From Candidatus Zipacnadia bacterium (GTDB lineage: Bacteria > Armatimonadota > Zipacnadia > Zipacnadales > Zipacnadaceae): DNA of 64,000 bases. The position numbers and the translations under genes were made by a program. The stretch is taken from NCBI GenBank assembly GCA_029820565.1, contig JALGUR010000002.1, forward strand, positions 37,010 through 101,009, given 5' to 3'. Below the pieces are notes generated by a model. That model was not told the DNA's origin, made no database searches, and worked only from the letters and a program-made list of their open reading frames with translations. Within the stretch, counting starts at the first letter, position 1. The number at the start of each line of letters is the position of its first letter. This document shows, in pieces, positions 1 through 64,000 of this stretch.

Positions 1-554
1 GCGAAGGCCCGTTTAATCCGCTCGGCCTCACGCTCGAAAAAACTACGGCCTATCAAATGTACATTCCCGCCGCAGTAATCGCCGTCTTTCAGGTGTACCA
101 CGACACGGGCGCGACCCGCATAAACCTGGTCCAGGTCTTCGGCCCGGTGCATACTGTAACATAATTCCGCGCCGGTGTCGAGGGCGGCAGCGACAAAATG
201 GTCTACCGCTTCTCCGGTTAGCAGCGGCAAATCACACATGACCACCATAAGCTGGTCTCGGGCGGCGTGGTAGGTAAATCCGGCCTGGATAGTGTCCAGG
301 AAATCATTACCGGTGGCTACCCCGTGTGGCGTGCCAACAGGTAGACATTCAATAACAGGTGAGTCGGGACTGGTAACCACCACCAGTTCATCCACCAAGT
401 TAGCCTGATTAAGAGCCGTTACTACTCGGGCTATCGTGGGCTGACCGCCCACCTCTACCAGCGCCTTGTGCGGCACGCCAACACTCTGCGCTACCGGCTC
501 GGCCCCGTCACCAGCGGCGAGAACCGCTGCCGCTACGGTATTTTCATTATTCAT
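1..554 (-). CDS. NTP transferase (MobA/GlmU-like nucleotidyltransferase), 3' part truncated by window edge
   Basis: Reverse-strand reading from ATG at 554: MNNENTVAAAVLAAGDG...PHKALVEVGGQPTIARVV...; nucleotidyltransferase N-terminal signature; runs off the window start. Confidence 0.7.
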   Translation of the reverse strand, partial: MNNENTVAAAVLAAGDGAEPVAQSVGVPHKALVEVGGQPTIARVVTALNQANLVDELVVVTSPDSPVIECLPVGTPHGVATGNDFLDTIQAGFTYHAARDQLMVVMCDLPLLTGEAVDHFVAAALDTGAELCYSMHRAEDLDQVYAGRARVVVHLKDGDYCGGNVHLIGRSFFEREAERIKRAF

Positions 555-571
555 AGGCTACTTGGCCTCCC

Positions 572-1453
572 CTAAATAATCATGTTTCCCGTATTTACCG
601 GCTTAGCGACGACAGCCTCATAGTCAGTACTAAGACTGTCGGCGCCGGCCTGGGCTGTTTTCTCATCCGCAGCCAGAGCATAAACGGCCGACCCCGACCC
701 GCTTAAGACGGCCGGGCTGTCCAAGGCCACAGTCAGCCGCTCCCGAACATCGGCTACGGCGGGCCAGTGCTGTAACACGACCCGCTCAAAACAATTGTAC
801 AAATCTTCGCCACCCACTGTCTCGCCCGCCTCAATCCGCTTCACCAGGGCGTCAGTACGCATGCCATCAGTGAGATCTTCAGCAGTCAACAGTCGGTAGG
901 CCTCAGCGGTACTGACCGGCTGCTTAGGCCAGGCAATCACAAAAACCGGTTGAGGCCGGAGTTCAGGCAACGGCCTTACTACCTCCCCCCGTCCTTTCAT
1001 CAGCACAGTACCACCCATCAAGAATAACGGCACGTCGCTGCCTATCTCCGCAGCCAGTTCGCCTAACAGTTGAGCCGATGGTCGCTGGGCCACCAGTTCG
1101 CTTAGACCCAGTAGCACAGCGGCGGCATCACTGCTGCCTCCACCTAAGCCCCGCCCTACTGGAATTCGTTTGACCAGTTCAATCTCTACGCCCGACGGCT
1201 CGCCGACTCGCGCCACAAAAACCTGGGCCGCCTGGTAACACAGATTGTCGGCAGCGGTGGGCACCGGGTAACCGGATGTACGCAGAGTTATTCCCTGGGG
1301 TGCTGGCTGCATCCTGATAGTGTCAGCCAGCGAAATGCACTGCACCACGCTGCGCAACTCGTGGTATCCGTCCTCACACTTGCCCAGCACCTCCAGGGCC
1401 AAATTGACCTTAGCAAATGCTTGCCGGGTTATGGTCTGGGATACCAATACCAC
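572..1453 (-). CDS. ispE: 4-diphosphocytidyl-2-C-methyl-D-erythritol kinase
   Basis: AFAKVNLALEVLGKCEDGYHELRSVVQ and PVGRGLGGGSSDAAAVL GHMP kinase motifs. Confidence 0.95.
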   Translation of the reverse strand: MVLVSQTITRQAFAKVNLALEVLGKCEDGYHELRSVVQCISLADTIRMQPAPQGITLRTSGYPVPTAADNLCYQAAQVFVARVGEPSGVEIELVKRIPVGRGLGGGSSDAAAVLLGLSELVAQRPSAQLLGELAAEIGSDVPLFLMGGTVLMKGRGEVVRPLPELRPQPVFVIAWPKQPVSTAEAYRLLTAEDLTDGMRTDALVKRIEAGETVGGEDLYNCFERVVLQHWPAVADVRERLTVALDSPAVLSGSGSAVYALAADEKTAQAGADSLSTDYEAVVAKPVNTGNMII

Positions 1454-1610
1454 TGGTTAGGTCTCCTTGTTTACACTGGACAGAAAGGCCCGTTAACGTG
1501 ACTATAAAAACGACCGGCCTTAGCTTCCAAGCCCCAACGTTTAGCAACCTCTTGCCAGGATTGCCTCTGCTATAGCGGCCAGCAAATGTGGCTTCGGCTG
1601 CGCCCCGGGG

Positions 1611-2204
1611 TTACCCTCTTGGCTGTTTCTCTTGTTCCCTGACCTGTATCCACAACTGATACTGGGGGTTTCCTCCGCCGCCTTCACGTTCCAGCACATT
1701 CTTCTTTATGAGCCACGAGTGAATAGCAAAACCCAGCCACACGACGCACGCGCTCCCGAATAATAGCCAGGCGCCTGCGGCAGTGTCGGGCTTGGATTGT
1801 AGAAAGTACACGCAGCCGGCCAGATTCGCCAATAGCAGTATGTGAAACGACGCAAATTCAACGCCCAACACGCCGAAAGGAACAGCGTAGGGCTGCCGGG
1901 TAACCCCGCGAAGAACTGCCAGTCGCGACTCCCAACCCAAATTATCAATCTCGTCCTCCAGAAAGACCCGTATGTAGCCAGCGATACGCCATATGACGCA
2001 CCGCTTATCCCATATGTAATAGAAGATGAGCGGCAAAACCAGAAAAGCTGCGAGAAATACCAAACCGTTCTCCGATGAGAAACCCTGGCCTACTATTACG
2101 CCCTCGGCCGCCAGCATGAGCGCATAGACCTCACTAATCACCCTATCCTGTTGGAGTGCTTCCGATCGGAGGGTGTCGTACTCGGCTCGTTGTGCTTCAT
2201 CCAT
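1611..2204 (-). CDS. Hypothetical membrane protein with several hydrophobic segments
   Basis: 197 aa ORF with hydrophobic segments (VFLAAFLVLPLIFYYIW, LLLANLAGCVYFL, WLLFGSACVVWLGFAI). Confidence 0.6.
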   Translation of the reverse strand: MDEAQRAEYDTLRSEALQQDRVISEVYALMLAAEGVIVGQGFSSENGLVFLAAFLVLPLIFYYIWDKRCVIWRIAGYIRVFLEDEIDNLGWESRLAVLRGVTRQPYAVPFGVLGVEFASFHILLLANLAGCVYFLQSKPDTAAGAWLLFGSACVVWLGFAIHSWLIKKNVLEREGGGGNPQYQLWIQVREQEKQPRG

Positions 2205-2286
2205 TTTGCATCACCTTCTTACACTATGTCTAACTCTCACTCCTCGCACTAATCCTTGCGAACCATATTTTACAGCATAAAGCAGG

Positions 2287-3126
2287 TCAAACCGCGTGCA
2301 GCGCGTTGCCGAGTCGGACGAATTCGTCAAAATCCAGAGTCTCGCCCCGCCGCTGGCCATCCAGGCCAGCCGTGGCCAAGATTGCGTCGGCTTGTCTATC
2401 AGTCAGCCCTAAATCACGGGCACCTCTCAGCGAGTTGCGTAGCGTCTTGCGGCGGTGGGCGAACCCGCCGCGTACCGCAGCGAAGAAAGTTGTCGGGCTG
2501 GTCACCTGCTCAGGTGGCTGGTCTCGGGCTACTATGCTCAAGGTCATTGAGTCCACGGCCGGCTGCGGCCAGAAAGCGCCAGCCGGTAGAATGCCAACCT
2601 GACTCACCTGGGCCGCGTAATACTGGCAAAACAGGGTCAAGGGCCCGTATTCCTTAGTGCCGGGTTCAGCCTGCAGCCGCTCGGCTACTTCATACTGCAC
2701 CGTGATGACCAGTCCCGCAAAACCCGGCCTGCTCTCAAGCAACTTAGCCAGAATAGGCGAGGTGATATAGTACGGTAGATTGCCAACTGCTATTGTACCA
2801 GACTCGGCGGGGACGTAGTCCGCCTCTAAGAAATCTTCTTCCCTAATCGTCACATTAGATAAGTCCGAGAACAACCAGCGCAGCGCTGCCGCCAGGGTCA
2901 CGTCAATCTCATAGGCGGTTATCTCACAGTCGGTCTCGGCCAGAGGTACCGTCAAGGCGCCCAGTCCCGCGCCAATTTCCACGACATATCGAGGCGAGGA
3001 CCTCGTCACTTCCCCCACGACCCGACTCGCCGCACCTGCGTCCATCAGAAAGTTCTGGCCCAGGGACTTACGAGGCCTAAAATCAAACTGCCGCCTCAGC
3101 CACCGTGTCCTACGCCTTAGCGGCAT
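2287..3126 (-). CDS. rsmA: 16S rRNA (adenine1518-N6/adenine1519-N6)-dimethyltransferase
   Basis: RPRKSLGQNFLMDAGAASRVV, VVEIGAGLGALT, GNLPYYITSPIL motifs; start placed at MPLRRRTRW rather than the longer ORF start. Confidence 0.95.
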   Translation of the reverse strand: MPLRRRTRWLRRQFDFRPRKSLGQNFLMDAGAASRVVGEVTRSSPRYVVEIGAGLGALTVPLAETDCEITAYEIDVTLAAALRWLFSDLSNVTIREEDFLEADYVPAESGTIAVGNLPYYITSPILAKLLESRPGFAGLVITVQYEVAERLQAEPGTKEYGPLTLFCQYYAAQVSQVGILPAGAFWPQPAVDSMTLSIVARDQPPEQVTSPTTFFAAVRGGFAHRRKTLRNSLRGARDLGLTDRQADAILATAGLDGQRRGETLDFDEFVRLGNALHAV

Positions 3127-3292
3127 CTGGCGGATGTCAACTGGCCTGGGTTCGTTGTGTGCCACCGTTACGCACAGTTTATACGAACCCGGCGAGGTTG
3201 TCAACCCTGAGCACGTCGGGGAGGATTGCCCACTGGTGAGGGGAAAAGAGGACAGTAACGGCAGCAACCACAGCAATGGCAAGGGAGTACTG

Positions 3293-4927
3293 ATGAGTTT
3301 GTCATCAGACTACAGTCCCAGTCATCAGCGTTACCTACTGGCCCTGTTGATCCTGGGGCTGCTGGCCTCTGGTATAGGAATACTGGCTGGCGGGCGCGAG
3401 CCGCACTTGCAGACCTATGACGCCGGCAACTACATAGAAGTAGCCCGTAATATCCTGGCCGGGCGAGGATTCAGCAGTCAGGTAGTGAGCAATTTCTACC
3501 AGCGCTACCCCCAGGTGCAGCATCCTGAGGACCGGCGGGCATCGTCATGGTCGCTGGTATTGGCTGGTAGCCTGTGGCTATGGGCAGAGAGCGCCTTTGC
3601 CGCCCAATTACCTAACTTACTGTTGGGTCTGCTCATTGTCCCGCTGATGGTCTACTTTTTGGGTAGGGCTTGGCGCTTGACGCCAGTGGCCGCCTTCGGT
3701 GGAGCGGTTCTGCTGATGGGCTGGCCCCATTGGTTGCAAGCGTCCTTTACTGCTCAGGCCGATGTACTGTTCAGTTGCCTAACCATCCTGATACTGCTTG
3801 CTATTGCGCGCAGCCACCAGTCGCCTACGCGTCCAGACTTCGGCAACGGCGCACACATTGCCTGGATACTGGTAGCGGGCGCACTGGTAGGCCTGGCCTA
3901 TACTGTCAAGCCGGCTGCACTGCTGCTTATGCCACCGGTGGCCGTCTGCTACTGGCTACGGTTGCGCTCAGTACCGGTCCGCTTACGTATTCGGTGGTTG
4001 GGGACAGGCTTGATCGCCGCGATACTGGTGGCCGCACCCATGTTGGTTCGCAACTATCTTACCTTCGGCAATCCGGTTTATTCCACTAACCTCCATACCG
4101 CCGGACACATCGGTTTTGACGACACGGGCCAGGCGCTAATGCGCGTCTACTGGGATGAACAACTTCCCTCCTTAGCCGGGGCGATTCGCACCTACGGTGT
4201 CAGTGGCTTAGCAGTAAAGGCGGGCCGGCAGTTGGTAGCAGCCGGGGGCAGTATCTTTGGCGGCGTGGGAATATTTTTCATAGTGCCTGCTGTGCTACTG
4301 CTGACGCAGCGCAGGGGTTATCCTTGGCTGCGGACAGGGTGGTTGGCCTTAGGGGCATGGGTTATAGAATTGGCTGTGGTATGGGCGATTTGGCCCCGCT
4401 TGCTGCTGCCCTTTATGCCCGTGGTTACCTTGACGGCCGCCGCCGGCGGGTTAGGTTTAGCGCAGCGGTTTGTCCGCCGCCGGCACACAGTCATTCTGCT
4501 TATGAGCGTTGTGGGACTCGTGACAGCAACAGGTGTAGGGGGATATTGCTGGTGGAGTCACCGGCAGCAGCCCGAGGTCGCTATCAGCAAGGCGTATGCC
4601 CAGGCCGCGACCTGGATAAGAGATAACTTGCCAGCCAATACGACAATAATGTCGCATCGTCCATATCTAATACGATTTCATAGTGACCATCGGGTGGTCC
4701 AGATTCCATTTGACCGGCGCAAGAAGATAGAGGAGGTCATAGACCACTATAGGGTCGGAGCGCTGATAGTGCAGCAATTGCGCCCTACGCAACGGTGGGC
4801 TCAACAGTTGCCCCGAGGCGAGATAATCCGGATTGCCCACCGGCGGGGTTGGCCGGTTGTCTACGAGGGGGGCGAGGTGCGCGTCTACGCCGAAATTGAA
4901 CACCACTATCGGGAAGAAACATTCTGA
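3293..4927 (+). CDS. Glycosyltransferase family 39-like (ArnT/PMT-type) membrane protein
   Basis: Multi-TM protein with DAGNYIEVARNILAGRGFS N-terminal loop typical of GT39-like proteins; ATG at 3293 after upstream in-frame extension. Confidence 0.75.
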   Translation: MSLSSDYSPSHQRYLLALLILGLLASGIGILAGGREPHLQTYDAGNYIEVARNILAGRGFSSQVVSNFYQRYPQVQHPEDRRASSWSLVLAGSLWLWAESAFAAQLPNLLLGLLIVPLMVYFLGRAWRLTPVAAFGGAVLLMGWPHWLQASFTAQADVLFSCLTILILLAIARSHQSPTRPDFGNGAHIAWILVAGALVGLAYTVKPAALLLMPPVAVCYWLRLRSVPVRLRIRWLGTGLIAAILVAAPMLVRNYLTFGNPVYSTNLHTAGHIGFDDTGQALMRVYWDEQLPSLAGAIRTYGVSGLAVKAGRQLVAAGGSIFGGVGIFFIVPAVLLLTQRRGYPWLRTGWLALGAWVIELAVVWAIWPRLLLPFMPVVTLTAAAGGLGLAQRFVRRRHTVILLMSVVGLVTATGVGGYCWWSHRQQPEVAISKAYAQAATWIRDNLPANTTIMSHRPYLIRFHSDHRVVQIPFDRRKKIEEVIDHYRVGALIVQQLRPTQRWAQQLPRGEIIRIAHRRGWPVVYEGGEVRVYAEIEHHYREETF

Positions 4928-4938
4928 TTGTTCGGGCC

Positions 4939-5565
4939 TTAATACCAGAACGCCACGGCATAAGGATATACCTGCTGAAGAAGTCCTATCAGTCTCTCCC
5001 GCGCCTGGGCCAAGTCGTCTTCAGTCAGTGTGCTAAGACTGATGACCAGTCCGCCGGCTCCGGGAGGGCCGGTGGCTACTTTCCACCCCTGCTCGGCCCA
5101 GTCACCAGTGGTACCCCCAGGATGGCAGAAAGTGAACATAGCCAGCAACTCGACCTCATTTTTGCGCACTCGCAGCAGCCGGGCGTGCAGCGGCTCGGAG
5201 GTAGGCGAGTCAGGTGGGGCCGGTATCTGAACTTGCTCATCGGTAATTGTATGCCAGCCCTGGGCCTGATAGCACCCGGCTGGGGAGTGAATACTACGCC
5301 AGTCAGATGCGTATATCAGGCTTAGTTTGATAGCACTATCGCCAGTGACATACCGCCGCTCGGCCATCGCGTCAGCCTCTAAGAACCGGAACACACTCTG
5401 ATCTGTGGGTAACTGCTTGCCCTGGTAGGACCCAAGTTTCAGGGGCACGGCGGCGAAGTCAGGGGCAAATTGGGCCGGAGACTTGCGGGTAAAGTGGACT
5501 ATCTGGGCGGCAGCGGCCCCTATTAGTATTAGTGCCAATGCTGCTAAATGTCGTCGCGAAGCTGC
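4939..5565 (-). CDS. EpsI-like exosortase-associated protein (DUF3485-type)
   Basis: SLIYASDWRSIHSPAGCYQAQGWHTI, ...ELLAMFTFCHPGG... resembles the EpsI domain; located immediately downstream of exosortase; likely TTG start overlapping the exosortase end. Confidence 0.7.
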   Translation of the reverse strand, partial: AASRRHLAALALILIGAAAAQIVHFTRKSPAQFAPDFAAVPLKLGSYQGKQLPTDQSVFRFLEADAMAERRYVTGDSAIKLSLIYASDWRSIHSPAGCYQAQGWHTITDEQVQIPAPPDSPTSEPLHARLLRVRKNEVELLAMFTFCHPGGTTGDWAEQGWKVATGPPGAGGLVISLSTLTEDDLAQARERLIGLLQQVYPYAVAFWY

Positions 5566-6446
5566 CAACAGCCCAACCCCCTCGCTACTAAAAAAAGACC
5601 CGCAAAGCCAATCAGGAACACCAGAATCCCCGAGACGCTGTGGAAGAAGCCTTCGGCCGCCTTGGGGCCCACAGTCTGGCCCAGCACCAAAGTGACGAAT
5701 ATGCGGCTGGCATTGGCCAGGAGCGCTACGGGCACCGAGGTCAGGAACAGAACAATCTTCTTGCCAAGTGGCGCTACCACCAGATAACTCAACAGAGCCG
5801 CCAGAGCCGACATAGCAATGGAAGACTTCAGCCCACTGCACGCAATAGCCACTTCAAAGGTGTAGACGGGGGTATGTATCGTAGTGCCCTCAATAATTGT
5901 ATCCATTCCGATGCCATAAGCCAACCAGCCGGCCAGGTTAGCGCCCAGCAACTGGAGCGGCTGGGCAAACTGGTCAACCAATAACCGAGCCAGCGGCACC
6001 ATGAACATTAAGAAGCCTATGGGGAAGGCCGCCGCACGAGCCGTAGGCCAGCCCCACAACCAAATCACCAGGCCGAATATGGTAACCACCAACGCAAAAC
6101 CCGAGGGGAAATGGACGTCAAGCCAGGTAGCCAACAAATGGAGCAGCAGCGCTGCGGCTACCACCGGTGGACCCCAGCGAAAATCTCGCCGAGGCAAATC
6201 TCGCAGGCGTTTGCTTTGTCGGCATATCAAGTAGACGCTAATCAGGGGGATGAGAAAGCCGTGGCCGTAGTACTCACTTTTGTACCAGCGCTGGCCCATC
6301 CAGATAAGCAGTTGCCCATAGGCAAGCAGCAGGCCGACTACCAACGCTCCTATCAGCCAGGTCGGCGGGTGCTGAGCCGGGCCGGTTTCTGCCTCCTGAC
6401 TACTCGGGGGACTGGACATAGAGTCATATATAGGTGGCTGAGTCAT
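5544..6446 (-). CDS. Exosortase/archaeosortase family transpeptidase
   Basis: Multi-TM protein with candidate catalytic Cys (VAIACSGLKSS), Arg (ANASRIFVT) and His (GFFHSVSGILVF) in the exosortase order. Confidence 0.88.
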   Translation of the reverse strand: MTQPPIYDSMSSPPSSQEAETGPAQHPPTWLIGALVVGLLLAYGQLLIWMGQRWYKSEYYGHGFLIPLISVYLICRQSKRLRDLPRRDFRWGPPVVAAALLLHLLATWLDVHFPSGFALVVTIFGLVIWLWGWPTARAAAFPIGFLMFMVPLARLLVDQFAQPLQLLGANLAGWLAYGIGMDTIIEGTTIHTPVYTFEVAIACSGLKSSIAMSALAALLSYLVVAPLGKKIVLFLTSVPVALLANASRIFVTLVLGQTVGPKAAEGFFHSVSGILVFLIGFAGLFLVARGLGCWQLRDDI

Positions 6447-6459
6447 TCCATTAAAGGGC

Positions 6460-7020
6460 TCAGGTACGGCGCTTACGCTTGTGAGTGCTGATCTTGCGCC
6501 GCAGACGGATAAAACCTCCGCGAATCAAATACACGACCGCCCCCGCGCCGGCGCCTATTATGACTAAAAGCAACACCGACGCTATACTCCCGCTCATCTG
6601 CACAATTTGCCCAAAGAAGTAGGCTATTGAGTGTCCTACGGTCTGCAGGGCTAAGACCACTCGCCCAACGAACGAAGCGGGGACAGGTTGGCCCGAGACG
6701 CTGCGGTGGGCTAAGCCAGTGATAATCATGTTGACCAGGCTACCCGCCACTAAAGTTACTACCACGCCTACAGCGCCAAATTGAGCCATCTCCTTGTAGT
6801 TCAGTTTGCGACCGTGGGACTTGCGCCGCACCCGGCGACTGCTGGACCAATCTGCGCCACAATAGGGACAGATCGCCGTAGTAATGGGGATCTGGTGACC
6901 ACAAAAGCAGGTGCGGTACTGCTTGCGGCCACACTGCGGACAGCGCGCTGCCCCTTGTAGAGGGGCAGCGCATCGGTAACACTTATCAGCCACTAACTTA
7001 TCGGTATCGGCGGTGTCCAC
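6460..7020 (-). CDS. Double zinc-ribbon membrane protein
   Basis: CYRCAAPLQGAARCPQCGRKQYRTCFCGHQIPITTAICPYCGADW followed by TM segments. Confidence 0.65.
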   Translation of the reverse strand: MDTADTDKLVADKCYRCAAPLQGAARCPQCGRKQYRTCFCGHQIPITTAICPYCGADWSSSRRVRRKSHGRKLNYKEMAQFGAVGVVVTLVAGSLVNMIITGLAHRSVSGQPVPASFVGRVVLALQTVGHSIAYFFGQIVQMSGSIASVLLLVIIGAGAGAVVYLIRGGFIRLRRKISTHKRKRRT

Positions 7021-7044
7021 TGTTAACCAGTTGATGGTGGAGCG

Positions 7045-8700
7045 TTATTCGGTGGGCATACTGGACGCCCTCGCTACTTTATGGTACAAAATCCACGAGC
7101 CATCTCCTAACCGCTCGTGTACTACAAAACCATGGAAGGGGGGTATGTCTCGTACTAAGGCCTGCCGCCAGGCCTCGACCCACTGTCCGGTGCGCTCAGT
7201 GGCCTGGGTCCGTGAGACAGTGGGAGTCAGCAGCAACCATTGGATTTGGCCGACGGCTTGTTGCATCCGAGCCAAATCCTCAACTGTGTGGGGCAGCCAG
7301 ATAGCCGGGACATCAGCATGCCAGGCCATCAGCCAAGGAATATCAGTAATAATGGGGCCGGCTTCGGCCAGGTCGGCTGCCTCCTTACTCCACCTTTGCA
7401 GAGTCTGCTGGGTAGGCTCCTCGCCCGGTCGGTCTCGCCTGGTCAACGACAAGGCCAAGGGAAAGGCCTGTAATATTAGCAGAGCGGCTATGGCCACGGC
7501 GGTGTAGCGTGTCTGCTCGCGGGGACCCATATCGGCAACAAGGGGCCGAAATATGCGGAAGTAACAGCCCGAAGCAATTACTATGACCACTGGCGCCAGC
7601 GGGTACAATAACCGCGCCGACGGCAATACTACCACCAGCGCCGCAAATACCATACCATAGATACCATATATTAGATAGCGAACTCGCTCAAAGTTTCTGG
7701 ACCCCAGGGGCACCAGAATAGCCACGAGGAACAACGATGTTATGTAATAACCACCAAGGGCAGCCAGAATCGGATACAAACTGGCCATCCCGGCGCGCGC
7801 TTTTTCATATACCTCCATCGGATGGAGAATAATATAGGTAGGCAGAGTAGTCAGGTGCTCAGGGAAGGAGCGATACAGAGTGTTGCCCGGATGGGTGCGC
7901 GTATCCATCGTGGTTTCGTACCAACGCCAGGTAAAAAAGGGATTGCCACTAACTACATACATCCGGTAGCACCACGGAGCAATGACTATGAAGAATACGA
8001 TTATGAAGATTAGCACCATTCGGCTGCGCTGGCGCCGTGGAGTGCTGAAGTATACATATATTAGCACGGGGATGATGGCCACTGTCCAGACGTACTTGGT
8101 AAGATAGACAAGACCAACGAGAGCTGCACTACCCGCGACCAGCGGCACACGGTGCTGCTGGCTTTGGCCATATTGGTATAGCACCATAATCAAGCCGGTA
8201 ACCAGCAGACTTAACAGGTTCACCTCTAACCCAGAGGTGCTATAACCAATTGTGGACACACCGACGACAAACAGGCCGCTGGCCAGCCATGCAGTGCGGT
8301 AGTCAAAGAACCACGTAGCGAGTATGAATATCAAGGGTACAGTCAACAGAAACGCCGTTCCACAGGCCAACGCCGCCGCCCGCTGGGTGGGGCCGACCAT
8401 GCGCATAAACAATGAAATTATCCAGGGGTGCAGGGGCGGATAAGTCAGATCCGGGTGCCGCGTGACGCGCAGACTCCGCGTCAGGCTCAGTGGCTTAACA
8501 AAGTTGGTGGTGAAGCCTTGGCCGGTGGCGAGATTGCGCGCTATTTGAGCGTAGTCCAAAGCGTTAGGGTCAGTAAGGCCCTTGAAATTGCCCGCCATAT
8601 ACACAAGGTACAAAAATACCAAGGCCAGTGCCATCAGCAGGTATATCCCAACTTGACGGGCTCGTGCCTGCCAACTATATGGCATCGGCATCGCGCTCAT
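7045..8700 (-). CDS. Glycosyltransferase family 39-like membrane protein
   Basis: Multi-TM, LDYAQIARNLATGQGFTTNF..HPDLTYPPLHPWI motif. Confidence 0.75.
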   Translation of the reverse strand: MSAMPMPYSWQARARQVGIYLLMALALVFLYLVYMAGNFKGLTDPNALDYAQIARNLATGQGFTTNFVKPLSLTRSLRVTRHPDLTYPPLHPWIISLFMRMVGPTQRAAALACGTAFLLTVPLIFILATWFFDYRTAWLASGLFVVGVSTIGYSTSGLEVNLLSLLVTGLIMVLYQYGQSQQHRVPLVAGSAALVGLVYLTKYVWTVAIIPVLIYVYFSTPRRQRSRMVLIFIIVFFIVIAPWCYRMYVVSGNPFFTWRWYETTMDTRTHPGNTLYRSFPEHLTTLPTYIILHPMEVYEKARAGMASLYPILAALGGYYITSLFLVAILVPLGSRNFERVRYLIYGIYGMVFAALVVVLPSARLLYPLAPVVIVIASGCYFRIFRPLVADMGPREQTRYTAVAIAALLILQAFPLALSLTRRDRPGEEPTQQTLQRWSKEAADLAEAGPIITDIPWLMAWHADVPAIWLPHTVEDLARMQQAVGQIQWLLLTPTVSRTQATERTGQWVEAWRQALVRDIPPFHGFVVHERLGDGSWILYHKVARASSMPTE

Positions 8701-8791
8701 ATCCAGTCATCCTAACAACACTACAGTCTAAACTTCGCTGCCAATTGTAGCATGCTTTGCCTTCACATACAACTGCAAACACTATCCACCA

Positions 8792-8838
8792 ACAAAAAGG
8801 CCCCACCGCCGCGTTGGTCTGGGCCGGCGGTGTGACCC
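8792..8838 (-). terminator. Candidate rho-independent terminator downstream of spoVS
   Basis: On the minus strand CACCGCCG...CGGCGGTG hairpin followed by GGGGCCTTTTTG. Confidence 0.5.
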
Positions 8839-8966
8839 GGTTATCGGTCAAGGGGACTGATAATCATTATCTGACCACCAACTGCCTGGACTATGGCGAC
8901 AAAAAGCCCGTGTTATATGGCCATAGGTGAGACATGTTAGCAGTTTATCAAGGGGTAGATAGGCAA

Positions 8967-9227
8967 CTACCGAGGCTCGACAAATAGTTTAATAGCCGTC
9001 CTTTCATTGCCATTGATTTCCACATCTACGAAGGCGGGGTAGCACAACAAATCAATTCCCGCCGGGGCCAAGAACCCTCGGGCAATAGCAATAGCCTTGA
9101 CCGCTTGATTCAGCGCCCCAGCGCCGATAGTCTGCAATTCCGCCTTGCCCTGCTCCCGGATAGTCCCGGCCAACGCTCCAGCTACCTTGTTAGGATCTGA
9201 CTTGGAACCTACCCTCAGAACGCTCAC
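8967..9227 (-). CDS. spoVS: Stage V sporulation protein S
   Basis: MSVLRVGSKSDPNKVAGALAGTIREQGKAELQTIGAGALNQAVKAIAIARGFLAPAGIDL highly characteristic. Confidence 0.95.
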   Translation of the reverse strand: MSVLRVGSKSDPNKVAGALAGTIREQGKAELQTIGAGALNQAVKAIAIARGFLAPAGIDLLCYPAFVDVEINGNERTAIKLFVEPR

Positions 9228-9405
9228 TGTTGCTGCCCCCTTGCCGGGGAAGCCAATTACCTCCGGCCATCTGGGGCGCGGAGTTTGCCTCCCTTGCTAT
9301 GCTTCGTGAATGGTTGCCGTTGTGCTCTAACTTTGTGTTATTGTTCAGTTCGCAATGTAGATTTGCTTAGGGGAGATACGATAATAGTGCCAAATGTTAC
9401 TATAT

Positions 9406-10206
9406 TTAGCCGCCCGGAGGGGGCTCGTAAAACGACGCGACTCGTAATATATCTTCGGCCAGCCCCGTTTTCACATTACATTTTACCACGACTGCCGATA
9501 ATATACAAGGGCCTTGGGCCGGGACCTTGAAGCGGGCCGGCAATCCAGTAACAAAATGCTCTAAGGGCCCCCGACTATCCACTCCAATCACACCATCAGT
9601 TAGCCCCGTCATTCCGCAGTCAGTTATGAATGCCGTACCCCCGGCCAGCACTTGCTCATCGGCAGTCGGCACATGAGTGTGAGTACCAAGCACGGCCGCC
9701 ACCTGTCCATCACAGAACAAGGCAAAGGCTTTCTTTTCCGAAGTCGCCTCGGCGTGGAAATCTATAATAATGACATCGGCTTGGTTGCTTAACTGTTCTA
9801 TTTCTTCCTCGCCCCGGCGGAACGGGCAATCCACCGGCGACATAAACACCCGGCCCAGCAGATTTATCACGCCGACTCGGACGCCGTTGGCGGCGGTATA
9901 AGCGCCCGCGCCGTGGCCGGGTACACCGGGTGGATAGTTGGCCGGCCGCAATATCCGTTGGTCTTCTTCTAACAATTCATAGACTTCCTTCTGAGCCCAG
10001 ATATGATTGCCAGAAGTCAAACAGTTAGCTCCGGCATCAAGCAGTTCCGCCGCCGTCTCTCGGGTCAGCCCATATCCCCCGGCGGCGTTTTCAGCATTAA
10101 CGATAGTGAAATCTGCGGAATATTGTTCAATAAGATCAGCCAGTAGGTTACCAACTGCCCGGCGTCCTGGTCGTCCTACTACATCTCCGACGAATAATAT
10201 ATTCAA
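9406..10206 (-). CDS. TIGR00282/YmdB-family metallophosphoesterase
   Basis: MNILFVGDVVGRPGRRAV, NAENAAGGYGLT, SGNHIWAQKE, GTHTHVPTADE motifs. Confidence 0.93.
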   Translation of the reverse strand: MNILFVGDVVGRPGRRAVGNLLADLIEQYSADFTIVNAENAAGGYGLTRETAAELLDAGANCLTSGNHIWAQKEVYELLEEDQRILRPANYPPGVPGHGAGAYTAANGVRVGVINLLGRVFMSPVDCPFRRGEEEIEQLSNQADVIIIDFHAEATSEKKAFALFCDGQVAAVLGTHTHVPTADEQVLAGGTAFITDCGMTGLTDGVIGVDSRGPLEHFVTGLPARFKVPAQGPCILSAVVVKCNVKTGLAEDILRVASFYEPPPGG

Positions 10207-10248
10207 CTCAGATGCTCCCGGCGGGGCTCTTCAGTATTGTAGTTGGAT

Positions 10249-11805
10249 TTACTGGGCATACTCTATGGCACGGGTCTCACGGATTACGGTAACTCTAATC
10301 TGACCGGGGTAATCCATATCACTTTCAATGCGACCGGCTATTTTTTTGGCTAACCGGCGCGATGCTAAATCGTCAATGCGGTCGGGCTTGACTAACACCC
10401 GTATCTCCCGACCCGCCTGGATAGCATAGACCTTCTCCACGCCATCAAAACTGATAGCCGTCTCTTCCAACGTCTCCAGTCGCTTCAAGTATGCCTCAAG
10501 AGTCTCCCGGCGAGCGCCAGGCCGCGCCGCCGATATCGCATCAGCCGCTTGTACTAAAGCCGCCTCAACCGATTCAATCTCTACATCATCGTGATGAGCG
10601 GCTATAGCATGCTCAATCTCGGGGCGCTCCCCTCGGGTACGAGCAATATCGGCCCCAATCAGGGCATGCGGCCCGTCGCGTTCGTAGTCGACGGCTTTGC
10701 CCAGGTCGTGGAGTAGTCCAGCGCGACGGGCCATAGCCACACGGGTACCGGTCTCGGCCGCCATCATCCCCGCCAAATAAGAGACCTCCACTGAATGCTT
10801 CAGTACATTCTGGCCAAAACTGGTGCGAAAATGCAGTTTGCCCAGCAATCTAATCAGTTCCGGATGCAGACCGGTAACGCCAGTGTCAAAAGCCGCTTGC
10901 TCGCCTAATTCCCGGATGTGCTCGTCAACGGTCTTCCGCGCTTTATCCACCATCTCTTCTATACGCCCGGGATGAATACGACCATCGGCAATCAGATACT
11001 GCAGTGCTATCCGGGCAATCTCGCGGCGGACCGGATCAAAGCCGCTTATGACCACTGCCTCAGGAGTATCGTCGACAATAAGATCAATACCAGTAAGATT
11101 CTCAAAGGCCCGAATGTTGCGGCCTTCCCGACCAATAATGCGGCCTTTCATATCATCGTCGGGCAGTGGTACCACTGAAACGGTGGTCTCCGCGGTGTGG
11201 TCTACGGCACAGCGCTGAATAGCCTGGACCACAATCTGCGCCGCCTCGCGGTCGGCTTGGTCGCGCGCTTGTTGCTCGCGACGCCTTATGAACCGGATAC
11301 ATTCCTCCCGAATCTCCTCCTCCACCTGTTGCATTAGATACTCCCGAGCTTCAGCCCGGTCCATCGCCGCGATGCGTTCTAACTCTTCCTGCTGATCATT
11401 GAGCAGAGCCTCCAGTTCAGTTTGACGCTGAACTATCTGCTCTTCTCTCTCCCGCAGTCGCTGGGCATGCTTCTCTGTGTCTAATTTGCGCTCCTCTAAG
11501 TTGTCTTCCCGCCGCTCCAGTCGTTTCTTAGTATTCTCTACCTCCTCCCGCTGAGTCTGTAACTCCTCTTCCAATTCTAATCTGACTTTCAGGCGCTGTT
11601 CCTTCGCGGCTATCTTCATTTCGCGGCGCTCAGTCTCTAACTGCTTTTCAGCCTCAGCAACCTGCCGTTGTGCTTCATCGTTTACGGCTTGCACTTGTCG
11701 GCGTAGCCGACTGACAGAGATACCGTAGAGCACTAATACCCCAACTACAATCAAACCACTTGCGCCTATGACCACAACTTCTATATCTGAAAGGGCGTCC
11801 AGCAT
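10249..11805 (-). CDS. rny: Ribonuclease Y
   Basis: N-terminal TM, coiled coil, KH domain ([29 protein letters not shown]) and HD domain ([12 protein letters not shown]); start at [11 protein letters not shown]. Confidence 0.95.
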
Positions 11806-11925
11806 CTGGACCACCTCCGATTTTGTGTAGGTAAGTGAATAGTTATCAATGTCCTCTGAAGCCGGGCGGATGTGCTTACACACATTCGCCCTTACCTCCT
11901 CAATATATGTGCCACCGTCCCCCTA

Positions 11926-12573
11926 TTACTCTTCGCAATCTGACAGGACACTTTTGCGAACTTGGTCAATAACGGAGTAGGGAAAGCCGCGGCGGTGCAG
12001 GTACGCCTGCAGTCGCCGACGCTGTTTTTCGGGCGGCAGACCAGCCAGTCGGGACAGATACTTCTCAGTTGCCTGCTGGGCGCGGCTGACCTCGTCGTAA
12101 TCAGCCAACTCTCGCGCCATAGTCGCGTCAGCAACATCGTGACTTACACCGGCTCGCCTCAACTTGTCAAGGATCGCCCGTTTGCCCAAATTCTGCCGCC
12201 GGGTCAGGCTCTGCACTAACTGTTGGGCAAAGTTTGCGTCGTCGACCAGGCCCAGTTCTTCAAGCCGATCCAGCACTCGTTGAGTTGCGGTGGCCGGAAA
12301 GTTCTTCTGGCGCAGGCGGCGACGCAATTCCTCTCGACTGCGCGGGCGATACTCCAGCAATCTTAAGGCCGCTTTCTGGGCCTCGTGGACTTGCTCCTCA
12401 AAAGTTATCTGCTCCAACTTGGCCTCGCTGACCGGTTGGTGAGGCTGCAAACCCAGGTTCATTATCACCTCCTCGGCTACCCCCAGAGCAAACTCGCCAT
12501 CAATGAATATTGAATAGCGATGGGGGTTAGTTTTTTGCGGCTCAATGGCCGTAATTTTGCCCACTTCCCCCAC
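11926..12573 (-). CDS. recX: Regulatory protein RecX
   Basis: LRLLEYRPRSREELRRRLRQKNFPATATQRVLDRLEELGLVDDANFAQ; adjacent to recA. Confidence 0.92.
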   Translation of the reverse strand: MGEVGKITAIEPQKTNPHRYSIFIDGEFALGVAEEVIMNLGLQPHQPVSEAKLEQITFEEQVHEAQKAALRLLEYRPRSREELRRRLRQKNFPATATQRVLDRLEELGLVDDANFAQQLVQSLTRRQNLGKRAILDKLRRAGVSHDVADATMARELADYDEVSRAQQATEKYLSRLAGLPPEKQRRRLQAYLHRRGFPYSVIDQVRKSVLSDCEE

Positions 12574-12597
12574 GGTTGACCACTTCCTACGCCACTG

Positions 12598-13653
<1,056 letters not shown>

Positions 13654-13690
13654 CGGACATATACCCCCTCTAATTGTCGTTGCCTACGGG

Positions 13691-14119
13691 TTAACTCAGC
13701 GCACCTTCAGTGTCGCATTGTAATCGTTGCTCAACTAAGTCAATCAGTTTGTGTGCTTCGTCCAGCGCCCGGCTCGCATCCTCTTGAGTGAAACTGTCTG
13801 CCGGAATGCCCCCAGGCAGCCCGTTGGGATATCGGGTAGGAATGTAGAAACGATCCAGATAGGCGCCGACTTGGACAACAGCCGAGAAAGCCGACTGTTG
13901 ACTGGCTGCTTCCTTAGCCAATTCAGCCACCGAGTGGCCCCAAACGACATCTCGCCCTTGGCCATAAAGATACCCCTTAAGCCCTTTCTCAGCCGCCTGC
14001 TGGGCTAGAAAACAGGCGACATTATACATGCCTCGCTCAACCAGATAATTAGCAGCGCGCAGGTCCTCACGGGCCTGACGAATCCAGCGCCCGGCTTCCT
14101 CAAGGCTATTGCGCTTCAT
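13691..14119 (-). CDS. HEPN domain protein
   Basis: MKRNSLEEAGRWIRQAREDLRAANYLVERGMYNVACFLAQQAAEKGLKGYLYGQG HEPN signature; overlaps the 3' end of the MNT gene. Confidence 0.85.
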   Translation of the reverse strand: MKRNSLEEAGRWIRQAREDLRAANYLVERGMYNVACFLAQQAAEKGLKGYLYGQGRDVVWGHSVAELAKEAASQQSAFSAVVQVGAYLDRFYIPTRYPNGLPGGIPADSFTQEDASRALDEAHKLIDLVEQRLQCDTEGALS

Positions 14120-14513
14120 AAAGCACCTTCCCGGTGGCGACCGCATCTCGGATAAAGGGTCGCTCCTGGCGCAGCCGCTCGAATTCCTCGGGCGTATAGG
14201 CCAGAATATCCAAGGCCATCTGTGGCTGGGCGGCCGCGTACAGTTCCTCCAAACGATCCAGAAACCGCTTGTCAGTGTTGTAGACCACAATCAGGTCAAT
14301 ATCAGTAGTTAGCCCAACTTGGCCGTGGGCCAGCGAGCCAAATAGTATTATTCTCTGCACGCCCACCGACTTAAGCTGCTCGGTGATGCGCTGCAATTCG
14401 CGGTGCAACTTCTTCTCTCGCTCATCGCGCAGTAGTTGGTAATTGCGCACTGGCATAATCCTTTGGCCAGCAACAGCGTCTAACCGTATCCCTACCTGTT
14501 GTAGGAGGGCCAT
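14106..14513 (-). CDS. MNT-type nucleotidyltransferase domain protein (partner of HEPN)
   Basis: QRIILFGSLAHGQVGLTTDIDLIVV minimal nucleotidyltransferase motif. Confidence 0.85.
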   Translation of the reverse strand: MALLQQVGIRLDAVAGQRIMPVRNYQLLRDEREKKLHRELQRITEQLKSVGVQRIILFGSLAHGQVGLTTDIDLIVVYNTDKRFLDRLEELYAAAQPQMALDILAYTPEEFERLRQERPFIRDAVATGKVLYEAQ

Positions 14514-14594
14514 CTCTGGCCCGAAAGCCGTCCCGCCTTTACTGCCAAGGCACTTTCGGCGGGCGACGACGCTGCTCCCACACGGGACGAGACA

Positions 14595-15167
14595 TCATCT
14601 CAGTTCAAATCGGGCCAGCGCTGTGTGAATAGCACCATCAGGATGTAGTTGGCTACGCATTAGCACGAAATGATTGACCTGCATCGGACCAATCTCGCAC
14701 TGACTCAACTGCTGCATGCTATCTGCCAAGTCCTCCAGGCGATGCCGACTGCGCACCCGACCGATAGTCAGATGCGGCGTGAACTTGCGCTTGTCCGGCT
14801 CAGCCAGCCCGGCCTCGCTCAGGTATTGGTCCAACTTCTCCCCTAACTGGGCAAACTGCTCACTGCCCGCGGTGCATCCTACCCATACTACCCGGGGCCG
14901 GCTACGGTTGGGGAACCCGCCCACCCCACCAATCTCTATCTGATGAGCCGCGATATCTTCAGCCACCCTCGCGGCCACTTCGTTCAGTTCAGTTACTTGA
15001 TCCTCGGGGGTATCGCCCAGGAATTTTAGAGTGAAATGCAGATTCTCGGGGCGCGTCCAACTGACTTTAGCGCCGGCCGCTTTCAATTCTTGCTGTATCT
15101 GGGTGAGCGGCTCAGTAAGTTCTGTGGCTACGGGAACGGCAAAGAATAGGCGCAGTTGCTCAGACAA
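14595..15167 (-). CDS. thpR: RNA 2',3'-cyclic phosphodiesterase
   Basis: LRLFFAVPV, NLHFTLKFLGDT and FTPHLTIGRVRS two-H motifs. Confidence 0.92.
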   Translation of the reverse strand: MSEQLRLFFAVPVATELTEPLTQIQQELKAAGAKVSWTRPENLHFTLKFLGDTPEDQVTELNEVAARVAEDIAAHQIEIGGVGGFPNRSRPRVVWVGCTAGSEQFAQLGEKLDQYLSEAGLAEPDKRKFTPHLTIGRVRSRHRLEDLADSMQQLSQCEIGPMQVNHFVLMRSQLHPDGAIHTALARFELR

Positions 15168-16410
15168 GGCCCATCACCCGCTTTCTGACCACATTCAAGG
15201 CCATCTGGGAGGTGCGGCGCTTGAACTGCTCGCGAGTTCCCGGCCAATAATGTTCCTGACAAATAGTATCTTGCTCATCGGCTACGGCAATGTAAGCCAG
15301 ACCCACGGGCTTCTGTGGCGTGCCCCCGGTCGGCCCGGCTATACCGGTGACGGCGACTGCATAGTCCGCGCCACTGTGCTCACGGGCCCCCTCGGCCATG
15401 GCCCGAGCGCACGGTTCACTAACCGCGCCATATTCTTCTATTATCTCATCCGAGACGCCCAGCAACTGCTGCTTGGACTCGTTACTATAAGTAATATACC
15501 CACTTAGAAAGTACTGGGAACTCCCCGGCACATCGGTGATACGGTTAGCGATCAGTCCGCCGGTACAACTCTCGGCGACGGCGAGGGTGGCCCCGGCGGC
15601 CAACAGTGCTTGGCCGACAGCCACCTCCATTGTCTCTTCATCAATGCCGTAGACTCGCTCTGCCAGCCGCTCACGAACTATCTGCTCCACCGCGTCAAGG
15701 CGCTGCATCGCCTCTACCTCACAATCGGCCTTCGTACTGATGCGCACCCGGACCTCGCCCGGACTGGCATATAGCGCCACAGCCGGGTCGGACTGGGTAT
15801 CCAGAATATCGGCCAGCAGTTGGGCGGTGTTGGACTCGCCAATGTCACAAAGCCGTAGAGTACGGGTGAACAATTCCTGGCCACCGACCCGACGAATCTG
15901 TTCTCGCAGATAGGGGATTACACTATCGTGGAGCATCTGCTGCATCTCGGCGGGAGGACCGGGCAGGGCAATAAAGGTGCAGTTGTCATGCTCCAACAGT
16001 ATCCCCGGAGCCGTACCACAACTGTTTGTTAGCAGTCGGCCGCCCCGGGGAACTTGACACTGCTTGAGGTTGTTGGCAGTGGGCGCAACACCGCGGCGGG
16101 CAAAGAACTCTTCCAGTTGCTGCTCGGCCGCCGCCACTGTGTGCAGAGGGCGACTGGTCACCTGGGCGAGGGCTTCGCGAGTTAGGTCATCGGGCGTAGG
16201 GCCTAATCCGCCTGTAATTATTATGACCTCACAGCGGCGGCGGGCATCCTGAAGTAAGCCCGCCATGCGGCCCTGGTCGTCATCAACAGTATGCCGTAGG
16301 TATAGGTCAACGCCTATATTGGCTAACTGCTGACAGATATAGGTAGCATTCGTATCAACTATCTCGCCGAGCACCAACTCCGTGCCTACCGAGACGATTT
16401 CAGCTTTCAA
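15160..16410 (-). CDS. cinA: CinA family protein (competence/damage-inducible; nicotinamide-nucleotide amidohydrolase)
   Basis: MKAEIVSVGTELVLGEIVDTNATYI, TGGLGPTPDDLTREA, AVAESCTGGLIANRITDVPGSS. Confidence 0.95.
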   Translation of the reverse strand: MKAEIVSVGTELVLGEIVDTNATYICQQLANIGVDLYLRHTVDDDQGRMAGLLQDARRRCEVIIITGGLGPTPDDLTREALAQVTSRPLHTVAAAEQQLEEFFARRGVAPTANNLKQCQVPRGGRLLTNSCGTAPGILLEHDNCTFIALPGPPAEMQQMLHDSVIPYLREQIRRVGGQELFTRTLRLCDIGESNTAQLLADILDTQSDPAVALYASPGEVRVRISTKADCEVEAMQRLDAVEQIVRERLAERVYGIDEETMEVAVGQALLAAGATLAVAESCTGGLIANRITDVPGSSQYFLSGYITYSNESKQQLLGVSDEIIEEYGAVSEPCARAMAEGAREHSGADYAVAVTGIAGPTGGTPQKPVGLAYIAVADEQDTICQEHYWPGTREQFKRRTSQMALNVVRKRVMGLV

Positions 16411-16970
16411 CTATCTATCCAACCTCTGCCATTGGCCCGCCAATCGCCTGTCCAGACCGAAAACTGGAGCCTGGTGTCCTTAGGCTATATTTCAATCGCC
16501 TCTAATAGGGAACTGTTCATCCGCTCGCTCAGCCGACTGCACGACCTCATCCTTGTGCCAAGCATCTGCACCCCATCCCCGGACATCTGGGGCCCGGCGC
16601 AATGAAGGTGTGCGTGCCTGTTTTGTTCCTTATAGCGTATGGTCATATAGCCCTGGACCTTGGTGTGTCGTGCAAATTACGTATTATGTTTAGGATTAGT
16701 CACTACCAGTTTCCTAAATGCGCTTAACGCTTTCAATCAGCAATCTCGCTTTAGATCCAACTGACGACCTCATCGGTATCAACCAGGCGGACCAAATGAG
16801 TATAACAATCGTGTTGTTCCGACCCATCCACACCTGCCCTGCTCGCCGATTCTTTGCCTCCACTCTTGTATTATACTCTACTTCACTGGTGCATGTCAAC
16901 AATGACTGGGTGGCACGGCGAAACAAGCCATTTGGCGGGCCACTTGAACGCAGTGAACCTGGCCCGCAAG

Positions 16971-16999
16971 TTGTTGGGATAGCCCTGCTGTGCTATAAT
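16971..16999 (+). promoter_or_regulatory. Sigma-70-like promoter for queD
   Basis: TTGTTG (16971-16976), 17-nt spacer, TATAAT (16994-16999), upstream of RBS and ATG 17029. Confidence 0.65.
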
Positions 17000-17028
17000 G
17001 GCAGCAGGTGTCCTGAGGAGAGGTTACT

Positions 17029-17400
17029 ATGTATAGATTGACGGTTGAACGCACTTTTGCCGCCGCTCACCACCTGCGCGGATATCAAGGCCGGTGTAGC
17101 CGTCCGCACGGTCACAACTATCGGGTGCAGATTACTGTGGCCGGCTCCCAACTTGACCAGTATGGGATGCTTATGGATTTTGCCGATCTCAAAAGTGTAT
17201 GTGACAAGGTTATTGGTGAACTTGATCATATTGACCTCAATGAACATCCAGCCTTTGCCGAGGCCAGTCCCAGCAGTGAGAACCTGGCCCGATATATATT
17301 CGCCCAGATAGCGCAGCGCCTCAAAGAGTCTGCCGTCCGCCTCAAGGCGGTAGATGTTTGGGAATCTGACACTTCACGGGTAACATATACGGAGGATTAA
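17029..17400 (+). CDS. queD: 6-carboxytetrahydropterin synthase
   Basis: MYRLTVERTFAAAHHLRGYQGRCSRPHGHNYRVQI, GMLMDFADLKSV, LDHIDLNEH. Confidence 0.93.
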   Translation: MYRLTVERTFAAAHHLRGYQGRCSRPHGHNYRVQITVAGSQLDQYGMLMDFADLKSVCDKVIGELDHIDLNEHPAFAEASPSSENLARYIFAQIAQRLKESAVRLKAVDVWESDTSRVTYTED

Positions 17401-17401
17401 A

Positions 17402-18091
17402 GTGCGGGCTATCACTCTGTTGTCAGGAGGCCTGGACTCGGTGGTGGCTACCTGGGCGGCCCGCCGTGAGCACCAGATAGTCCTGGCTCTCACCTTTGAC
17501 TACGGCCAGCGCGCCGCCCAGCGGGAGTATCAGGCGGCAGTGCAGATAGCCGAGCAGTTGCAATGCCCACACAAGTTAATTAGCCTGCCGTGGTTAGGGC
17601 GGTTAGGGGATAGCGCCCTTACCAATCTCCAGCAGCCGATACCTGCACCTTCCGAGGATCAGATTGACAGCCCTGCCTTTGCCCAAGCAGTGTGGGTGCC
17701 CAATCGCAACGGTATTTTCCTGAATATTGCTGCGGCGCACTGTGAAGCACTGAATTCCTCCGGGATAGTGTGCGGATTCAATGCCGAGGAAGCAGCGACC
17801 TTTCCGGATAATTCCCCTGAATTTATGGAGGCCGCCGAGAACTTCTTTACCTATTCCACTGGCCGTCGCTTACATGTGTTGGCTCCTACGGCGCATTTGA
17901 CCAAGGCGCAGATCGTCCAACTCGGGCGGCAATTGGCAGCGCCGCTGCACGTAATCTGGAGTTGTTACCAGGGTGGCGAGCACCACTGCTGGCAGTGTGA
18001 GTCTTGCTTGCGCTTGCGCCGAGCCCTGGTGGCCAGCGGATTGTGGGAGACCTGGCAGCAGCAACAGGAGTCAACAAATGCACCAAGTTAG
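17402..18091 (+). CDS. queC: 7-cyano-7-deazaguanine synthase
   Basis: [19 protein letters not shown]-loop, [38 protein letters not shown] start. Confidence 0.94.
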
Positions 18092-18122
18092 CCCCATAGA
18101 CCACGGAACGAACCGAAGCGAA

Positions 18123-18749
18123 ATGCGCGGCTTCACTCTTATTGAATTGTTGGTAGTAATAGCGATTATCGCAGTATTAGCCGCGATGCTTTTCCCCGTA
18201 TTCTCGCAGGCTCGCGAAAAGGCTCACGCCACTGCGTGCCTGTCCAATCTGCGCCAGATTGGCTTTGCGGTGGGGATGTACGGCTACGCGCACAACGGAA
18301 TGTTTCCCCCGCGCTTCACTGACACCCAGCCCCGATACTTCTACTGGGACTTGGTTGATTCCTATGTCAGAGATGACCAGATATGGTTTTGCCCTTCCGA
18401 GAGCCAAAGGGATATTGGCCTGCGCCACTACGGACTGAACTGCTACGACAAATACCCCGGCGATGGCCGCTTTGAGGTGGGCGTCAGTGGGGTCAAGGTC
18501 CTCCAGGTTGAGGACCCCAGCGGAACCATCGCTTTAGCCGAGACCGACCCCGCCGACGAACGGGAGCCTTACCCCACTCCCTGGGACATTGGCAGTACCC
18601 AAAGCGGGCAGTGGTCGTGGCCACTGACCAGCCTGGCCCAGGATCGTCATAATGGCGGCTTCAACGCCTTCTACTTAGATGGCCACGTCAAATGGCAACC
18701 TGACGTCGACTTGGGAGACAGTCAATGGTCCCTGGAGGCCGGAGATTAG
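18123..18749 (+). CDS. Prepilin-type N-terminal cleavage/methylation protein (DUF1559-like, H-X9-DG)
   Basis: [49 protein letters not shown] and [17 protein letters not shown]; alternative upstream ATG at 18078. Confidence 0.9.
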
Positions 18750-18763
18750 GGGCGCTGCCGCAA

Positions 18764-19594
18764 TCAGTCGGCCAGTTGCTTCGCCAGCAAGAGATTTTGC
18801 TGGTGCCCGGTGCCGACGGCAATGATCCGAGCCTGAACGGGTCGCCCCAACAGATAAAGGTCACCGATAAGATCAAGTAACTTGTGGCGGGCAAAGGCCT
18901 GAGGTAGTTCGGGCGGGGCAGAGAGGTGGTCAGGATAGACGATTATCGCGTTGTGCTCCGAACCCCCTTTCAGTTGACCAGCTTGTTGCGCGGCCAGTCC
19001 CCGCTCATACTCAATAAAGGTTCGGGCGGGAGCGATTTGCGTGCCAAAATCGTCAATATCAGGGCAATAACTGGCCCACTGCTGGCCGATAAGTGGATGA
19101 TCGCTGACTAACATATAATAGTACTCGGCTCGCCCAGCGGGTAGGGCGACGATAAATCTATCAGCGTCCTGTACGAGCACGGGTTCGCGCAACTCAAGGG
19201 GCATAACCTCGCCGGTAAGCGGTTGGACGCCACCCTTTTCAACTGCTTCCCACAACGGCTTGGCGCTGCCATCAAATAGCGGCACCTCGGGCCCGGACAC
19301 ATCTATTACGGCATCAGTTATGCCTGCAGCCGACAACACGGCCAATAGATGCTCGACGAACATTACCTGGGTCTGGCTGTCACCGATGGCGGTGCAGTCA
19401 GGTGAGGGCTGTGCGGTTTCAATCCCAATAGGCCACTGGGCATTCACATCGGTGCGGCGCAGGAGCAGGCCGGCGCCTGCCGGGGCCGGCCGCAGGGTTA
19501 CAGTTATCTCCAGTCCGGTGCGTACTCCTGTGTCCCGCACTTCTACGTTACGCGCCAGCGTCGCCCGCTTAGGAATTGCTGGGCCTCCCAACTT
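18764..19594 (-). CDS. lpxC: UDP-3-O-acyl-N-acetylglucosamine deacetylase
   Basis: QVMFVEHLLAVLSAAGITD, VPLFDGSA, ARTFIEYE, RHKLLDLIGDLYLLGRPVQARIIAVGTGHQQN; the exact start is uncertain, the ORF extends to 19660. Confidence 0.88.
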   Translation of the reverse strand, partial: KLGGPAIPKRATLARNVEVRDTGVRTGLEITVTLRPAPAGAGLLLRRTDVNAQWPIGIETAQPSPDCTAIGDSQTQVMFVEHLLAVLSAAGITDAVIDVSGPEVPLFDGSAKPLWEAVEKGGVQPLTGEVMPLELREPVLVQDADRFIVALPAGRAEYYYMLVSDHPLIGQQWASYCPDIDDFGTQIAPARTFIEYERGLAAQQAGQLKGGSEHNAIIVYPDHLSAPPELPQAFARHKLLDLIGDLYLLGRPVQARIIAVGTGHQQNLLLAKQLAD

Positions 19595-19872
19595 CTTGTA
19601 ATGACTGCAACAACTGTCTGGCCCACACGGGTAGGTCGGGATTAGATAAGAGTTCGGCAATACTGTGCGCTGCTATTGTTTGGCCCCCACAGGCATAGTA
19701 GCCGACCGCTTTCCGGGTCAATTCCCTGGGCGATATGAAGCAGCGGCCAGCCCCAGACCGTAATTGCTGACTTATATTCATACCCATAGTATCTACTGTG
19801 CTGGGCTGAACTGAGCCGCTTTTCTAACTGCTGCACGCGGTCTTCCAAGTCGCGGATGCGATCCTCACTCAC
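19569..19872 (-). pseudogene. Candidate frameshifted gene (YKSxxTxxGxPLxHIAxGxDPxxGR-type protein)
   Basis: ORF 19642-19872 (EYKSAITVWGWPLLHIAQGIDPESGR) appears to continue in the other frame as RKAVGYYACGGQTIAAHSIAELLSNPDLPVWARQLLQSLQEV (ORF 19569-19787). Confidence 0.45.
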
Positions 19873-20108
19873 TACAGACAGGTCCTTTCTTCGCCACTGT
19901 AGATGCGGTAGGCCACAGCCTTTGTCCGCCTGTCAGCAGTATATGCCTTGATAGATAATGCTGTCAACTCGGCTTTATCCCCGGTCAAACCTGTCGCAGA
20001 ACGCCTCTTGAGGGAGGCCGAGTGGCTAAACTGTGAGTGCAAAGGGGCCGATAGACCAAATGCAAAGGTTAGACCAAATTCGGGGGCAAAGGTGGCAACA
20101 GAAATCAG

Positions 20109-20393
20109 ATGTCGCAGACAAGCAGCTCAGCGCGGCCTCCGCAGACACTTTGGGAGGCCATAGGAGAAATAGTTGAGATACGGACTCAACAGGAGATTGC
20201 CCCAAATAAGAGTGATGTAGGACTATTTCACAGGCTTCGCGAACAGCAAGCCCAAGCCTTACTGGTCGTATATGCCGAGGCGGGCGAGTTAATCGCCACC
20301 GGCCAAGCGCCCCAGGATATGATTGAGAGACTGCAACGCCGGCTGAATATCCCCTGTGACTACAACCGTCTCTCCGACCAGACCGCAGCGTAG
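20109..20393 (+). CDS. Small hypothetical protein
   Basis: 94 aa ORF with protein-like composition; no recognised domain. Confidence 0.4.
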   Translation: MSQTSSSARPPQTLWEAIGEIVEIRTQQEIAPNKSDVGLFHRLREQQAQALLVVYAEAGELIATGQAPQDMIERLQRRLNIPCDYNRLSDQTAA

Positions 20394-20529
20394 CGTCAGT
20401 AGCAACTGCCAGAACTCACTACCCCATAACAAGTCCCCCATTACAGTAACAGGCGCTTTTTCATCAATGTAGCCTCAGTGCCAGCAGAGCAGGGCATGGG
20501 ATTGCATTGTCGGATTTTTGGGTATTCTC

Positions 20530-20558
20530 TTGACATAGACGGACATATTTAGTAAAGT
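20530..20558 (+). promoter_or_regulatory. Sigma-70-like promoter for secG
   Basis: TTGACA (20530-20535), 17-nt spacer, TAAAGT (20553-20558). Confidence 0.65.
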
Positions 20559-20598
20559 ATATATGACAGTCATCCAAGAAACGAGTGAACAACACATT

Positions 20599-20829
20599 AT
20601 GGAGACTTTTGCCTTAATATTGGCGTTACTCAGTGGGCTGGCTATCATAGTAGCCGTAATGTTCCAGACCAGCAACGCTGACGGCTTTTCTGCCGCTATG
20701 GGAGGAGCAGACACTTCGCGGTTCAAGGAAGGCAGTAAAGAAGCGTGGCTGGATAAAATCGCGAAGGTAGCGGCAGTAATTTGGGTGCTGGCATGTCTGA
20801 TTGTGGCAATCTTGTGGTATAAATATTAG
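20599..20829 (+). CDS. secG: Preprotein translocase subunit SecG
   Basis: METFALILALLSGLAIIVAVMFQTSNADGFSAAMGGADTS...KIAKVAAVIWVLACLIVAIL. Confidence 0.85.
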   Translation: METFALILALLSGLAIIVAVMFQTSNADGFSAAMGGADTSRFKEGSKEAWLDKIAKVAAVIWVLACLIVAILWYKY

Positions 20830-20871
20830 TTAGAGGGGCCTGCTGGACACGAATGCCGAGATACATCAGTT

Positions 20872-21435
20872 ATGTCAGCATCCGAGGCCGGGCAAATAAT
20901 GAAGCATCTGTGGGCACCGTGGCGAATTGAGTATGTAGCCGGTGAGAAGAGCGAGGAGTGCATTCTTTGCCAGAAACTTCAGGAGGAGGCTGACGAGGAT
21001 AACCACATTCTGTATAGAGGAAAGCACACCTTCGTTATCCTCAACGCTTTTCCCTACAATAGCGGACATCTAATGGTCGTTCCCTACGAGCATACCGGGC
21101 GTTTCACTGAACTTTCGCCGGCCCAGGTCGTCGAAATGATGTACCTGGCCCAGGTTTGCATACAGGCTCTACGCGAAGGGCTGAAGCCTGACGGAATAAA
21201 CTTAGGCATGAATATCGGCCAGGCGGCCGGAGCCGGCATTGATGATCATGTTCATCTGCACATTGTTCCTCGCTGGGTGGGGGACACCAACTATATGACG
21301 GCAGTCGGGCAGACCCGCATAGTGCCCCAGGCCCTGGCCGAGTCAGCCCGCCAATTGCGCCCGTTGATTCGGCAGGCTGCTGAACAATGTACCCAGACCG
21401 TTAACCTGGTAGGAGATTCAGCAAAGGAGCAATAA
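20872..21435 (+). CDS. HIT family protein
   Basis: LWAPWRIEYV, CILCQKL, FPYNSGHLMVVPYEH, DDHVHLHIVPRW. Confidence 0.93.
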   Translation: MSASEAGQIMKHLWAPWRIEYVAGEKSEECILCQKLQEEADEDNHILYRGKHTFVILNAFPYNSGHLMVVPYEHTGRFTELSPAQVVEMMYLAQVCIQALREGLKPDGINLGMNIGQAAGAGIDDHVHLHIVPRWVGDTNYMTAVGQTRIVPQALAESARQLRPLIRQAAEQCTQTVNLVGDSAKEQ

Positions 21436-21438
21436 TTT

Positions 21439-23538
21439 ATGAAATCACCGCGAATTGTCCTTCCGATATGCATCGTCGTGGTAAGTCTAATCGGTGCCCT
21501 CGCTACGGCCCAGGCGCAAATCAAGATTGAATCGCCACAGTCTGGTGCTGTAGTGCGGGGAGTAGTGGAAATACACGTAAGCCAAGGGGAGGCCGACAGC
21601 ACTGGTGCCGCGCCAGCTGGGGGATGGGTGTCGTTTCTTATCCAGCCGGGAGATGACACATACATAACCGCCACCACCTTCCCATTTAAGGTTAATTGGA
21701 ACACCCAACTGCGTGATGAGAACGATGTGCGAGTATATCCCGACGGGCGCTACACCGTGGAGGCCGTGGCTTATGACGGCTCGGGCAAAGAACGAGGCCG
21801 CGACAGTATCAGGCTGATTGTTGCCAATAGTGTCCGCCCTTGGGAGGTAGGGGCACCGCTGGCGCTGCGCACTCACTACCGTCGCGGGGAGAGACTATTA
21901 TACGAAGTTAAGGGAAATGGCAGTGTTACTGTTCCCGGCGAAGCCGGCAAGGCCATCCGGGAACGAGGCGATAAGATGATGCACGGGCCGATGGGCGGCA
22001 TGGGCGGCCCTGGTGGAATGGGTGGTCCCGGTATGGGTGGTATGGGTATGGGCGGAGGAATGGGTGCCGGTGCAATGTCGGCTGAGACGCCTATGAGTAA
22101 TCCGTCCACCGTTAATTTCACCATAGGCGGTGCTTGGTATGAGGAATGCCTCAGTCCTACTGAGACGGGACGTGCTGTAGTCGACAAAGATTTTGTGAAG
22201 GGCTACTTCAGCATCTCCTGGGTGTGGCCCAAAACTGTAATCAACTTAGGCGGCGGCGGTATGGGTATGGGCGGGATGCCGGGAATGGCGGGTGGTGGTA
22301 TGGGCATGGGTGGTATGGGCATGGGTGGTATGGGTATGGGCGGTATGGGTATGGGCGGTATGGGTATGGGCGGTATGGGTATGGGCGCTCCACAAATGAA
22401 GCAGGAGACGCATGATAATGTCCCGGACGCTTATGCCGAAGTTCTGCCCGCTGCCGGTGAGGAATATCGCTTCAAGATTTTCCCTGAAGGGCTTATTGAG
22501 AAGATGCACGACGAGCAGGAGGAGTTTGCCCTGGGCCAACTGTTTATAGAGTTGCCTGAGCGCCCGATGACTACCCGAAGCACCTGGACCGGCGATATGG
22601 CGGTGTTGATGGGCCCCAATAGCAAGAAGCCCAAAATAGTTACCGCGCAACATGCTCTGGAAGCTTTTGAGTACAAGGGCAAGTATCGCTGTGCCCGTAT
22701 TGTCAGTAAATACGAAGAGCAGGACACCACGGTAGACTGGGACTTCCCGACCAGAAGTATCTCGGTTGGCGGTGCCGGAATGGGTGGTCCCGGCGGTGGT
22801 GCTATGGCCGGAGGCCCAGGGGCACTGATGCTCGGTGGGCCGCCCGGAGCGGCAGGTCCGGGTATGCCGGGAGCAGGAATGCCTATGGGAGCACCGGGGA
22901 TGGCCGGGGGCGGTATGGGCGCGATGAGTTTGGCTGATATGCCCAAGAAGGGCGACATTTCGGTGAAACGGGTCTCATATTTCGCCATTAGTAAAGGCCG
23001 ATTTGTCTCAATTGAAGACCAGGTCAAGTTGACCATTAAGAAGATTCCCATGGAGCAGGAGGTCCAGAGGCTATCGGGCGACACTGAGAGTCGGGAGGAG
23101 ATTCTGGATATATACGATATGCAGGCTGAGTCCCTTATTGGTAGTCTGACCGGCTTTACTGGTAGTATGGGTGGCATGGGTGGCATGGGTGGGCCCGGCG
23201 GCGGGGGCATGGGGATGATGGCACCCCCAATGGCGGGCGGCGGCATGAGCATGCCGCCCGGATTCGGCGGCTACGGCGGGGCGATGGGACCGCCCGGGAT
23301 GCCCGGGATGATGGGACCGCCGGGGACGATGGGACCGCCCGGGATGATGGGACCGCCCGGGATGATGGGACCGCCCGGGATGATGGGACCGCCGGGAATG
23401 GGGGGACCAGGCGGCATGGGTATGGGCATGATGGAACCACCGAAGAAGGCCACCATCGAGATCACCGGCAACTGGCTCATCTATCAGAAGGGAGCCGATA
23501 TCCACACTCATGCTGTAGCCTGGGAGATGGCTGAATAA
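21439..23538 (+). CDS. Secreted Met/Gly-rich repeat protein of unknown function
   Basis: N-terminal signal-like segment (IVLPICIVVVSLIGALATAQA), Ig-like start (IKIESPQSGAVVRGVVEIHV), several GMGGMGMGG / MMGPPG low-complexity tracts between ordinary segments. Confidence 0.85.
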   Translation: MKSPRIVLPICIVVVSLIGALATAQAQIKIESPQSGAVVRGVVEIHVSQGEADSTGAAPAGGWVSFLIQPGDDTYITATTFPFKVNWNTQLRDENDVRVYPDGRYTVEAVAYDGSGKERGRDSIRLIVANSVRPWEVGAPLALRTHYRRGERLLYEVKGNGSVTVPGEAGKAIRERGDKMMHGPMGGMGGPGGMGGPGMGGMGMGGGMGAGAMSAETPMSNPSTVNFTIGGAWYEECLSPTETGRAVVDKDFVKGYFSISWVWPKTVINLGGGGMGMGGMPGMAGGGMGMGGMGMGGMGMGGMGMGGMGMGGMGMGAPQMKQETHDNVPDAYAEVLPAAGEEYRFKIFPEGLIEKMHDEQEEFALGQLFIELPERPMTTRSTWTGDMAVLMGPNSKKPKIVTAQHALEAFEYKGKYRCARIVSKYEEQDTTVDWDFPTRSISVGGAGMGGPGGGAMAGGPGALMLGGPPGAAGPGMPGAGMPMGAPGMAGGGMGAMSLADMPKKGDISVKRVSYFAISKGRFVSIEDQVKLTIKKIPMEQEVQRLSGDTESREEILDIYDMQAESLIGSLTGFTGSMGGMGGMGGPGGGGMGMMAPPMAGGGMSMPPGFGGYGGAMGPPGMPGMMGPPGTMGPPGMMGPPGMMGPPGMMGPPGMGGPGGMGMGMMEPPKKATIEITGNWLIYQKGADIHTHAVAWEMAE
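22255..22392 (+). repeat. Tandem GGTATGGGTATGGGC-type repeat encoding (GMGMG)n
   Basis: Direct reading: ggtatgggcatgggtggtatgggcatgggtggtatgggtatgggcggtatgggtatgggc... Confidence 0.9.
23285..23405 (+). repeat. 18-nt tandem repeat (ATGATGGGACCGCCCGGG)n encoding (MMGPPG)n
   Basis: Direct reading of repeated gggatgatgggaccgccc units. Confidence 0.9.
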
Positions 23539-23575
23539 CTCCGGCTCCTGCTCGGAGGAGGAGAATACCGTCACC

Positions 23576-24778
23576 TTGCCGGCAGATGTGCCCCGACCTT
23601 GCCTGGTTGCTATCCTATTACTCATCATGATTTGTGCTCCCGCGGCTTTTCCCCAAGCCCCCACAGCGCGGGAGAACATCCAGTTTGTTATCTGGCACGA
23701 TGACCGAGATGACCCACTGCTTCGCCCCGTTCACAACCTACTATGGCTTTATCAGCAGCATCAGCCTACGGTACGCATCCTTCTGACAGTCAAGCCGACC
23801 GCCGGCGCCTACCAACAATTGAAGCGCTGGGCCAGGGCTGAGGCCGAATACGCACCGGATATGACGGTAGTACCCGCCGGATGGCTGGATGAGATGGGCC
23901 ATGCCTTTCGGCCTATGGACAATCTGCTGTCGGCTCAGCAACAGCAGTTATTCTATGCGGCAGGGTTAGATATGTTCAGAGATGAGCGCCACCGCCGCGC
24001 TGTGCCCTGGTCGGTGGCAGCTCGCGGACTGCTGATAAACGCTGATCTACTGGCGAAGGCTGACCAGCCGGCACCAACTTCGTGGGAGGAAGTACTACAA
24101 CTATCCGCCCAACTGGCCGACCCTCCCGACCTCTACGGTTTAGGTCTGCCGGGCAGTGCCGGGGCGAGTGAACTTTTTGTAGATATTCTATGGGCACTGG
24201 GCGGAAGTCTAACTGGAGAAGCAGACACCACAACGCTAAACAACCCACTGGCCGTTGCGGCCTTAGCCCTATATTGTGACTTATCCCGTCACTCTCAGCC
24301 CGAAGTGCTAAGTTGGTCACAGAGCGGAATTGAGGAGTTATTCGCTCAGCAGCAGGTAGCCATGATTATTGCTAACACCTGGGTCGCTCATAACCTGGCA
24401 CGCAATTCCCCTGATTTGCGATTATTGGTCTGCCCCTTACCGCGCCACGAGCAGGCGGTAGGACATCTGGTCGGGCAGGGCCTGGCTATATTCAAGAATT
24501 CCCGCCATATGCGCTCGTGCGAGAAATTCGCTCGGATGGTATGCCAGGACGACTGTCAAGAGCGGTTGATGAAACTCGGGGGCATCGCGGTGATGCGGTC
24601 CTTGGCTGCTAAATATCATGCCCACCCAATTAACGGGGCTTTTGTTGACCAACTGGAAAGCGCGCAGGTTCTTCGCAGCTCCCATCAACTACGACTCGAG
24701 GAAGTTTTGGATGTGGCTCTGTATCTGGCCCTGAGCGGACGAGCCACGCCCGCCGAAGCCTTGGAGACTGCACAGTAG
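23576..24778 (+). CDS. Extracellular solute-binding protein (sugar ABC transporter-like)
   Basis: Signal peptide, IQFVIWHDD, ...AVPWSVAARGLLINADLLAKADQPAPTSWEEVLQLS..., EELFAQQQVAMIIANTWV; TTG start with GGAGGAGG RBS. Confidence 0.85.
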   Translation: MPADVPRPCLVAILLLIMICAPAAFPQAPTARENIQFVIWHDDRDDPLLRPVHNLLWLYQQHQPTVRILLTVKPTAGAYQQLKRWARAEAEYAPDMTVVPAGWLDEMGHAFRPMDNLLSAQQQQLFYAAGLDMFRDERHRRAVPWSVAARGLLINADLLAKADQPAPTSWEEVLQLSAQLADPPDLYGLGLPGSAGASELFVDILWALGGSLTGEADTTTLNNPLAVAALALYCDLSRHSQPEVLSWSQSGIEELFAQQQVAMIIANTWVAHNLARNSPDLRLLVCPLPRHEQAVGHLVGQGLAIFKNSRHMRSCEKFARMVCQDDCQERLMKLGGIAVMRSLAAKYHAHPINGAFVDQLESAQVLRSSHQLRLEEVLDVALYLALSGRATPAEALETAQ

Positions 24779-24781
24779 AAC

Positions 24782-24809
24782 TTGACGGCGGCGGTCAATT
24801 TGCTATAAT
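24782..24809 (+). promoter_or_regulatory. Sigma-70-like promoter
   Basis: TTGACG (24782-24787), 16-nt spacer, TATAAT (24804-24809). Confidence 0.55.
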
Positions 24810-24837
24810 ATGAGCGGATAGGTAGTAGTGACAACAG

Positions 24838-25392
24838 ATGGCAGCACACCAGCATACTAAAGTAGTTATCCATGAAATTGCTCAGGCCATTGACCAACTT
24901 GACCAGCGCCAGTTGCAGTCGCTGGTTGACGAGATAGTGGGAGCACAGCGCGTGTTTGTGTGTGGTACGGGTCGCAGTTTGCTGATGCTGAAGGCCCTGG
25001 CGATGCGGCTTATGCACCTGGGGATAGAGGCGTATGTGGTCGGGGAAACGACCACGCCGGCCATTGAACCTGGTGATTTACTAATTGCTGGTTCGGGTTC
25101 CGGCCAAACGCGCACTACCTTAACCTATCTTGAGGCCGGAGCGACTGAGGGCGCTCGGACAGCAGTCCTGACTGCCCACGGGGACTCTCCGGTGGCTGCG
25201 GTTTGCGATCTGGCAGTAGAGATACCGGCTCCGATAATTGGTCCGCTGCTCCCCGACGCTTCAGAGCAGCCGCCCGGCTCGCTATTTGAGCAGTGTCTAT
25301 TGGTGGTCACCGATGCTTTGGTATTGGAGGTGATGCAGCGTCGGGGGACTACTGTTGAACAGATGCGGGCCCGACACACCAAGTTGGAGTAA
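24838..25392 (+). CDS. SIS-domain 6-phospho-3-hexuloisomerase-like protein
   Basis: RVFVCGTGRSLLMLKALAMRLMHLG, GDLLIAGSGSGQTRTTL, GSLFEQCLLVVTDALVLEVM. Confidence 0.8.
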   Translation: MAAHQHTKVVIHEIAQAIDQLDQRQLQSLVDEIVGAQRVFVCGTGRSLLMLKALAMRLMHLGIEAYVVGETTTPAIEPGDLLIAGSGSGQTRTTLTYLEAGATEGARTAVLTAHGDSPVAAVCDLAVEIPAPIIGPLLPDASEQPPGSLFEQCLLVVTDALVLEVMQRRGTTVEQMRARHTKLE

Positions 25393-25439
25393 TTTTGGGG
25401 CGCGACTGTTCTTGGCCGTCTATAAGACACAGTGCCCCC

Positions 25440-25468
25440 TTGACCGTTAGGCGCTATTGGCGTACAAT
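25440..25468 (+). promoter_or_regulatory. Sigma-70-like promoter
   Basis: TTGACC (25440-25445), 17-nt spacer, TACAAT (25463-25468). Confidence 0.5.
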
Positions 25469-25529
25469 CCAAAGTATCGGGATGGATGATTGTAGGTTAC
25501 CTGTCCAGTTATAAGGGGAGAGAAAATAA

Positions 25530-25961
25530 ATGGATGACGAATTTGATATTGATGTTAGCAAGCCGACGGAGGACGAAGAAACCGGTGGGGCGCCCCAAAC
25601 CGCCGAAGAGCCGTCAGCGGACCCTGGGGCCACAGCGGTTGCGGCTCGCAAGCCTGGCCTAATAGGCCGGCTCGCGGCCAATACTAACCAATTCTTCTCC
25701 CGGATAAGCCTGCCGGAGTGGAACCTCCGTACGTTCCTGTACTTGTTGGTCGCGCTTATTATTGCGGTACTGCTGGCGCGCAACTGGCCCCCAGTACGAA
25801 TTGACCTGTTCGGCTGGCGATTTGATGCTCCCAAGTCTGTGGTGTTTATAGTCAGCTTGATTCTGGGAGCGGGGCTGCTGCGGCTTTGGCAGATTTGCGC
25901 TGCACGCCGCCCCGGTCAGAAACAAGCCGAGGAAGAACCATCAGTTGGTAACCAGATTTAG
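25530..25961 (+). CDS. LapA-domain (DUF1049-like) membrane protein
   Basis: LYLLVALIIAVLLARNWPPVRIDLFGWRFDAPKSVVFIVSLILGAGLLRL. Confidence 0.65.
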   Translation: MDDEFDIDVSKPTEDEETGGAPQTAEEPSADPGATAVAARKPGLIGRLAANTNQFFSRISLPEWNLRTFLYLLVALIIAVLLARNWPPVRIDLFGWRFDAPKSVVFIVSLILGAGLLRLWQICAARRPGQKQAEEEPSVGNQI

Positions 25962-25983
25962 CCGTTGAGGAGTTGCGGCCAAA

Positions 25984-26649
25984 TTGATGAGCAACAAGGT
26001 GCCCATAACTACTTTGCTGGCGGCCATACCCTATCTGCTGCTGTCTATGTCCCAGAGCGTTACTTTCACCACTGTGGTGGAGTCCGACGGCTCCGGCTTG
26101 CGCCAGTTTAGGGCTTCTTACCAACCGGGCCGACAGGACGATGTCCTGCGGCGGATTGAGGAGGCCAGTCCGGACTATGCCGTAGCCAGGCGTGACGACA
26201 GCGGGGGCCAGACTTTTCTCATTCGCAATTGGCGATGGCCACACCGCACTGGACCGCAGGCCGAAAGGGACTTCTCACTGCAAATAACAGATGTTGCTCA
26301 ACAGCCGCTGAGTCCGTTCACCTACTATTACTGGTCGGAGCAGGTGGATATTTACCAGGAAGCGGCGACAGAAGTGGAAAAAGAGGGAAAAGAGAAGGCT
26401 GTAGTGCGCTACATTCTACAGATGCCGGGCACCATTTTGCCCCAGACAGTCAGCAGTGGGGGCCGCATTGAAAACGGCCGGGCGGTCTGGGAATTGACCA
26501 GCGACCCCCAAGAGCTCCCTTTGAAAGCCACCTCCCGCCAGGTGCGGTGGGGCTATTTAGCCATTATTATTTACATACTTGGCTTTATCATATTCCAAGT
26601 CGTCAGTTTCATGGAGCAACGCATCAAGCACCGACCGCGTAGAATTTAG
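25984..26649 (+). CDS. Hypothetical membrane-anchored protein (LppM-like)
   Basis: Signal-like N-terminus and single C-terminal TM; VRYILQMPGTILPQTVSSGGRIENGRAVWEL resembles LppM-type domains. Confidence 0.5.
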   Translation: MMSNKVPITTLLAAIPYLLLSMSQSVTFTTVVESDGSGLRQFRASYQPGRQDDVLRRIEEASPDYAVARRDDSGGQTFLIRNWRWPHRTGPQAERDFSLQITDVAQQPLSPFTYYYWSEQVDIYQEAATEVEKEGKEKAVVRYILQMPGTILPQTVSSGGRIENGRAVWELTSDPQELPLKATSRQVRWGYLAIIIYILGFIIFQVVSFMEQRIKHRPRRI

Positions 26650-26714
26650 CAACAGTTGTGTGATGCCGGCGGCAGGCGATGAGGCCTGCCCAGCGGAGGG
26701 CAATTTCCCCGTAG

Positions 26715-26740
26715 GCCGCGCGTTATGTCGCGGCTGTTTT
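26715..26740 (+). terminator. Rho-independent terminator-like hairpin
   Basis: GCCGCG-CGTTATGT-CGCGGC followed by TGTTTT. Confidence 0.6.
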
Positions 26741-26848
26741 CTATATAGGGACGGTGCCAAAACTAATAGGAGCGGCATCCTTGCCGCGATATGTCCGTGT
26801 CTTTGGCCAAGGTCTCTATGTACCAGTAATTACCAGTAGGCTACTACA

Positions 26849-28066
26849 GTGACTCAGCAGTTCGCCAAACAGTTGGTTAGTCCCCCGAAGCGTCTAATAG
26901 GTGCTGCCTTTTTCAAGGATGCTACATCAAGTGCGGTAAGCCTGGGCGTGCAATTCAGTGCCATCTCCCTGGGGGCGACACCGCTAACCCTGGGCTTGCT
27001 CGGTACGCTGCCCTCGGGGCTCTACACTTTCGCATGCCTGGTCAGTGGTCATCTGTCTGACCGCATCGGCCATCGGCGGACCGTCCTTATGTCGGTCATC
27101 ACTTTAGCGGTCCTGTGGAGCCTGATGGCTCCGGCCAATGAGGTCTGGCATCTACTGGCCTTAGTGACAGTTGGTGGGCTGGCCCACGCCATGTTCTGGG
27201 CTCCCCTGGAGGCATGGCTGGCGGCTCTGGCCAGCGCTAACGTTAAGCTGCTCAACAAAGTACTGAGTTGGTTCAATGTGGCCTGGTGTCTGGGCGTAAT
27301 GTTAGGCCCACTGTTGGTGGGCTATCTGTGGACAGTGGCCGGCACCAACAGCTTCTATTTTGCGGCGGCCCTCACGCTGGTCATCATTGCCCTGGTGGCC
27401 ACGACTCCCAGTGGCCCGGAGCCGCGGACTGCGGTGCAGAGCGAGAAGAGGCAAGGAGCACATGCGCCGGACAGCGAAACTCGCCGTTTTATCATAGTAG
27501 GGCGCCTGGGCAACTTCGCCGCTTGCTTTGCTATCGGCATAGTGCGTACTATGTTCCCCAAATTGGGGGACACCTTAGGCTTCTCGGCGGTGGTCATTGG
27601 CAATATGATCGCCTGTTTCTATGTGACCCGTCTGGTGCTCTTCTGGGTTGCGGGTCGCTCCAGTCGGTGGCAATACCGGGGCTGGATACTGTGGTTTGGC
27701 GCTCCCGTGGGCATCGTGGGAATGCTTCTGGCAGCCCGGGCCCAAACTCCAATGGCCTTCGTAGTGGCCTTTATGATTGCCGGCGTGTGCATCACGGTGA
27801 CTTACCTGACCAGTATCTTCTACGGCATGCAGAGCCATCCGGAGGTCAGGGGAGCCAGCATGGCCATACATGAAGCCGTAGTCGGGGGAGGAATGGTAGT
27901 GGGGCCGCTGCTGGGGGGACTGGTCGCTACTTGGTTTAACTTGCGAGCGCCTTTTTTGTTAGCGGCGGTGGTGTTGTTGCTGGCTGGAGTGGGGCAACTG
28001 GTGGCCTGGCGCCGGCTGCGGGATCAGCAGCCGCATGGCCAATTACTAACAGACGACGGAGATTAG
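26849..28066 (+). CDS. MFS transporter
   Basis: 12-TM-like with GHLSDRIGHRRTVLMSV motif; GTG start. Confidence 0.88.
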   Translation: MTQQFAKQLVSPPKRLIGAAFFKDATSSAVSLGVQFSAISLGATPLTLGLLGTLPSGLYTFACLVSGHLSDRIGHRRTVLMSVITLAVLWSLMAPANEVWHLLALVTVGGLAHAMFWAPLEAWLAALASANVKLLNKVLSWFNVAWCLGVMLGPLLVGYLWTVAGTNSFYFAAALTLVIIALVATTPSGPEPRTAVQSEKRQGAHAPDSETRRFIIVGRLGNFAACFAIGIVRTMFPKLGDTLGFSAVVIGNMIACFYVTRLVLFWVAGRSSRWQYRGWILWFGAPVGIVGMLLAARAQTPMAFVVAFMIAGVCITVTYLTSIFYGMQSHPEVRGASMAIHEAVVGGGMVVGPLLGGLVATWFNLRAPFLLAAVVLLLAGVGQLVAWRRLRDQQPHGQLLTDDGD

Positions 28067-28069
28067 ACA

Positions 28070-29266
28070 ATGTGGCGGCAGAAAGTGCTGGGTGGCAAGC
28101 AGCACCTGATTGGGGCAGCATTCCTGCTGGACATCGGCATCCCCGCCGTTGGCCTCACGGTGCAGTTTAGCGGGATTGCTATGGGAGTCAGCCCTACGAT
28201 CCTGGGGCTATTGGGTGCCTTGTCGGCTGGGGCTTATAGTCTGGGCTGTCTACTTAGTGGCCGGCTATCGGATCGATTGGGCCGGCGGCGGGCGGCGGTG
28301 ACCTCGGTGGTGCTTGTCGCAGGCGTCTGGCTGCTGCTGGGGCAAGCCACTGCTCCCTGGCAATTGCTGGCTCTGGTCACCATGAGTGGCGGCTTGTTGT
28401 CCCTGTTCTGGCCGCCTACCATGGCCTGGTTGGCCGAATTGACCTCCGGAACCGACCGGGCTTTGCGGCGGACGATGGGAGTATATAACATGGCCTGGTC
28501 GGCCGGGGCGATAGTAGGGGCGCCATTGGCGGGCGTGCTGTGGGAGGTGGCCGGGTCTGACAGTTTCTACTATGCGGTCGTTGTGCCCCTGCTCGTTCTG
28601 ATACTGCTGAGTACCACGCCTACACGCCTCGGTGCTCAGGTAACTCCTCCGTCCGTACAGAAGCCCGAGGCAGGCCCCAGTCATCAGGAGATTTACCGCT
28701 TTGTGGTCGCCAGCCGTATTGCGATGTTTACTGGCTGGTTTGGCCGCGGCGTCATGGACACTATGTTTCCGAAGTTAGGCACCGTGTTGGGCTTTTCCAG
28801 CCCAACTATCGGCCTGGTCATCAGTATGTCTTTCGTGGTTATGATTATGCTCTTTGGCGTGGCACGGAGCACCAGTAGCTGGCAGTACCGGACCTGGCCA
28901 CTGTGGTTGACCACGCCGCTAGGTATGGTGGGTATGCTGGCAGCTGTGTTAGCGCGCAGCCCTGTACAGTTCGCTCTGGCCGTTATGCTAACGGGAACTT
29001 GCGCGGGGGTGGGGTATGTGCTGAGTCAGTTCTACGGCCTGCGCGGTCCGACTGACCGCCGCGGCGCCAGTATGGGCATGCATGAGTCTATCCTGGGGGC
29101 TGGATTGGTGGCCGGTCCGGTACTGGGTGGCTTGGTCGCTACCTGGCTGGGGTTGCGGACCGCCTTTGGGTTAGCGGCAGGGGTTATGATACTGGGAGGC
29201 CTGGCACAACTGATCACCTGGCGCTACCTAAACCGGCACACGCGCACCCGTACTTACCTTGCTTGA
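28070..29266 (+). CDS. MFS transporter (paralogue of the preceding gene)
   Basis: [18 protein letters not shown] motif; parallel sequence to 26849-28066. Confidence 0.88.
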
Positions 29267-29291
29267 CGCTGGGCCTGTGCTGTGCTATACT
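29263..29291 (+). promoter_or_regulatory. Sigma-70-like promoter for tRNA-Pro/cysE
   Basis: TTGACG (29263-29268), 17-nt spacer, TATACT (29286-29291). Confidence 0.65.
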
Positions 29292-29304
29292 AACCGCACT
29301 GGGT

Positions 29305-29382
29305 CGGGGCGTGGCTCAGCTTGGTCAGAGCGCGCGGTTCGGGGCCGCGAGGTCGCCGGTTCAAATCCGGCCGCCCCGACCA
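29305..29382 (+). tRNA. tRNA-Pro, anticodon CGG
   Basis: Acceptor CGGGGCG/CGCCCCG, anticodon arm CGCGG-TTCGGGG-CCGCG, T arm GCCGGTTCAAATCCGGC, encoded CCA. Confidence 0.95.
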
Positions 29383-29430
29383 TTTATATTATCAGTGGTT
29401 TTGGCCACCGTCATTGAGGAGAATAGGCTG

Positions 29431-30123
29431 ATGATAGGCCAGTTGGGTCGGGATATTCAGGCGGTCCGCCAGCGAGATCCCGCGGCCCGGAGCAATCTGG
29501 AGATCCTGCTGTGCTACAGCGGCCTGCATGCTATCATCGCTCATCGTATTAACCACCAACTGTGGCGATGGGGTCTGCGGCTTCTGGCCCGCTGGCTGTC
29601 GCAGGTAGCCAAATTCTTCACTGGAATTGAGATACACCCAGGTGCTACCATTGGTGAGGGCTTTTTCATTGATCATGGGATGGGCACGGTTATTGGCGAG
29701 ACCAGTGAGATTGGCGACAACGTGACCTTATTCCAGGGAGTAACTTTGGGCGGCACGGGCAAAGAGCGAGGCAAGCGCCATCCAACCCTGGCTGACGATG
29801 TGACAGTGGGAGCTGCTGCCCAAATATTAGGCTCAATAACTATCGGCAAGGGGTCGGTGGTAGGCGCAGGTGCGGTCGTCCTGGATGACATTCCCGAATA
29901 CTGCACAGTGGTAGGCCGTAAGGCGTATGTGGTGCGGCGCGGGGGTGAGCGGGTCTATGACTTCCGCCATGACCGGGCAATGCGGGCCGAGGATCCGGCT
30001 ATCCAGCACCTAATGGAACGAATAGAGCACTTGGAACAGCAACTGGCTACTCTGCGGGCCCAGTGCCGGGCCATAGCCGATGAGCCGTCCGCCGAGTCGG
30101 TAGCCCTGCCCGACCCCGACTAA
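29431..30123 (+). CDS. cysE: Serine O-acetyltransferase
   Basis: [55 protein letters not shown]; start at [10 protein letters not shown] (ORF-track start reads through the tRNA). Confidence 0.95.
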
Positions 30124-30173
30124 TCTGGCAGTTAAGCCGCAAACGGCCGACTTGGCAGCACTACCCAACCCAA

Positions 30174-32135
30174 ATGAGCCTTCCCCACTCAGTGTCTGAT
30201 AAGCAGCAGAGTTCTCGGCGCCGGAGCCTTGGCGGGTCGGTCTTGGTAATAGCAACCGTTCTCATCCCTCTAAATGTATACTGGGTCATCCGATTAGAAG
30301 CCCTCCCCGACCTGGCCCACTCCACTGAACTGGCTATCTTTTTTACCGCGGTCTTCACGCTGCTGATGTTAGTTAGCGTCAATTGGCTGGTGCGTTTGTT
30401 GGTGCCCCGCTTTGCCCTCTCCCAAGCACAACTGCTGCTTATCTACTCTATGGTCTGCATTGGGTCGGCGCTGGGCGGATGCGACATGATTCAGAAGTTG
30501 GTGCCGGCGATGAGTTGGTCGTTCTGGATGGCAAATCCGACCAACAAGTATGATGTGCTATTCAACCCGGATATGCCCAAATGGGCCACTGTTCAGGATC
30601 TTAACATCCTCCGAGGCTTCTATGAGGGTGGGGTATCACCGTATCAATCCCATATCCTGGCCGCTTGGCTGGGCCCCATAGCACTATGGACGCTGTTCAT
30701 AATTGGGTTAGTGACGGTGATGCTGTGCTTGAATGTGTTGATCCGGCGGCGGTGGTTGGATGAAGAGCATCTGGCCTGCCCGCTGGTTTACCTGCCGGTG
30801 GAGATTTCCAGTCCGCGGGCGTCGCTATTTCGCCACAAGCTCTTCTGGCTGGGTTTTGGCGCGGCGGCGGCGGTGAAAATCTGGAACCGGGCGGCTTTCT
30901 TGTACCCCGCCATACCCACCATCCAACTGGAGCCGGTTAATATGGCCACGGGCTTTAAGTCCGCGCCCTGGAACGCCATCCGCACCCTACCGCGTTCTTT
31001 TTTCCCCTTTGCCATTGGCCTGGGCTACCTGATGCCCAGTGACTTTCTGTTCTCGCTGTGGTTCTTTTACCTATTCTGGAAGGCCCAATTGGTGCTGGCG
31101 GCCAGCTTCGGCCTCTCGCGAATCCGGGACTTCCCCTTTGACAACTTCCAATGCTTTGGGGCGTATGTGTTGTTTGGTATCTACACCCTGTGGCTGGAAC
31201 GGGATTATCTAAGAGAACTGTACAAGGCCATAGTAGGAGCGCCAAGTCGCCTGCGCGATGAACCGGAGCCGCTCTCATACCGCTCGGCCATTGTGGGAAC
31301 CATATTGGGACTTATTGTGCTGGTCTGGTTCAGCCGGGCCATAGGTATGAGCCTGTGGCTGATTATCCTTTTCTTCATCATCTACTATGTGTTGGCAGTG
31401 GCCATTACCCGAATGCGGGCGCAGTTTGCGGTACCCATCCACTCCGTACACCATACGGGTGCCAGCAATGTATTGCCAACTATATTCGGCACCCGATTCC
31501 TGCCCAAGAAGGACCTCATCGGGATGGCGGTCTATTTTTGGTTCAACCGAGCCTACCGATCTCATCCTATGCCCTTCCAGCTGGAAGGGATGAAAATGCA
31601 GCAATTGACCGCCGGCACTATGAAAGGAACAGCGGCTGCCTTCATGGGTGCTGCAATAATCGGCATTCTATCGGCTTTCTGGACCCACCTGCACTTGTGC
31701 TACAGCCTGGGCGCGACGGCCAAGGGTGGGCTGGGGATGTGGGGCGGACCCATCACCTATGATATGCTGACCAGATGGGTCACCGTGCCGGAGGGCCCGC
31801 GCCTGGGTCCAATTGTCGCCATCGGCGCTGGGGGCCTCTTTGCCCTTTTTCTCCAGGTGATGCGCACTCGCTTTGTCAACTGGCCATTTCATCCCCTGGC
31901 TTATACTATCAGTGCTTGCACTCAGGGGCAAATGATCAATAATCTGTGGATGCCGCTGTTCCTGGCCTGGATAATTAAGAGTGCGATTATCAGGTACGGG
32001 GGGCACAAGGTCTACCGATTATGTCTGCCCATTTTCTTGGGGCTGATTTTGGGAGAATTCGCCGCGGGCAGCATGCTCAATCTGGGTAGTTTTGCGTTGG
32101 GCCTGCCCCGCCCTTTCGCCTATTGGGTGCCTTAG
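30174..32135 (+). CDS. DUF6785/DUF6784-like multi-TM protein, copy 1
   Basis: ~650 aa membrane protein: SFWMANPTNKYDVLFNPDMPKWATVQD...RRRWLDEEHLACPLVYLPVEIS...FVNWPFHPLAYTIS. Confidence 0.75.
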   Translation: MSLPHSVSDKQQSSRRRSLGGSVLVIATVLIPLNVYWVIRLEALPDLAHSTELAIFFTAVFTLLMLVSVNWLVRLLVPRFALSQAQLLLIYSMVCIGSALGGCDMIQKLVPAMSWSFWMANPTNKYDVLFNPDMPKWATVQDLNILRGFYEGGVSPYQSHILAAWLGPIALWTLFIIGLVTVMLCLNVLIRRRWLDEEHLACPLVYLPVEISSPRASLFRHKLFWLGFGAAAAVKIWNRAAFLYPAIPTIQLEPVNMATGFKSAPWNAIRTLPRSFFPFAIGLGYLMPSDFLFSLWFFYLFWKAQLVLAASFGLSRIRDFPFDNFQCFGAYVLFGIYTLWLERDYLRELYKAIVGAPSRLRDEPEPLSYRSAIVGTILGLIVLVWFSRAIGMSLWLIILFFIIYYVLAVAITRMRAQFAVPIHSVHHTGASNVLPTIFGTRFLPKKDLIGMAVYFWFNRAYRSHPMPFQLEGMKMQQLTAGTMKGTAAAFMGAAIIGILSAFWTHLHLCYSLGATAKGGLGMWGGPITYDMLTRWVTVPEGPRLGPIVAIGAGGLFALFLQVMRTRFVNWPFHPLAYTISACTQGQMINNLWMPLFLAWIIKSAIIRYGGHKVYRLCLPIFLGLILGEFAAGSMLNLGSFALGLPRPFAYWVP

Positions 32136-32310
32136 TGTATTATTATAGGTAAGCAATCTCCACTCCGGAGTCTGGCGGTTGTCGGCCAGGTTCCCAGCAT
32201 GAGTAGCACGCTCCTAATTCTTCCGACAAAGGAGATGCATCATCACCGACGAAATTCTCTGGAGGCTGGGTTAAGACTTGGCCTGAGCTAAATTTGGAGA
32301 AGGTAATTGC

Positions 32311-34269
32311 GTGACTGAACAAAGTACTAATGACAGTCCTGCTGCAACATACCAGGGTCTAACCTGGCGAGTAGTGGCGCTGGGGATTGTGCTGACTCCA
32401 ATAAATGTGTACTGGGTATTGCGTATTGAGACTATACCCGACTTAGCCCACTCCACGACGCTTTCGCTTTTCTTCACTGCGGTCTACACTCTGATAGTAG
32501 TCTGTGCTATCAACTGGCTGCTGCGGGCGATAGCACCTCGTTTCGCTCTTAGCCAGTCCGAATTACTGCTGACCTACTCGATGGTTTGTGTGGGCTCCGC
32601 GATGGCCTCCCACGACTTCATTGCTGTGCTTATTCCGCTGTTCACCTGGTCGTTTTGGATGGCCAATCCCACCAATAAGTGGGACACGCTGATTAACCCG
32701 CACATGCCTGAATGGCTGACGATACGCGACCCCAATATCACTCGGGGCTTCTATGAGGGTGGGGTGTCCTTATATCAGGCTGACATCCTACTGGCCTGGG
32801 CGCGGCCGATAGCAATGTGGACCGGCTTCATTATTATTCTGGTAGCAGTGATGCTCTGCTTAAACAGTCTGGTTCGTCGGCGCTGGCTGGATGATGAACA
32901 TCTGGCCTGCCCGCTGGTCTATCTGCCCGTGGAGATTTCTCAGCCCCGACCGACGCTATTTCGCACCAAACTGTTTTGGATTGGCTTTGCCATTGCCGGT
33001 TCAATCCAAATCTGGAACCGCGTTGGGTTTTTCTATCCGATACTGCCCACCATTCAAATCGAGCCGGTCAATATGGCTGCCGGCTTACGCGACCGGCCGT
33101 GGAACGCTGTAGACATCCTGCCCCGCTCTTTTCATCCTTTCCTTATCGGCTTAGGGTACTTGATGCCCAGCGATTTCTTGTTCTCGTTTTGGTTCTTCTA
33201 TCTGTTCTGGAAAGCTCAGTTAGTTTTCGGGGCTATGGTCGGATTAGACCGCATCCGCGACTATCCCTTCTCCAGTTCGCAGGGCTTCGGCGCCTATGTG
33301 CTTTTTGGTCTCTATGCTGTGTGGCTGGCGCGGGACTATCTCAAAGAACTGTACCAGGCCGTGCTGGGAGAACGCACCCGCCTATCTGATGAACGAGAGC
33401 CTCTGCCCTATAGAGCGGCGATGGTAGGAGTTATTTTGGGGCTGGGGGGTCTGGTGTGGTTCAGCATGGCAATGGGAATGAGGGTATGGGTCGCGGTAGT
33501 CTTTTTCATTATTTACTATGTGCTGGGTCTGTCAATCACCCGTATGCGCGCTCAGTTTGCCGTACCTATTCATTCGCTGCTCTCGCACGGTGGGGCCACC
33601 GCCGGGGCACCAGCGATCCTTGCCTCGGTCTTTGGCACCCGTTCGTTTCCCAAAGGCGACCTGGTAGGCATGGCCAATTACTACTGGTTCAATCGGGCCT
33701 TCCGGGGCCACTCTATGCCTCACCAGATGGAGGCAATGAAGATGCAGGACCAAACTGCTCATACCAGCAAGGGGACTGTGCCGGCCCTGCTGATTGCAGC
33801 TCTGGTGGGTAGTTTAGCTGCGTTCTGGGCTATCCTGCACCTTTATTATAGTCTGGGGGCTACAGCCAAAGGCGGAATGAATATGTGGATTCCTCGCAAC
33901 TTCGAAATGCTCTCCTCCTGGCTGGTGGCTCCCCAAGGCCCCCAGTGGGGCGCCGTCATATCCATCGGCATCGGGGCGCTGATTGCTTTTTTCCTTCAGG
34001 CTATGCGCATGCGCTTTGTCAACTGGCCCTTCCATCCTCTGGCCTACGCCATCAGCGGCGACACTACCTCCAATTACATTTGGATGCCCCTGATGATTGC
34101 CTGGGCAATTAAGAGCGTTATCGTCAAGTACGGCAGCCACAAACTCTACCAACGCTTGATGCCTCTGTTTATGGGACTGATTCTGGGCGAGTTTATGGTC
34201 GGGGGCAGCATTAACCTGGGCAGTCTCGCCCTGAACCTGAGGCGCCCATTCTTTTACTTTGTTCCTTGA
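32311..34269 (+). CDS. DUF6785/DUF6784-like multi-TM protein, copy 2
   Basis: Strongly parallel to copies 1 and 3; GTG start. Confidence 0.75.
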   Translation: MTEQSTNDSPAATYQGLTWRVVALGIVLTPINVYWVLRIETIPDLAHSTTLSLFFTAVYTLIVVCAINWLLRAIAPRFALSQSELLLTYSMVCVGSAMASHDFIAVLIPLFTWSFWMANPTNKWDTLINPHMPEWLTIRDPNITRGFYEGGVSLYQADILLAWARPIAMWTGFIIILVAVMLCLNSLVRRRWLDDEHLACPLVYLPVEISQPRPTLFRTKLFWIGFAIAGSIQIWNRVGFFYPILPTIQIEPVNMAAGLRDRPWNAVDILPRSFHPFLIGLGYLMPSDFLFSFWFFYLFWKAQLVFGAMVGLDRIRDYPFSSSQGFGAYVLFGLYAVWLARDYLKELYQAVLGERTRLSDEREPLPYRAAMVGVILGLGGLVWFSMAMGMRVWVAVVFFIIYYVLGLSITRMRAQFAVPIHSLLSHGGATAGAPAILASVFGTRSFPKGDLVGMANYYWFNRAFRGHSMPHQMEAMKMQDQTAHTSKGTVPALLIAALVGSLAAFWAILHLYYSLGATAKGGMNMWIPRNFEMLSSWLVAPQGPQWGAVISIGIGALIAFFLQAMRMRFVNWPFHPLAYAISGDTTSNYIWMPLMIAWAIKSVIVKYGSHKLYQRLMPLFMGLILGEFMVGGSINLGSLALNLRRPFFYFVP

Positions 34270-34353
34270 GGGCCGGCAGCCAGCCGGGGCAAAGCCGGCC
34301 TGTACTGATAATGGCAATCTACCCATAGCCGACAAAACACAGCGAGGTGCCTG

Positions 34354-36294
34354 TTGACTCAGCAAACTATGGACAATAGCAAAACCACGAACCGCCGAGG
34401 TCTCACTTGGCGTGTGGTACTGATTAGTCTCATTGTAGTCCCATTGAACGCCTACTGGATAGTGCGCATAGAGATTATTCCCGATATGGCGCACTCTACC
34501 ACCCTTTCGTTGATGTTCACGGCGGTTTACACTCTGGTATTTCTCGCCGCTCTTAACTGGCTTCTGCGGGCACTCGCCCCGCGGCTTGCTCTCTCTCAAT
34601 CCGAGTTACTGCTAACCTATTCAATGGTCTGCATAGGCTCAGCCATGGCTTCCCACGACTTCATTGCCGTGCTCATTCCCCTGTTCACCTGGACATTTTG
34701 GATGGCCACCCCCACCAATAAGTGGGACATACTAATCAACCCTCGTATGCCCGAGTGGCTAACCGTCCGGGACTACCATGTGATGCGCGGCTTCTACGAA
34801 GGTGGGGTATCGCCATATCAACCATATATTCTATCGGCCTGGCTTCGGCCAATGGCAATATGGCTGGTCTTCATCTTTATGCTGGTAGTGGTGATGCTGT
34901 GCTTGAACGCAATAGTCCGCAAGCGGTGGTTGGATGACGAACACCTGGCCTGTTCGCTGGTTTACTTGCCGGTGGAAATCTCTCAGCCTCGCCCCACTCT
35001 GTTTCGCAGCAAACTGTTTTGGATCGGCTTTGCCATTGCCGGCAGCATCCAGATCTGGAACCGCCTGGCTTTCTTTCATCCGATACTGCCCACCATTCAG
35101 ATTGAGCCCGTTAATATGGCTACCGGCTTCAAAGGGCGCCCCTGGGACGTCATAACGCTGCTGCCCCGCTCCTTCTTTCCTTTCCTCATCGGCTTAGGAT
35201 ACTTGATGCCCGCCGATTTTGTGTTTTCCTTCTGGTTCTTCTATCTGTTCTGGAAGGGGCAACGGGTCCTGAGCACTACGTTAGGGCTGGATCGGATTCG
35301 GGGCTTTCCCTTCTGCAACGCGCAGAGTTTCGGAGCCTATATCCTGTTCGGCATTTACGGTCTGTGGCTCGCCCGCGGCTATGTCAAAGAAGTATATAGA
35401 GCCATCATCGGAGCCGGTTCCCGCCTCAGTGACCAGCACGAGCCGCTGACCTATCGGACAGCTGCGGTGGTCGGACTATTCGCTCTGGGTGGCCTGGTAT
35501 GGTTCAGCGCGACTATGGGCATGCGGGTTTGGGTCAGTGTCGCTTTCTTCCTCATCTATTACTTCATAGGTCTGACTCTCACGCGCATGCGAGCCCAGTT
35601 TGCTGTACCCATCCATTCTGTGGGCTATTCGCCGGTGACTGTCCTTACCAGGCTATTGGGGACGCGTTCGTTTCCTAAAAAGGACTTGGTGGGTATAGCC
35701 AACTACTTCTGGTTCAACCGCGCCTACCGGGGGCACGCTATGCCTCACCAGATGGAAGCAATGAAGATGCAGGACCAGACTGCCCCGGACAACCGGGGCA
35801 CGGTACCAGCATTGGCTTTAGCCGCTGTCATAGGCGCTGTAGTCACCTTTTGGGCCATCCTGCATTTGTATTACAATTTGGGTGCTACTGCCAAAGGCGG
35901 CCTGAATATGTGGGTGCCGGAGAACTACGAGATGCTTACCTCGTGGCTGCTTGCTCCCGAATCGCCCCAGTGGCGCGAAACTATTGCCATGGGCGTCGGG
36001 GCCCTGTTTGCTCTCTTTCTCCAGACGATGCGCATGCGTTTCGTTAACTGGCCTTTCCATCCCCTCGCCTATGCCATCAGCGGCGACTACTTGTCCAATT
36101 TTATGTGGATGCCTCTATTTTTGGCCTGGTTAATCAAAAGTTCCATCATCAAATACGGCAGCCACAAACTCTACCAGCGCTTGATGCCCATCTTCTTGGG
36201 GTTAATCCTGGGGGAGTTCCTGATCGGGGGCACCATTAATCTGGTCAGTCTGGCCCTCGACCTCAGGCGGCCCTTCTGCTTCTTTGTGCCTTAG
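34354..36294 (+). CDS. DUF6785/DUF6784-like multi-TM protein, copy 3
   Basis: Strongly parallel to copy 2 (ASHDFIAVLIPLFTW, HQMEAMKMQDQTA). Confidence 0.75.
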   Translation: MTQQTMDNSKTTNRRGLTWRVVLISLIVVPLNAYWIVRIEIIPDMAHSTTLSLMFTAVYTLVFLAALNWLLRALAPRLALSQSELLLTYSMVCIGSAMASHDFIAVLIPLFTWTFWMATPTNKWDILINPRMPEWLTVRDYHVMRGFYEGGVSPYQPYILSAWLRPMAIWLVFIFMLVVVMLCLNAIVRKRWLDDEHLACSLVYLPVEISQPRPTLFRSKLFWIGFAIAGSIQIWNRLAFFHPILPTIQIEPVNMATGFKGRPWDVITLLPRSFFPFLIGLGYLMPADFVFSFWFFYLFWKGQRVLSTTLGLDRIRGFPFCNAQSFGAYILFGIYGLWLARGYVKEVYRAIIGAGSRLSDQHEPLTYRTAAVVGLFALGGLVWFSATMGMRVWVSVAFFLIYYFIGLTLTRMRAQFAVPIHSVGYSPVTVLTRLLGTRSFPKKDLVGIANYFWFNRAYRGHAMPHQMEAMKMQDQTAPDNRGTVPALALAAVIGAVVTFWAILHLYYNLGATAKGGLNMWVPENYEMLTSWLLAPESPQWRETIAMGVGALFALFLQTMRMRFVNWPFHPLAYAISGDYLSNFMWMPLFLAWLIKSSIIKYGSHKLYQRLMPIFLGLILGEFLIGGTINLVSLALDLRRPFCFFVP

Positions 36295-36329
36295 GGCAAC
36301 TACAGCAGGAGTAGTGTGGGTTGGGTCTA

Positions 36330-37205
36330 CTACGACCTGGGTTGCTCAAGCAGGCCCCGAAAGAACTTTACATTGTCCCGCGCCGCTTGCTCCTCATTGG
36401 CTACGCCGTGACCTAACTCGAGCGAGAGCACGCCATCGTAGCCGATCTCGCGCAGCGCCTGAATAATAGCCGACCAATCCAATACGCCGGTGCCCGGTGC
36501 CGCAAATTTGAACTGCTTGCCGGTGGGAGTCTCAAAGCCGTATTCATCCAGGGCACCTTCCAGAGGCTCGACCACAGCATCCTTGACGTGGGCATGGCCG
36601 ATGCGCGGCCCATATTCTTTGATGAAAGGCACGGGGTCTTCTTCGTGATAAGGGAAATGGCTGGGGTCAAAGTTTATCAGCAGTTCGTCCCGGCCCAGTG
36701 CCGCGTCCAGTGCTTGCATAGTCGCCAGATTCCCGACTGCATACGCAAATACCGGCTCAAGCCCCAGGGCTACACCATTTTCCTCAGCAGCGTCAAGCAA
36801 TTCATCATAAGTAGCCGCTAACCTGTCAAAGGCTTGGGCAGCGTCCATGGAAGCAGGGACAGGGCCGGTGACGGTGTGGACCAAGCCGACGCCAATGTGG
36901 GCAGCCAGGGCCAGCATTCTCTTGGTATGATCAATGTTGCGGCGCACTGCGGTCTCATCTTCGTCCAGGAAAGTGCGGTGGCATTGGATAGCCGAGATTT
37001 CCACGCCCTGGTCGCGGACTTCGGCTGCGGTCTGGGCCGCCTCGGCCATTGACATCTGTCCCAGGTCAGCCACAGTAAAAGTCCCTTCTGCATCACAGGC
37101 TCCCAGTTCCACGCAGTCATATCCCATCTGTTTGGCCTTACGGGTGCCCGCGACGAAGGACTCTTCCTTTAGACCGGTAACACTAATCAGTATCCCTAAT
37201 TGCAT
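36330..37205 (-). CDS. Sugar phosphate isomerase/epimerase (xylose isomerase-like TIM barrel)
   Basis: MGYDCVELGACD..., NGVALGLEPVFAYAVGNLATMQALD, FDPSHFPYHEEDPVPFIKEYGPRIGHAHVKD. Confidence 0.88.
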   Translation of the reverse strand: MQLGILISVTGLKEESFVAGTRKAKQMGYDCVELGACDAEGTFTVADLGQMSMAEAAQTAAEVRDQGVEISAIQCHRTFLDEDETAVRRNIDHTKRMLALAAHIGVGLVHTVTGPVPASMDAAQAFDRLAATYDELLDAAEENGVALGLEPVFAYAVGNLATMQALDAALGRDELLINFDPSHFPYHEEDPVPFIKEYGPRIGHAHVKDAVVEPLEGALDEYGFETPTGKQFKFAAPGTGVLDWSAIIQALREIGYDGVLSLELGHGVANEEQAARDNVKFFRGLLEQPRS

Positions 37206-37227
37206 AGGAATGCCCTCCTCTATTTGT

Positions 37228-38253
37228 CTACCTTGTCAAAGGATATTGTCTCTGCACCTTGGCCCAAGTGCCGCTCTGGGCCGACTCATAAGCCGCCACC
37301 ACTACGGCAACATCCAACAGGCCCTGCTGGCCGGGATATTCAGCCTGCTTGCCCTCCATTACACTAACCAGAAAATCATCCCATTCCTGTTGATAGGACT
37401 CGGGTGGTGAGTGGCGAGAAGGCATGGCGAATTCCTGACAACTGCCACTGCTAACCAGTCGCAGTCGGGCGGGCTGGACATCCCAGTAGTTGTCGTAAAG
37501 TAGGACACCTTTTCGGCCCTGAATCTCGTAGCGGAAGGCGTTAGCCCCTGATCGCCAGTTCACGGCAACATGCGCGAATACGCCCGTACCAAAATCCAGG
37601 ATCGCCTCGGCCGAGTCTTCTACTTCTCGGTCTATGTCAGTCGGATAGTCTAACTGCGCCCAAACCCGCTTCACCTCGCCACCCCACCAACGGGCCAGAG
37701 CACAGTGATGAACCCCCGGGTCTAACATTACCCCACCCCCACACTGCGCCGACCATCGCCAGTGCCCGGGCGGCGGGTAGAAATCAGGATTGGCTTGCAG
37801 CAAGCGCAGTCCCGTAATCTGGCCAATGGCTCCCTCCTCGATCAAACACTTCATTTTTTGCAGGCCGGGGTCGTAGCAGTAGTTCTCCGCCACCATCAGC
37901 ACTGCATCACTCTTATGCGCCGCCGCGACCATCAACTCACATTCCTCCACGGTAGGTGCCATGGGCTTTTCCACCAGAACATGCTTCCCGGCTCGTAACG
38001 CAGCGATCGCCGGCTCCGTGTGGAGATGATGAGGGGTGCATATCAGTAGCGCATCAACTTCAAATTCCGTTAGCAGTTCGCGCCAGTCATCTGTACCTGC
38101 GCAGCCCAGTTGTTCCGTCGCCCCCGCAACGGCCTCGGGCTGTGTGTCGGCCACCGCTACGACCGCTATCCGTTCGTCATCCTTGAGGATGGGCAGGTGG
38201 GCACTGCGGAACACAGCTCCCAGACCAACACACGCCAGTCGGATTTGTTGCAT
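37228..38253 (-). CDS. Gfo/Idh/MocA family oxidoreductase
   Basis: IRLACVGLGAVFRSAHLPIL, ALLICTPHHLHTEPAIAALRAGKHVLVEKPMA. Confidence 0.93.
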   Translation of the reverse strand: MQQIRLACVGLGAVFRSAHLPILKDDERIAVVAVADTQPEAVAGATEQLGCAGTDDWRELLTEFEVDALLICTPHHLHTEPAIAALRAGKHVLVEKPMAPTVEECELMVAAAHKSDAVLMVAENYCYDPGLQKMKCLIEEGAIGQITGLRLLQANPDFYPPPGHWRWSAQCGGGVMLDPGVHHCALARWWGGEVKRVWAQLDYPTDIDREVEDSAEAILDFGTGVFAHVAVNWRSGANAFRYEIQGRKGVLLYDNYWDVQPARLRLVSSGSCQEFAMPSRHSPPESYQQEWDDFLVSVMEGKQAEYPGQQGLLDVAVVVAAYESAQSGTWAKVQRQYPLTR

Positions 38254-38261
38254 ATTAGACG

Positions 38262-38981
38262 TTACTCCTGCTGGTCGTCGGCTCCCTCTTCAGTTGCTTG
38301 CTCTGGCGCAGGCTCTTCGTCCAGAAGGGCAGGTTCCACCGCCAGTTGAGTTTCAGCCTCTTCAGTCTCCGCACCGGCTTCTTCTGCCTCCTCGTCCCTC
38401 TCAATTTCACCTGCCTCCTCGACTTCCGCTACCTCCTCTTCCTCGGCCTCAGCGGCTCTGTAGGCGTCTACGACCTCCCGGCCCAGCAGAGCCTGGACCG
38501 TCGTGTCGCGCTGCTCGGCCACCTGGTGAGGATCCCGCAGCATAGACAGAGCCTTGAAACAACTTTTGGCCCGGTTCATAACATTGCCGCTGCCCAGCGA
38601 CTTGGTGAGGATATCACGAATGCCGCTGATTTCAATCAGTTGCCGAGTAGCGCCGCCGGCAATGATACCTGTACCTCGCGAGGCAGGCTTGAGCAGTATA
38701 ATTGCCCCACCCACCTTGGCTTGTACCGCATAAGGGATAGTGTAGCCATCCAGAGGGATGCGTATCATAGTCTTCTTGGCTCGCTTGACCGCCTTCTCAA
38801 TGGCCTCCGGGACGTTGCGCGCCTTGCCCACGGCCAATCCCACGCTGCCCCTACCGTCACCCACCCCGACTACTACCCGGGCGCTGGACAGTCGCCCACC
38901 TCTGACCGTCTTCCGCGTGCGGTCAATACGAATAACGCGATCCTCCAGTTGTTCTTCGAGTTCTTCTTGCTTAGTTACCAC
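38262..38981 (-). CDS. rpsE: 30S ribosomal protein S5 with acidic C-terminal extension
   Basis: VVVGVGDGRGSVGLAVGKARNVPEAIEKAVKRAKKTMIRIPLDGYTIPYAV...LLKPASRGTGIIAGGATRQLIEISGIRDILTKSLGS; C-terminal Glu/Asp/Ala-rich tail; GTG start. Confidence 0.93.
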   Translation of the reverse strand: MVTKQEELEEQLEDRVIRIDRTRKTVRGGRLSSARVVVGVGDGRGSVGLAVGKARNVPEAIEKAVKRAKKTMIRIPLDGYTIPYAVQAKVGGAIILLKPASRGTGIIAGGATRQLIEISGIRDILTKSLGSGNVMNRAKSCFKALSMLRDPHQVAEQRDTTVQALLGREVVDAYRAAEAEEEEVAEVEEAGEIERDEEAEEAGAETEEAETQLAVEPALLDEEPAPEQATEEGADDQQE

Positions 38982-39035
38982 TATAATACTTACCTCCCAC
39001 AGATTTAGCCGCCTCCCTTAGGGAAGCGTGTCTAC

Positions 39036-39064
39036 ACTTTAGCAGAGACAGCAAATTGTGTCAA
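39036..39064 (-). promoter_or_regulatory. Sigma-70-like promoter for rpsE
   Basis: Minus strand TTGACA (39059-39064), 17-nt spacer, TAAAGT (39036-39041). Confidence 0.65.
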
Positions 39065-39065
39065 C

Positions 39066-40766
39066 TTACATCGGTTGAGTCAGGATAACATTTTCGGCGG
39101 ATTGGCCGGCCGGAATCATAGGGAAGACGTTCTCTTCCTTAGCGACGGCGAAGTCAATGAAGGTGGGCCGGTCGTCTATTTCCATAGCCTGCTCAATGGC
39201 CGGGCGCACCTCCTCGGTCTCGGCTACCTTAATGCCCACTCCTCCGTAAGCCTCCGCCACGCGGGCAAAGTCGGGATTGCCGGTCAGGTCAGTGCCACTG
39301 TAGCGGCGCTCAAAGAACAACTCCTGCCACTGGCGCACCATACCCAAGTAACTATTGTTCAAAATAGCCACTTTCACCGGTAACTTGTTAATGGTTGCCG
39401 TCGCCAGTTCCTGGATACACATCTGAATGGACCCATCACCGGCGATGTCCCACACTACTGCGTCGGGGCAACCGACTTGCGCACCAATGGCAGCAGGAAA
39501 GCCATAGCCCATCGTCCCCAATCCGCCGGAACTAATGAAGTGTCGGGGCTGGTCTACCTTATAGTATTGGGCCGCCCACATCTGATTCTGACCTACCTCA
39601 GTCGTGATAATCGCTTCGCCGCCCGTCACCTCCCAGATCTGCTCCACTACATACTGGGGCGCAATGCCCTCATCAGGGTGGTCATAATGCAACGGATGCT
39701 GGACGCGCCACTCTTCTAACTGCTCCTCCCACTTGCCCTTCTCACGGGGCTGCACTTGCGGCACCAAGTCCTCCAGGACGGTGCGGGCATCGCCTACTAT
39801 GGCCACATCAGGCCGCTTGACCTTGTTATGCTCGGCCGGGTCAATGTCAATGTGTATTACCTTGGCCTCCGGGGCGAACCGGCTCACGTCGCCGGTTACG
39901 CGATCATCAAACCGAGCGCCAATGCAGATAATCAAGTCGGAATACTGCAGGGCATTACTGGCAGGCACTGTGCCGTGCATCCCCGGCATTCCCAGCGACA
40001 GCGGATGACTCTCAGGGATGCCGCCCTTGCCCATAAGTGTATGGACCCCGTAGATATTAGTCTTCTCCGCCAACTGTTTAACTAAATCAGAGGCTCCGGC
40101 GGCAATCACGCCCCCACCGATATACAGAATAGGCCGCTGCGCAGTGGCCATCATCTTGGCTGCCTGCTCAATGCGCTCCGGGTCCCCTTTGGATGGGGGC
40201 CGATAGCCGCGTAGGTTCTCCATCTGCCGCTCAGTCCACTGGGCCGGCCCGGCACTGACATCAAACGGCAAGTCTACCAACACCGGCCCGGGACGGCCGG
40301 TGCGGGCAATATGAAATGCCTCCCGCACAGTATTAGCCAGTTCGTTGGGGTCTTTGACCAGATAATTATGCTTGGTCACGGGCGCGGTGACACCGGTGGT
40401 ATCGGCCTCCTGAAAGGCATCGGTGCCAATAGCCGAAGTCTTGACCTGGCCAGTAATTGCCACTACTGGTATTGAGTCCATATGCGCGTTGCACAGGCCA
40501 GTCACCAGGTTCATCGCTCCGGGGCCACTGGTGGCCATACATACTCCCACCCGCCCGGTGGCCCGAGCGTAGCCGTCGGCGGCGTGGGCTGCTCCCTGCT
40601 CGTGACGGGTGAGGACATGCTTAAGTTCACCCCTCTCGGTTTTTGCGTACAATTTATCATATACCGGAATCAGCACGCCGCCGGGTATTCCGAATATGAC
40701 CTCCACACCTTCCTCTTCAAACACCTTAAATAACACATCAGCGCCAGTGAGTTCTTCTTGTGCCAT
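39066..40766 (-). CDS. ilvB: Acetolactate synthase large subunit
   Basis: ADVLFKVFEEEGVEVIFGIPGGVLIPVYDKL, TDAFQEADTTGVTAPVTKHNYLV, WDIAGDGSIQMCIQEL; start at MAQEELTG. Confidence 0.95.
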   Translation of the reverse strand: MAQEELTGADVLFKVFEEEGVEVIFGIPGGVLIPVYDKLYAKTERGELKHVLTRHEQGAAHAADGYARATGRVGVCMATSGPGAMNLVTGLCNAHMDSIPVVAITGQVKTSAIGTDAFQEADTTGVTAPVTKHNYLVKDPNELANTVREAFHIARTGRPGPVLVDLPFDVSAGPAQWTERQMENLRGYRPPSKGDPERIEQAAKMMATAQRPILYIGGGVIAAGASDLVKQLAEKTNIYGVHTLMGKGGIPESHPLSLGMPGMHGTVPASNALQYSDLIICIGARFDDRVTGDVSRFAPEAKVIHIDIDPAEHNKVKRPDVAIVGDARTVLEDLVPQVQPREKGKWEEQLEEWRVQHPLHYDHPDEGIAPQYVVEQIWEVTGGEAIITTEVGQNQMWAAQYYKVDQPRHFISSGGLGTMGYGFPAAIGAQVGCPDAVVWDIAGDGSIQMCIQELATATINKLPVKVAILNNSYLGMVRQWQELFFERRYSGTDLTGNPDFARVAEAYGGVGIKVAETEEVRPAIEQAMEIDDRPTFIDFAVAKEENVFPMIPAGQSAENVILTQPM

Positions 40767-40795
40767 AGTTGTGTACCTCCTGTTACGGTCTGTGT

Positions 40796-41962
40796 CTATC
40801 GGACTGTATCTGCGCTGGCTTCCTGGTAGGCTTTCTGAATTTGTTCGGCTATATTGGCAGGGGACTGGTAACCTACTAACTCCTGCAGGGCAGCAACTGG
40901 TCCGTGGGTCGCTACGCAACTTTGCATACGATCAAATTCAGGATCGCCGGGCAGGCGGCAGGCCAAAACTGCCGCAACGCTCCGGCAAAGGTTGGCGGTT
41001 GGCAGGCTATGCTTTAAGCAGAGCTGCAGTGGCCCCAGCAGCCGCTCGGCGGGTCCCAGTTTGCGCAGTGGCTCGCGGATGACGCGCCGGACCTCGTCGG
41101 GCAGCCCTTCACCACGCAGCTTGTCGGTGAGACTACGCTGGTACGCTGTCAGCTCCTCAGCGGCGAAGTCGTGCTCACAGGCCAGAGCCTGACCCGACTC
41201 GGCGATGGTAGCCTTGATACGCTGCATTATCTGCTCATCTTGAGCCGCTTGGTGAATGTAGCGGTATTTACCTAACCAGCCCCAGTATCCGCAGGTGGCG
41301 TGGCCGGTGTTGGCAATGTAAAGCTTGCGTTGGAGCCGCGCCGCCTGATTATCAACCCATTCCAGGCCCCGCAGCAGGGGTGGCTCTCCCCGCGCAGCCG
41401 TCAGGTCCGCTGTCCATTCGCTGTAATCCTCGGCTGTAATCAGCAACGGGTCCTGTGCCACGGGAACCACCCGAGCGATCATACAATCAGGGAAGCCGAA
41501 CGTCCGTTGGAATTTCTCGTGCAATTCCACAGGAACGTAGGGCAATATGTACCGCCTAAGGGTTGTGGAGCTGTGTTCCATATTCTCAGCGGCGATGATA
41601 TTTAGCGGGTCAGTGATATTTCGCTCAAGCCGCTGTGTTAAGGCCCCAGCCACCATCTCAGCCACCTGCGGGATGTTACTGGGCAGGACACTGGTCGCCA
41701 CCAGGTCCGCACTGCACACCGCCGCAGCGATCTCTTTCGCCTGACTGCTGTGCAGGGCTTGGAAGCCGGTGATAGTTACCTCCCTCGTCTCCTGGGAACC
41801 CAGCAGACGGACGGTGTATTGGCCGGCTTCTCTCAGCAGTCGCACTAACTGCGCGTTGGAGTCAACCAGAGTTAGCTGCCAACCGTCTTCAAAAGCGAAT
41901 TGTGCTATCTGCCCTCGGCCCGTCATACCCGCGCCGAAAAGTACCAGATGTCTATCGCTCAT
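40796..41962 (-). CDS. Mannitol dehydrogenase-like (MtlD-type) NAD-dependent oxidoreductase
   Basis: HLVLFGAGMTGRGQIAQFAFEDGWQLTLVD, NIIAAENMEHSS, YIANTGHATCGYWGWLG. Confidence 0.8.
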   Translation of the reverse strand: MSDRHLVLFGAGMTGRGQIAQFAFEDGWQLTLVDSNAQLVRLLREAGQYTVRLLGSQETREVTITGFQALHSSQAKEIAAAVCSADLVATSVLPSNIPQVAEMVAGALTQRLERNITDPLNIIAAENMEHSSTTLRRYILPYVPVELHEKFQRTFGFPDCMIARVVPVAQDPLLITAEDYSEWTADLTAARGEPPLLRGLEWVDNQAARLQRKLYIANTGHATCGYWGWLGKYRYIHQAAQDEQIMQRIKATIAESGQALACEHDFAAEELTAYQRSLTDKLRGEGLPDEVRRVIREPLRKLGPAERLLGPLQLCLKHSLPTANLCRSVAAVLACRLPGDPEFDRMQSCVATHGPVAALQELVGYQSPANIAEQIQKAYQEASADTVR

Positions 41963-42398
41963 AGTCGTCCTCCACGCGCACCACATCGTCGAGCTGCGGG
42001 GTAGAGACCTCGAATAGTCGCACATCATCAATGGCCTCTACTCGGTGCTTACGGCCGGGAGGGTTTTCAATAATTGCCCCCGGTCCATACTCTGCGACCT
42101 GTATACTCCCATCGGCGGCCTCTAACTCCGCCCGCAGGTGTCCCCGATCCACATAGATATGTTCATGCTTGAATTGGTGATACTGAAGGCTGGACCGAGA
42201 CCCCGCCTTAAACTCTATCAGCTTCAGCGCATAGTCCTTGGTGTGGGCTATCCAGACTTCACGGCCCCACGGTTTTTCCACAATTTTCACCTGGCCGGTA
42301 GTCTCCATTTCAATCATTGCCCTCGCAACCTGCTGCAAATCTTGATCTGTTTCCAGGTAGTACGTGGCAATTAAGTTTTCACCGCTTGTGAGTGCCAT
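41952..42398 (-). CDS. Cupin, phosphomannose isomerase type II C-terminal-like
   Basis: VEKPWGREVWIAHTKDYALKLIEFKAGSRSSLQYHQFKHEHIYVDRG...PPGRKHRVEAIDD. Confidence 0.8.
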   Translation of the reverse strand: MALTSGENLIATYYLETDQDLQQVARAMIEMETTGQVKIVEKPWGREVWIAHTKDYALKLIEFKAGSRSSLQYHQFKHEHIYVDRGHLRAELEAADGSIQVAEYGPGAIIENPPGRKHRVEAIDDVRLFEVSTPQLDDVVRVEDDYER

Positions 42399-42424
42399 CT
42401 ACATCGCTTTCCTCCGATGGTACG

Positions 42425-44077
42425 CTACTCCAGCACCGCGCCGGAGGCAGCGCTGGAGACCAGGCCGGCGTAGCGGCTCAGCCAGCCGGTCTTAATCTTC
42501 GGCTCGGGCGGTTGCCAGGCGGCACGCCGCCGCTGCAATTCTGCTTCATCTACCAGCAGGTCCAGCCGCCGCTCATCTAAGTCTATCTCAATTTCGTCGC
42601 CATCCTGAATCAGGGCAATCGGCCCGCCGGCGGCTGCCTCGGGAGAGATGTGTCCGATACACGGCCCCCGCGTACCTCCGGAGAATCGCCCGTCGGTCAA
42701 CAAGCCAACGCTATCTTCCTTATCCATCCCGGTCAGCGCGGCAGTGGGGTTGAGCATCTCACGCATGCCTGGGCCACCTCGGGGACCCTCGTAGCGTATG
42801 ATAGCCCAGAAGCCGTCGGGAATCCTGTCGGCCAGAATGGCCGCCATTGCCGCCTCCTCGGAGTCAAAACACAGCGCGGGGCCACGGAATTGGCGCATTT
42901 TCTCCGATACCGCCGACTGCTTGACTACGGCACCATCGGGACATAAAGTCCCCCGCAGCACGGCGATGCCACCTTGGGATGCATAAGCACTATCCAGCGA
43001 GCGGATGACGTCATGGCTGGTTACTTCACCTTGGGCGGCAATCTGCTGCACCGCCAGCCCGCTGACGGTCGGATTGTTCTCCACCATATCAGCCAGTACC
43101 GAAAACACCGCCGGTATTCCCCCGGCCCAGTGCAGGTCTTCCATCATATAGTCACCGGCTGGCCGCAGTTTGCAAATCTGCGGTGTGCTCTGACTGATTT
43201 CGTCAAATGTTTCCAGGGCAATGTCCAAGCCCGCATCGTGGGCGATGGCCGGGACGTGCAGAGCCGTATTGGTCGAGCCGCCCAGGGCCATATCCATCCG
43301 AATAGCGTTGCGTATCCCTGACTCGGTGAGTATCTGGCGAGCAGTAATATTTTCCGTCACCATTGCCATAACCCGCTCGCCACTTTGGTAGGCGATACGT
43401 CGCTTTTCAGCCTGTCCCGCCAGAGCAGTTCCACAGCCGGGCAGGCTCATGCCCATCGCCTCGGTCAGGCAGGCCATAGTATTAGCCGTGTACATCCCCT
43501 GGCACGAGCCCGGCCCCGGGCAGGCCTCTATTTCCAGCTCCGCGAGTTCCTCTTCACTCATCAGGCCCGCCTGCACCCGGCCCACCGCCTCAAATGTATC
43601 CCGCACCAGTGATAGCGGCTTGCCCCGCAGTCGGCCCGAATGCATCGGGCCAGCAGTTACCATAATCGCCGGAATATCCAGGCGTCCTGCGGCCATTAGC
43701 ATTCCGGGGGTAATCTTGTCGCAATCGGTCACGAGCACTAAACCATCCAATGCGTGGGCCATAGCCATACTCTCAACAGTGTCGGCAATAAGTTCACGAG
43801 ACGGCAATGAGTAGAACATCCCCTGATGGCCCATCGCAATGCCGTCACAGATGGCCATCACGCCAAACTGAAACGGCACTCCGCCCCCGGCTGCCACGCC
43901 CTGCTCGGCGGCCCGGGCCAACTCATTGAGCCCGACGTGGCCGGGCACAATGTCGGTAAAGGCGTTGGCAATCCCGATGAACGGCTTATCAAGTTGCTCG
44001 CGAGTTATGCCACAAGCGTGCAGCAACGCCCGCGATGCGGCGTTCTCTAAACCTTTTTTGGCTTGATCACTACGCAT
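42425..44077 (-). CDS. ilvD: Dihydroxy-acid dehydratase
   Basis: [40 protein letters not shown]...[26 protein letters not shown]...[22 protein letters not shown]. Confidence 0.96.
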
Positions 44078-44183
44078 AATTATCACCTCAGTAGTAGCTG
44101 TTAGCAAGTACAGGAACGAAAGGAACGAAAGCAACCACAGCAGCAAACGACCGGGGCGGTCCCTATCGCTGACCCGCTGCTGA

Positions 44184-44567
44184 CTATGATTTCTTTAGTA
44201 ACTTAGTCCTGAGTGCCCCCAACATTCGGCCTACCTCGTCAGCCTGGCTTTGTATTTGCTGATAAACACCTGTGGGCACCAGTTCCAGGTCTCTGCACAA
44301 CAACGAAAAGTACTGTATCTCAGCAAGCGACCCCTGGGCATGACTGATAAAATTGGCAAAATCTTTCTTCGTAGCCCGGCTATCGCCCTCGGCGATATTG
44401 GCCGGAACCGAGTATGCCGCCCGGCGCATCTGACTGGTCAGTCCATAGCGCTCCTCCGACGGGAACTTCTCAGTGACCCGATATATGTAGAGAGTCAGTT
44501 CGTGAGCCTTTTCCCACACCTTCAGGCGCTCAAATACCGGCACCAGGCTTACCCCTTTCCCTGGCAC
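44184..44567 (-). CDS. Four-helix bundle protein (S23 ribosomal/IVS-type)
   Basis: [80 protein letters not shown]. Confidence 0.93.
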
Positions 44568-44589
44568 GTTGTTGCAACTGGCCTATTCC

Positions 44590-44731
44590 CTGCCGTTCCT
44601 GCCCTTGCTGTATTTCCTGCCGTTCCTGTCCTTGCTGTACTTGCTGCCGTTCCTGCCCTTGCTGCCGTTGCTGTCCTTGCTGTCGTTGCTGTCGTTGCTG
44701 TCGTTGCTGCCGTTCCTGCCGTTCCTGCCGT
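44590..44731. repeat. 9-nt-based simple repeat (minus strand CAGCAACGA / CAGGAACGG / CAGCAAGGA variants)
   Basis: Direct reading: tgccgttcctgcccttgctgt...tcgttgctgtcgttgctgccgttcctgccgttcctgccg. Confidence 0.9.
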
Positions 44732-44734
44732 AAC

Positions 44735-44768
44735 CAAAAGCCTCTCGTCCTCACTGGGACGAGAGGCC
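44735..44768 (-). terminator. T-box leader intrinsic terminator
   Basis: Minus strand CCTCTCGTCC-CAGTGA-GGACGAGAGG followed by CTTTTGGTT. Confidence 0.8.
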
Positions 44769-44998
44769 AATATACTCCCGCGGTACCACCCAAGTTCCCC
44801 GCCGTAGCCTTGGCGTAGGCGGGACACTTTGATGCTGTAACGGGCATTCCCGGCTGCGCTTACTTGGCATTCGGCGCAGCAGCTCCGGGGCGACATTGGG
44901 CGGCTGCCGGCACCGGCACTCTCACCTTCTCGCCGGTTCGCTGTAGCCTACAGGCCCCGCCTACTCCTCCCCTTCATTGCTGTATCAATATCCAATTG
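44735..44998 (-). promoter_or_regulatory. T-box leader (riboswitch) upstream of the four-helix/ilvD genes
   Basis: Minus strand: GGGTGGTACCGCGG T-box core (44779-44791) followed by terminator; Stem I elements GAGGAGTAGGC, CAGCGAACCGGCGAGAAGGTGAGAGTGCCGG. Confidence 0.85.
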
Positions 44999-45004
44999 AT
45001 ATTA

Positions 45005-45033
45005 AGTATACCCGATATTTCTATATTTGTCAA
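45005..45033 (-). promoter_or_regulatory. Sigma-70-like promoter for the T-box leader
   Basis: Minus strand TTGACA (45028-45033), 17-nt spacer, TATACT (45005-45010). Confidence 0.75.
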
Positions 45034-45048
45034 GTTCTGATGCGAATT

Positions 45049-45270
45049 CTAATTGGGCGCGTCGCCCCAGTCCGGTATCTTCATCAACTCTCCGCCCCGG
45101 CGGGCCGACTCGTGGGCTATAATCCCCGGGGCCATATAGCGCACTGCTTCCCATACGTTGATGCGCGGCAGGCGCTGGTGGTTGCAGGAGTCTACAAACT
45201 CGTGGGCGAGGTAGGCGTGCGAGCCGCCGTGTCCGCTGAGTAGTACTAAAGTACCCCTTGTTGAGGAATG
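45049..45270 (-). pseudogene. C-terminal remnant of a Gfo/Idh/MocA oxidoreductase
   Basis: Minus-strand reading GTLVLLSGHGGSHAYLAHEFVDSCNHQRLPRINVWEAVRYMAPGIIAHESARRGGELMKIPDWGDAPN*, typical C-terminus of this family. Confidence 0.75.
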
Positions 45271-45272
45271 TC

Positions 45273-45297
45273 ACTCATAGTCGGTAGACTACTTTGG
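45273..45297 (+). promoter_or_regulatory. C-box-like operator upstream of controller gene
   Basis: ACTCATAGTCGGTAGACTACTTTGG, partly palindromic (TAGTC..GACTA) and similar to the recalled C-protein box ACTTATAGTCCGTGGACACATAGT. Confidence 0.5.
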
Positions 45298-45319
45298 TGG
45301 TAATTGGTAGCCTTCTACT

Positions 45320-45556
45320 ATGCAAGGTAAAGAAACTTCGGACATCAAAGAACGCTTCGGCATGGCAATCAAGAGGCGCCGCGTTGAGTTAAGCATGTCG
45401 CAAGAAAGTATAGCGCATCGGGCCGGACTCCACAGAACTTATATCAGTGAGATAGAACTAGGCCGGAGAAATGTTTCCCTGGAGAATATCGCCAACTTGG
45501 CAAGAGCATTAGACACTACTATCTGTTCGCTGTTCCAGAGTTATGACGAAGCGTAG
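45320..45556 (+). CDS. XRE-family HTH protein, probable RM controller (C) protein
   Basis: RFGMAIKRRRVELSMSQESIAHRAGLHRTYISEIELGRRNVSLENIANLARALDTTICSLF. Confidence 0.85.
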   Translation: MQGKETSDIKERFGMAIKRRRVELSMSQESIAHRAGLHRTYISEIELGRRNVSLENIANLARALDTTICSLFQSYDEA

Positions 45557-45597
45557 TCACAAGTCCTTTCACCGGTGACGTCGTCCATAGAGCATAG

Positions 45598-46110
45598 ATG
45601 GAGGTAGGTCACGATATCATGGAGGACATCTCAAAGGTAATTGGCCTCGTCAAGGAAGCGCAAAGGATCGCCGCCCGCCACGGGTACAGTAATCTAATGC
45701 AGCCTGGGTTGATAAAGGAATTGGCCATCGGCGAGATATTGGGCCATAAGGTTATTGCAGCCAAGCGCGAACCCGATGCATACGATCCAGATAATCCTGA
45801 TAGAAAGTTCGAGTATTTGTCATGCTTTGAAGATGGTACATTTCAAATCGACCGTATGTTCAAGCGCCCTGAGGAAAAACGCAGAAAGTCGTTGCAGCGA
45901 ATCACGAGGAATGCGGCTGTGTATTGCGTGGTCTTCCGACGGAACGCTCCACTCGACATCAAGGTGATTTATGAGCTCGCAACAGGCCCAATGGTTAGAG
46001 AAGCTGAAAGGCAGCTTGACATCAGCCGTAATGACATCTCGCATGTGGGTTTCACCCAGGAGTGGTGTGAAGAGCATGGATGGGTAGTCTATTTGAACAG
46101 AGATACCTGA
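45598..46110 (+). CDS. Putative type II restriction endonuclease (by context)
   Basis: Lies between the C-protein and the convergent methyltransferase; IKELAIGEILGHKVIAAKREPDAYDPDNPDRKFEYLSCFEDGTFQIDRM could contain a nuclease core. Confidence 0.55.
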   Translation: MEVGHDIMEDISKVIGLVKEAQRIAARHGYSNLMQPGLIKELAIGEILGHKVIAAKREPDAYDPDNPDRKFEYLSCFEDGTFQIDRMFKRPEEKRRKSLQRITRNAAVYCVVFRRNAPLDIKVIYELATGPMVREAERQLDISRNDISHVGFTQEWCEEHGWVVYLNRDT

Positions 46111-46907
46111 GCAGCGGCCGCTTCCATTTCTTCCTCAAGACGCGAGAGGCGTGATTCGGCAATCTCTACGTAGTTAGGATTGATTTCAAACCCAATGAAA
46201 TCCCTGCCCAGTCTCCGCGCAACTACAGCTGTGGTTCCAGTCCCCGCAAACGGGTCGAGTACCATATCGCCAGGATTTGAGCTGGCCTTCACTATGCGCT
46301 CGATAAGCTTTTCCGGCTTCTGAATAGTGTGAAGCTCGGGACTTGCCAATTCCTTCGACTTGTATGTCAATTGCTTAATGTCCCCCCATACATCACCTGG
46401 GTTTTTGCCCTTCTCGTTAAAACGAGTCTTCCCATACTTCCCGTTTCTTACAGAAGGAACACGTTCGCAGCGCATGCGGTGTTCTAACTCCACCAACTGT
46501 GGTACCCTTATAGCATCGAGGTTGAATGTTGCCTCTGCTCCCCTATTGACGAAATAGGCCATGATATCGTGATTATTTGTATACCTCTTTCTGCCTTGGC
46601 CCAAACGTGCAGGCTGGTACCACACAATCCTGTTCACGAGGTCCAGGAACGGTCGATAATCTATAAAATCTATACAGTTGTGCTTGCCAAAAAGGTACGC
46701 TGCGCCACCTGCCTTTAAGACGCGGGAGAATATGTGAATCAGTTGGAGGTTGTACTCTTGTATGGACTCGACCCTGTCCCATGACTTTTCGGTCACCCCA
46801 TATGGGCCATCGCACACTACTAAGTCGATGGCGCCGTCAGGAATCTTCCTAAGTAATTCCAATGCATCCCCGCACATGATGGTGTTTTTGATATCGTCGA
46901 CAGTCAT
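46089..46907 (-). CDS. DNA (N4/N6-amino) methyltransferase, beta-type motif order
   Basis: Motif IV-like VVCDGPYG precedes motif I-like DMVLDPFAGTGTTAVVA. Confidence 0.88.
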   Translation of the reverse strand: MTVDDIKNTIMCGDALELLRKIPDGAIDLVVCDGPYGVTEKSWDRVESIQEYNLQLIHIFSRVLKAGGAAYLFGKHNCIDFIDYRPFLDLVNRIVWYQPARLGQGRKRYTNNHDIMAYFVNRGAEATFNLDAIRVPQLVELEHRMRCERVPSVRNGKYGKTRFNEKGKNPGDVWGDIKQLTYKSKELASPELHTIQKPEKLIERIVKASSNPGDMVLDPFAGTGTTAVVARRLGRDFIGFEINPNYVEIAESRLSRLEEEMEAAAAQVSLFK

Positions 46908-47001
46908 GGGTGTCGCCCTCCTGTGATAATTGTCGCCCTGATGCGATGATATGACGGCGTGATGTATGTTTCGCTACTCATTGTCCGCTTCCCTCCCTTG
47001 A

Positions 47002-47481
47002 CTATCTTCTCATACGTGACACTGCTGTCGTTTTGCCCATGCCTTCGGCGGCTTTCTGCCGGCAATACATAGTCTCCGGACGGAAGAAAGTCGTCTCGCC
47101 GAGCATATAGGTCTGGCCGGTGCGCTTGACCGTCTGGACGAGTCGGTCGCACAGTTCCAATGCCTCTTCGGGGCTCTCGCCGAAGGCAAAGGTAGTGGGT
47201 ACTGCACTGTAGACGTGCTTACCGGCCTCCATAGCCTGGATAGCCTGAGGAGCGTGCATCCAGTGTTGTGTGATGATCACCAACGCATCCAGGTCAGATT
47301 GGCACATCTTATCCAGACTGGGGTAAGTCTCTGATATCTTATGCTCTTCAGCACATTGTGCCAAGTGGTCCGGATTAAGGTCGCACAGCGCTAAGCGGTC
47401 TACGTCGGCATGGGCCTTGAACGACTTGATGAAATGTTTCCCAAATGCCCCGATGCCAACCATGCCGATGCTGATGCTCAT
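47002..47481 (-). pseudogene. N-terminal remnant of a Gfo/Idh/MocA oxidoreductase
   Basis: ISIGMVGIGAFGKHFIKSFKAHADVDRLALCDLNPDHL...GETTFFRPETMYCRQKAAEG, then an abrupt non-homologous tail and stop. Confidence 0.8.
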
Positions 47482-47720
47482 AACGGTACGCTCCCGCCGT
47501 GTTGTTAATTACTCACTTGGCCGCAAGTATACTTTGGGATGCTGGCGATGTCAAATTAACTACAGCCCGAGACAGAATGAATCTATTAGGCGGTTACCAG
47601 ATATGAAGGAAGATAACCAGTCAACCAAACATCTTACATTAAGCAGGGAGGAATTCTGGGAAGCAAGGAGAAACACATAATTAGCCACTATTCCACCAAC
47701 AGATTTGGAGGCAAAAAGCA

Positions 47721-49943
47721 ATGATCCAACGACTGCTGACAACCGTGATGATGTGGGCGTTGCTATTGTGGGTAGTTTCCTCGGTACTGGCCGCCTATTC
47801 GAACGATTTTCAAAAGGCTGAGGGACTGTCTCTGGATGGAGCAGAGATGATCAGAGACTTTCCCCCCGTGGGCCAAGTTCCCAGCGTAAGGATAAGTTGG
47901 AATAAACCAGACTATTATGTAGTTGACGGCAAACCGTCAGGCTTCGGCCACTTTGGTCAACTGGAACGGCTGCCTAACGGCCATCTGATTGCTTGCTGTC
48001 AAGAGCAAGCCACTGGTTCCCACGGAGCGGACGACCCCACCCGCCGCACCGTCTGTCGCGTCTCCATTGACGGTGGCTACACCTGGAGTGATAGTCGGCC
48101 AGTAAGCACAGAGTCGGGCCTGCATTGGGGCCTGTGTGCCCTGGACGACGGCACCATTTGGCTGGCACCAGTGGTTAGAAAAGAAGGAAAGCGCTACGTC
48201 CCGCGCAGCACCGACGAGGGCAAGACCTGGGACTTTAACATGCCTTCTGAAGGAGGCTTTTTCCGCTTCACCATTCAGATGAGCAACGGCGAGATACTGG
48301 GACTGCATAGCACGGCTGATGAGCGGGGACGCAAGTGCCGCGGGGTGCTTATTACTGACCCCGAATACAGTGAGTATGAAAAGATTGCTCTGGGGGCTCA
48401 GGTAGGCTTTCAGCGCGATGAGTGCTGGGTAACTGAGACCGGCACGCCCGGCCAGTTGTACCTCCTGATGCGCGACCAATCGCAGGCTCACTATTACTCG
48501 CAAAGTTGGTCGGACGATTATGGCCGCACCTGGTACGGCTACTCCCCCTCGGGCGTCTGGTTCAGCACCCGACCCAGCCGTCCTCACGTTACCTGCCTGC
48601 CCGATGGCACGTTAGTGGCGGTGCATGCCGAGCGGGCCCACGGGCGCATTATGGCGGTACCCAGTTTTGACAATGGCAAGACCTGGCACCGGGACGCCAG
48701 CATCTGTGTGCTGGATGGCCATGGCGGATGGCTAACAGGTTCCCATGGCTATTGCGATAGCGCCCTGACTGATGAAGGGCTGCTAATGGCCAGTTGGTAC
48801 GCCGGAGCGAAGGCGGAGATGGACCCGGAGTGTAATGGCCGTGGATTCTATGGCGGCCACATTGACCCGCGCTATTTCAAGCGACCTTGCAACGGCATCA
48901 GGCTGGCGACTACAGGTGACCCGGAAGATGCCCGACTCATCGGTCGCTGGTCGTTCGAGGACGAGGTCTCGGAAGTAGTATACGATTCAGTCAATGGCAA
49001 TTATGGCCGGGCCCAGCATATCGGTCTAACTGCCGGCAAGGTTGGCGGCGGCATTCTGTTCAATGGTACCGACTCCCAAATTGAGGTGCCCGATACTCCC
49101 GAGGGCCGAGTGCCTAATTTCTTCACTATTGAGTGCTTCTTCCGGGCTGGCGACGTGCAGCGGCCCCAGGCCCTAATCAGCAAGCGACCTTACTACTACC
49201 TGGGCGTTGCCGACGGGAAGCTGAACTTCCAACTGGGCGACCCGAACAACGAGAATATGCCCACCATACGCGTGGAAGGTGAAACTACGTTGGCGGCCGG
49301 CCGCTGGTATCACGCCCTGGCTACTACGGGGGTTGGCTATAGTGGCTACCGCTATATGTGGCTGTACTTGGACGGCGAGCAGGAGGTCGAAGTCAACCCC
49401 TATCACGAGGGTCTCAATAACGACAATCTGAAGGCCGGCAATGGTTCCTACTATGTGGATATGCGCCCTGACGCCGGTCCGATGTACTATGGGTACGGCA
49501 CCTACGATGGCTATCACACGCCCCATTCTAAGAATCTGCATTTCGGTGTTGACAATATCACCGGCACCGACTTCTTCGGCGGCGAGTTGGATGAAATCTC
49601 ACTGTATGGGCGAATGATGTATCCCGACGAAGTAGTCCAGATGGCCACGCGCGGTTACATCACCGAGAAGCCGGGAGTGGTCAGCTCGGACGTCATCACG
49701 ATGGATGGTCCGGCCTGGGGCAACTTTCGCGCCGAAACCTATACCCCAGAAGGCACGGCAATCACCTTCGCCATTCTCGACGAGAGTGGCGAGAAAGTGC
49801 TGAAGGATAATGTCAACCCCGGGGATTCCCTGGGCGACATCAAGGCCATTGCCCTGCGCATTGAGGCCAAACTGAGTACTTCCGATCCGTCGGTCTCACC
49901 AGTGTTAAAGCTGTGGGGCATGGCCGGCACCATTGACGAATAG
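47721..49943 (+). CDS. Secreted sialidase/BNR-repeat and LamG (concanavalin-like) domain protein
   Basis: Asp-box motifs SIDGGYTWS, STDEGKTWD, SDDYGRTWY, SFDNGKTWH; C-terminal GRWSFEDE...NFFTIECFFRAG...LDEISLYGRMMYPDEV. Confidence 0.85.
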   Translation: MIQRLLTTVMMWALLLWVVSSVLAAYSNDFQKAEGLSLDGAEMIRDFPPVGQVPSVRISWNKPDYYVVDGKPSGFGHFGQLERLPNGHLIACCQEQATGSHGADDPTRRTVCRVSIDGGYTWSDSRPVSTESGLHWGLCALDDGTIWLAPVVRKEGKRYVPRSTDEGKTWDFNMPSEGGFFRFTIQMSNGEILGLHSTADERGRKCRGVLITDPEYSEYEKIALGAQVGFQRDECWVTETGTPGQLYLLMRDQSQAHYYSQSWSDDYGRTWYGYSPSGVWFSTRPSRPHVTCLPDGTLVAVHAERAHGRIMAVPSFDNGKTWHRDASICVLDGHGGWLTGSHGYCDSALTDEGLLMASWYAGAKAEMDPECNGRGFYGGHIDPRYFKRPCNGIRLATTGDPEDARLIGRWSFEDEVSEVVYDSVNGNYGRAQHIGLTAGKVGGGILFNGTDSQIEVPDTPEGRVPNFFTIECFFRAGDVQRPQALISKRPYYYLGVADGKLNFQLGDPNNENMPTIRVEGETTLAAGRWYHALATTGVGYSGYRYMWLYLDGEQEVEVNPYHEGLNNDNLKAGNGSYYVDMRPDAGPMYYGYGTYDGYHTPHSKNLHFGVDNITGTDFFGGELDEISLYGRMMYPDEVVQMATRGYITEKPGVVSSDVITMDGPAWGNFRAETYTPEGTAITFAILDESGEKVLKDNVNPGDSLGDIKAIALRIEAKLSTSDPSVSPVLKLWGMAGTIDE

Positions 49944-49996
49944 CCGCGAGCCCGCCTACCCCCAGGGGCACTACAACAGTCTGAAGGAAGGTACCT

Positions 49997-51367
49997 ATGC
50001 AATCGGACATCCGCATTAAGAGTATGGAAGTATACGTGGAGAACTTGATAGCGCGTACGCCGCTAAAGTTTGGCGCCGTCGTGATGGATGAATGCCCTTT
50101 TTGCCAGGTGAAGGCTACGGTCGAGAACAAAGGTGGTAAAGCCGCGGAAGGTTGGGGCGGAATATTTCTGTCCGACGTTTGGGCTTGGCCGGTCCCCGAA
50201 CTATCTCACGAGGACAAAGTGGCGGCGATGGAAGAAGTTACTCGGCGCTACGCGGCACTGGCGGCTGAGTATCCCGACTTCGCTCACCCTATTGACATCT
50301 TCTTTGACTTGGAGAAAGATTTGGCCCGAATTAACGAGCAAGTCTGTGCTGAGCGCAACCTGGACCCGGCCCAGCCCTTCCTGGGCGCACTGGTGTGCGC
50401 TTCGCCGGTGGATGCTGCCCTCCACGACGCCTTTGGCAATGTCAATGGAATTGATAGTTACTGCGGCTATGGCCCCGATTTTATGGGCGATCTGAGCAAG
50501 TACCTGGGGCCAGAGTTCGCCGGCAAGTATGCACAGGATTATATTCGCCCTGCCTACCTGCCCGAAATCCCCATCTTCCACCTGGTAGGAGGGTTGGATA
50601 AGCTCACCCGCGCTGAAAAAGAGGAAACTGACCCCGATGATGGCCGGCCCGTAAGCCTGGATGAGTGGATTGCTCAGGATGGCGTGTATTGCTTGAAGGT
50701 GAAGTTGCGGGGTAATGACTTAGAATGGGATGTAGAAAGAATGCTGGCGGTTCACCGGGTCGGTCGGCAAGAATTGCCCAAGATGGGGATCACCCAACTA
50801 CACCTGACCGCGGACACTAATGAGCAGTGCGACAGTCCCGAGTATATCATTGAAATGTTGCACAATATTCGCGAGCAATCTACGGACTGCTTTGACAGCA
50901 TTTTGTATATTGAGCAGCCCACTGAGCGCGATTTGGCCGCCAGCCGTCACGATATGCGCCAACTTTCCGAGCTGAAGCCCGTCCTTGTGGACGAGAGCCT
51001 CACTGACCTGGACAGTTTTGACCTGGCCATGGAGTTAGGCTGGTCAGGAGTCGCCCTGAAGACCTGTAAGGGCCATTCCACTGATATGGTAATGGCGGCC
51101 AAGGCCAGGGAGTTAGGGATTCCCTATGCGCTGCAAGACTTGACTAACCCCAGTCTGGCCTTGATTCACTCGGTGGGTATGGCGGCCCGGCTCTATACGA
51201 TAATGGGCGTAGAGGCTAACAGCCGCCAGTTCTTCCCGGATGCCACGACGCCGGCTGAACAGCGGGTTCACGGCGGTATCTTCACTGTCCGCCGAGGTGT
51301 GGCCGATACCTCCAGTCTACGGGGAACCGGATTAGGCTACCAGATGGATAGACTGCTTGCTGAGTAA
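49997..51367 (+). CDS. Enolase-superfamily (mandelate racemase/muconate lactonizing-type) enzyme
   Basis: LKVKLRG, LHLTADTNEQC, YIEQPTERDL, PVLVDESLTDL, VALKTCKGHS active-site order. Confidence 0.82.
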   Translation: MQSDIRIKSMEVYVENLIARTPLKFGAVVMDECPFCQVKATVENKGGKAAEGWGGIFLSDVWAWPVPELSHEDKVAAMEEVTRRYAALAAEYPDFAHPIDIFFDLEKDLARINEQVCAERNLDPAQPFLGALVCASPVDAALHDAFGNVNGIDSYCGYGPDFMGDLSKYLGPEFAGKYAQDYIRPAYLPEIPIFHLVGGLDKLTRAEKEETDPDDGRPVSLDEWIAQDGVYCLKVKLRGNDLEWDVERMLAVHRVGRQELPKMGITQLHLTADTNEQCDSPEYIIEMLHNIREQSTDCFDSILYIEQPTERDLAASRHDMRQLSELKPVLVDESLTDLDSFDLAMELGWSGVALKTCKGHSTDMVMAAKARELGIPYALQDLTNPSLALIHSVGMAARLYTIMGVEANSRQFFPDATTPAEQRVHGGIFTVRRGVADTSSLRGTGLGYQMDRLLAE

Positions 51368-51374
51368 GGCTGGT

Positions 51375-51412
51375 AGGAGCGAGGTTAGAGGACCTCGCCT
51401 ACGCGATGAGGA
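51375..51412. repeat. Palindromic intergenic repeat GCGAGGTTAGAGGACCTCGCCTACGCGATGAGG
   Basis: Shares most of its sequence with a segment inside the P-type ATPase gene at 52984-53022. Confidence 0.7.
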
Positions 51413-51588
51413 ATTAGCAACGCACCGCAAGTGCGAACAACTTGCGGTGTCGCTGGTTTTAGTGTATAGTATTGTGAGGCATTCAGTAATGTTGGCGACA
51501 GTGCTGCCCCAGGACATCCCGAAACCCACTTGTACATCCGCCACTACTCTGATAATCGCGGCCTTTAGCGTAAGCGTCAGCAAACCTA

Positions 51589-54408
51589 ATGACTAATTGG
51601 TACCAACAATCAGTTGATGAAGTCATAGCGAATTGCGACACCGACCCAGATAAGGGGCTGAGCGCCGAAGAGGCTCAGCGCCGATTGTCACAGTTCGGAC
51701 CCAACGAACTGGAGGAGCAACAGGGCCGCAGTCCGTGGTTGATATTTCTGCGCCAATTTGCCGAACCCTTAGTAATTTTGTTAATAGTAGCCGCCATCGT
51801 CGCTGCCCTCATCGGTGAAGTTGTAGATAGCCTGTTCATTGCCTTTATCTTAGTGGCTAATGCAATAATTGGCTTTGTCCAGGAGTACCGGGCCGAGAGA
51901 GCCGTGGCTGCCCTCAGGAAGATGGCTGCACCCCACGCCCGAGTAATCCGGGACGGGCAAGTCAAAGATATCCCCGCTCGGGAAGTCGTACCTGGAGATA
52001 TAGTGCTACTGGAAGCCGGAATGCGAGTAGTCGCTGACTTGCGCCTGGTGCAGACCAGCAATCTGCAGATAGACGAGGCGGCCCTGACCGGTGAATCATT
52101 CCCCGTATCTAAGCAAGCGGCGGCGCAACTACCCGAAGAGACCGTCGTAGGTGACCGGACCAATATGGCCTTTGCCAGCACCTTGGTCACTTACGGTCGG
52201 GGCCAGGGCGTGGTGGCGGAAACGGGAATGGGTACCCAGATGGGCCAGATCGCCGCGCTGCTGCAAACCACCGAGGCGGGCAAGACCCCGCTGCAAATTC
52301 GGATGGCTCAGGCCGGCAAATGGCTGATAGCGGCTACGTTACTGATTTGCGCTGTGGTCTTCATGGGCGGTTGGCTAAGAGGCGAGAAAATCACTGATAT
52401 GTTTCTGACGGCAGTGAGCCTGGCCGTAGCGGCGGTTCCCGAGGGCTTGCCGGCGGTGGTAACTATTACTCTGGCGCTCGGCGCGCAACAGATGGTCCGC
52501 CGCCACGCCCTGATTCGCCGCTTGCCCGCCGTGGAAACTCTGGGCTCGGTGACCGTGATCTGTTCGGACAAAACCGGCACCCTGACCCAGGGCACTATGA
52601 GCGTGCAAGTCCTGTCTGCCAATCGGAGTTTGATCACTGTCGCGGAGTCAGAGGATGGATTGCGGGCCGACTTCCAGAGCAACGGCGAGGCGCTGGCCGT
52701 CAGTGAGGAGCCCCACTTCTCGCTGCTTCTGCGCAGTTCAAGCCTGTGCACCGATGCGCGAATTCAGCAGCCTTGCACCCCGGAGGAAACCGCCACGGGA
52801 GACCCCACCGAGATAGCCCTGGTCAAAGTGGCGGCCCAAGCCGGGTTAGTTAAAGGAGAGTTGGAAACAGAATATCCGCGAATTGATGAGATTCCTTTTG
52901 AGTCCGCCCGTAAGCGGATGACTACCTTGCATCGCGTTCCCGAGTACGAGTCGCCTAGTGCGGGTCCTCAACCTGCACAATCCGGCGGCGAGGTTGGAGA
53001 CCCTCGCCTACGCGATAAGGCGCAAACCGCCGGCGAATTTGTCAGTTACACCAAAGGCGCGCTGGAGATGGTGCTGGCCGGGTGTCGCTTCATTCTGCGC
53101 GACAACCAGGTGCAGCCGCTATCCGACGCAGACAAGACAGAGATTATCTCCCAGCATGAGCAACTGGCCGCCCAGGGACTGCGAGTGTTGGCTGCCGCTT
53201 ATCGTCTTTGGGAAGAGGCGCCGGCTATGGAGGCTGACTCGGTTGAGCAGGAAATGGTTTTTATCGGCTTTGCCGGAATGAGCGACCCGATCCGACCCGA
53301 GGCCCAGCCCGCCGTACAGACCTGTAAGCAAGCGGGCATTGTGCCCGTAATGATTACCGGTGACCATGCAGCGACCGCGGCCAACATCGCTCAGCAGTTG
53401 GGCATTCTTGCTGAGGGTCAGCAGACAATGACCGGCCAGCAATTGGCTACTACCTCGGTGGAGGCTCTGGAGGCCCAGGTAGATGACGTATCGGTATATG
53501 CGCGGGTCTCGCCCAAGGACAAAGTCAATATTGTTGAGGCCTGGCAAAACCGCGGGCAGATCGTGGCCATGACCGGCGACGGGGTCAATGATGCCCCGGC
53601 TCTGAAGAGGGCTGACATTGGGGTGGCTATGGGCATCAGCGGTACCGATGTCAGCAAAGAAGCCTCGGACATGATCCTGTTAGACGACAACTTCGCCACC
53701 ATTGTAGCGGCGGTGGAGCGAGGTCGGGTCATATATGACAATATCCGCAAGTTTTTCCGCTATATGCTGGGCACCAACGCTGGTGAGATATTGACAATGT
53801 TCGGCTCTATCCTCCTGGGCTGGCCTCTGCCCCTACTGCCAGCCCAGATTTTGTGGATTAACCTGGTAACTGACGGGCTGCCGGCACTGGCTCTGGGAGT
53901 GGAGCCGCCTGAGCCTGGGGTTATGAAGCGCCCACCCCGTGACCCCAACGAGAGCGTCTTCGCCCGGGGCATGGGACCCTTCATTCTGTGGGTCGGGGTG
54001 TATATGGCTATTTGTGCCCTGGGGCTATTCTCGTATGTCTTTAGGAATGTTCATGGCCTCACAGGCGACGTGATGCAAGCGGAGAAAGCGGCGCGCACCG
54101 CCTGCTTTGCTGTGCTGGCCTTTCTGCAGATGGCTAACGTGCTGGCGGTTCGCTCCGAAACTGAGTCGGTATTTCGGATCGGATTCTGGGGTAATAGGCA
54201 ACTAATTGGTGCGGTGGTGCTGACTATTGTAATGCAATTTGCGGTAACATATATGCCCTGGCTCCAAAGCATTCTGCATACCACCGCGCTATCTGCTGCT
54301 CACATGGGCTTATGCGTGGGCCTGGCCAGCACACTATTCTTTGCTGTTGAAATTGAGAAAGCACTTCGCCGCCGCCGGGGCGCTGTTGCTCCAGCCGAGG
54401 AGGCATGA
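51589..54408 (+). CDS. Cation-translocating P-type ATPase (Ca2+-ATPase-like)
   Basis: [56 protein letters not shown]. Confidence 0.95.
52984..53022. repeat. Palindromic repeat copy inside the P-type ATPase coding sequence
   Basis: GGCGGCGAGGTTGGAGACCCTCGCCTACGCGATAAGGCG, translated in frame as [13 protein letters not shown]. Confidence 0.7.
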
Positions 54409-54411
54409 ATT

Positions 54412-55695
54412 ATGCTTGACCACAGGTTGATTCGCGAGCAGCCCGACAAGATACGCGAAGCGTTGCGCAGGCGCGGTTACGAGTTTGACCTTGACGAATT
54501 GATTGTGGTGGAAAGCCGCCGCCGCGAGTTGCTGGAAATCGTGGAAAGCGCTCGGGCTCAGCGCAATGACCTCTCGGAACAAATCGGCCGTCTTATGCAG
54601 CAAGGCGCTGATGTCGACGCGCTTAGAGAGCAGGCCGCGCAGGTCGGTGAGCAAATTGCCCAATATGAGGAACAATTGCGGGAGGTCCAACAGCGCTTTG
54701 ATGAAATGATGGCAGAGTTGCCCAACATTCCTCTGGATGAAGTACCAATGGGCGATTCCGAGGAAGATAACGTAGTTATGTATATCAAGGGTGAAGTGCG
54801 GCGGTTTGATTTTGAGCCACTGGGCCATTGGGAGATTGGCGAGCGCCTCGGAATATTGGATTTCGGAGTTGCTGCCAAGCAAGCCGGGGCCCGCTTCGCC
54901 ACCGATATTGGCGCCGGGGCGGCGCTGGAGCGGGCGCTGATAAACTTTATGTTGGATACTCATACTCGCAAGCACGGTTATACCGAAGTGCTGCCGCCGT
55001 TTCTGGCTAATGAACGCTCCTGTTATGGCACCGCGAATTTGCCTAAGTTTAAGGAAGACCTATTCAAGATCGCCGACGATGACCTGTACTTAATACCCAC
55101 CGCCGAGGTCCCCCTGACCAATATGCACCAGGATGAAATACTGTCAGCGGATGAACTGCCCAAATACTATACCGCTTATACCGCCTGTTTCCGCAGCGAA
55201 GCCGGGGCCGCGGGTAAAGAGACGCGGGGACTGATTCGCGTCCATCAATTCCACAAGGTGGAAATGATGAAGTTTGTGGAGCCGGAGCAGGCCCAAGACG
55301 AACTGGAAAAACTGGTCAAGAATGCCGAGGTGATTATTGAGGCCCTGGAATTGCCTTACCGCCGAGTGCATCTGTGCACCGGGGATATGGGCCATCAGCC
55401 CCGACAAACCTTTGATTTGGAGGGGTTCTTCCCGGCGATGGACAAGTGGCTGGAGCTTTCTTCCTGTAGCCAGTATGGTGACTACCAGGCCCGCCGCTGT
55501 AACACCCGCTATCGCCCTGAGCCGGAGGCTAAGCCGGAATTTGTCCATACTATGAACGGCTCGGGCCTGGCCTGCGGGCGCACTATGGCCGCGATCCTGG
55601 AGAACTACCAGCAAGAGAACGGTACGGTAGTCATTCCCGATGTTCTACGGCCCTATATGGGCGGACTACCAGAAATAACCCCGCGCCTGCCATAA
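54412..55695 (+). CDS. serS: Seryl-tRNA synthetase
   Basis: MLDHRLIREQPDKIREALRRRG, TAEVPLTNMHQDEIL, CFRSEAGAAGKETRGLIRVHQFHKVEM, NGSGLACGRTMAAILENYQ. Confidence 0.97.
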   Translation: MLDHRLIREQPDKIREALRRRGYEFDLDELIVVESRRRELLEIVESARAQRNDLSEQIGRLMQQGADVDALREQAAQVGEQIAQYEEQLREVQQRFDEMMAELPNIPLDEVPMGDSEEDNVVMYIKGEVRRFDFEPLGHWEIGERLGILDFGVAAKQAGARFATDIGAGAALERALINFMLDTHTRKHGYTEVLPPFLANERSCYGTANLPKFKEDLFKIADDDLYLIPTAEVPLTNMHQDEILSADELPKYYTAYTACFRSEAGAAGKETRGLIRVHQFHKVEMMKFVEPEQAQDELEKLVKNAEVIIEALELPYRRVHLCTGDMGHQPRQTFDLEGFFPAMDKWLELSSCSQYGDYQARRCNTRYRPEPEAKPEFVHTMNGSGLACGRTMAAILENYQQENGTVVIPDVLRPYMGGLPEITPRLP

Positions 55696-56080
55696 GCAAG
55701 GGCAGCAACAACCGCAAGGACAGCAACGACTGCCGTCGGAGGGGCCGGTTGAGGCGTTCTTTGCCGAACCCGGCCCGCATGCAACGACAGCAACAACAGC
55801 AACAACAGCCGTCGGAGGGGCCGGTTGAGGCGTTCTTCGCCGAACCCGGCCCGCATGCAACAAGGGCAGCAACGGCGGCCGTCGGAGGGGCCCATTGAGG
55901 CATTGTTTGCCGAACCCGGCCCGCATGCAACAAGGGCAGCAACGGCGGCCGTCGGAGGGGCCGGTTGAGGCGTTGTTTGCCGAACCCGGCCCGCATGCAC
56001 CAGCCGTAAGCAACGACAGCAACGACTGCCGTCGGAGGGGCCGGTTGAGGCGTTCTTTGCCGGACCCGGCCCGCATAGAG
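55696..56080. repeat. Five-unit array of hairpin repeats with CAACRRCAG-type spacers
   Basis: Units GCCGTCGGAGGGGCCGGTTGAGGCGTTCTTTGCCGAACCCGGCCCGCAT start at 55732, 55808, 55878, 55948 and 56028. Confidence 0.93.
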
Positions 56081-56135
56081 CGCACAGGTTCTAATCCTAC
56101 GACCTGTAAGAGGCGACTAATAGAGGCATACTCAA

Positions 56136-57212
56136 ATGAAAACTACCCTCGCCGTCGTACTCCTCCTCAACGGAGTGCAGATACCGCTTCCCAGCCCCGC
56201 CGTCCTTCAGGATGGCTTCACCTGGCTGCCGGTGCGGGCAGTATTCCAGGAGTTGGGCTATGAGGTGGATTGGGATGCCTCGGCCCAGGCGGTAAAACTA
56301 AGTGCTACGGGTAGAGCGGAGGTTCGACTGTGGCTGGGTGAAACTAAGATAGAGGAAGGCAAGCGAACATATCACTTGCCGGCTGCCCCGCGCCGTCTCA
56401 AGGGTATTATTTACGTCCCGGCCCAATTGCTGCGGCTGGTCGCCCCGGCCCAATTCAAGTGGGATAATGAACAAAAAGCCCTATATGTTAGTGCTCTGCC
56501 CGTTGGTGAAGTAGCCCAGGTGAACATAACTGAGATACTGGCCGACCCCCCCGCCTGGGTCAACAAATTAGTGACGATAACGGGGGAATACACTGGCTGG
56601 CAGCCTGACCCCTTCAGCCTGGCTACTGCCAGTGGGCCACCAGTAACGCGCAGCGACTGGACCCTGCGTGCCGCTACCGGCTGCATTTATTGTACCGGCG
56701 GCGAGCCTGGCGACTCCATTTCTCTGCAACCGTACTCCGATTTGGGGCGGCGAATAGAGGTAGCCGGCGCGGTTCAGTTAGCAAAAAGAGGCTTTCCTTA
56801 TTTACGAGTGCAGCGCATCAAAGCACCTGCGGGCCGGAAAGGGATCACTTGTTATCTGACCACCGACCGCCGCCAATATCAACCAGGCGAGACCATAGTA
56901 ATGCAGATGAAGATCGCTAACCCCACCGAAAAGCCTGTAAAGCTCCAATTTACCTCTGGTAAGACATACGACTTTGCAGTTCGTGACCAGGCCGGCCAGG
57001 AAGTGTGGCGGTGGTCGGCCGGGCAGGTTTTCACTCAGGCATTGCAGCAGAAGATGCTTGCTCCCCAGGAGACTTATGTGGTGGAGGCGCGATGGACTAT
57101 TCCTACTGGCGATACCGAGACGGCCCTTGCTCCCGGCCTGTACAAGGTACAAGGCGACATTACCAGCGAGATAGCATCATACCCGCACATCATACATATT
57201 CAGGGGCAGTAA
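56136..57212 (+). CDS. Copper amine oxidase N-terminal-like plus BsuPI-like domain protein
   Basis: FTWLPVRAVFQELGYEVDWDASAQAVKL; C-terminal YQPGETIVMQMKIANPTEKPVKLQFTSGKTYDFAVRDQAGQEVWRWSAGQVFTQAL. Confidence 0.72.
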   Translation: MKTTLAVVLLLNGVQIPLPSPAVLQDGFTWLPVRAVFQELGYEVDWDASAQAVKLSATGRAEVRLWLGETKIEEGKRTYHLPAAPRRLKGIIYVPAQLLRLVAPAQFKWDNEQKALYVSALPVGEVAQVNITEILADPPAWVNKLVTITGEYTGWQPDPFSLATASGPPVTRSDWTLRAATGCIYCTGGEPGDSISLQPYSDLGRRIEVAGAVQLAKRGFPYLRVQRIKAPAGRKGITCYLTTDRRQYQPGETIVMQMKIANPTEKPVKLQFTSGKTYDFAVRDQAGQEVWRWSAGQVFTQALQQKMLAPQETYVVEARWTIPTGDTETALAPGLYKVQGDITSEIASYPHIIHIQGQ

Positions 57213-57222
57213 CAGCGAGAAA

Positions 57223-58176
57223 ATGGCCAACCAACGCCCGCAGCCCCGATCCCAGGGCCAGCCACACGCCGACAGCCACCCCTCGCGGCAGCCAAGCGCT
57301 GGGTTCTTCGCCCGCCAATGGTACAATTTGCTGCTGGCGTGTCCGGTCGCAATATTGATCGGGGCAGCAGTGGCTGTCTACTTAACTGGTACGTCACCGG
57401 ACCCTCGCGGCCAGCCGCCGTCAAGCGAGTCTGTGGCACCGGCTCGATCTGCCGCTGCAGAGGATGAAGCACCCGACACATTGGTCTTTACCACTCAGTC
57501 CTCCCCGCCTAAGCATACCCCTCCTATGCTGCGCGCTGAGGCCCCTGAAATCTATTGCTTCTATGACTTACCCAGCCTGCCGTCTGATACCCAGATAACG
57601 GCCTACTGGTGGCTCAACGGGGAGGAACTGGGGCCGGTTGCGGCTTCCGCCCAGCCGCGACCAGGGGCCTCGCATGCTGCGGGACGGCTTACCTTAAAAC
57701 CTCCTGAGGACCAGAAGATTTTCCCGGAGGGTATCTATGAAGTAGAACTCAGAGCCGCCGGCAAGAAAATAGATCGGGCCTCTTTAGTAGTCACCAAAGG
57801 TGCCGATATGATATTGTCAGCCAAACCCACGGCGGTCGGGCAAGTTAAGATCATCAACTGTGTAACTGCGCAGGGCGTGAGCGCCAAAGGGGAGCCTGAC
57901 CAGGCCACCGCTATCTTCGCCGGCACCGACCGGATATTTGTGGCCTTCGCCTACATTAATGGCACGGCCGAGGCGGCCTTTGTGGTGAAGTGGTTTTTCC
58001 GGGATACCCTTATTGAGCAGGCCACCCAGCGAGTAGCGATGGCGGACGGCGCGGGACGGGCTTTCGCCTGGATGCAAGCCGCTAAGCCCCTGCCGGCCGG
58101 ACAGTATCGTGCTGAAGTCAGTGTGCTGGGTGAGAAGGAACCCCTGGCCGAAGTTGGGTTCACGGTCAAGCCGTAG
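57223..58176 (+). CDS. Hypothetical membrane-anchored protein
   Basis: 317 aa; TM near N-terminus (LLLACPVAILIGAAVAVYL), large soluble part. Confidence 0.6.
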   Translation: MANQRPQPRSQGQPHADSHPSRQPSAGFFARQWYNLLLACPVAILIGAAVAVYLTGTSPDPRGQPPSSESVAPARSAAAEDEAPDTLVFTTQSSPPKHTPPMLRAEAPEIYCFYDLPSLPSDTQITAYWWLNGEELGPVAASAQPRPGASHAAGRLTLKPPEDQKIFPEGIYEVELRAAGKKIDRASLVVTKGADMILSAKPTAVGQVKIINCVTAQGVSAKGEPDQATAIFAGTDRIFVAFAYINGTAEAAFVVKWFFRDTLIEQATQRVAMADGAGRAFAWMQAAKPLPAGQYRAEVSVLGEKEPLAEVGFTVKP

Positions 58177-58192
58177 CATCGTACTGTCGTTT

Positions 58193-58288
58193 GGAGGGGC
58201 CGTGTCGAGCGAAGCGGAGGCCGGCCTACGTAAGAGGGCCAGCCTTGCAGGACCTCGCTATGCTCGGCCTGCGGCGACAGGCCCCTCC
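58193..58288. repeat. Long inverted repeat (GGAGGGGCCGTGTCG ... CGACAGGCCCCTCC)
   Basis: Direct reading of terminal inverted arms at 58193-58207 and 58275-58288. Confidence 0.8.
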
Positions 58289-58410
58289 AAGGCCAGGCAA
58301 AGCCCTCTGCAGTCCGCAGGCGGTTGCCTATGTTTGCCCAAAACTGTATAATTCAGTGGTCAACTGGGTATCTCCAATCTGGCTGTAAGAACATAGAAGG
58401 GAGTGGCACA

Positions 58411-58872
58411 ATGAGCGACGAGCAACCGGGACAACAGTTCGAAGGAGGGGCCCAGCCCCCGCCTGCCCCGCCAGGTCAGGCTTCTCAGCCGCCCCAACCG
58501 CCACCGCCTACTCCGTCCACTTTCGCTAACAACTCGGGCACTGGTGGTCCCGTGCCCGAGGAAATCAAGGGCTGGAACTGGGGGGCCTTCTGGCTGAACT
58601 GGATCTGGGGTATTGCCCACAACGTGTGGCTTTCGCTACTGGTGTTCTGTCTGGGCTGGATTTGGGCGATCGTTCTGGGCATCAAGGGCAACGAGTGGGC
58701 CTGGCAGCACCGCCGCTTTGACAGCATTGAGCAATTCAAGCAGACTCAGGCAGTCTGGTCCAAGTGGGGCTGGATAATCTTCGCCATCCAACTGGTGATC
58801 GGGATTCTGTGGGCGATATTCGCCCTTGTACTGGCCGGTGGAGCGGCGATGATGGAACGCGGGGAATTCTAA
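58411..58872 (+). CDS. Hypothetical membrane protein with Pro/Gln-rich N-terminus
   Basis: MSDEQPGQQFEGGAQPPPAPPGQ...GWNWGAFWLNWIWGIAHNVWLSLLVFCLGWIWAIVLGIKGNEWAWQHRRF. Confidence 0.7.
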   Translation: MSDEQPGQQFEGGAQPPPAPPGQASQPPQPPPPTPSTFANNSGTGGPVPEEIKGWNWGAFWLNWIWGIAHNVWLSLLVFCLGWIWAIVLGIKGNEWAWQHRRFDSIEQFKQTQAVWSKWGWIIFAIQLVIGILWAIFALVLAGGAAMMERGEF

Positions 58873-58937
58873 CCCCCAAGGCCACCGAGTTGACTGTGCA
58901 GATATGCCCAGTCACTGTGAGCAGTCTGACCCAGCCT

Positions 58938-59711
58938 CTAACTCAAGGCTTGTTGGGCGGCTGCCCTGATGCTCGCGTCGGGGTGATTTTCCGCCACGAA
59001 GCGCAGGGCTTCCATGTCGCCGGCCTGTTGCAGCTCGGATAACTTATCACCCAAGCCCTGGGCAGTCTTCCCCGTTACCACCTCTAACCCGGTCGCGTTG
59101 CTGATGGCAATCAGATCAGCGGTGCGGCCCTCAGCGAGTAGTGCCTGCACTGAGGGCTTATGGTTTGCCAGTTTCAGGGCCGCCTCGCGCCGCGTCTCCT
59201 CCCAGGCTGAAGCCTGGGCTATAGTCACAACGACCTCGCGGGCTTCGGGCTTGTTTAGATGCCGGGATAGTTGGTCTACGATATAGGAGCGGATGGGATC
59301 GCGGTCCATTTGGGCCTCACGCTGCTGAGCGGCCTCGCGCTGCTGATCGGCGGCCGCTGCCATCTCCGTGGCGTCGGCCAGAATGTGTTCAGGGACTCCC
59401 GCAGTATCCTCTTCAGCGTCAATGTCCCTGAAAACGCGGCGCCCCAGACCCCCGCCGGCCGCCGAGATGATAGGCGGCCGTAACTGTCGCCGCAAGCATG
59501 CTCCCCAGGCCAATGGCTCGTATATCTCCCTTTCAATCAATAGCGCAATCATTCGGCGGGCTGCTGTCTCTAACCCGGTCAACAGCAGTATGCCCAACAA
59601 TTCCCACTCCTGCTGGTCAACCAATTGATCAACCGTGGACTGGACCTGGGTACTGGTGGCGGCGCTCATTACCATCTCAATCTCATCACGGTAACGAATG
59701 AGCGTACTCAT
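58938..59711 (-). CDS. Hypothetical protein
   Basis: Coherent helical protein beginning MSTLIRYRDEIEMVMSAATSTQVQ; no recognised domain. Confidence 0.55.
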   Translation of the reverse strand: MSTLIRYRDEIEMVMSAATSTQVQSTVDQLVDQQEWELLGILLLTGLETAARRMIALLIEREIYEPLAWGACLRRQLRPPIISAAGGGLGRRVFRDIDAEEDTAGVPEHILADATEMAAAADQQREAAQQREAQMDRDPIRSYIVDQLSRHLNKPEAREVVVTIAQASAWEETRREAALKLANHKPSVQALLAEGRTADLIAISNATGLEVVTGKTAQGLGDKLSELQQAGDMEALRFVAENHPDASIRAAAQQALS

Positions 59712-60028
59712 TTCCACTGTGACATCCACCTCCTCAATGATTGGGTTCGCGCTCGGGGAACAGTTATTACGGCTTAAAGTTCCCCTGAGCGATGGCAATT
59801 TCGCGGACCTGTTGTCGTTTTCCTTCTGCCGCTGAGATAGCAATCTCGCCGATAGATAAAGATTAGGGCAGAGGGACTAATCCGGGCTATACAACGTCTT
59901 GTGCTGAATTCTGGACGGTGAAGGACTTCCACTGCCGAGCGTAATCTCGCGGATAGACGGAAACTTTGGCCATTCGTGAAAATAACCACTGACTCTAACG
60001 AGACTGCACAGGTCAGTCCAGCAGAAGA

Positions 60029-61570
60029 CTATGGAATGCTGGGGCTTTCGCCGCGCAATTCTCGCTTCAGAACCTTCCCCAGGTGCGACTTAGGTAAGGA
60101 CTCTCTGAACTCAACTACACGGGGCACTTTGAACGGCGCGAGATGCCCTCGGCAGTGGGCTATAACCTGCTCGTCAGTCAACTGCGCGTCCTCAGTCGGC
60201 ACTACTATCGCCTTAATCCGTTCGCCCCGCAGCGCGTCAGGCATCCCAATTACGGCCACTTCACTCACCTGCGACATTTGAGAGATGACTGCCTCAATCT
60301 CCCGGGGGTAGACATTAGTGCCCCCAACTATGATAAGGTCCTTCTTACGGTCTACAATGTACAGATAGCCATCGGCGTCCAGTCGGCCCAAGTCGCCAGT
60401 GTATAACCAGCCTTCGCGGATGGCTTCGGCGGTGGCCGCCGGGTCCTGCCAGTAGCCCTGCATAACATTGTCGCCTGCCACAATGACTTCGCCGATTTCT
60501 CCAGCAGGTAGATCCTGGCCCTGCTCATCCACGACGCGTACCTGTACGCCAGGGATAGGTGGCCCCACGCTGCCTGGCTTCTGCACGCCATCCGGTGGAT
60601 GCACACTTACCACCGGGGAGGCCTCGGTCGGCCCATAGCCTTCCACCAGCGGGACATCGTAGCGCTCCCGGAAGCCGTACAGTACCTCCAGGGGGAGCGC
60701 TGCTCCCCCCGAAACACATAGGCGCAGGCTACTTAGGTCATAGTCCCGAGCAGTCCGGCAGCCCATAAGTACGGCAAACATTGACGGGACACCGGGAAAT
60801 AGGCTGATCCTATGGGCCTCAATCGCCTCCAACACTTCCAGCGGCATAAAGCCTGTCTGTAGCACGGTGCAAGCCCCGGTTATGAAAGGCATTATCATGC
60901 AGACGGTAGCGCCGAAGGAGTGAAACAGCGGTAGCACCCCTAAGAAGCTGTCCTCAGCCGTTGCTCCTATCAGTTGGACACATGAGCGGGCATTGGCTAA
61001 CAGGTTGCGGTGGGAAAGCACTGCTCCTTTGGGTCGTCCGGTGGTGCCCGAAGTATAGATAATGACCGCGGCCTCCTGCTGTTGGGCGGCATCAGATAGG
61101 AGGGGCTGGTCAGCAGACGCCGCTATAACATCTTCCAGATTAATGGCATCGTCTATTGCTGATGGGCCACTGATTAGCAACTTCGTCAGGCTGCTGACCC
61201 GTTGTCGCAATTGCGCGACGAGCGGGTCAAATCCTGCTAAGGATATGAGACCCCGCACTTGGGCATGGTTGAGGATGTAGGTCGCTTCTTCTGCACTTAA
61301 TTGGCAGTGTACAGGTACGGCGACGGCGCCCAAGGCGGTGATCGCCAGATACGAAATGATGAACTGGGGACAATTAGGCAGCAGCAGTGCCACTCGGTCC
61401 CCGCGCGCCACCTCCAGATCGGCCAGGCCAGTAGCCAAAGCCCCCGTGCTCTGGACGACTTGCTCATAGGTCAGTCGTTGGCCCGGCGCCACCACCGCCG
61501 GTTGCTGTCCAAACTGCTCAGCCGTGGCTAATACTGCCGATAGCAAACCGCCCTCGTCGGCCTGACGCAT
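60029..61570 (-). CDS. AMP-dependent acyl-CoA synthetase/ligase
   Basis: AVIIYTSGTTGRPKGAVLSHRN, EGYGPTEASPVVS, LYTGDLGRLDADGYLYIVDRKKDLIIVGGTNVYPREIE. Confidence 0.94.
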   Translation of the reverse strand: MRQADEGGLLSAVLATAEQFGQQPAVVAPGQRLTYEQVVQSTGALATGLADLEVARGDRVALLLPNCPQFIISYLAITALGAVAVPVHCQLSAEEATYILNHAQVRGLISLAGFDPLVAQLRQRVSSLTKLLISGPSAIDDAINLEDVIAASADQPLLSDAAQQQEAAVIIYTSGTTGRPKGAVLSHRNLLANARSCVQLIGATAEDSFLGVLPLFHSFGATVCMIMPFITGACTVLQTGFMPLEVLEAIEAHRISLFPGVPSMFAVLMGCRTARDYDLSSLRLCVSGGAALPLEVLYGFRERYDVPLVEGYGPTEASPVVSVHPPDGVQKPGSVGPPIPGVQVRVVDEQGQDLPAGEIGEVIVAGDNVMQGYWQDPAATAEAIREGWLYTGDLGRLDADGYLYIVDRKKDLIIVGGTNVYPREIEAVISQMSQVSEVAVIGMPDALRGERIKAIVVPTEDAQLTDEQVIAHCRGHLAPFKVPRVVEFRESLPKSHLGKVLKRELRGESPSIP

Positions 61571-61649
61571 CTCAGTCACGTTCCTGGGGATTTTGTGGGC
61601 CCCTGGGCAGACCACTGGCGCTACACTGTGAGGACGAAGCCGCAGACCT

Positions 61650-61865
61650 TCACTCTACTTTGACATTCTTGCCGGCGGGTTCGCGACCCAATCTGTCCAC
61701 CCAGTCTATCTTCTGGTCAACCAGCGCCCGGATGGCCAGCAGCAGCTCCTTGCGCGAATTCAGTAGGTGTCTGCCTGCCTCAGTGAGAAGGAAGTTCTTC
61801 ACTTTGACCTCAAGCGTTCTTAAACACCAGGGCAGGTCCACGTTACCTTGTCCCATTCTAATCAC
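61650..61865 (-). CDS. Small hypothetical protein
   Basis: 71 aa charged ORF, protein-like composition. Confidence 0.45.
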   Translation of the reverse strand: MIRMGQGNVDLPWCLRTLEVKVKNFLLTEAGRHLLNSRKELLLAIRALVDQKIDWVDRLGREPAGKNVKVE

Positions 61866-62088
61866 CCCTAACTGGAAGATAGTTTAGTGTTCTCGGTGTG
61901 CATGCTCTTTACCTCCTCGGTAAGGCGGGAGAGCAAAGCAGGGCAGGCCACATAATGTCCCCTTATCCCTAATTCATTACCTCATTATCGCGCCGCTTCT
62001 CCTCCTTTTCCCTCAAGGCCACTGTCAAACGTCACCGGAGTGCTCTGCTCACACAGGCCGAGCAGTGTCAGCGGGGCAGGTGCATGGC

Positions 62089-63126
62089 TCAGAAGCAGTG
62101 TACCGCCGAGCTTTTGAAGGTGCAATACAGTTCAGTCCCCACGTCTATGCCCAACTCCTTGAAGGACTCGTGTGTGACCAAGGCAGTGAGGCGCAGCACG
62201 CCGGTTGAAACCCGCACCGCCAGCAGGCGGCCAGAATTCTCCCATTCTTCCACTCTACACTGGAATTGGTTGCGCGCGCTGGAATCAAAGGACTGGCGGG
62301 AGAGCAAAATCTCCTCGGGCTTGATCCAGATGTTAGATACTGACTTGCCAGCGAGGGCCGCATGAATCTCCACACCACCGGTGCGACACACGCCTTGCTC
62401 AGCAGAATCTACCGTCATTATGTTCCTCAGGCCCAGGAACTCGGCCACCTGCCGGTCAGAGGGAGCGCGGAACAATTCCTCAGGGGTGGCGATCTGGCGA
62501 AGGCGGCCGCCGAGCATCACCCCGACGCGGTCGGCCAGATACATGGCGTCATCGCCATCATGGGTTACGTGCAGGAAGGTGACAGCGGTATGTTGATGAA
62601 TGCGCTTCAACTCGTGCCGCAGTCGCGAGCGGATGCCCACGTCTACAGCCGATAGGGGCTCATCCAGCAACAGCATCCGCGGACGGGTCACCAGCGCCCT
62701 GGCCAACGCTACGCGCTGCTGCTCGCCACCTGAGAGAGTGTTGGTATGGCGATTAAGCAGGGCGACAATGTTGAGGCTCTCGGCGACAGTACGAACCTGG
62801 CGGGCGGCTTCCCGGGCCCCAATGCCCCGCGCCCGTAGCCCATAGGCGATATTCCCGGCGACCTTCAGATGAGGAAAGAGGGCGTAATCCTGGTAGACAA
62901 CGGCAAAGTCGCGCGCCTCGGGGGGGCTGGCGGTGATGTCCTGACCTTCCCATAGGATGTGGCCGGCATCTGGAGCCATAAGCCCAGCGGTGATTTCAAT
63001 GAGAACGGTCTTGCCCACGCCAGACGGCCCCAGCAGGACAAAGTACTCCCCCTGCTCCAGACGCAGGTTAAGGTCAGAAATGGCAAATAAGCCCAGGCGC
63101 TTGGAGATGGATTGCAGTTCAAGCAT
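62089..63126 (-). CDS. ABC transporter ATP-binding protein (molybdate/tungstate-type, TOBE domain)
   Basis: FVLLGPSGVGKTVLIEITAGL, NTLSGGEQQRVALARALVTRPRMLLLDEPLSAVD; C-terminal TOBE-like region. Confidence 0.88.
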   Translation of the reverse strand: MLELQSISKRLGLFAISDLNLRLEQGEYFVLLGPSGVGKTVLIEITAGLMAPDAGHILWEGQDITASPPEARDFAVVYQDYALFPHLKVAGNIAYGLRARGIGAREAARQVRTVAESLNIVALLNRHTNTLSGGEQQRVALARALVTRPRMLLLDEPLSAVDVGIRSRLRHELKRIHQHTAVTFLHVTHDGDDAMYLADRVGVMLGGRLRQIATPEELFRAPSDRQVAEFLGLRNIMTVDSAEQGVCRTGGVEIHAALAGKSVSNIWIKPEEILLSRQSFDSSARNQFQCRVEEWENSGRLLAVRVSTGVLRLTALVTHESFKELGIDVGTELYCTFKSSAVHCF

Positions 63127-63931
63127 TCTGGGGCTCCTGAATTGCGCGCTGGCGGGCGAGGAAGCGCACCACCATAAAAATCGCCACGCAGATGATAATC
63201 AGGACGACCGCCACAGACCGGGCATAGGCCAGGCCATAGTCGTTGAAGCGCTGAAATACCATCACCGGCGTGGTCATGGGGTGATAGGCAATGATGATTA
63301 CCGCGCCGAATTCGCTGATGCCCCGGGCCCACATCAGAACCATTCCCGAGAGGATGTCGCGCCAGGCCATGGGCAGCGATATGGTGAAAAACACCCGCCA
63401 CGGGGAGGCGCCTAAAGTCCGGGCTGCCTTCTCCAGTCTTTCGGGCACGGCCAGAAATCCGGAGCGGGCGGCGTTAATCAAGAACGGTACTGATACAAAC
63501 GCCATGGCTACTGCGATGCCCGCGAAGGTGCCCATTAGCCCTCCGGTGAGCGACCCGAGCAATGAACGCCGGCCAATCACGGTTAGCAAGGCAATGCCCG
63601 CCGCCGAGTGCGGGATGATGATGGGCAAGTCTATAATCGCTAATAGGGCGGCCTTGCCAAAGAAGTTCTTCCTCGCTAATACGTAGGCTAACGGCACGCC
63701 GATCACGGTGCAGACGATAGTTGCCGCCAGGGCAGCGGCGAGAGTCAGGCGAATGGACTGGGTTACTTCCGCGTCCCGCACCGCCTGGGAAAGTTCGCCC
63801 AATGACGATGATAAGACCAATGCCAGCAACGGCGCGATGATGAAAAGCAGCACACAAGACCCCAGAGCCGCGAAAATCAGGGTGAACCAGGACCTGTGGT
63901 AACTACGCACCTCTCCGATTGTAGTGACCAT
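63119..63931 (-). CDS. ABC transporter permease (molybdate/tungstate-type)
   Basis: Multi-TM with EKAARTLGASPWRVFFTISLPMAWRDILSGMVLMWARGISEFGAVIIIAYHPMT. Confidence 0.88.
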   Translation of the reverse strand: MVTTIGEVRSYHRSWFTLIFAALGSCVLLFIIAPLLALVLSSSLGELSQAVRDAEVTQSIRLTLAAALAATIVCTVIGVPLAYVLARKNFFGKAALLAIIDLPIIIPHSAAGIALLTVIGRRSLLGSLTGGLMGTFAGIAVAMAFVSVPFLINAARSGFLAVPERLEKAARTLGASPWRVFFTISLPMAWRDILSGMVLMWARGISEFGAVIIIAYHPMTTPVMVFQRFNDYGLAYARSVAVVLIIICVAIFMVVRFLARQRAIQEPQNA

Positions 63932-64000
63932 CGCGCACTCTCCTATTCTCTATCGCGCAGCCGTCGGTTCGCCCGTGCAGAACGGCTGTAGGCTCGCCGG

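Follow-up and report, generated by a model that had tools for sequence, protein, structure and literature searches.

The minus strand of the window, i.e., the whole stretch of 64,000 nucleotides analyzed here, was found to carry a T-box leader. We read it, with a probability of about 0.85, as a canonical transcriptional T-box sensing uncharged tRNA-Val(GAC) and controlling the ilvD-ilvB operon, an element of about 630 nt resembling an rRNA intervening sequence (IVS) being lodged in this genus between the terminator and the ilvD ribosome-binding site. The T-box, genuine and complete, is an ordinary new member of the known family RF00230. What was not expected is the presence of an IVS-like element in a riboswitch operon, together with the evidence for widespread repeat-bracketed IVP genes outside rRNA. 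The insert matters more than the T-box, since a comparison of filled with empty sites among close relatives reveals where an IVS-like insertion took place without breaking the operon. The leader is composed of the following features:

45005 to 45033, minus strand: promoter TTGACA-N17-TATACT, 11 of 12 consensus positions matched (-35 TTGACA at 45033-45028, 17-nt spacer, -10 TATACT at 45010-45005).
44752 to 44986, minus strand: full-length T-box leader (Stem I, II, IIA/B, III and antiterminator), from RF00230 and covariation in 10 orthologs.
44892 to 44894, minus strand: specifier codon GUC (Val), invariant in ten orthologs, with the same reading before valS.
44778 to 44791, minus strand: T-box core GGGTGGTACCGCGG, whose UGGU is complementary to the ACCA end of tRNA-Val.
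44739 to 44768, minus strand: intrinsic terminator stem-loop with a short U tract, the stem being conserved in orthologs (helix 12).

A T-box with this promoter, these core letters, Stem I-like elements and a strong terminator had been proposed in the initial annotation. Its identity was confirmed by a covariance-model search with Rfam RF00230, which gave 124.5 bits over 44986-44752 (minus strand), well above the cutoff of 93 (E 3.8e-27, model positions 1-219); one tRNA was the only other Rfam match in the window. Promoter and core were located at the positions listed, and the AGTA and AGCGAACCGGCGAGAAGGTGAGAGTGCCGG elements are indeed present and carried by Stem I. Upstream of most orthologous leaders, a promoter similar to that of the window was observed. 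As for the terminator, its stem is present and conserved, but the trailing U tract, TTTTGG, is weak and short, which counts against our reading. CTCTCGTCCC pairs either with the core side, giving the antiterminator, or with GGACGAGAGG, giving the terminator; as judged by sequence only, the two structures are mutually exclusive.

The structure was then evaluated on an alignment of ten leaders, that of the window included, located upstream of ilvD in the same family. Their consensus fold comprises 70 pairs, in 22 of which both sides have changed. Standard pairs form in 97.4% of the structure cells, compared with only 41-49% when the partners were slid by one to three columns, and the covariation score of 0.303 (0.167 in shuffles) was reached by none of 500 shuffles. 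Hence, the covariation above shuffles and the excess of paired cells over slid controls indicate that the T-box RNA is under structural constraint.

Valine is well supported as the amino acid of this T-box. The initial annotation had placed CAATGTCG opposite AGGAGTA and tentatively read GTC as the specifier, and both proposals stand. On its 3′ side, the specifier loop has the letters AAnGUCGC in 10/10 leaders; GUC never changes while the preceding base is free, so that the frames AAU, UGU and UCG are out. According to the TBDB rule, the standard specifier frame corresponds to bases 2-4 counted from the loop end (PMC7778990), and GUC occupies this frame in the leader of the window. The genome contains a tRNA-Val with anticodon GAC and discriminator A, whose 3′ ACCA end matches the T-box UGGU. 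At the specifier position, other T-boxes of the same genome carry GTC before valS, CTC before leuA and ATC before a citramalate-synthase-like gene; these gene names are presumed from recognition of the translated sequences, not from a profile search. The alternative frames are also ruled out by the GUC before valS. Valine specificity is thus supported by the invariance of GUC, its standard frame, the calibration by T-boxes of the same genome and the matching tRNA-Val(GAC). This T-box brings in an uncultured lineage whose Val/Leu/Ile T-box regulon is coherent. Besides, among 61 genomes sampled in the phylum of the window, 54 have T-boxes, often about five per genome in the family of the window.

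The two ilv genes of the operon are:

42425 to 44077, minus strand: ilvD, dihydroxy-acid dehydratase, 550 aa, with a GAGGTG ribosome-binding site (PF00920, E 2.6e-124; PF24877).
39066 to 40919, minus strand: ilvB, acetolactate synthase large subunit, with TPP enzyme domains; the coordinates are those of the open frame and the true start is probably internal.

In the window, the T-box is followed by the IVP gene, ilvD, a cupin gene, a mannitol-dehydrogenase-like gene and ilvB, the ATG of ilvD (44077) lying 674 nt from the T-box end. The genes downstream had been described as leading to ilvD and then ilvB: this order holds, but the first gene encountered is the IVP gene and not an ilv gene. The IVP element had been overlooked, as had the cupin and mannitol-dehydrogenase-like genes before ilvB. 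The proposed branched-chain control is supported by the T-box-ilvD-ilvB order, which is conserved in members of the family. The cupin / mannose-6-phosphate-isomerase-like and mannitol-dehydrogenase-like genes (40799-42398, minus strand) split ilvD from ilvB in the window; ilvD leads directly to ilvB in the relatives whose fetched stretch extends that far. A gene downstream of ilvB (38262-38981, minus strand) resembles that of ribosomal protein S5, has a C-terminal tail that is long and acidic, and is remote from any ribosomal protein operon observed in this analysis.

Nine relatives belonging to other genera (G003, G004, G006, G007, G008, G009, G011, G012 and G013) have no insert, about 40-70 nt separating the T-box from ilvD, so that both filled and empty sites are seen. 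In two genomes of another genus, the T-box-ilvD gap holds a Fic-like gene with the motif HPFLDGNGRIGR (G005, L226 636-1817; G010, L227), followed by an AT-rich palindrome-like repeated sequence. This gap has therefore been used more than once.

The insert itself is situated between terminator and ilvD ribosome-binding site, and its gene runs in the direction of the operon:

44590 to 44731, minus strand: 5′ arm, about 15.8 degenerate 9-nt repeats similar to CAGCAACGA (Tandem Repeats Finder).
44184 to 44543, minus strand: IVP / S23 / four-helix-bundle gene, 119 aa, with GTG as start codon in an open frame that begins at 44567.
44099 to 44150, minus strand: 3′ arm, inverted 9-nt repeats, an inverted match to the 5′ arm.

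The GTG start was picked by alignment to the copy of a second genome of the genus, G002. The protein matches PF05635 (23S_rRNA_IVP / four helix bundle; E 2.8e-38) and TIGR02436 (E 1.1e-35), and has a relative of solved structure, 2gsc. The best stretch of the arms scores 24 over 40 positions, a value that 2941 random placements in the window never reach (maximum 16). The pairing energy of the arms is moderately favorable in the window (-76.4 kcal/mol against a shuffle mean of -66.8, sd 4.9) and strongly so in G002 (-99.9 against -68.9, sd 5.1); the insert as a whole folds unremarkably (z -1.4). Because of the latter value, the hairpin claim rests on sequence inversion and not on energy; taken with the moderate arm energy, it suggests that the hairpin of the window may be decaying. 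Besides, about five tandem units of about 70 bp, rich in hairpin-like sequence and interleaved with AGCAACGAC 9-mers, occur at 55695-56076 on the plus strand; this 9-mer is that of the IVP arms, and no IVP gene is found there.

The insert is limited to two independent genomes of one genus, that of the window (G000) and G002. In G002 it occupies the identical site in the same order, with similar arms and an IVP protein 69% identical, the proteins of the locus showing 69-88% identity. The dN/dS ratio between the two IVP copies is about 0.13, an approximate value because dS (1.5) is near saturation; it gives signs of purifying selection on the protein.

The following sequence of events is proposed by analogy with the T-box family. 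When tRNA-Val is charged, the terminator would form. Under valine starvation, uncharged tRNA-Val would pair with both GUC and UGGU (UGGU:ACCA), holding the antiterminator and allowing read-through into the IVP gene and ilvD; the insert would be transcribed mainly on read-through. By likeness to rRNA IVS, its arms would pair in the transcript into an imperfect hairpin whose loop contains the IVP gene, and RNase III would cut the paired arms as in the 23S rRNA IVS. The ilvD mRNA would then be left with its own ribosome-binding site. Since no gene is interrupted, the element would be tolerated.

IVP genes outside rRNA were further analyzed in a sample of 80 loci from named records, obtained by a search with six IVP proteins and covering many bacterial phyla and two archaeal lineages; usable flanks were available for 76. 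The upstream flank was aligned to the reverse complement of the downstream flank. A score of at least 16 was reached by 61% of the 76 loci, but among 1074 control placements taken within these loci only 1.5% did so (p~1e-30). Flanks mismatched across loci scored 10.5 on average with a 99th percentile of 19, a value attained by 30/76 true pairs, and the true pair was strictly the best of its own row and column in 22/76. As true pairs outscore mismatched flanks, arms tend to fit their own partner. Among the 46 scoring loci, the best-fitting repeat period was 7 nt in 38 and the 5′ arm consisted mostly of purines in 41. Such flanks are similar to those of the 23S intervening sequences, which carry heptamers and are excised by RNase III. 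IVP genes were also more often flanked on both sides by co-directional neighbors than other genes were (49/71 vs 128/261; p 0.002). The few universal rRNA sequences checked were absent from all 80 loci. Judging from these flank statistics, the S23/four-helix-bundle genes, long without explanation, would as a rule belong to inverted-repeat elements located outside rRNA. Rfam scans of the stretches searched at 73 other IVP loci gave neither riboswitch nor T-box, and the T-box setting is thus special to this genus in this sample.

Within the taxonomic order of the window, an IVP gene separates tRNA genes from the SRP RNA gene in six genomes, and in one it is found in the 16S-23S spacer, between two tRNAs of that spacer. 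Of the other two IVP genes of G000, one is located between nuoK and nuoL and the other follows pgk; an IVP gene also follows nuoK in G002, and pgk in G011, a genome of another genus. We take these genes to be nuoK, nuoL and pgk from recognition of their translations. The loci concerned are:

L026, L027, L030, L033, L036, L051 and L043: IVP loci at tRNA/SRP RNA genes or in the 16S-23S spacer.
L234 2327-2755, L233 2397-2804, L024 and L025: IVP genes near nuoK/nuoL or pgk.

From these data, we tentatively propose, at somewhat less than even odds, that the dispersed IVP/S23 genes of bacteria and some archaea form one class of small hairpin elements. These would bear locus-specific complementary arrays of short, mostly 7-nt repeats, and would reside in spacers of transcribed units, namely operons, a T-box leader, an rRNA spacer and spacers between tRNA and SRP RNA genes, from which they would be removed, or in which they would be tolerated, at the level of the RNA. 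The 23S rRNA IVS would only be the best-known case, and one element would now be under valine-tRNA control in this genus. In the open-access literature, with subscription papers and most preprints outside the scope, no publication on dispersed repeat-flanked IVP genes was found. With the filled and empty sites and the flank statistics, the nature and spread of rRNA intervening sequences become testable by ordinary comparative and RNA-processing methods.

Other explanations of the arrangement were weighed. The insert could be in service, the IVP protein or the paired arms regulating ilvD post-transcriptionally, e.g., through hairpin binding or mRNA stability. Two species retain it at one site, and its protein shows signs of purifying selection; both facts would fit this proposal, as would the fixed positions that IVP genes occupy, across genera, in other operons and at the SRP RNA gene. 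However, relatives manage without an insert between T-box and ilvD, no regulatory function is known for the IVP protein family, and expression of Coxiella S23p or of its IVS in E. coli left growth unchanged (PMC4990558), so that we regard such a role as unlikely. It is more improbable still that IVP is an ordinary small operon gene with a role of its own, and that its flanking repeats, instead of belonging to an element, merely arose from spacer DNA rich in purines and prone to slippage: the arms of the window are admittedly imperfect, with a pairing energy only modestly better than in shuffles, but the orientation is inverted, arms match their own partner over those of other loci, and the excess over control placements is strong in many phyla.

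The coupling of ilvD to the T-box could also be questioned, since a 9/12 promoter-like match (TTGCTA-N17-GATAAT, 44107-44079) stands just before ilvD, and an internal promoter in or after the insert would uncouple the gene in this genus. Yet such matches are expected by chance at 0.5 per region in shuffles, and transcription from this candidate would start within the coding region of ilvD, past its ATG, which makes this explanation highly improbable. Finally, the genomes are drafts, which might raise the suspicion of an assembly or binning error behind the T-box-insert-ilvD arrangement; the independent G002, with the same order at the same site, refutes it. A canonical valine T-box followed by an IVS-like insert hence remains our preferred reading.

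Compared with known systems, the IVP protein weakly matches a related four-helix-bundle family, Avd of diversity-generating retroelements (NF033474; bAvd PF22296). An Avd identity was rejected, as the NF033474 score (53.2 bits) is below the cutoff of 80 and no reverse transcriptase match (PF00078, RVT_1) was found in the draft genome; this latter result also dismisses an element driven by a reverse transcriptase of the same genome. The leader shares with RF00230 systems the Stem I AGTA and distal motifs, Stem II, Stem IIA/B, the antiterminator core with an overlapping terminator, the specifier and UGGN, and a placement upstream of branched-chain amino acid genes. The sole difference is the setting, in which an IVP element parts the T-box from ilvD. 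Regarding the insert, the closest likeness is to the 23S rRNA IVS of Leptospira and Coxiella (PMC4990558), with a sense-direction S23/IVP gene enclosed by an inverted-repeat stem. In Coxiella, the IVS holds an S23 gene with GACAGAT heptamers on its 5′ side and an inverted-repeat stem, and is excised by RNase III (PMC4990558). Similarly, the insert has an S23/IVP gene inside, complementary borders able to form a stem and short tandem repeats on its 5′ side, and is of a similar order of size (about 630 nt vs 428 nt for the IVS). It differs in that it lies in an mRNA leader, between T-box and ilvD, instead of an rRNA gene (the window gave no rRNA match by Rfam), in its repeat of 9 nt instead of 7 nt, and in its much longer 5′ array.
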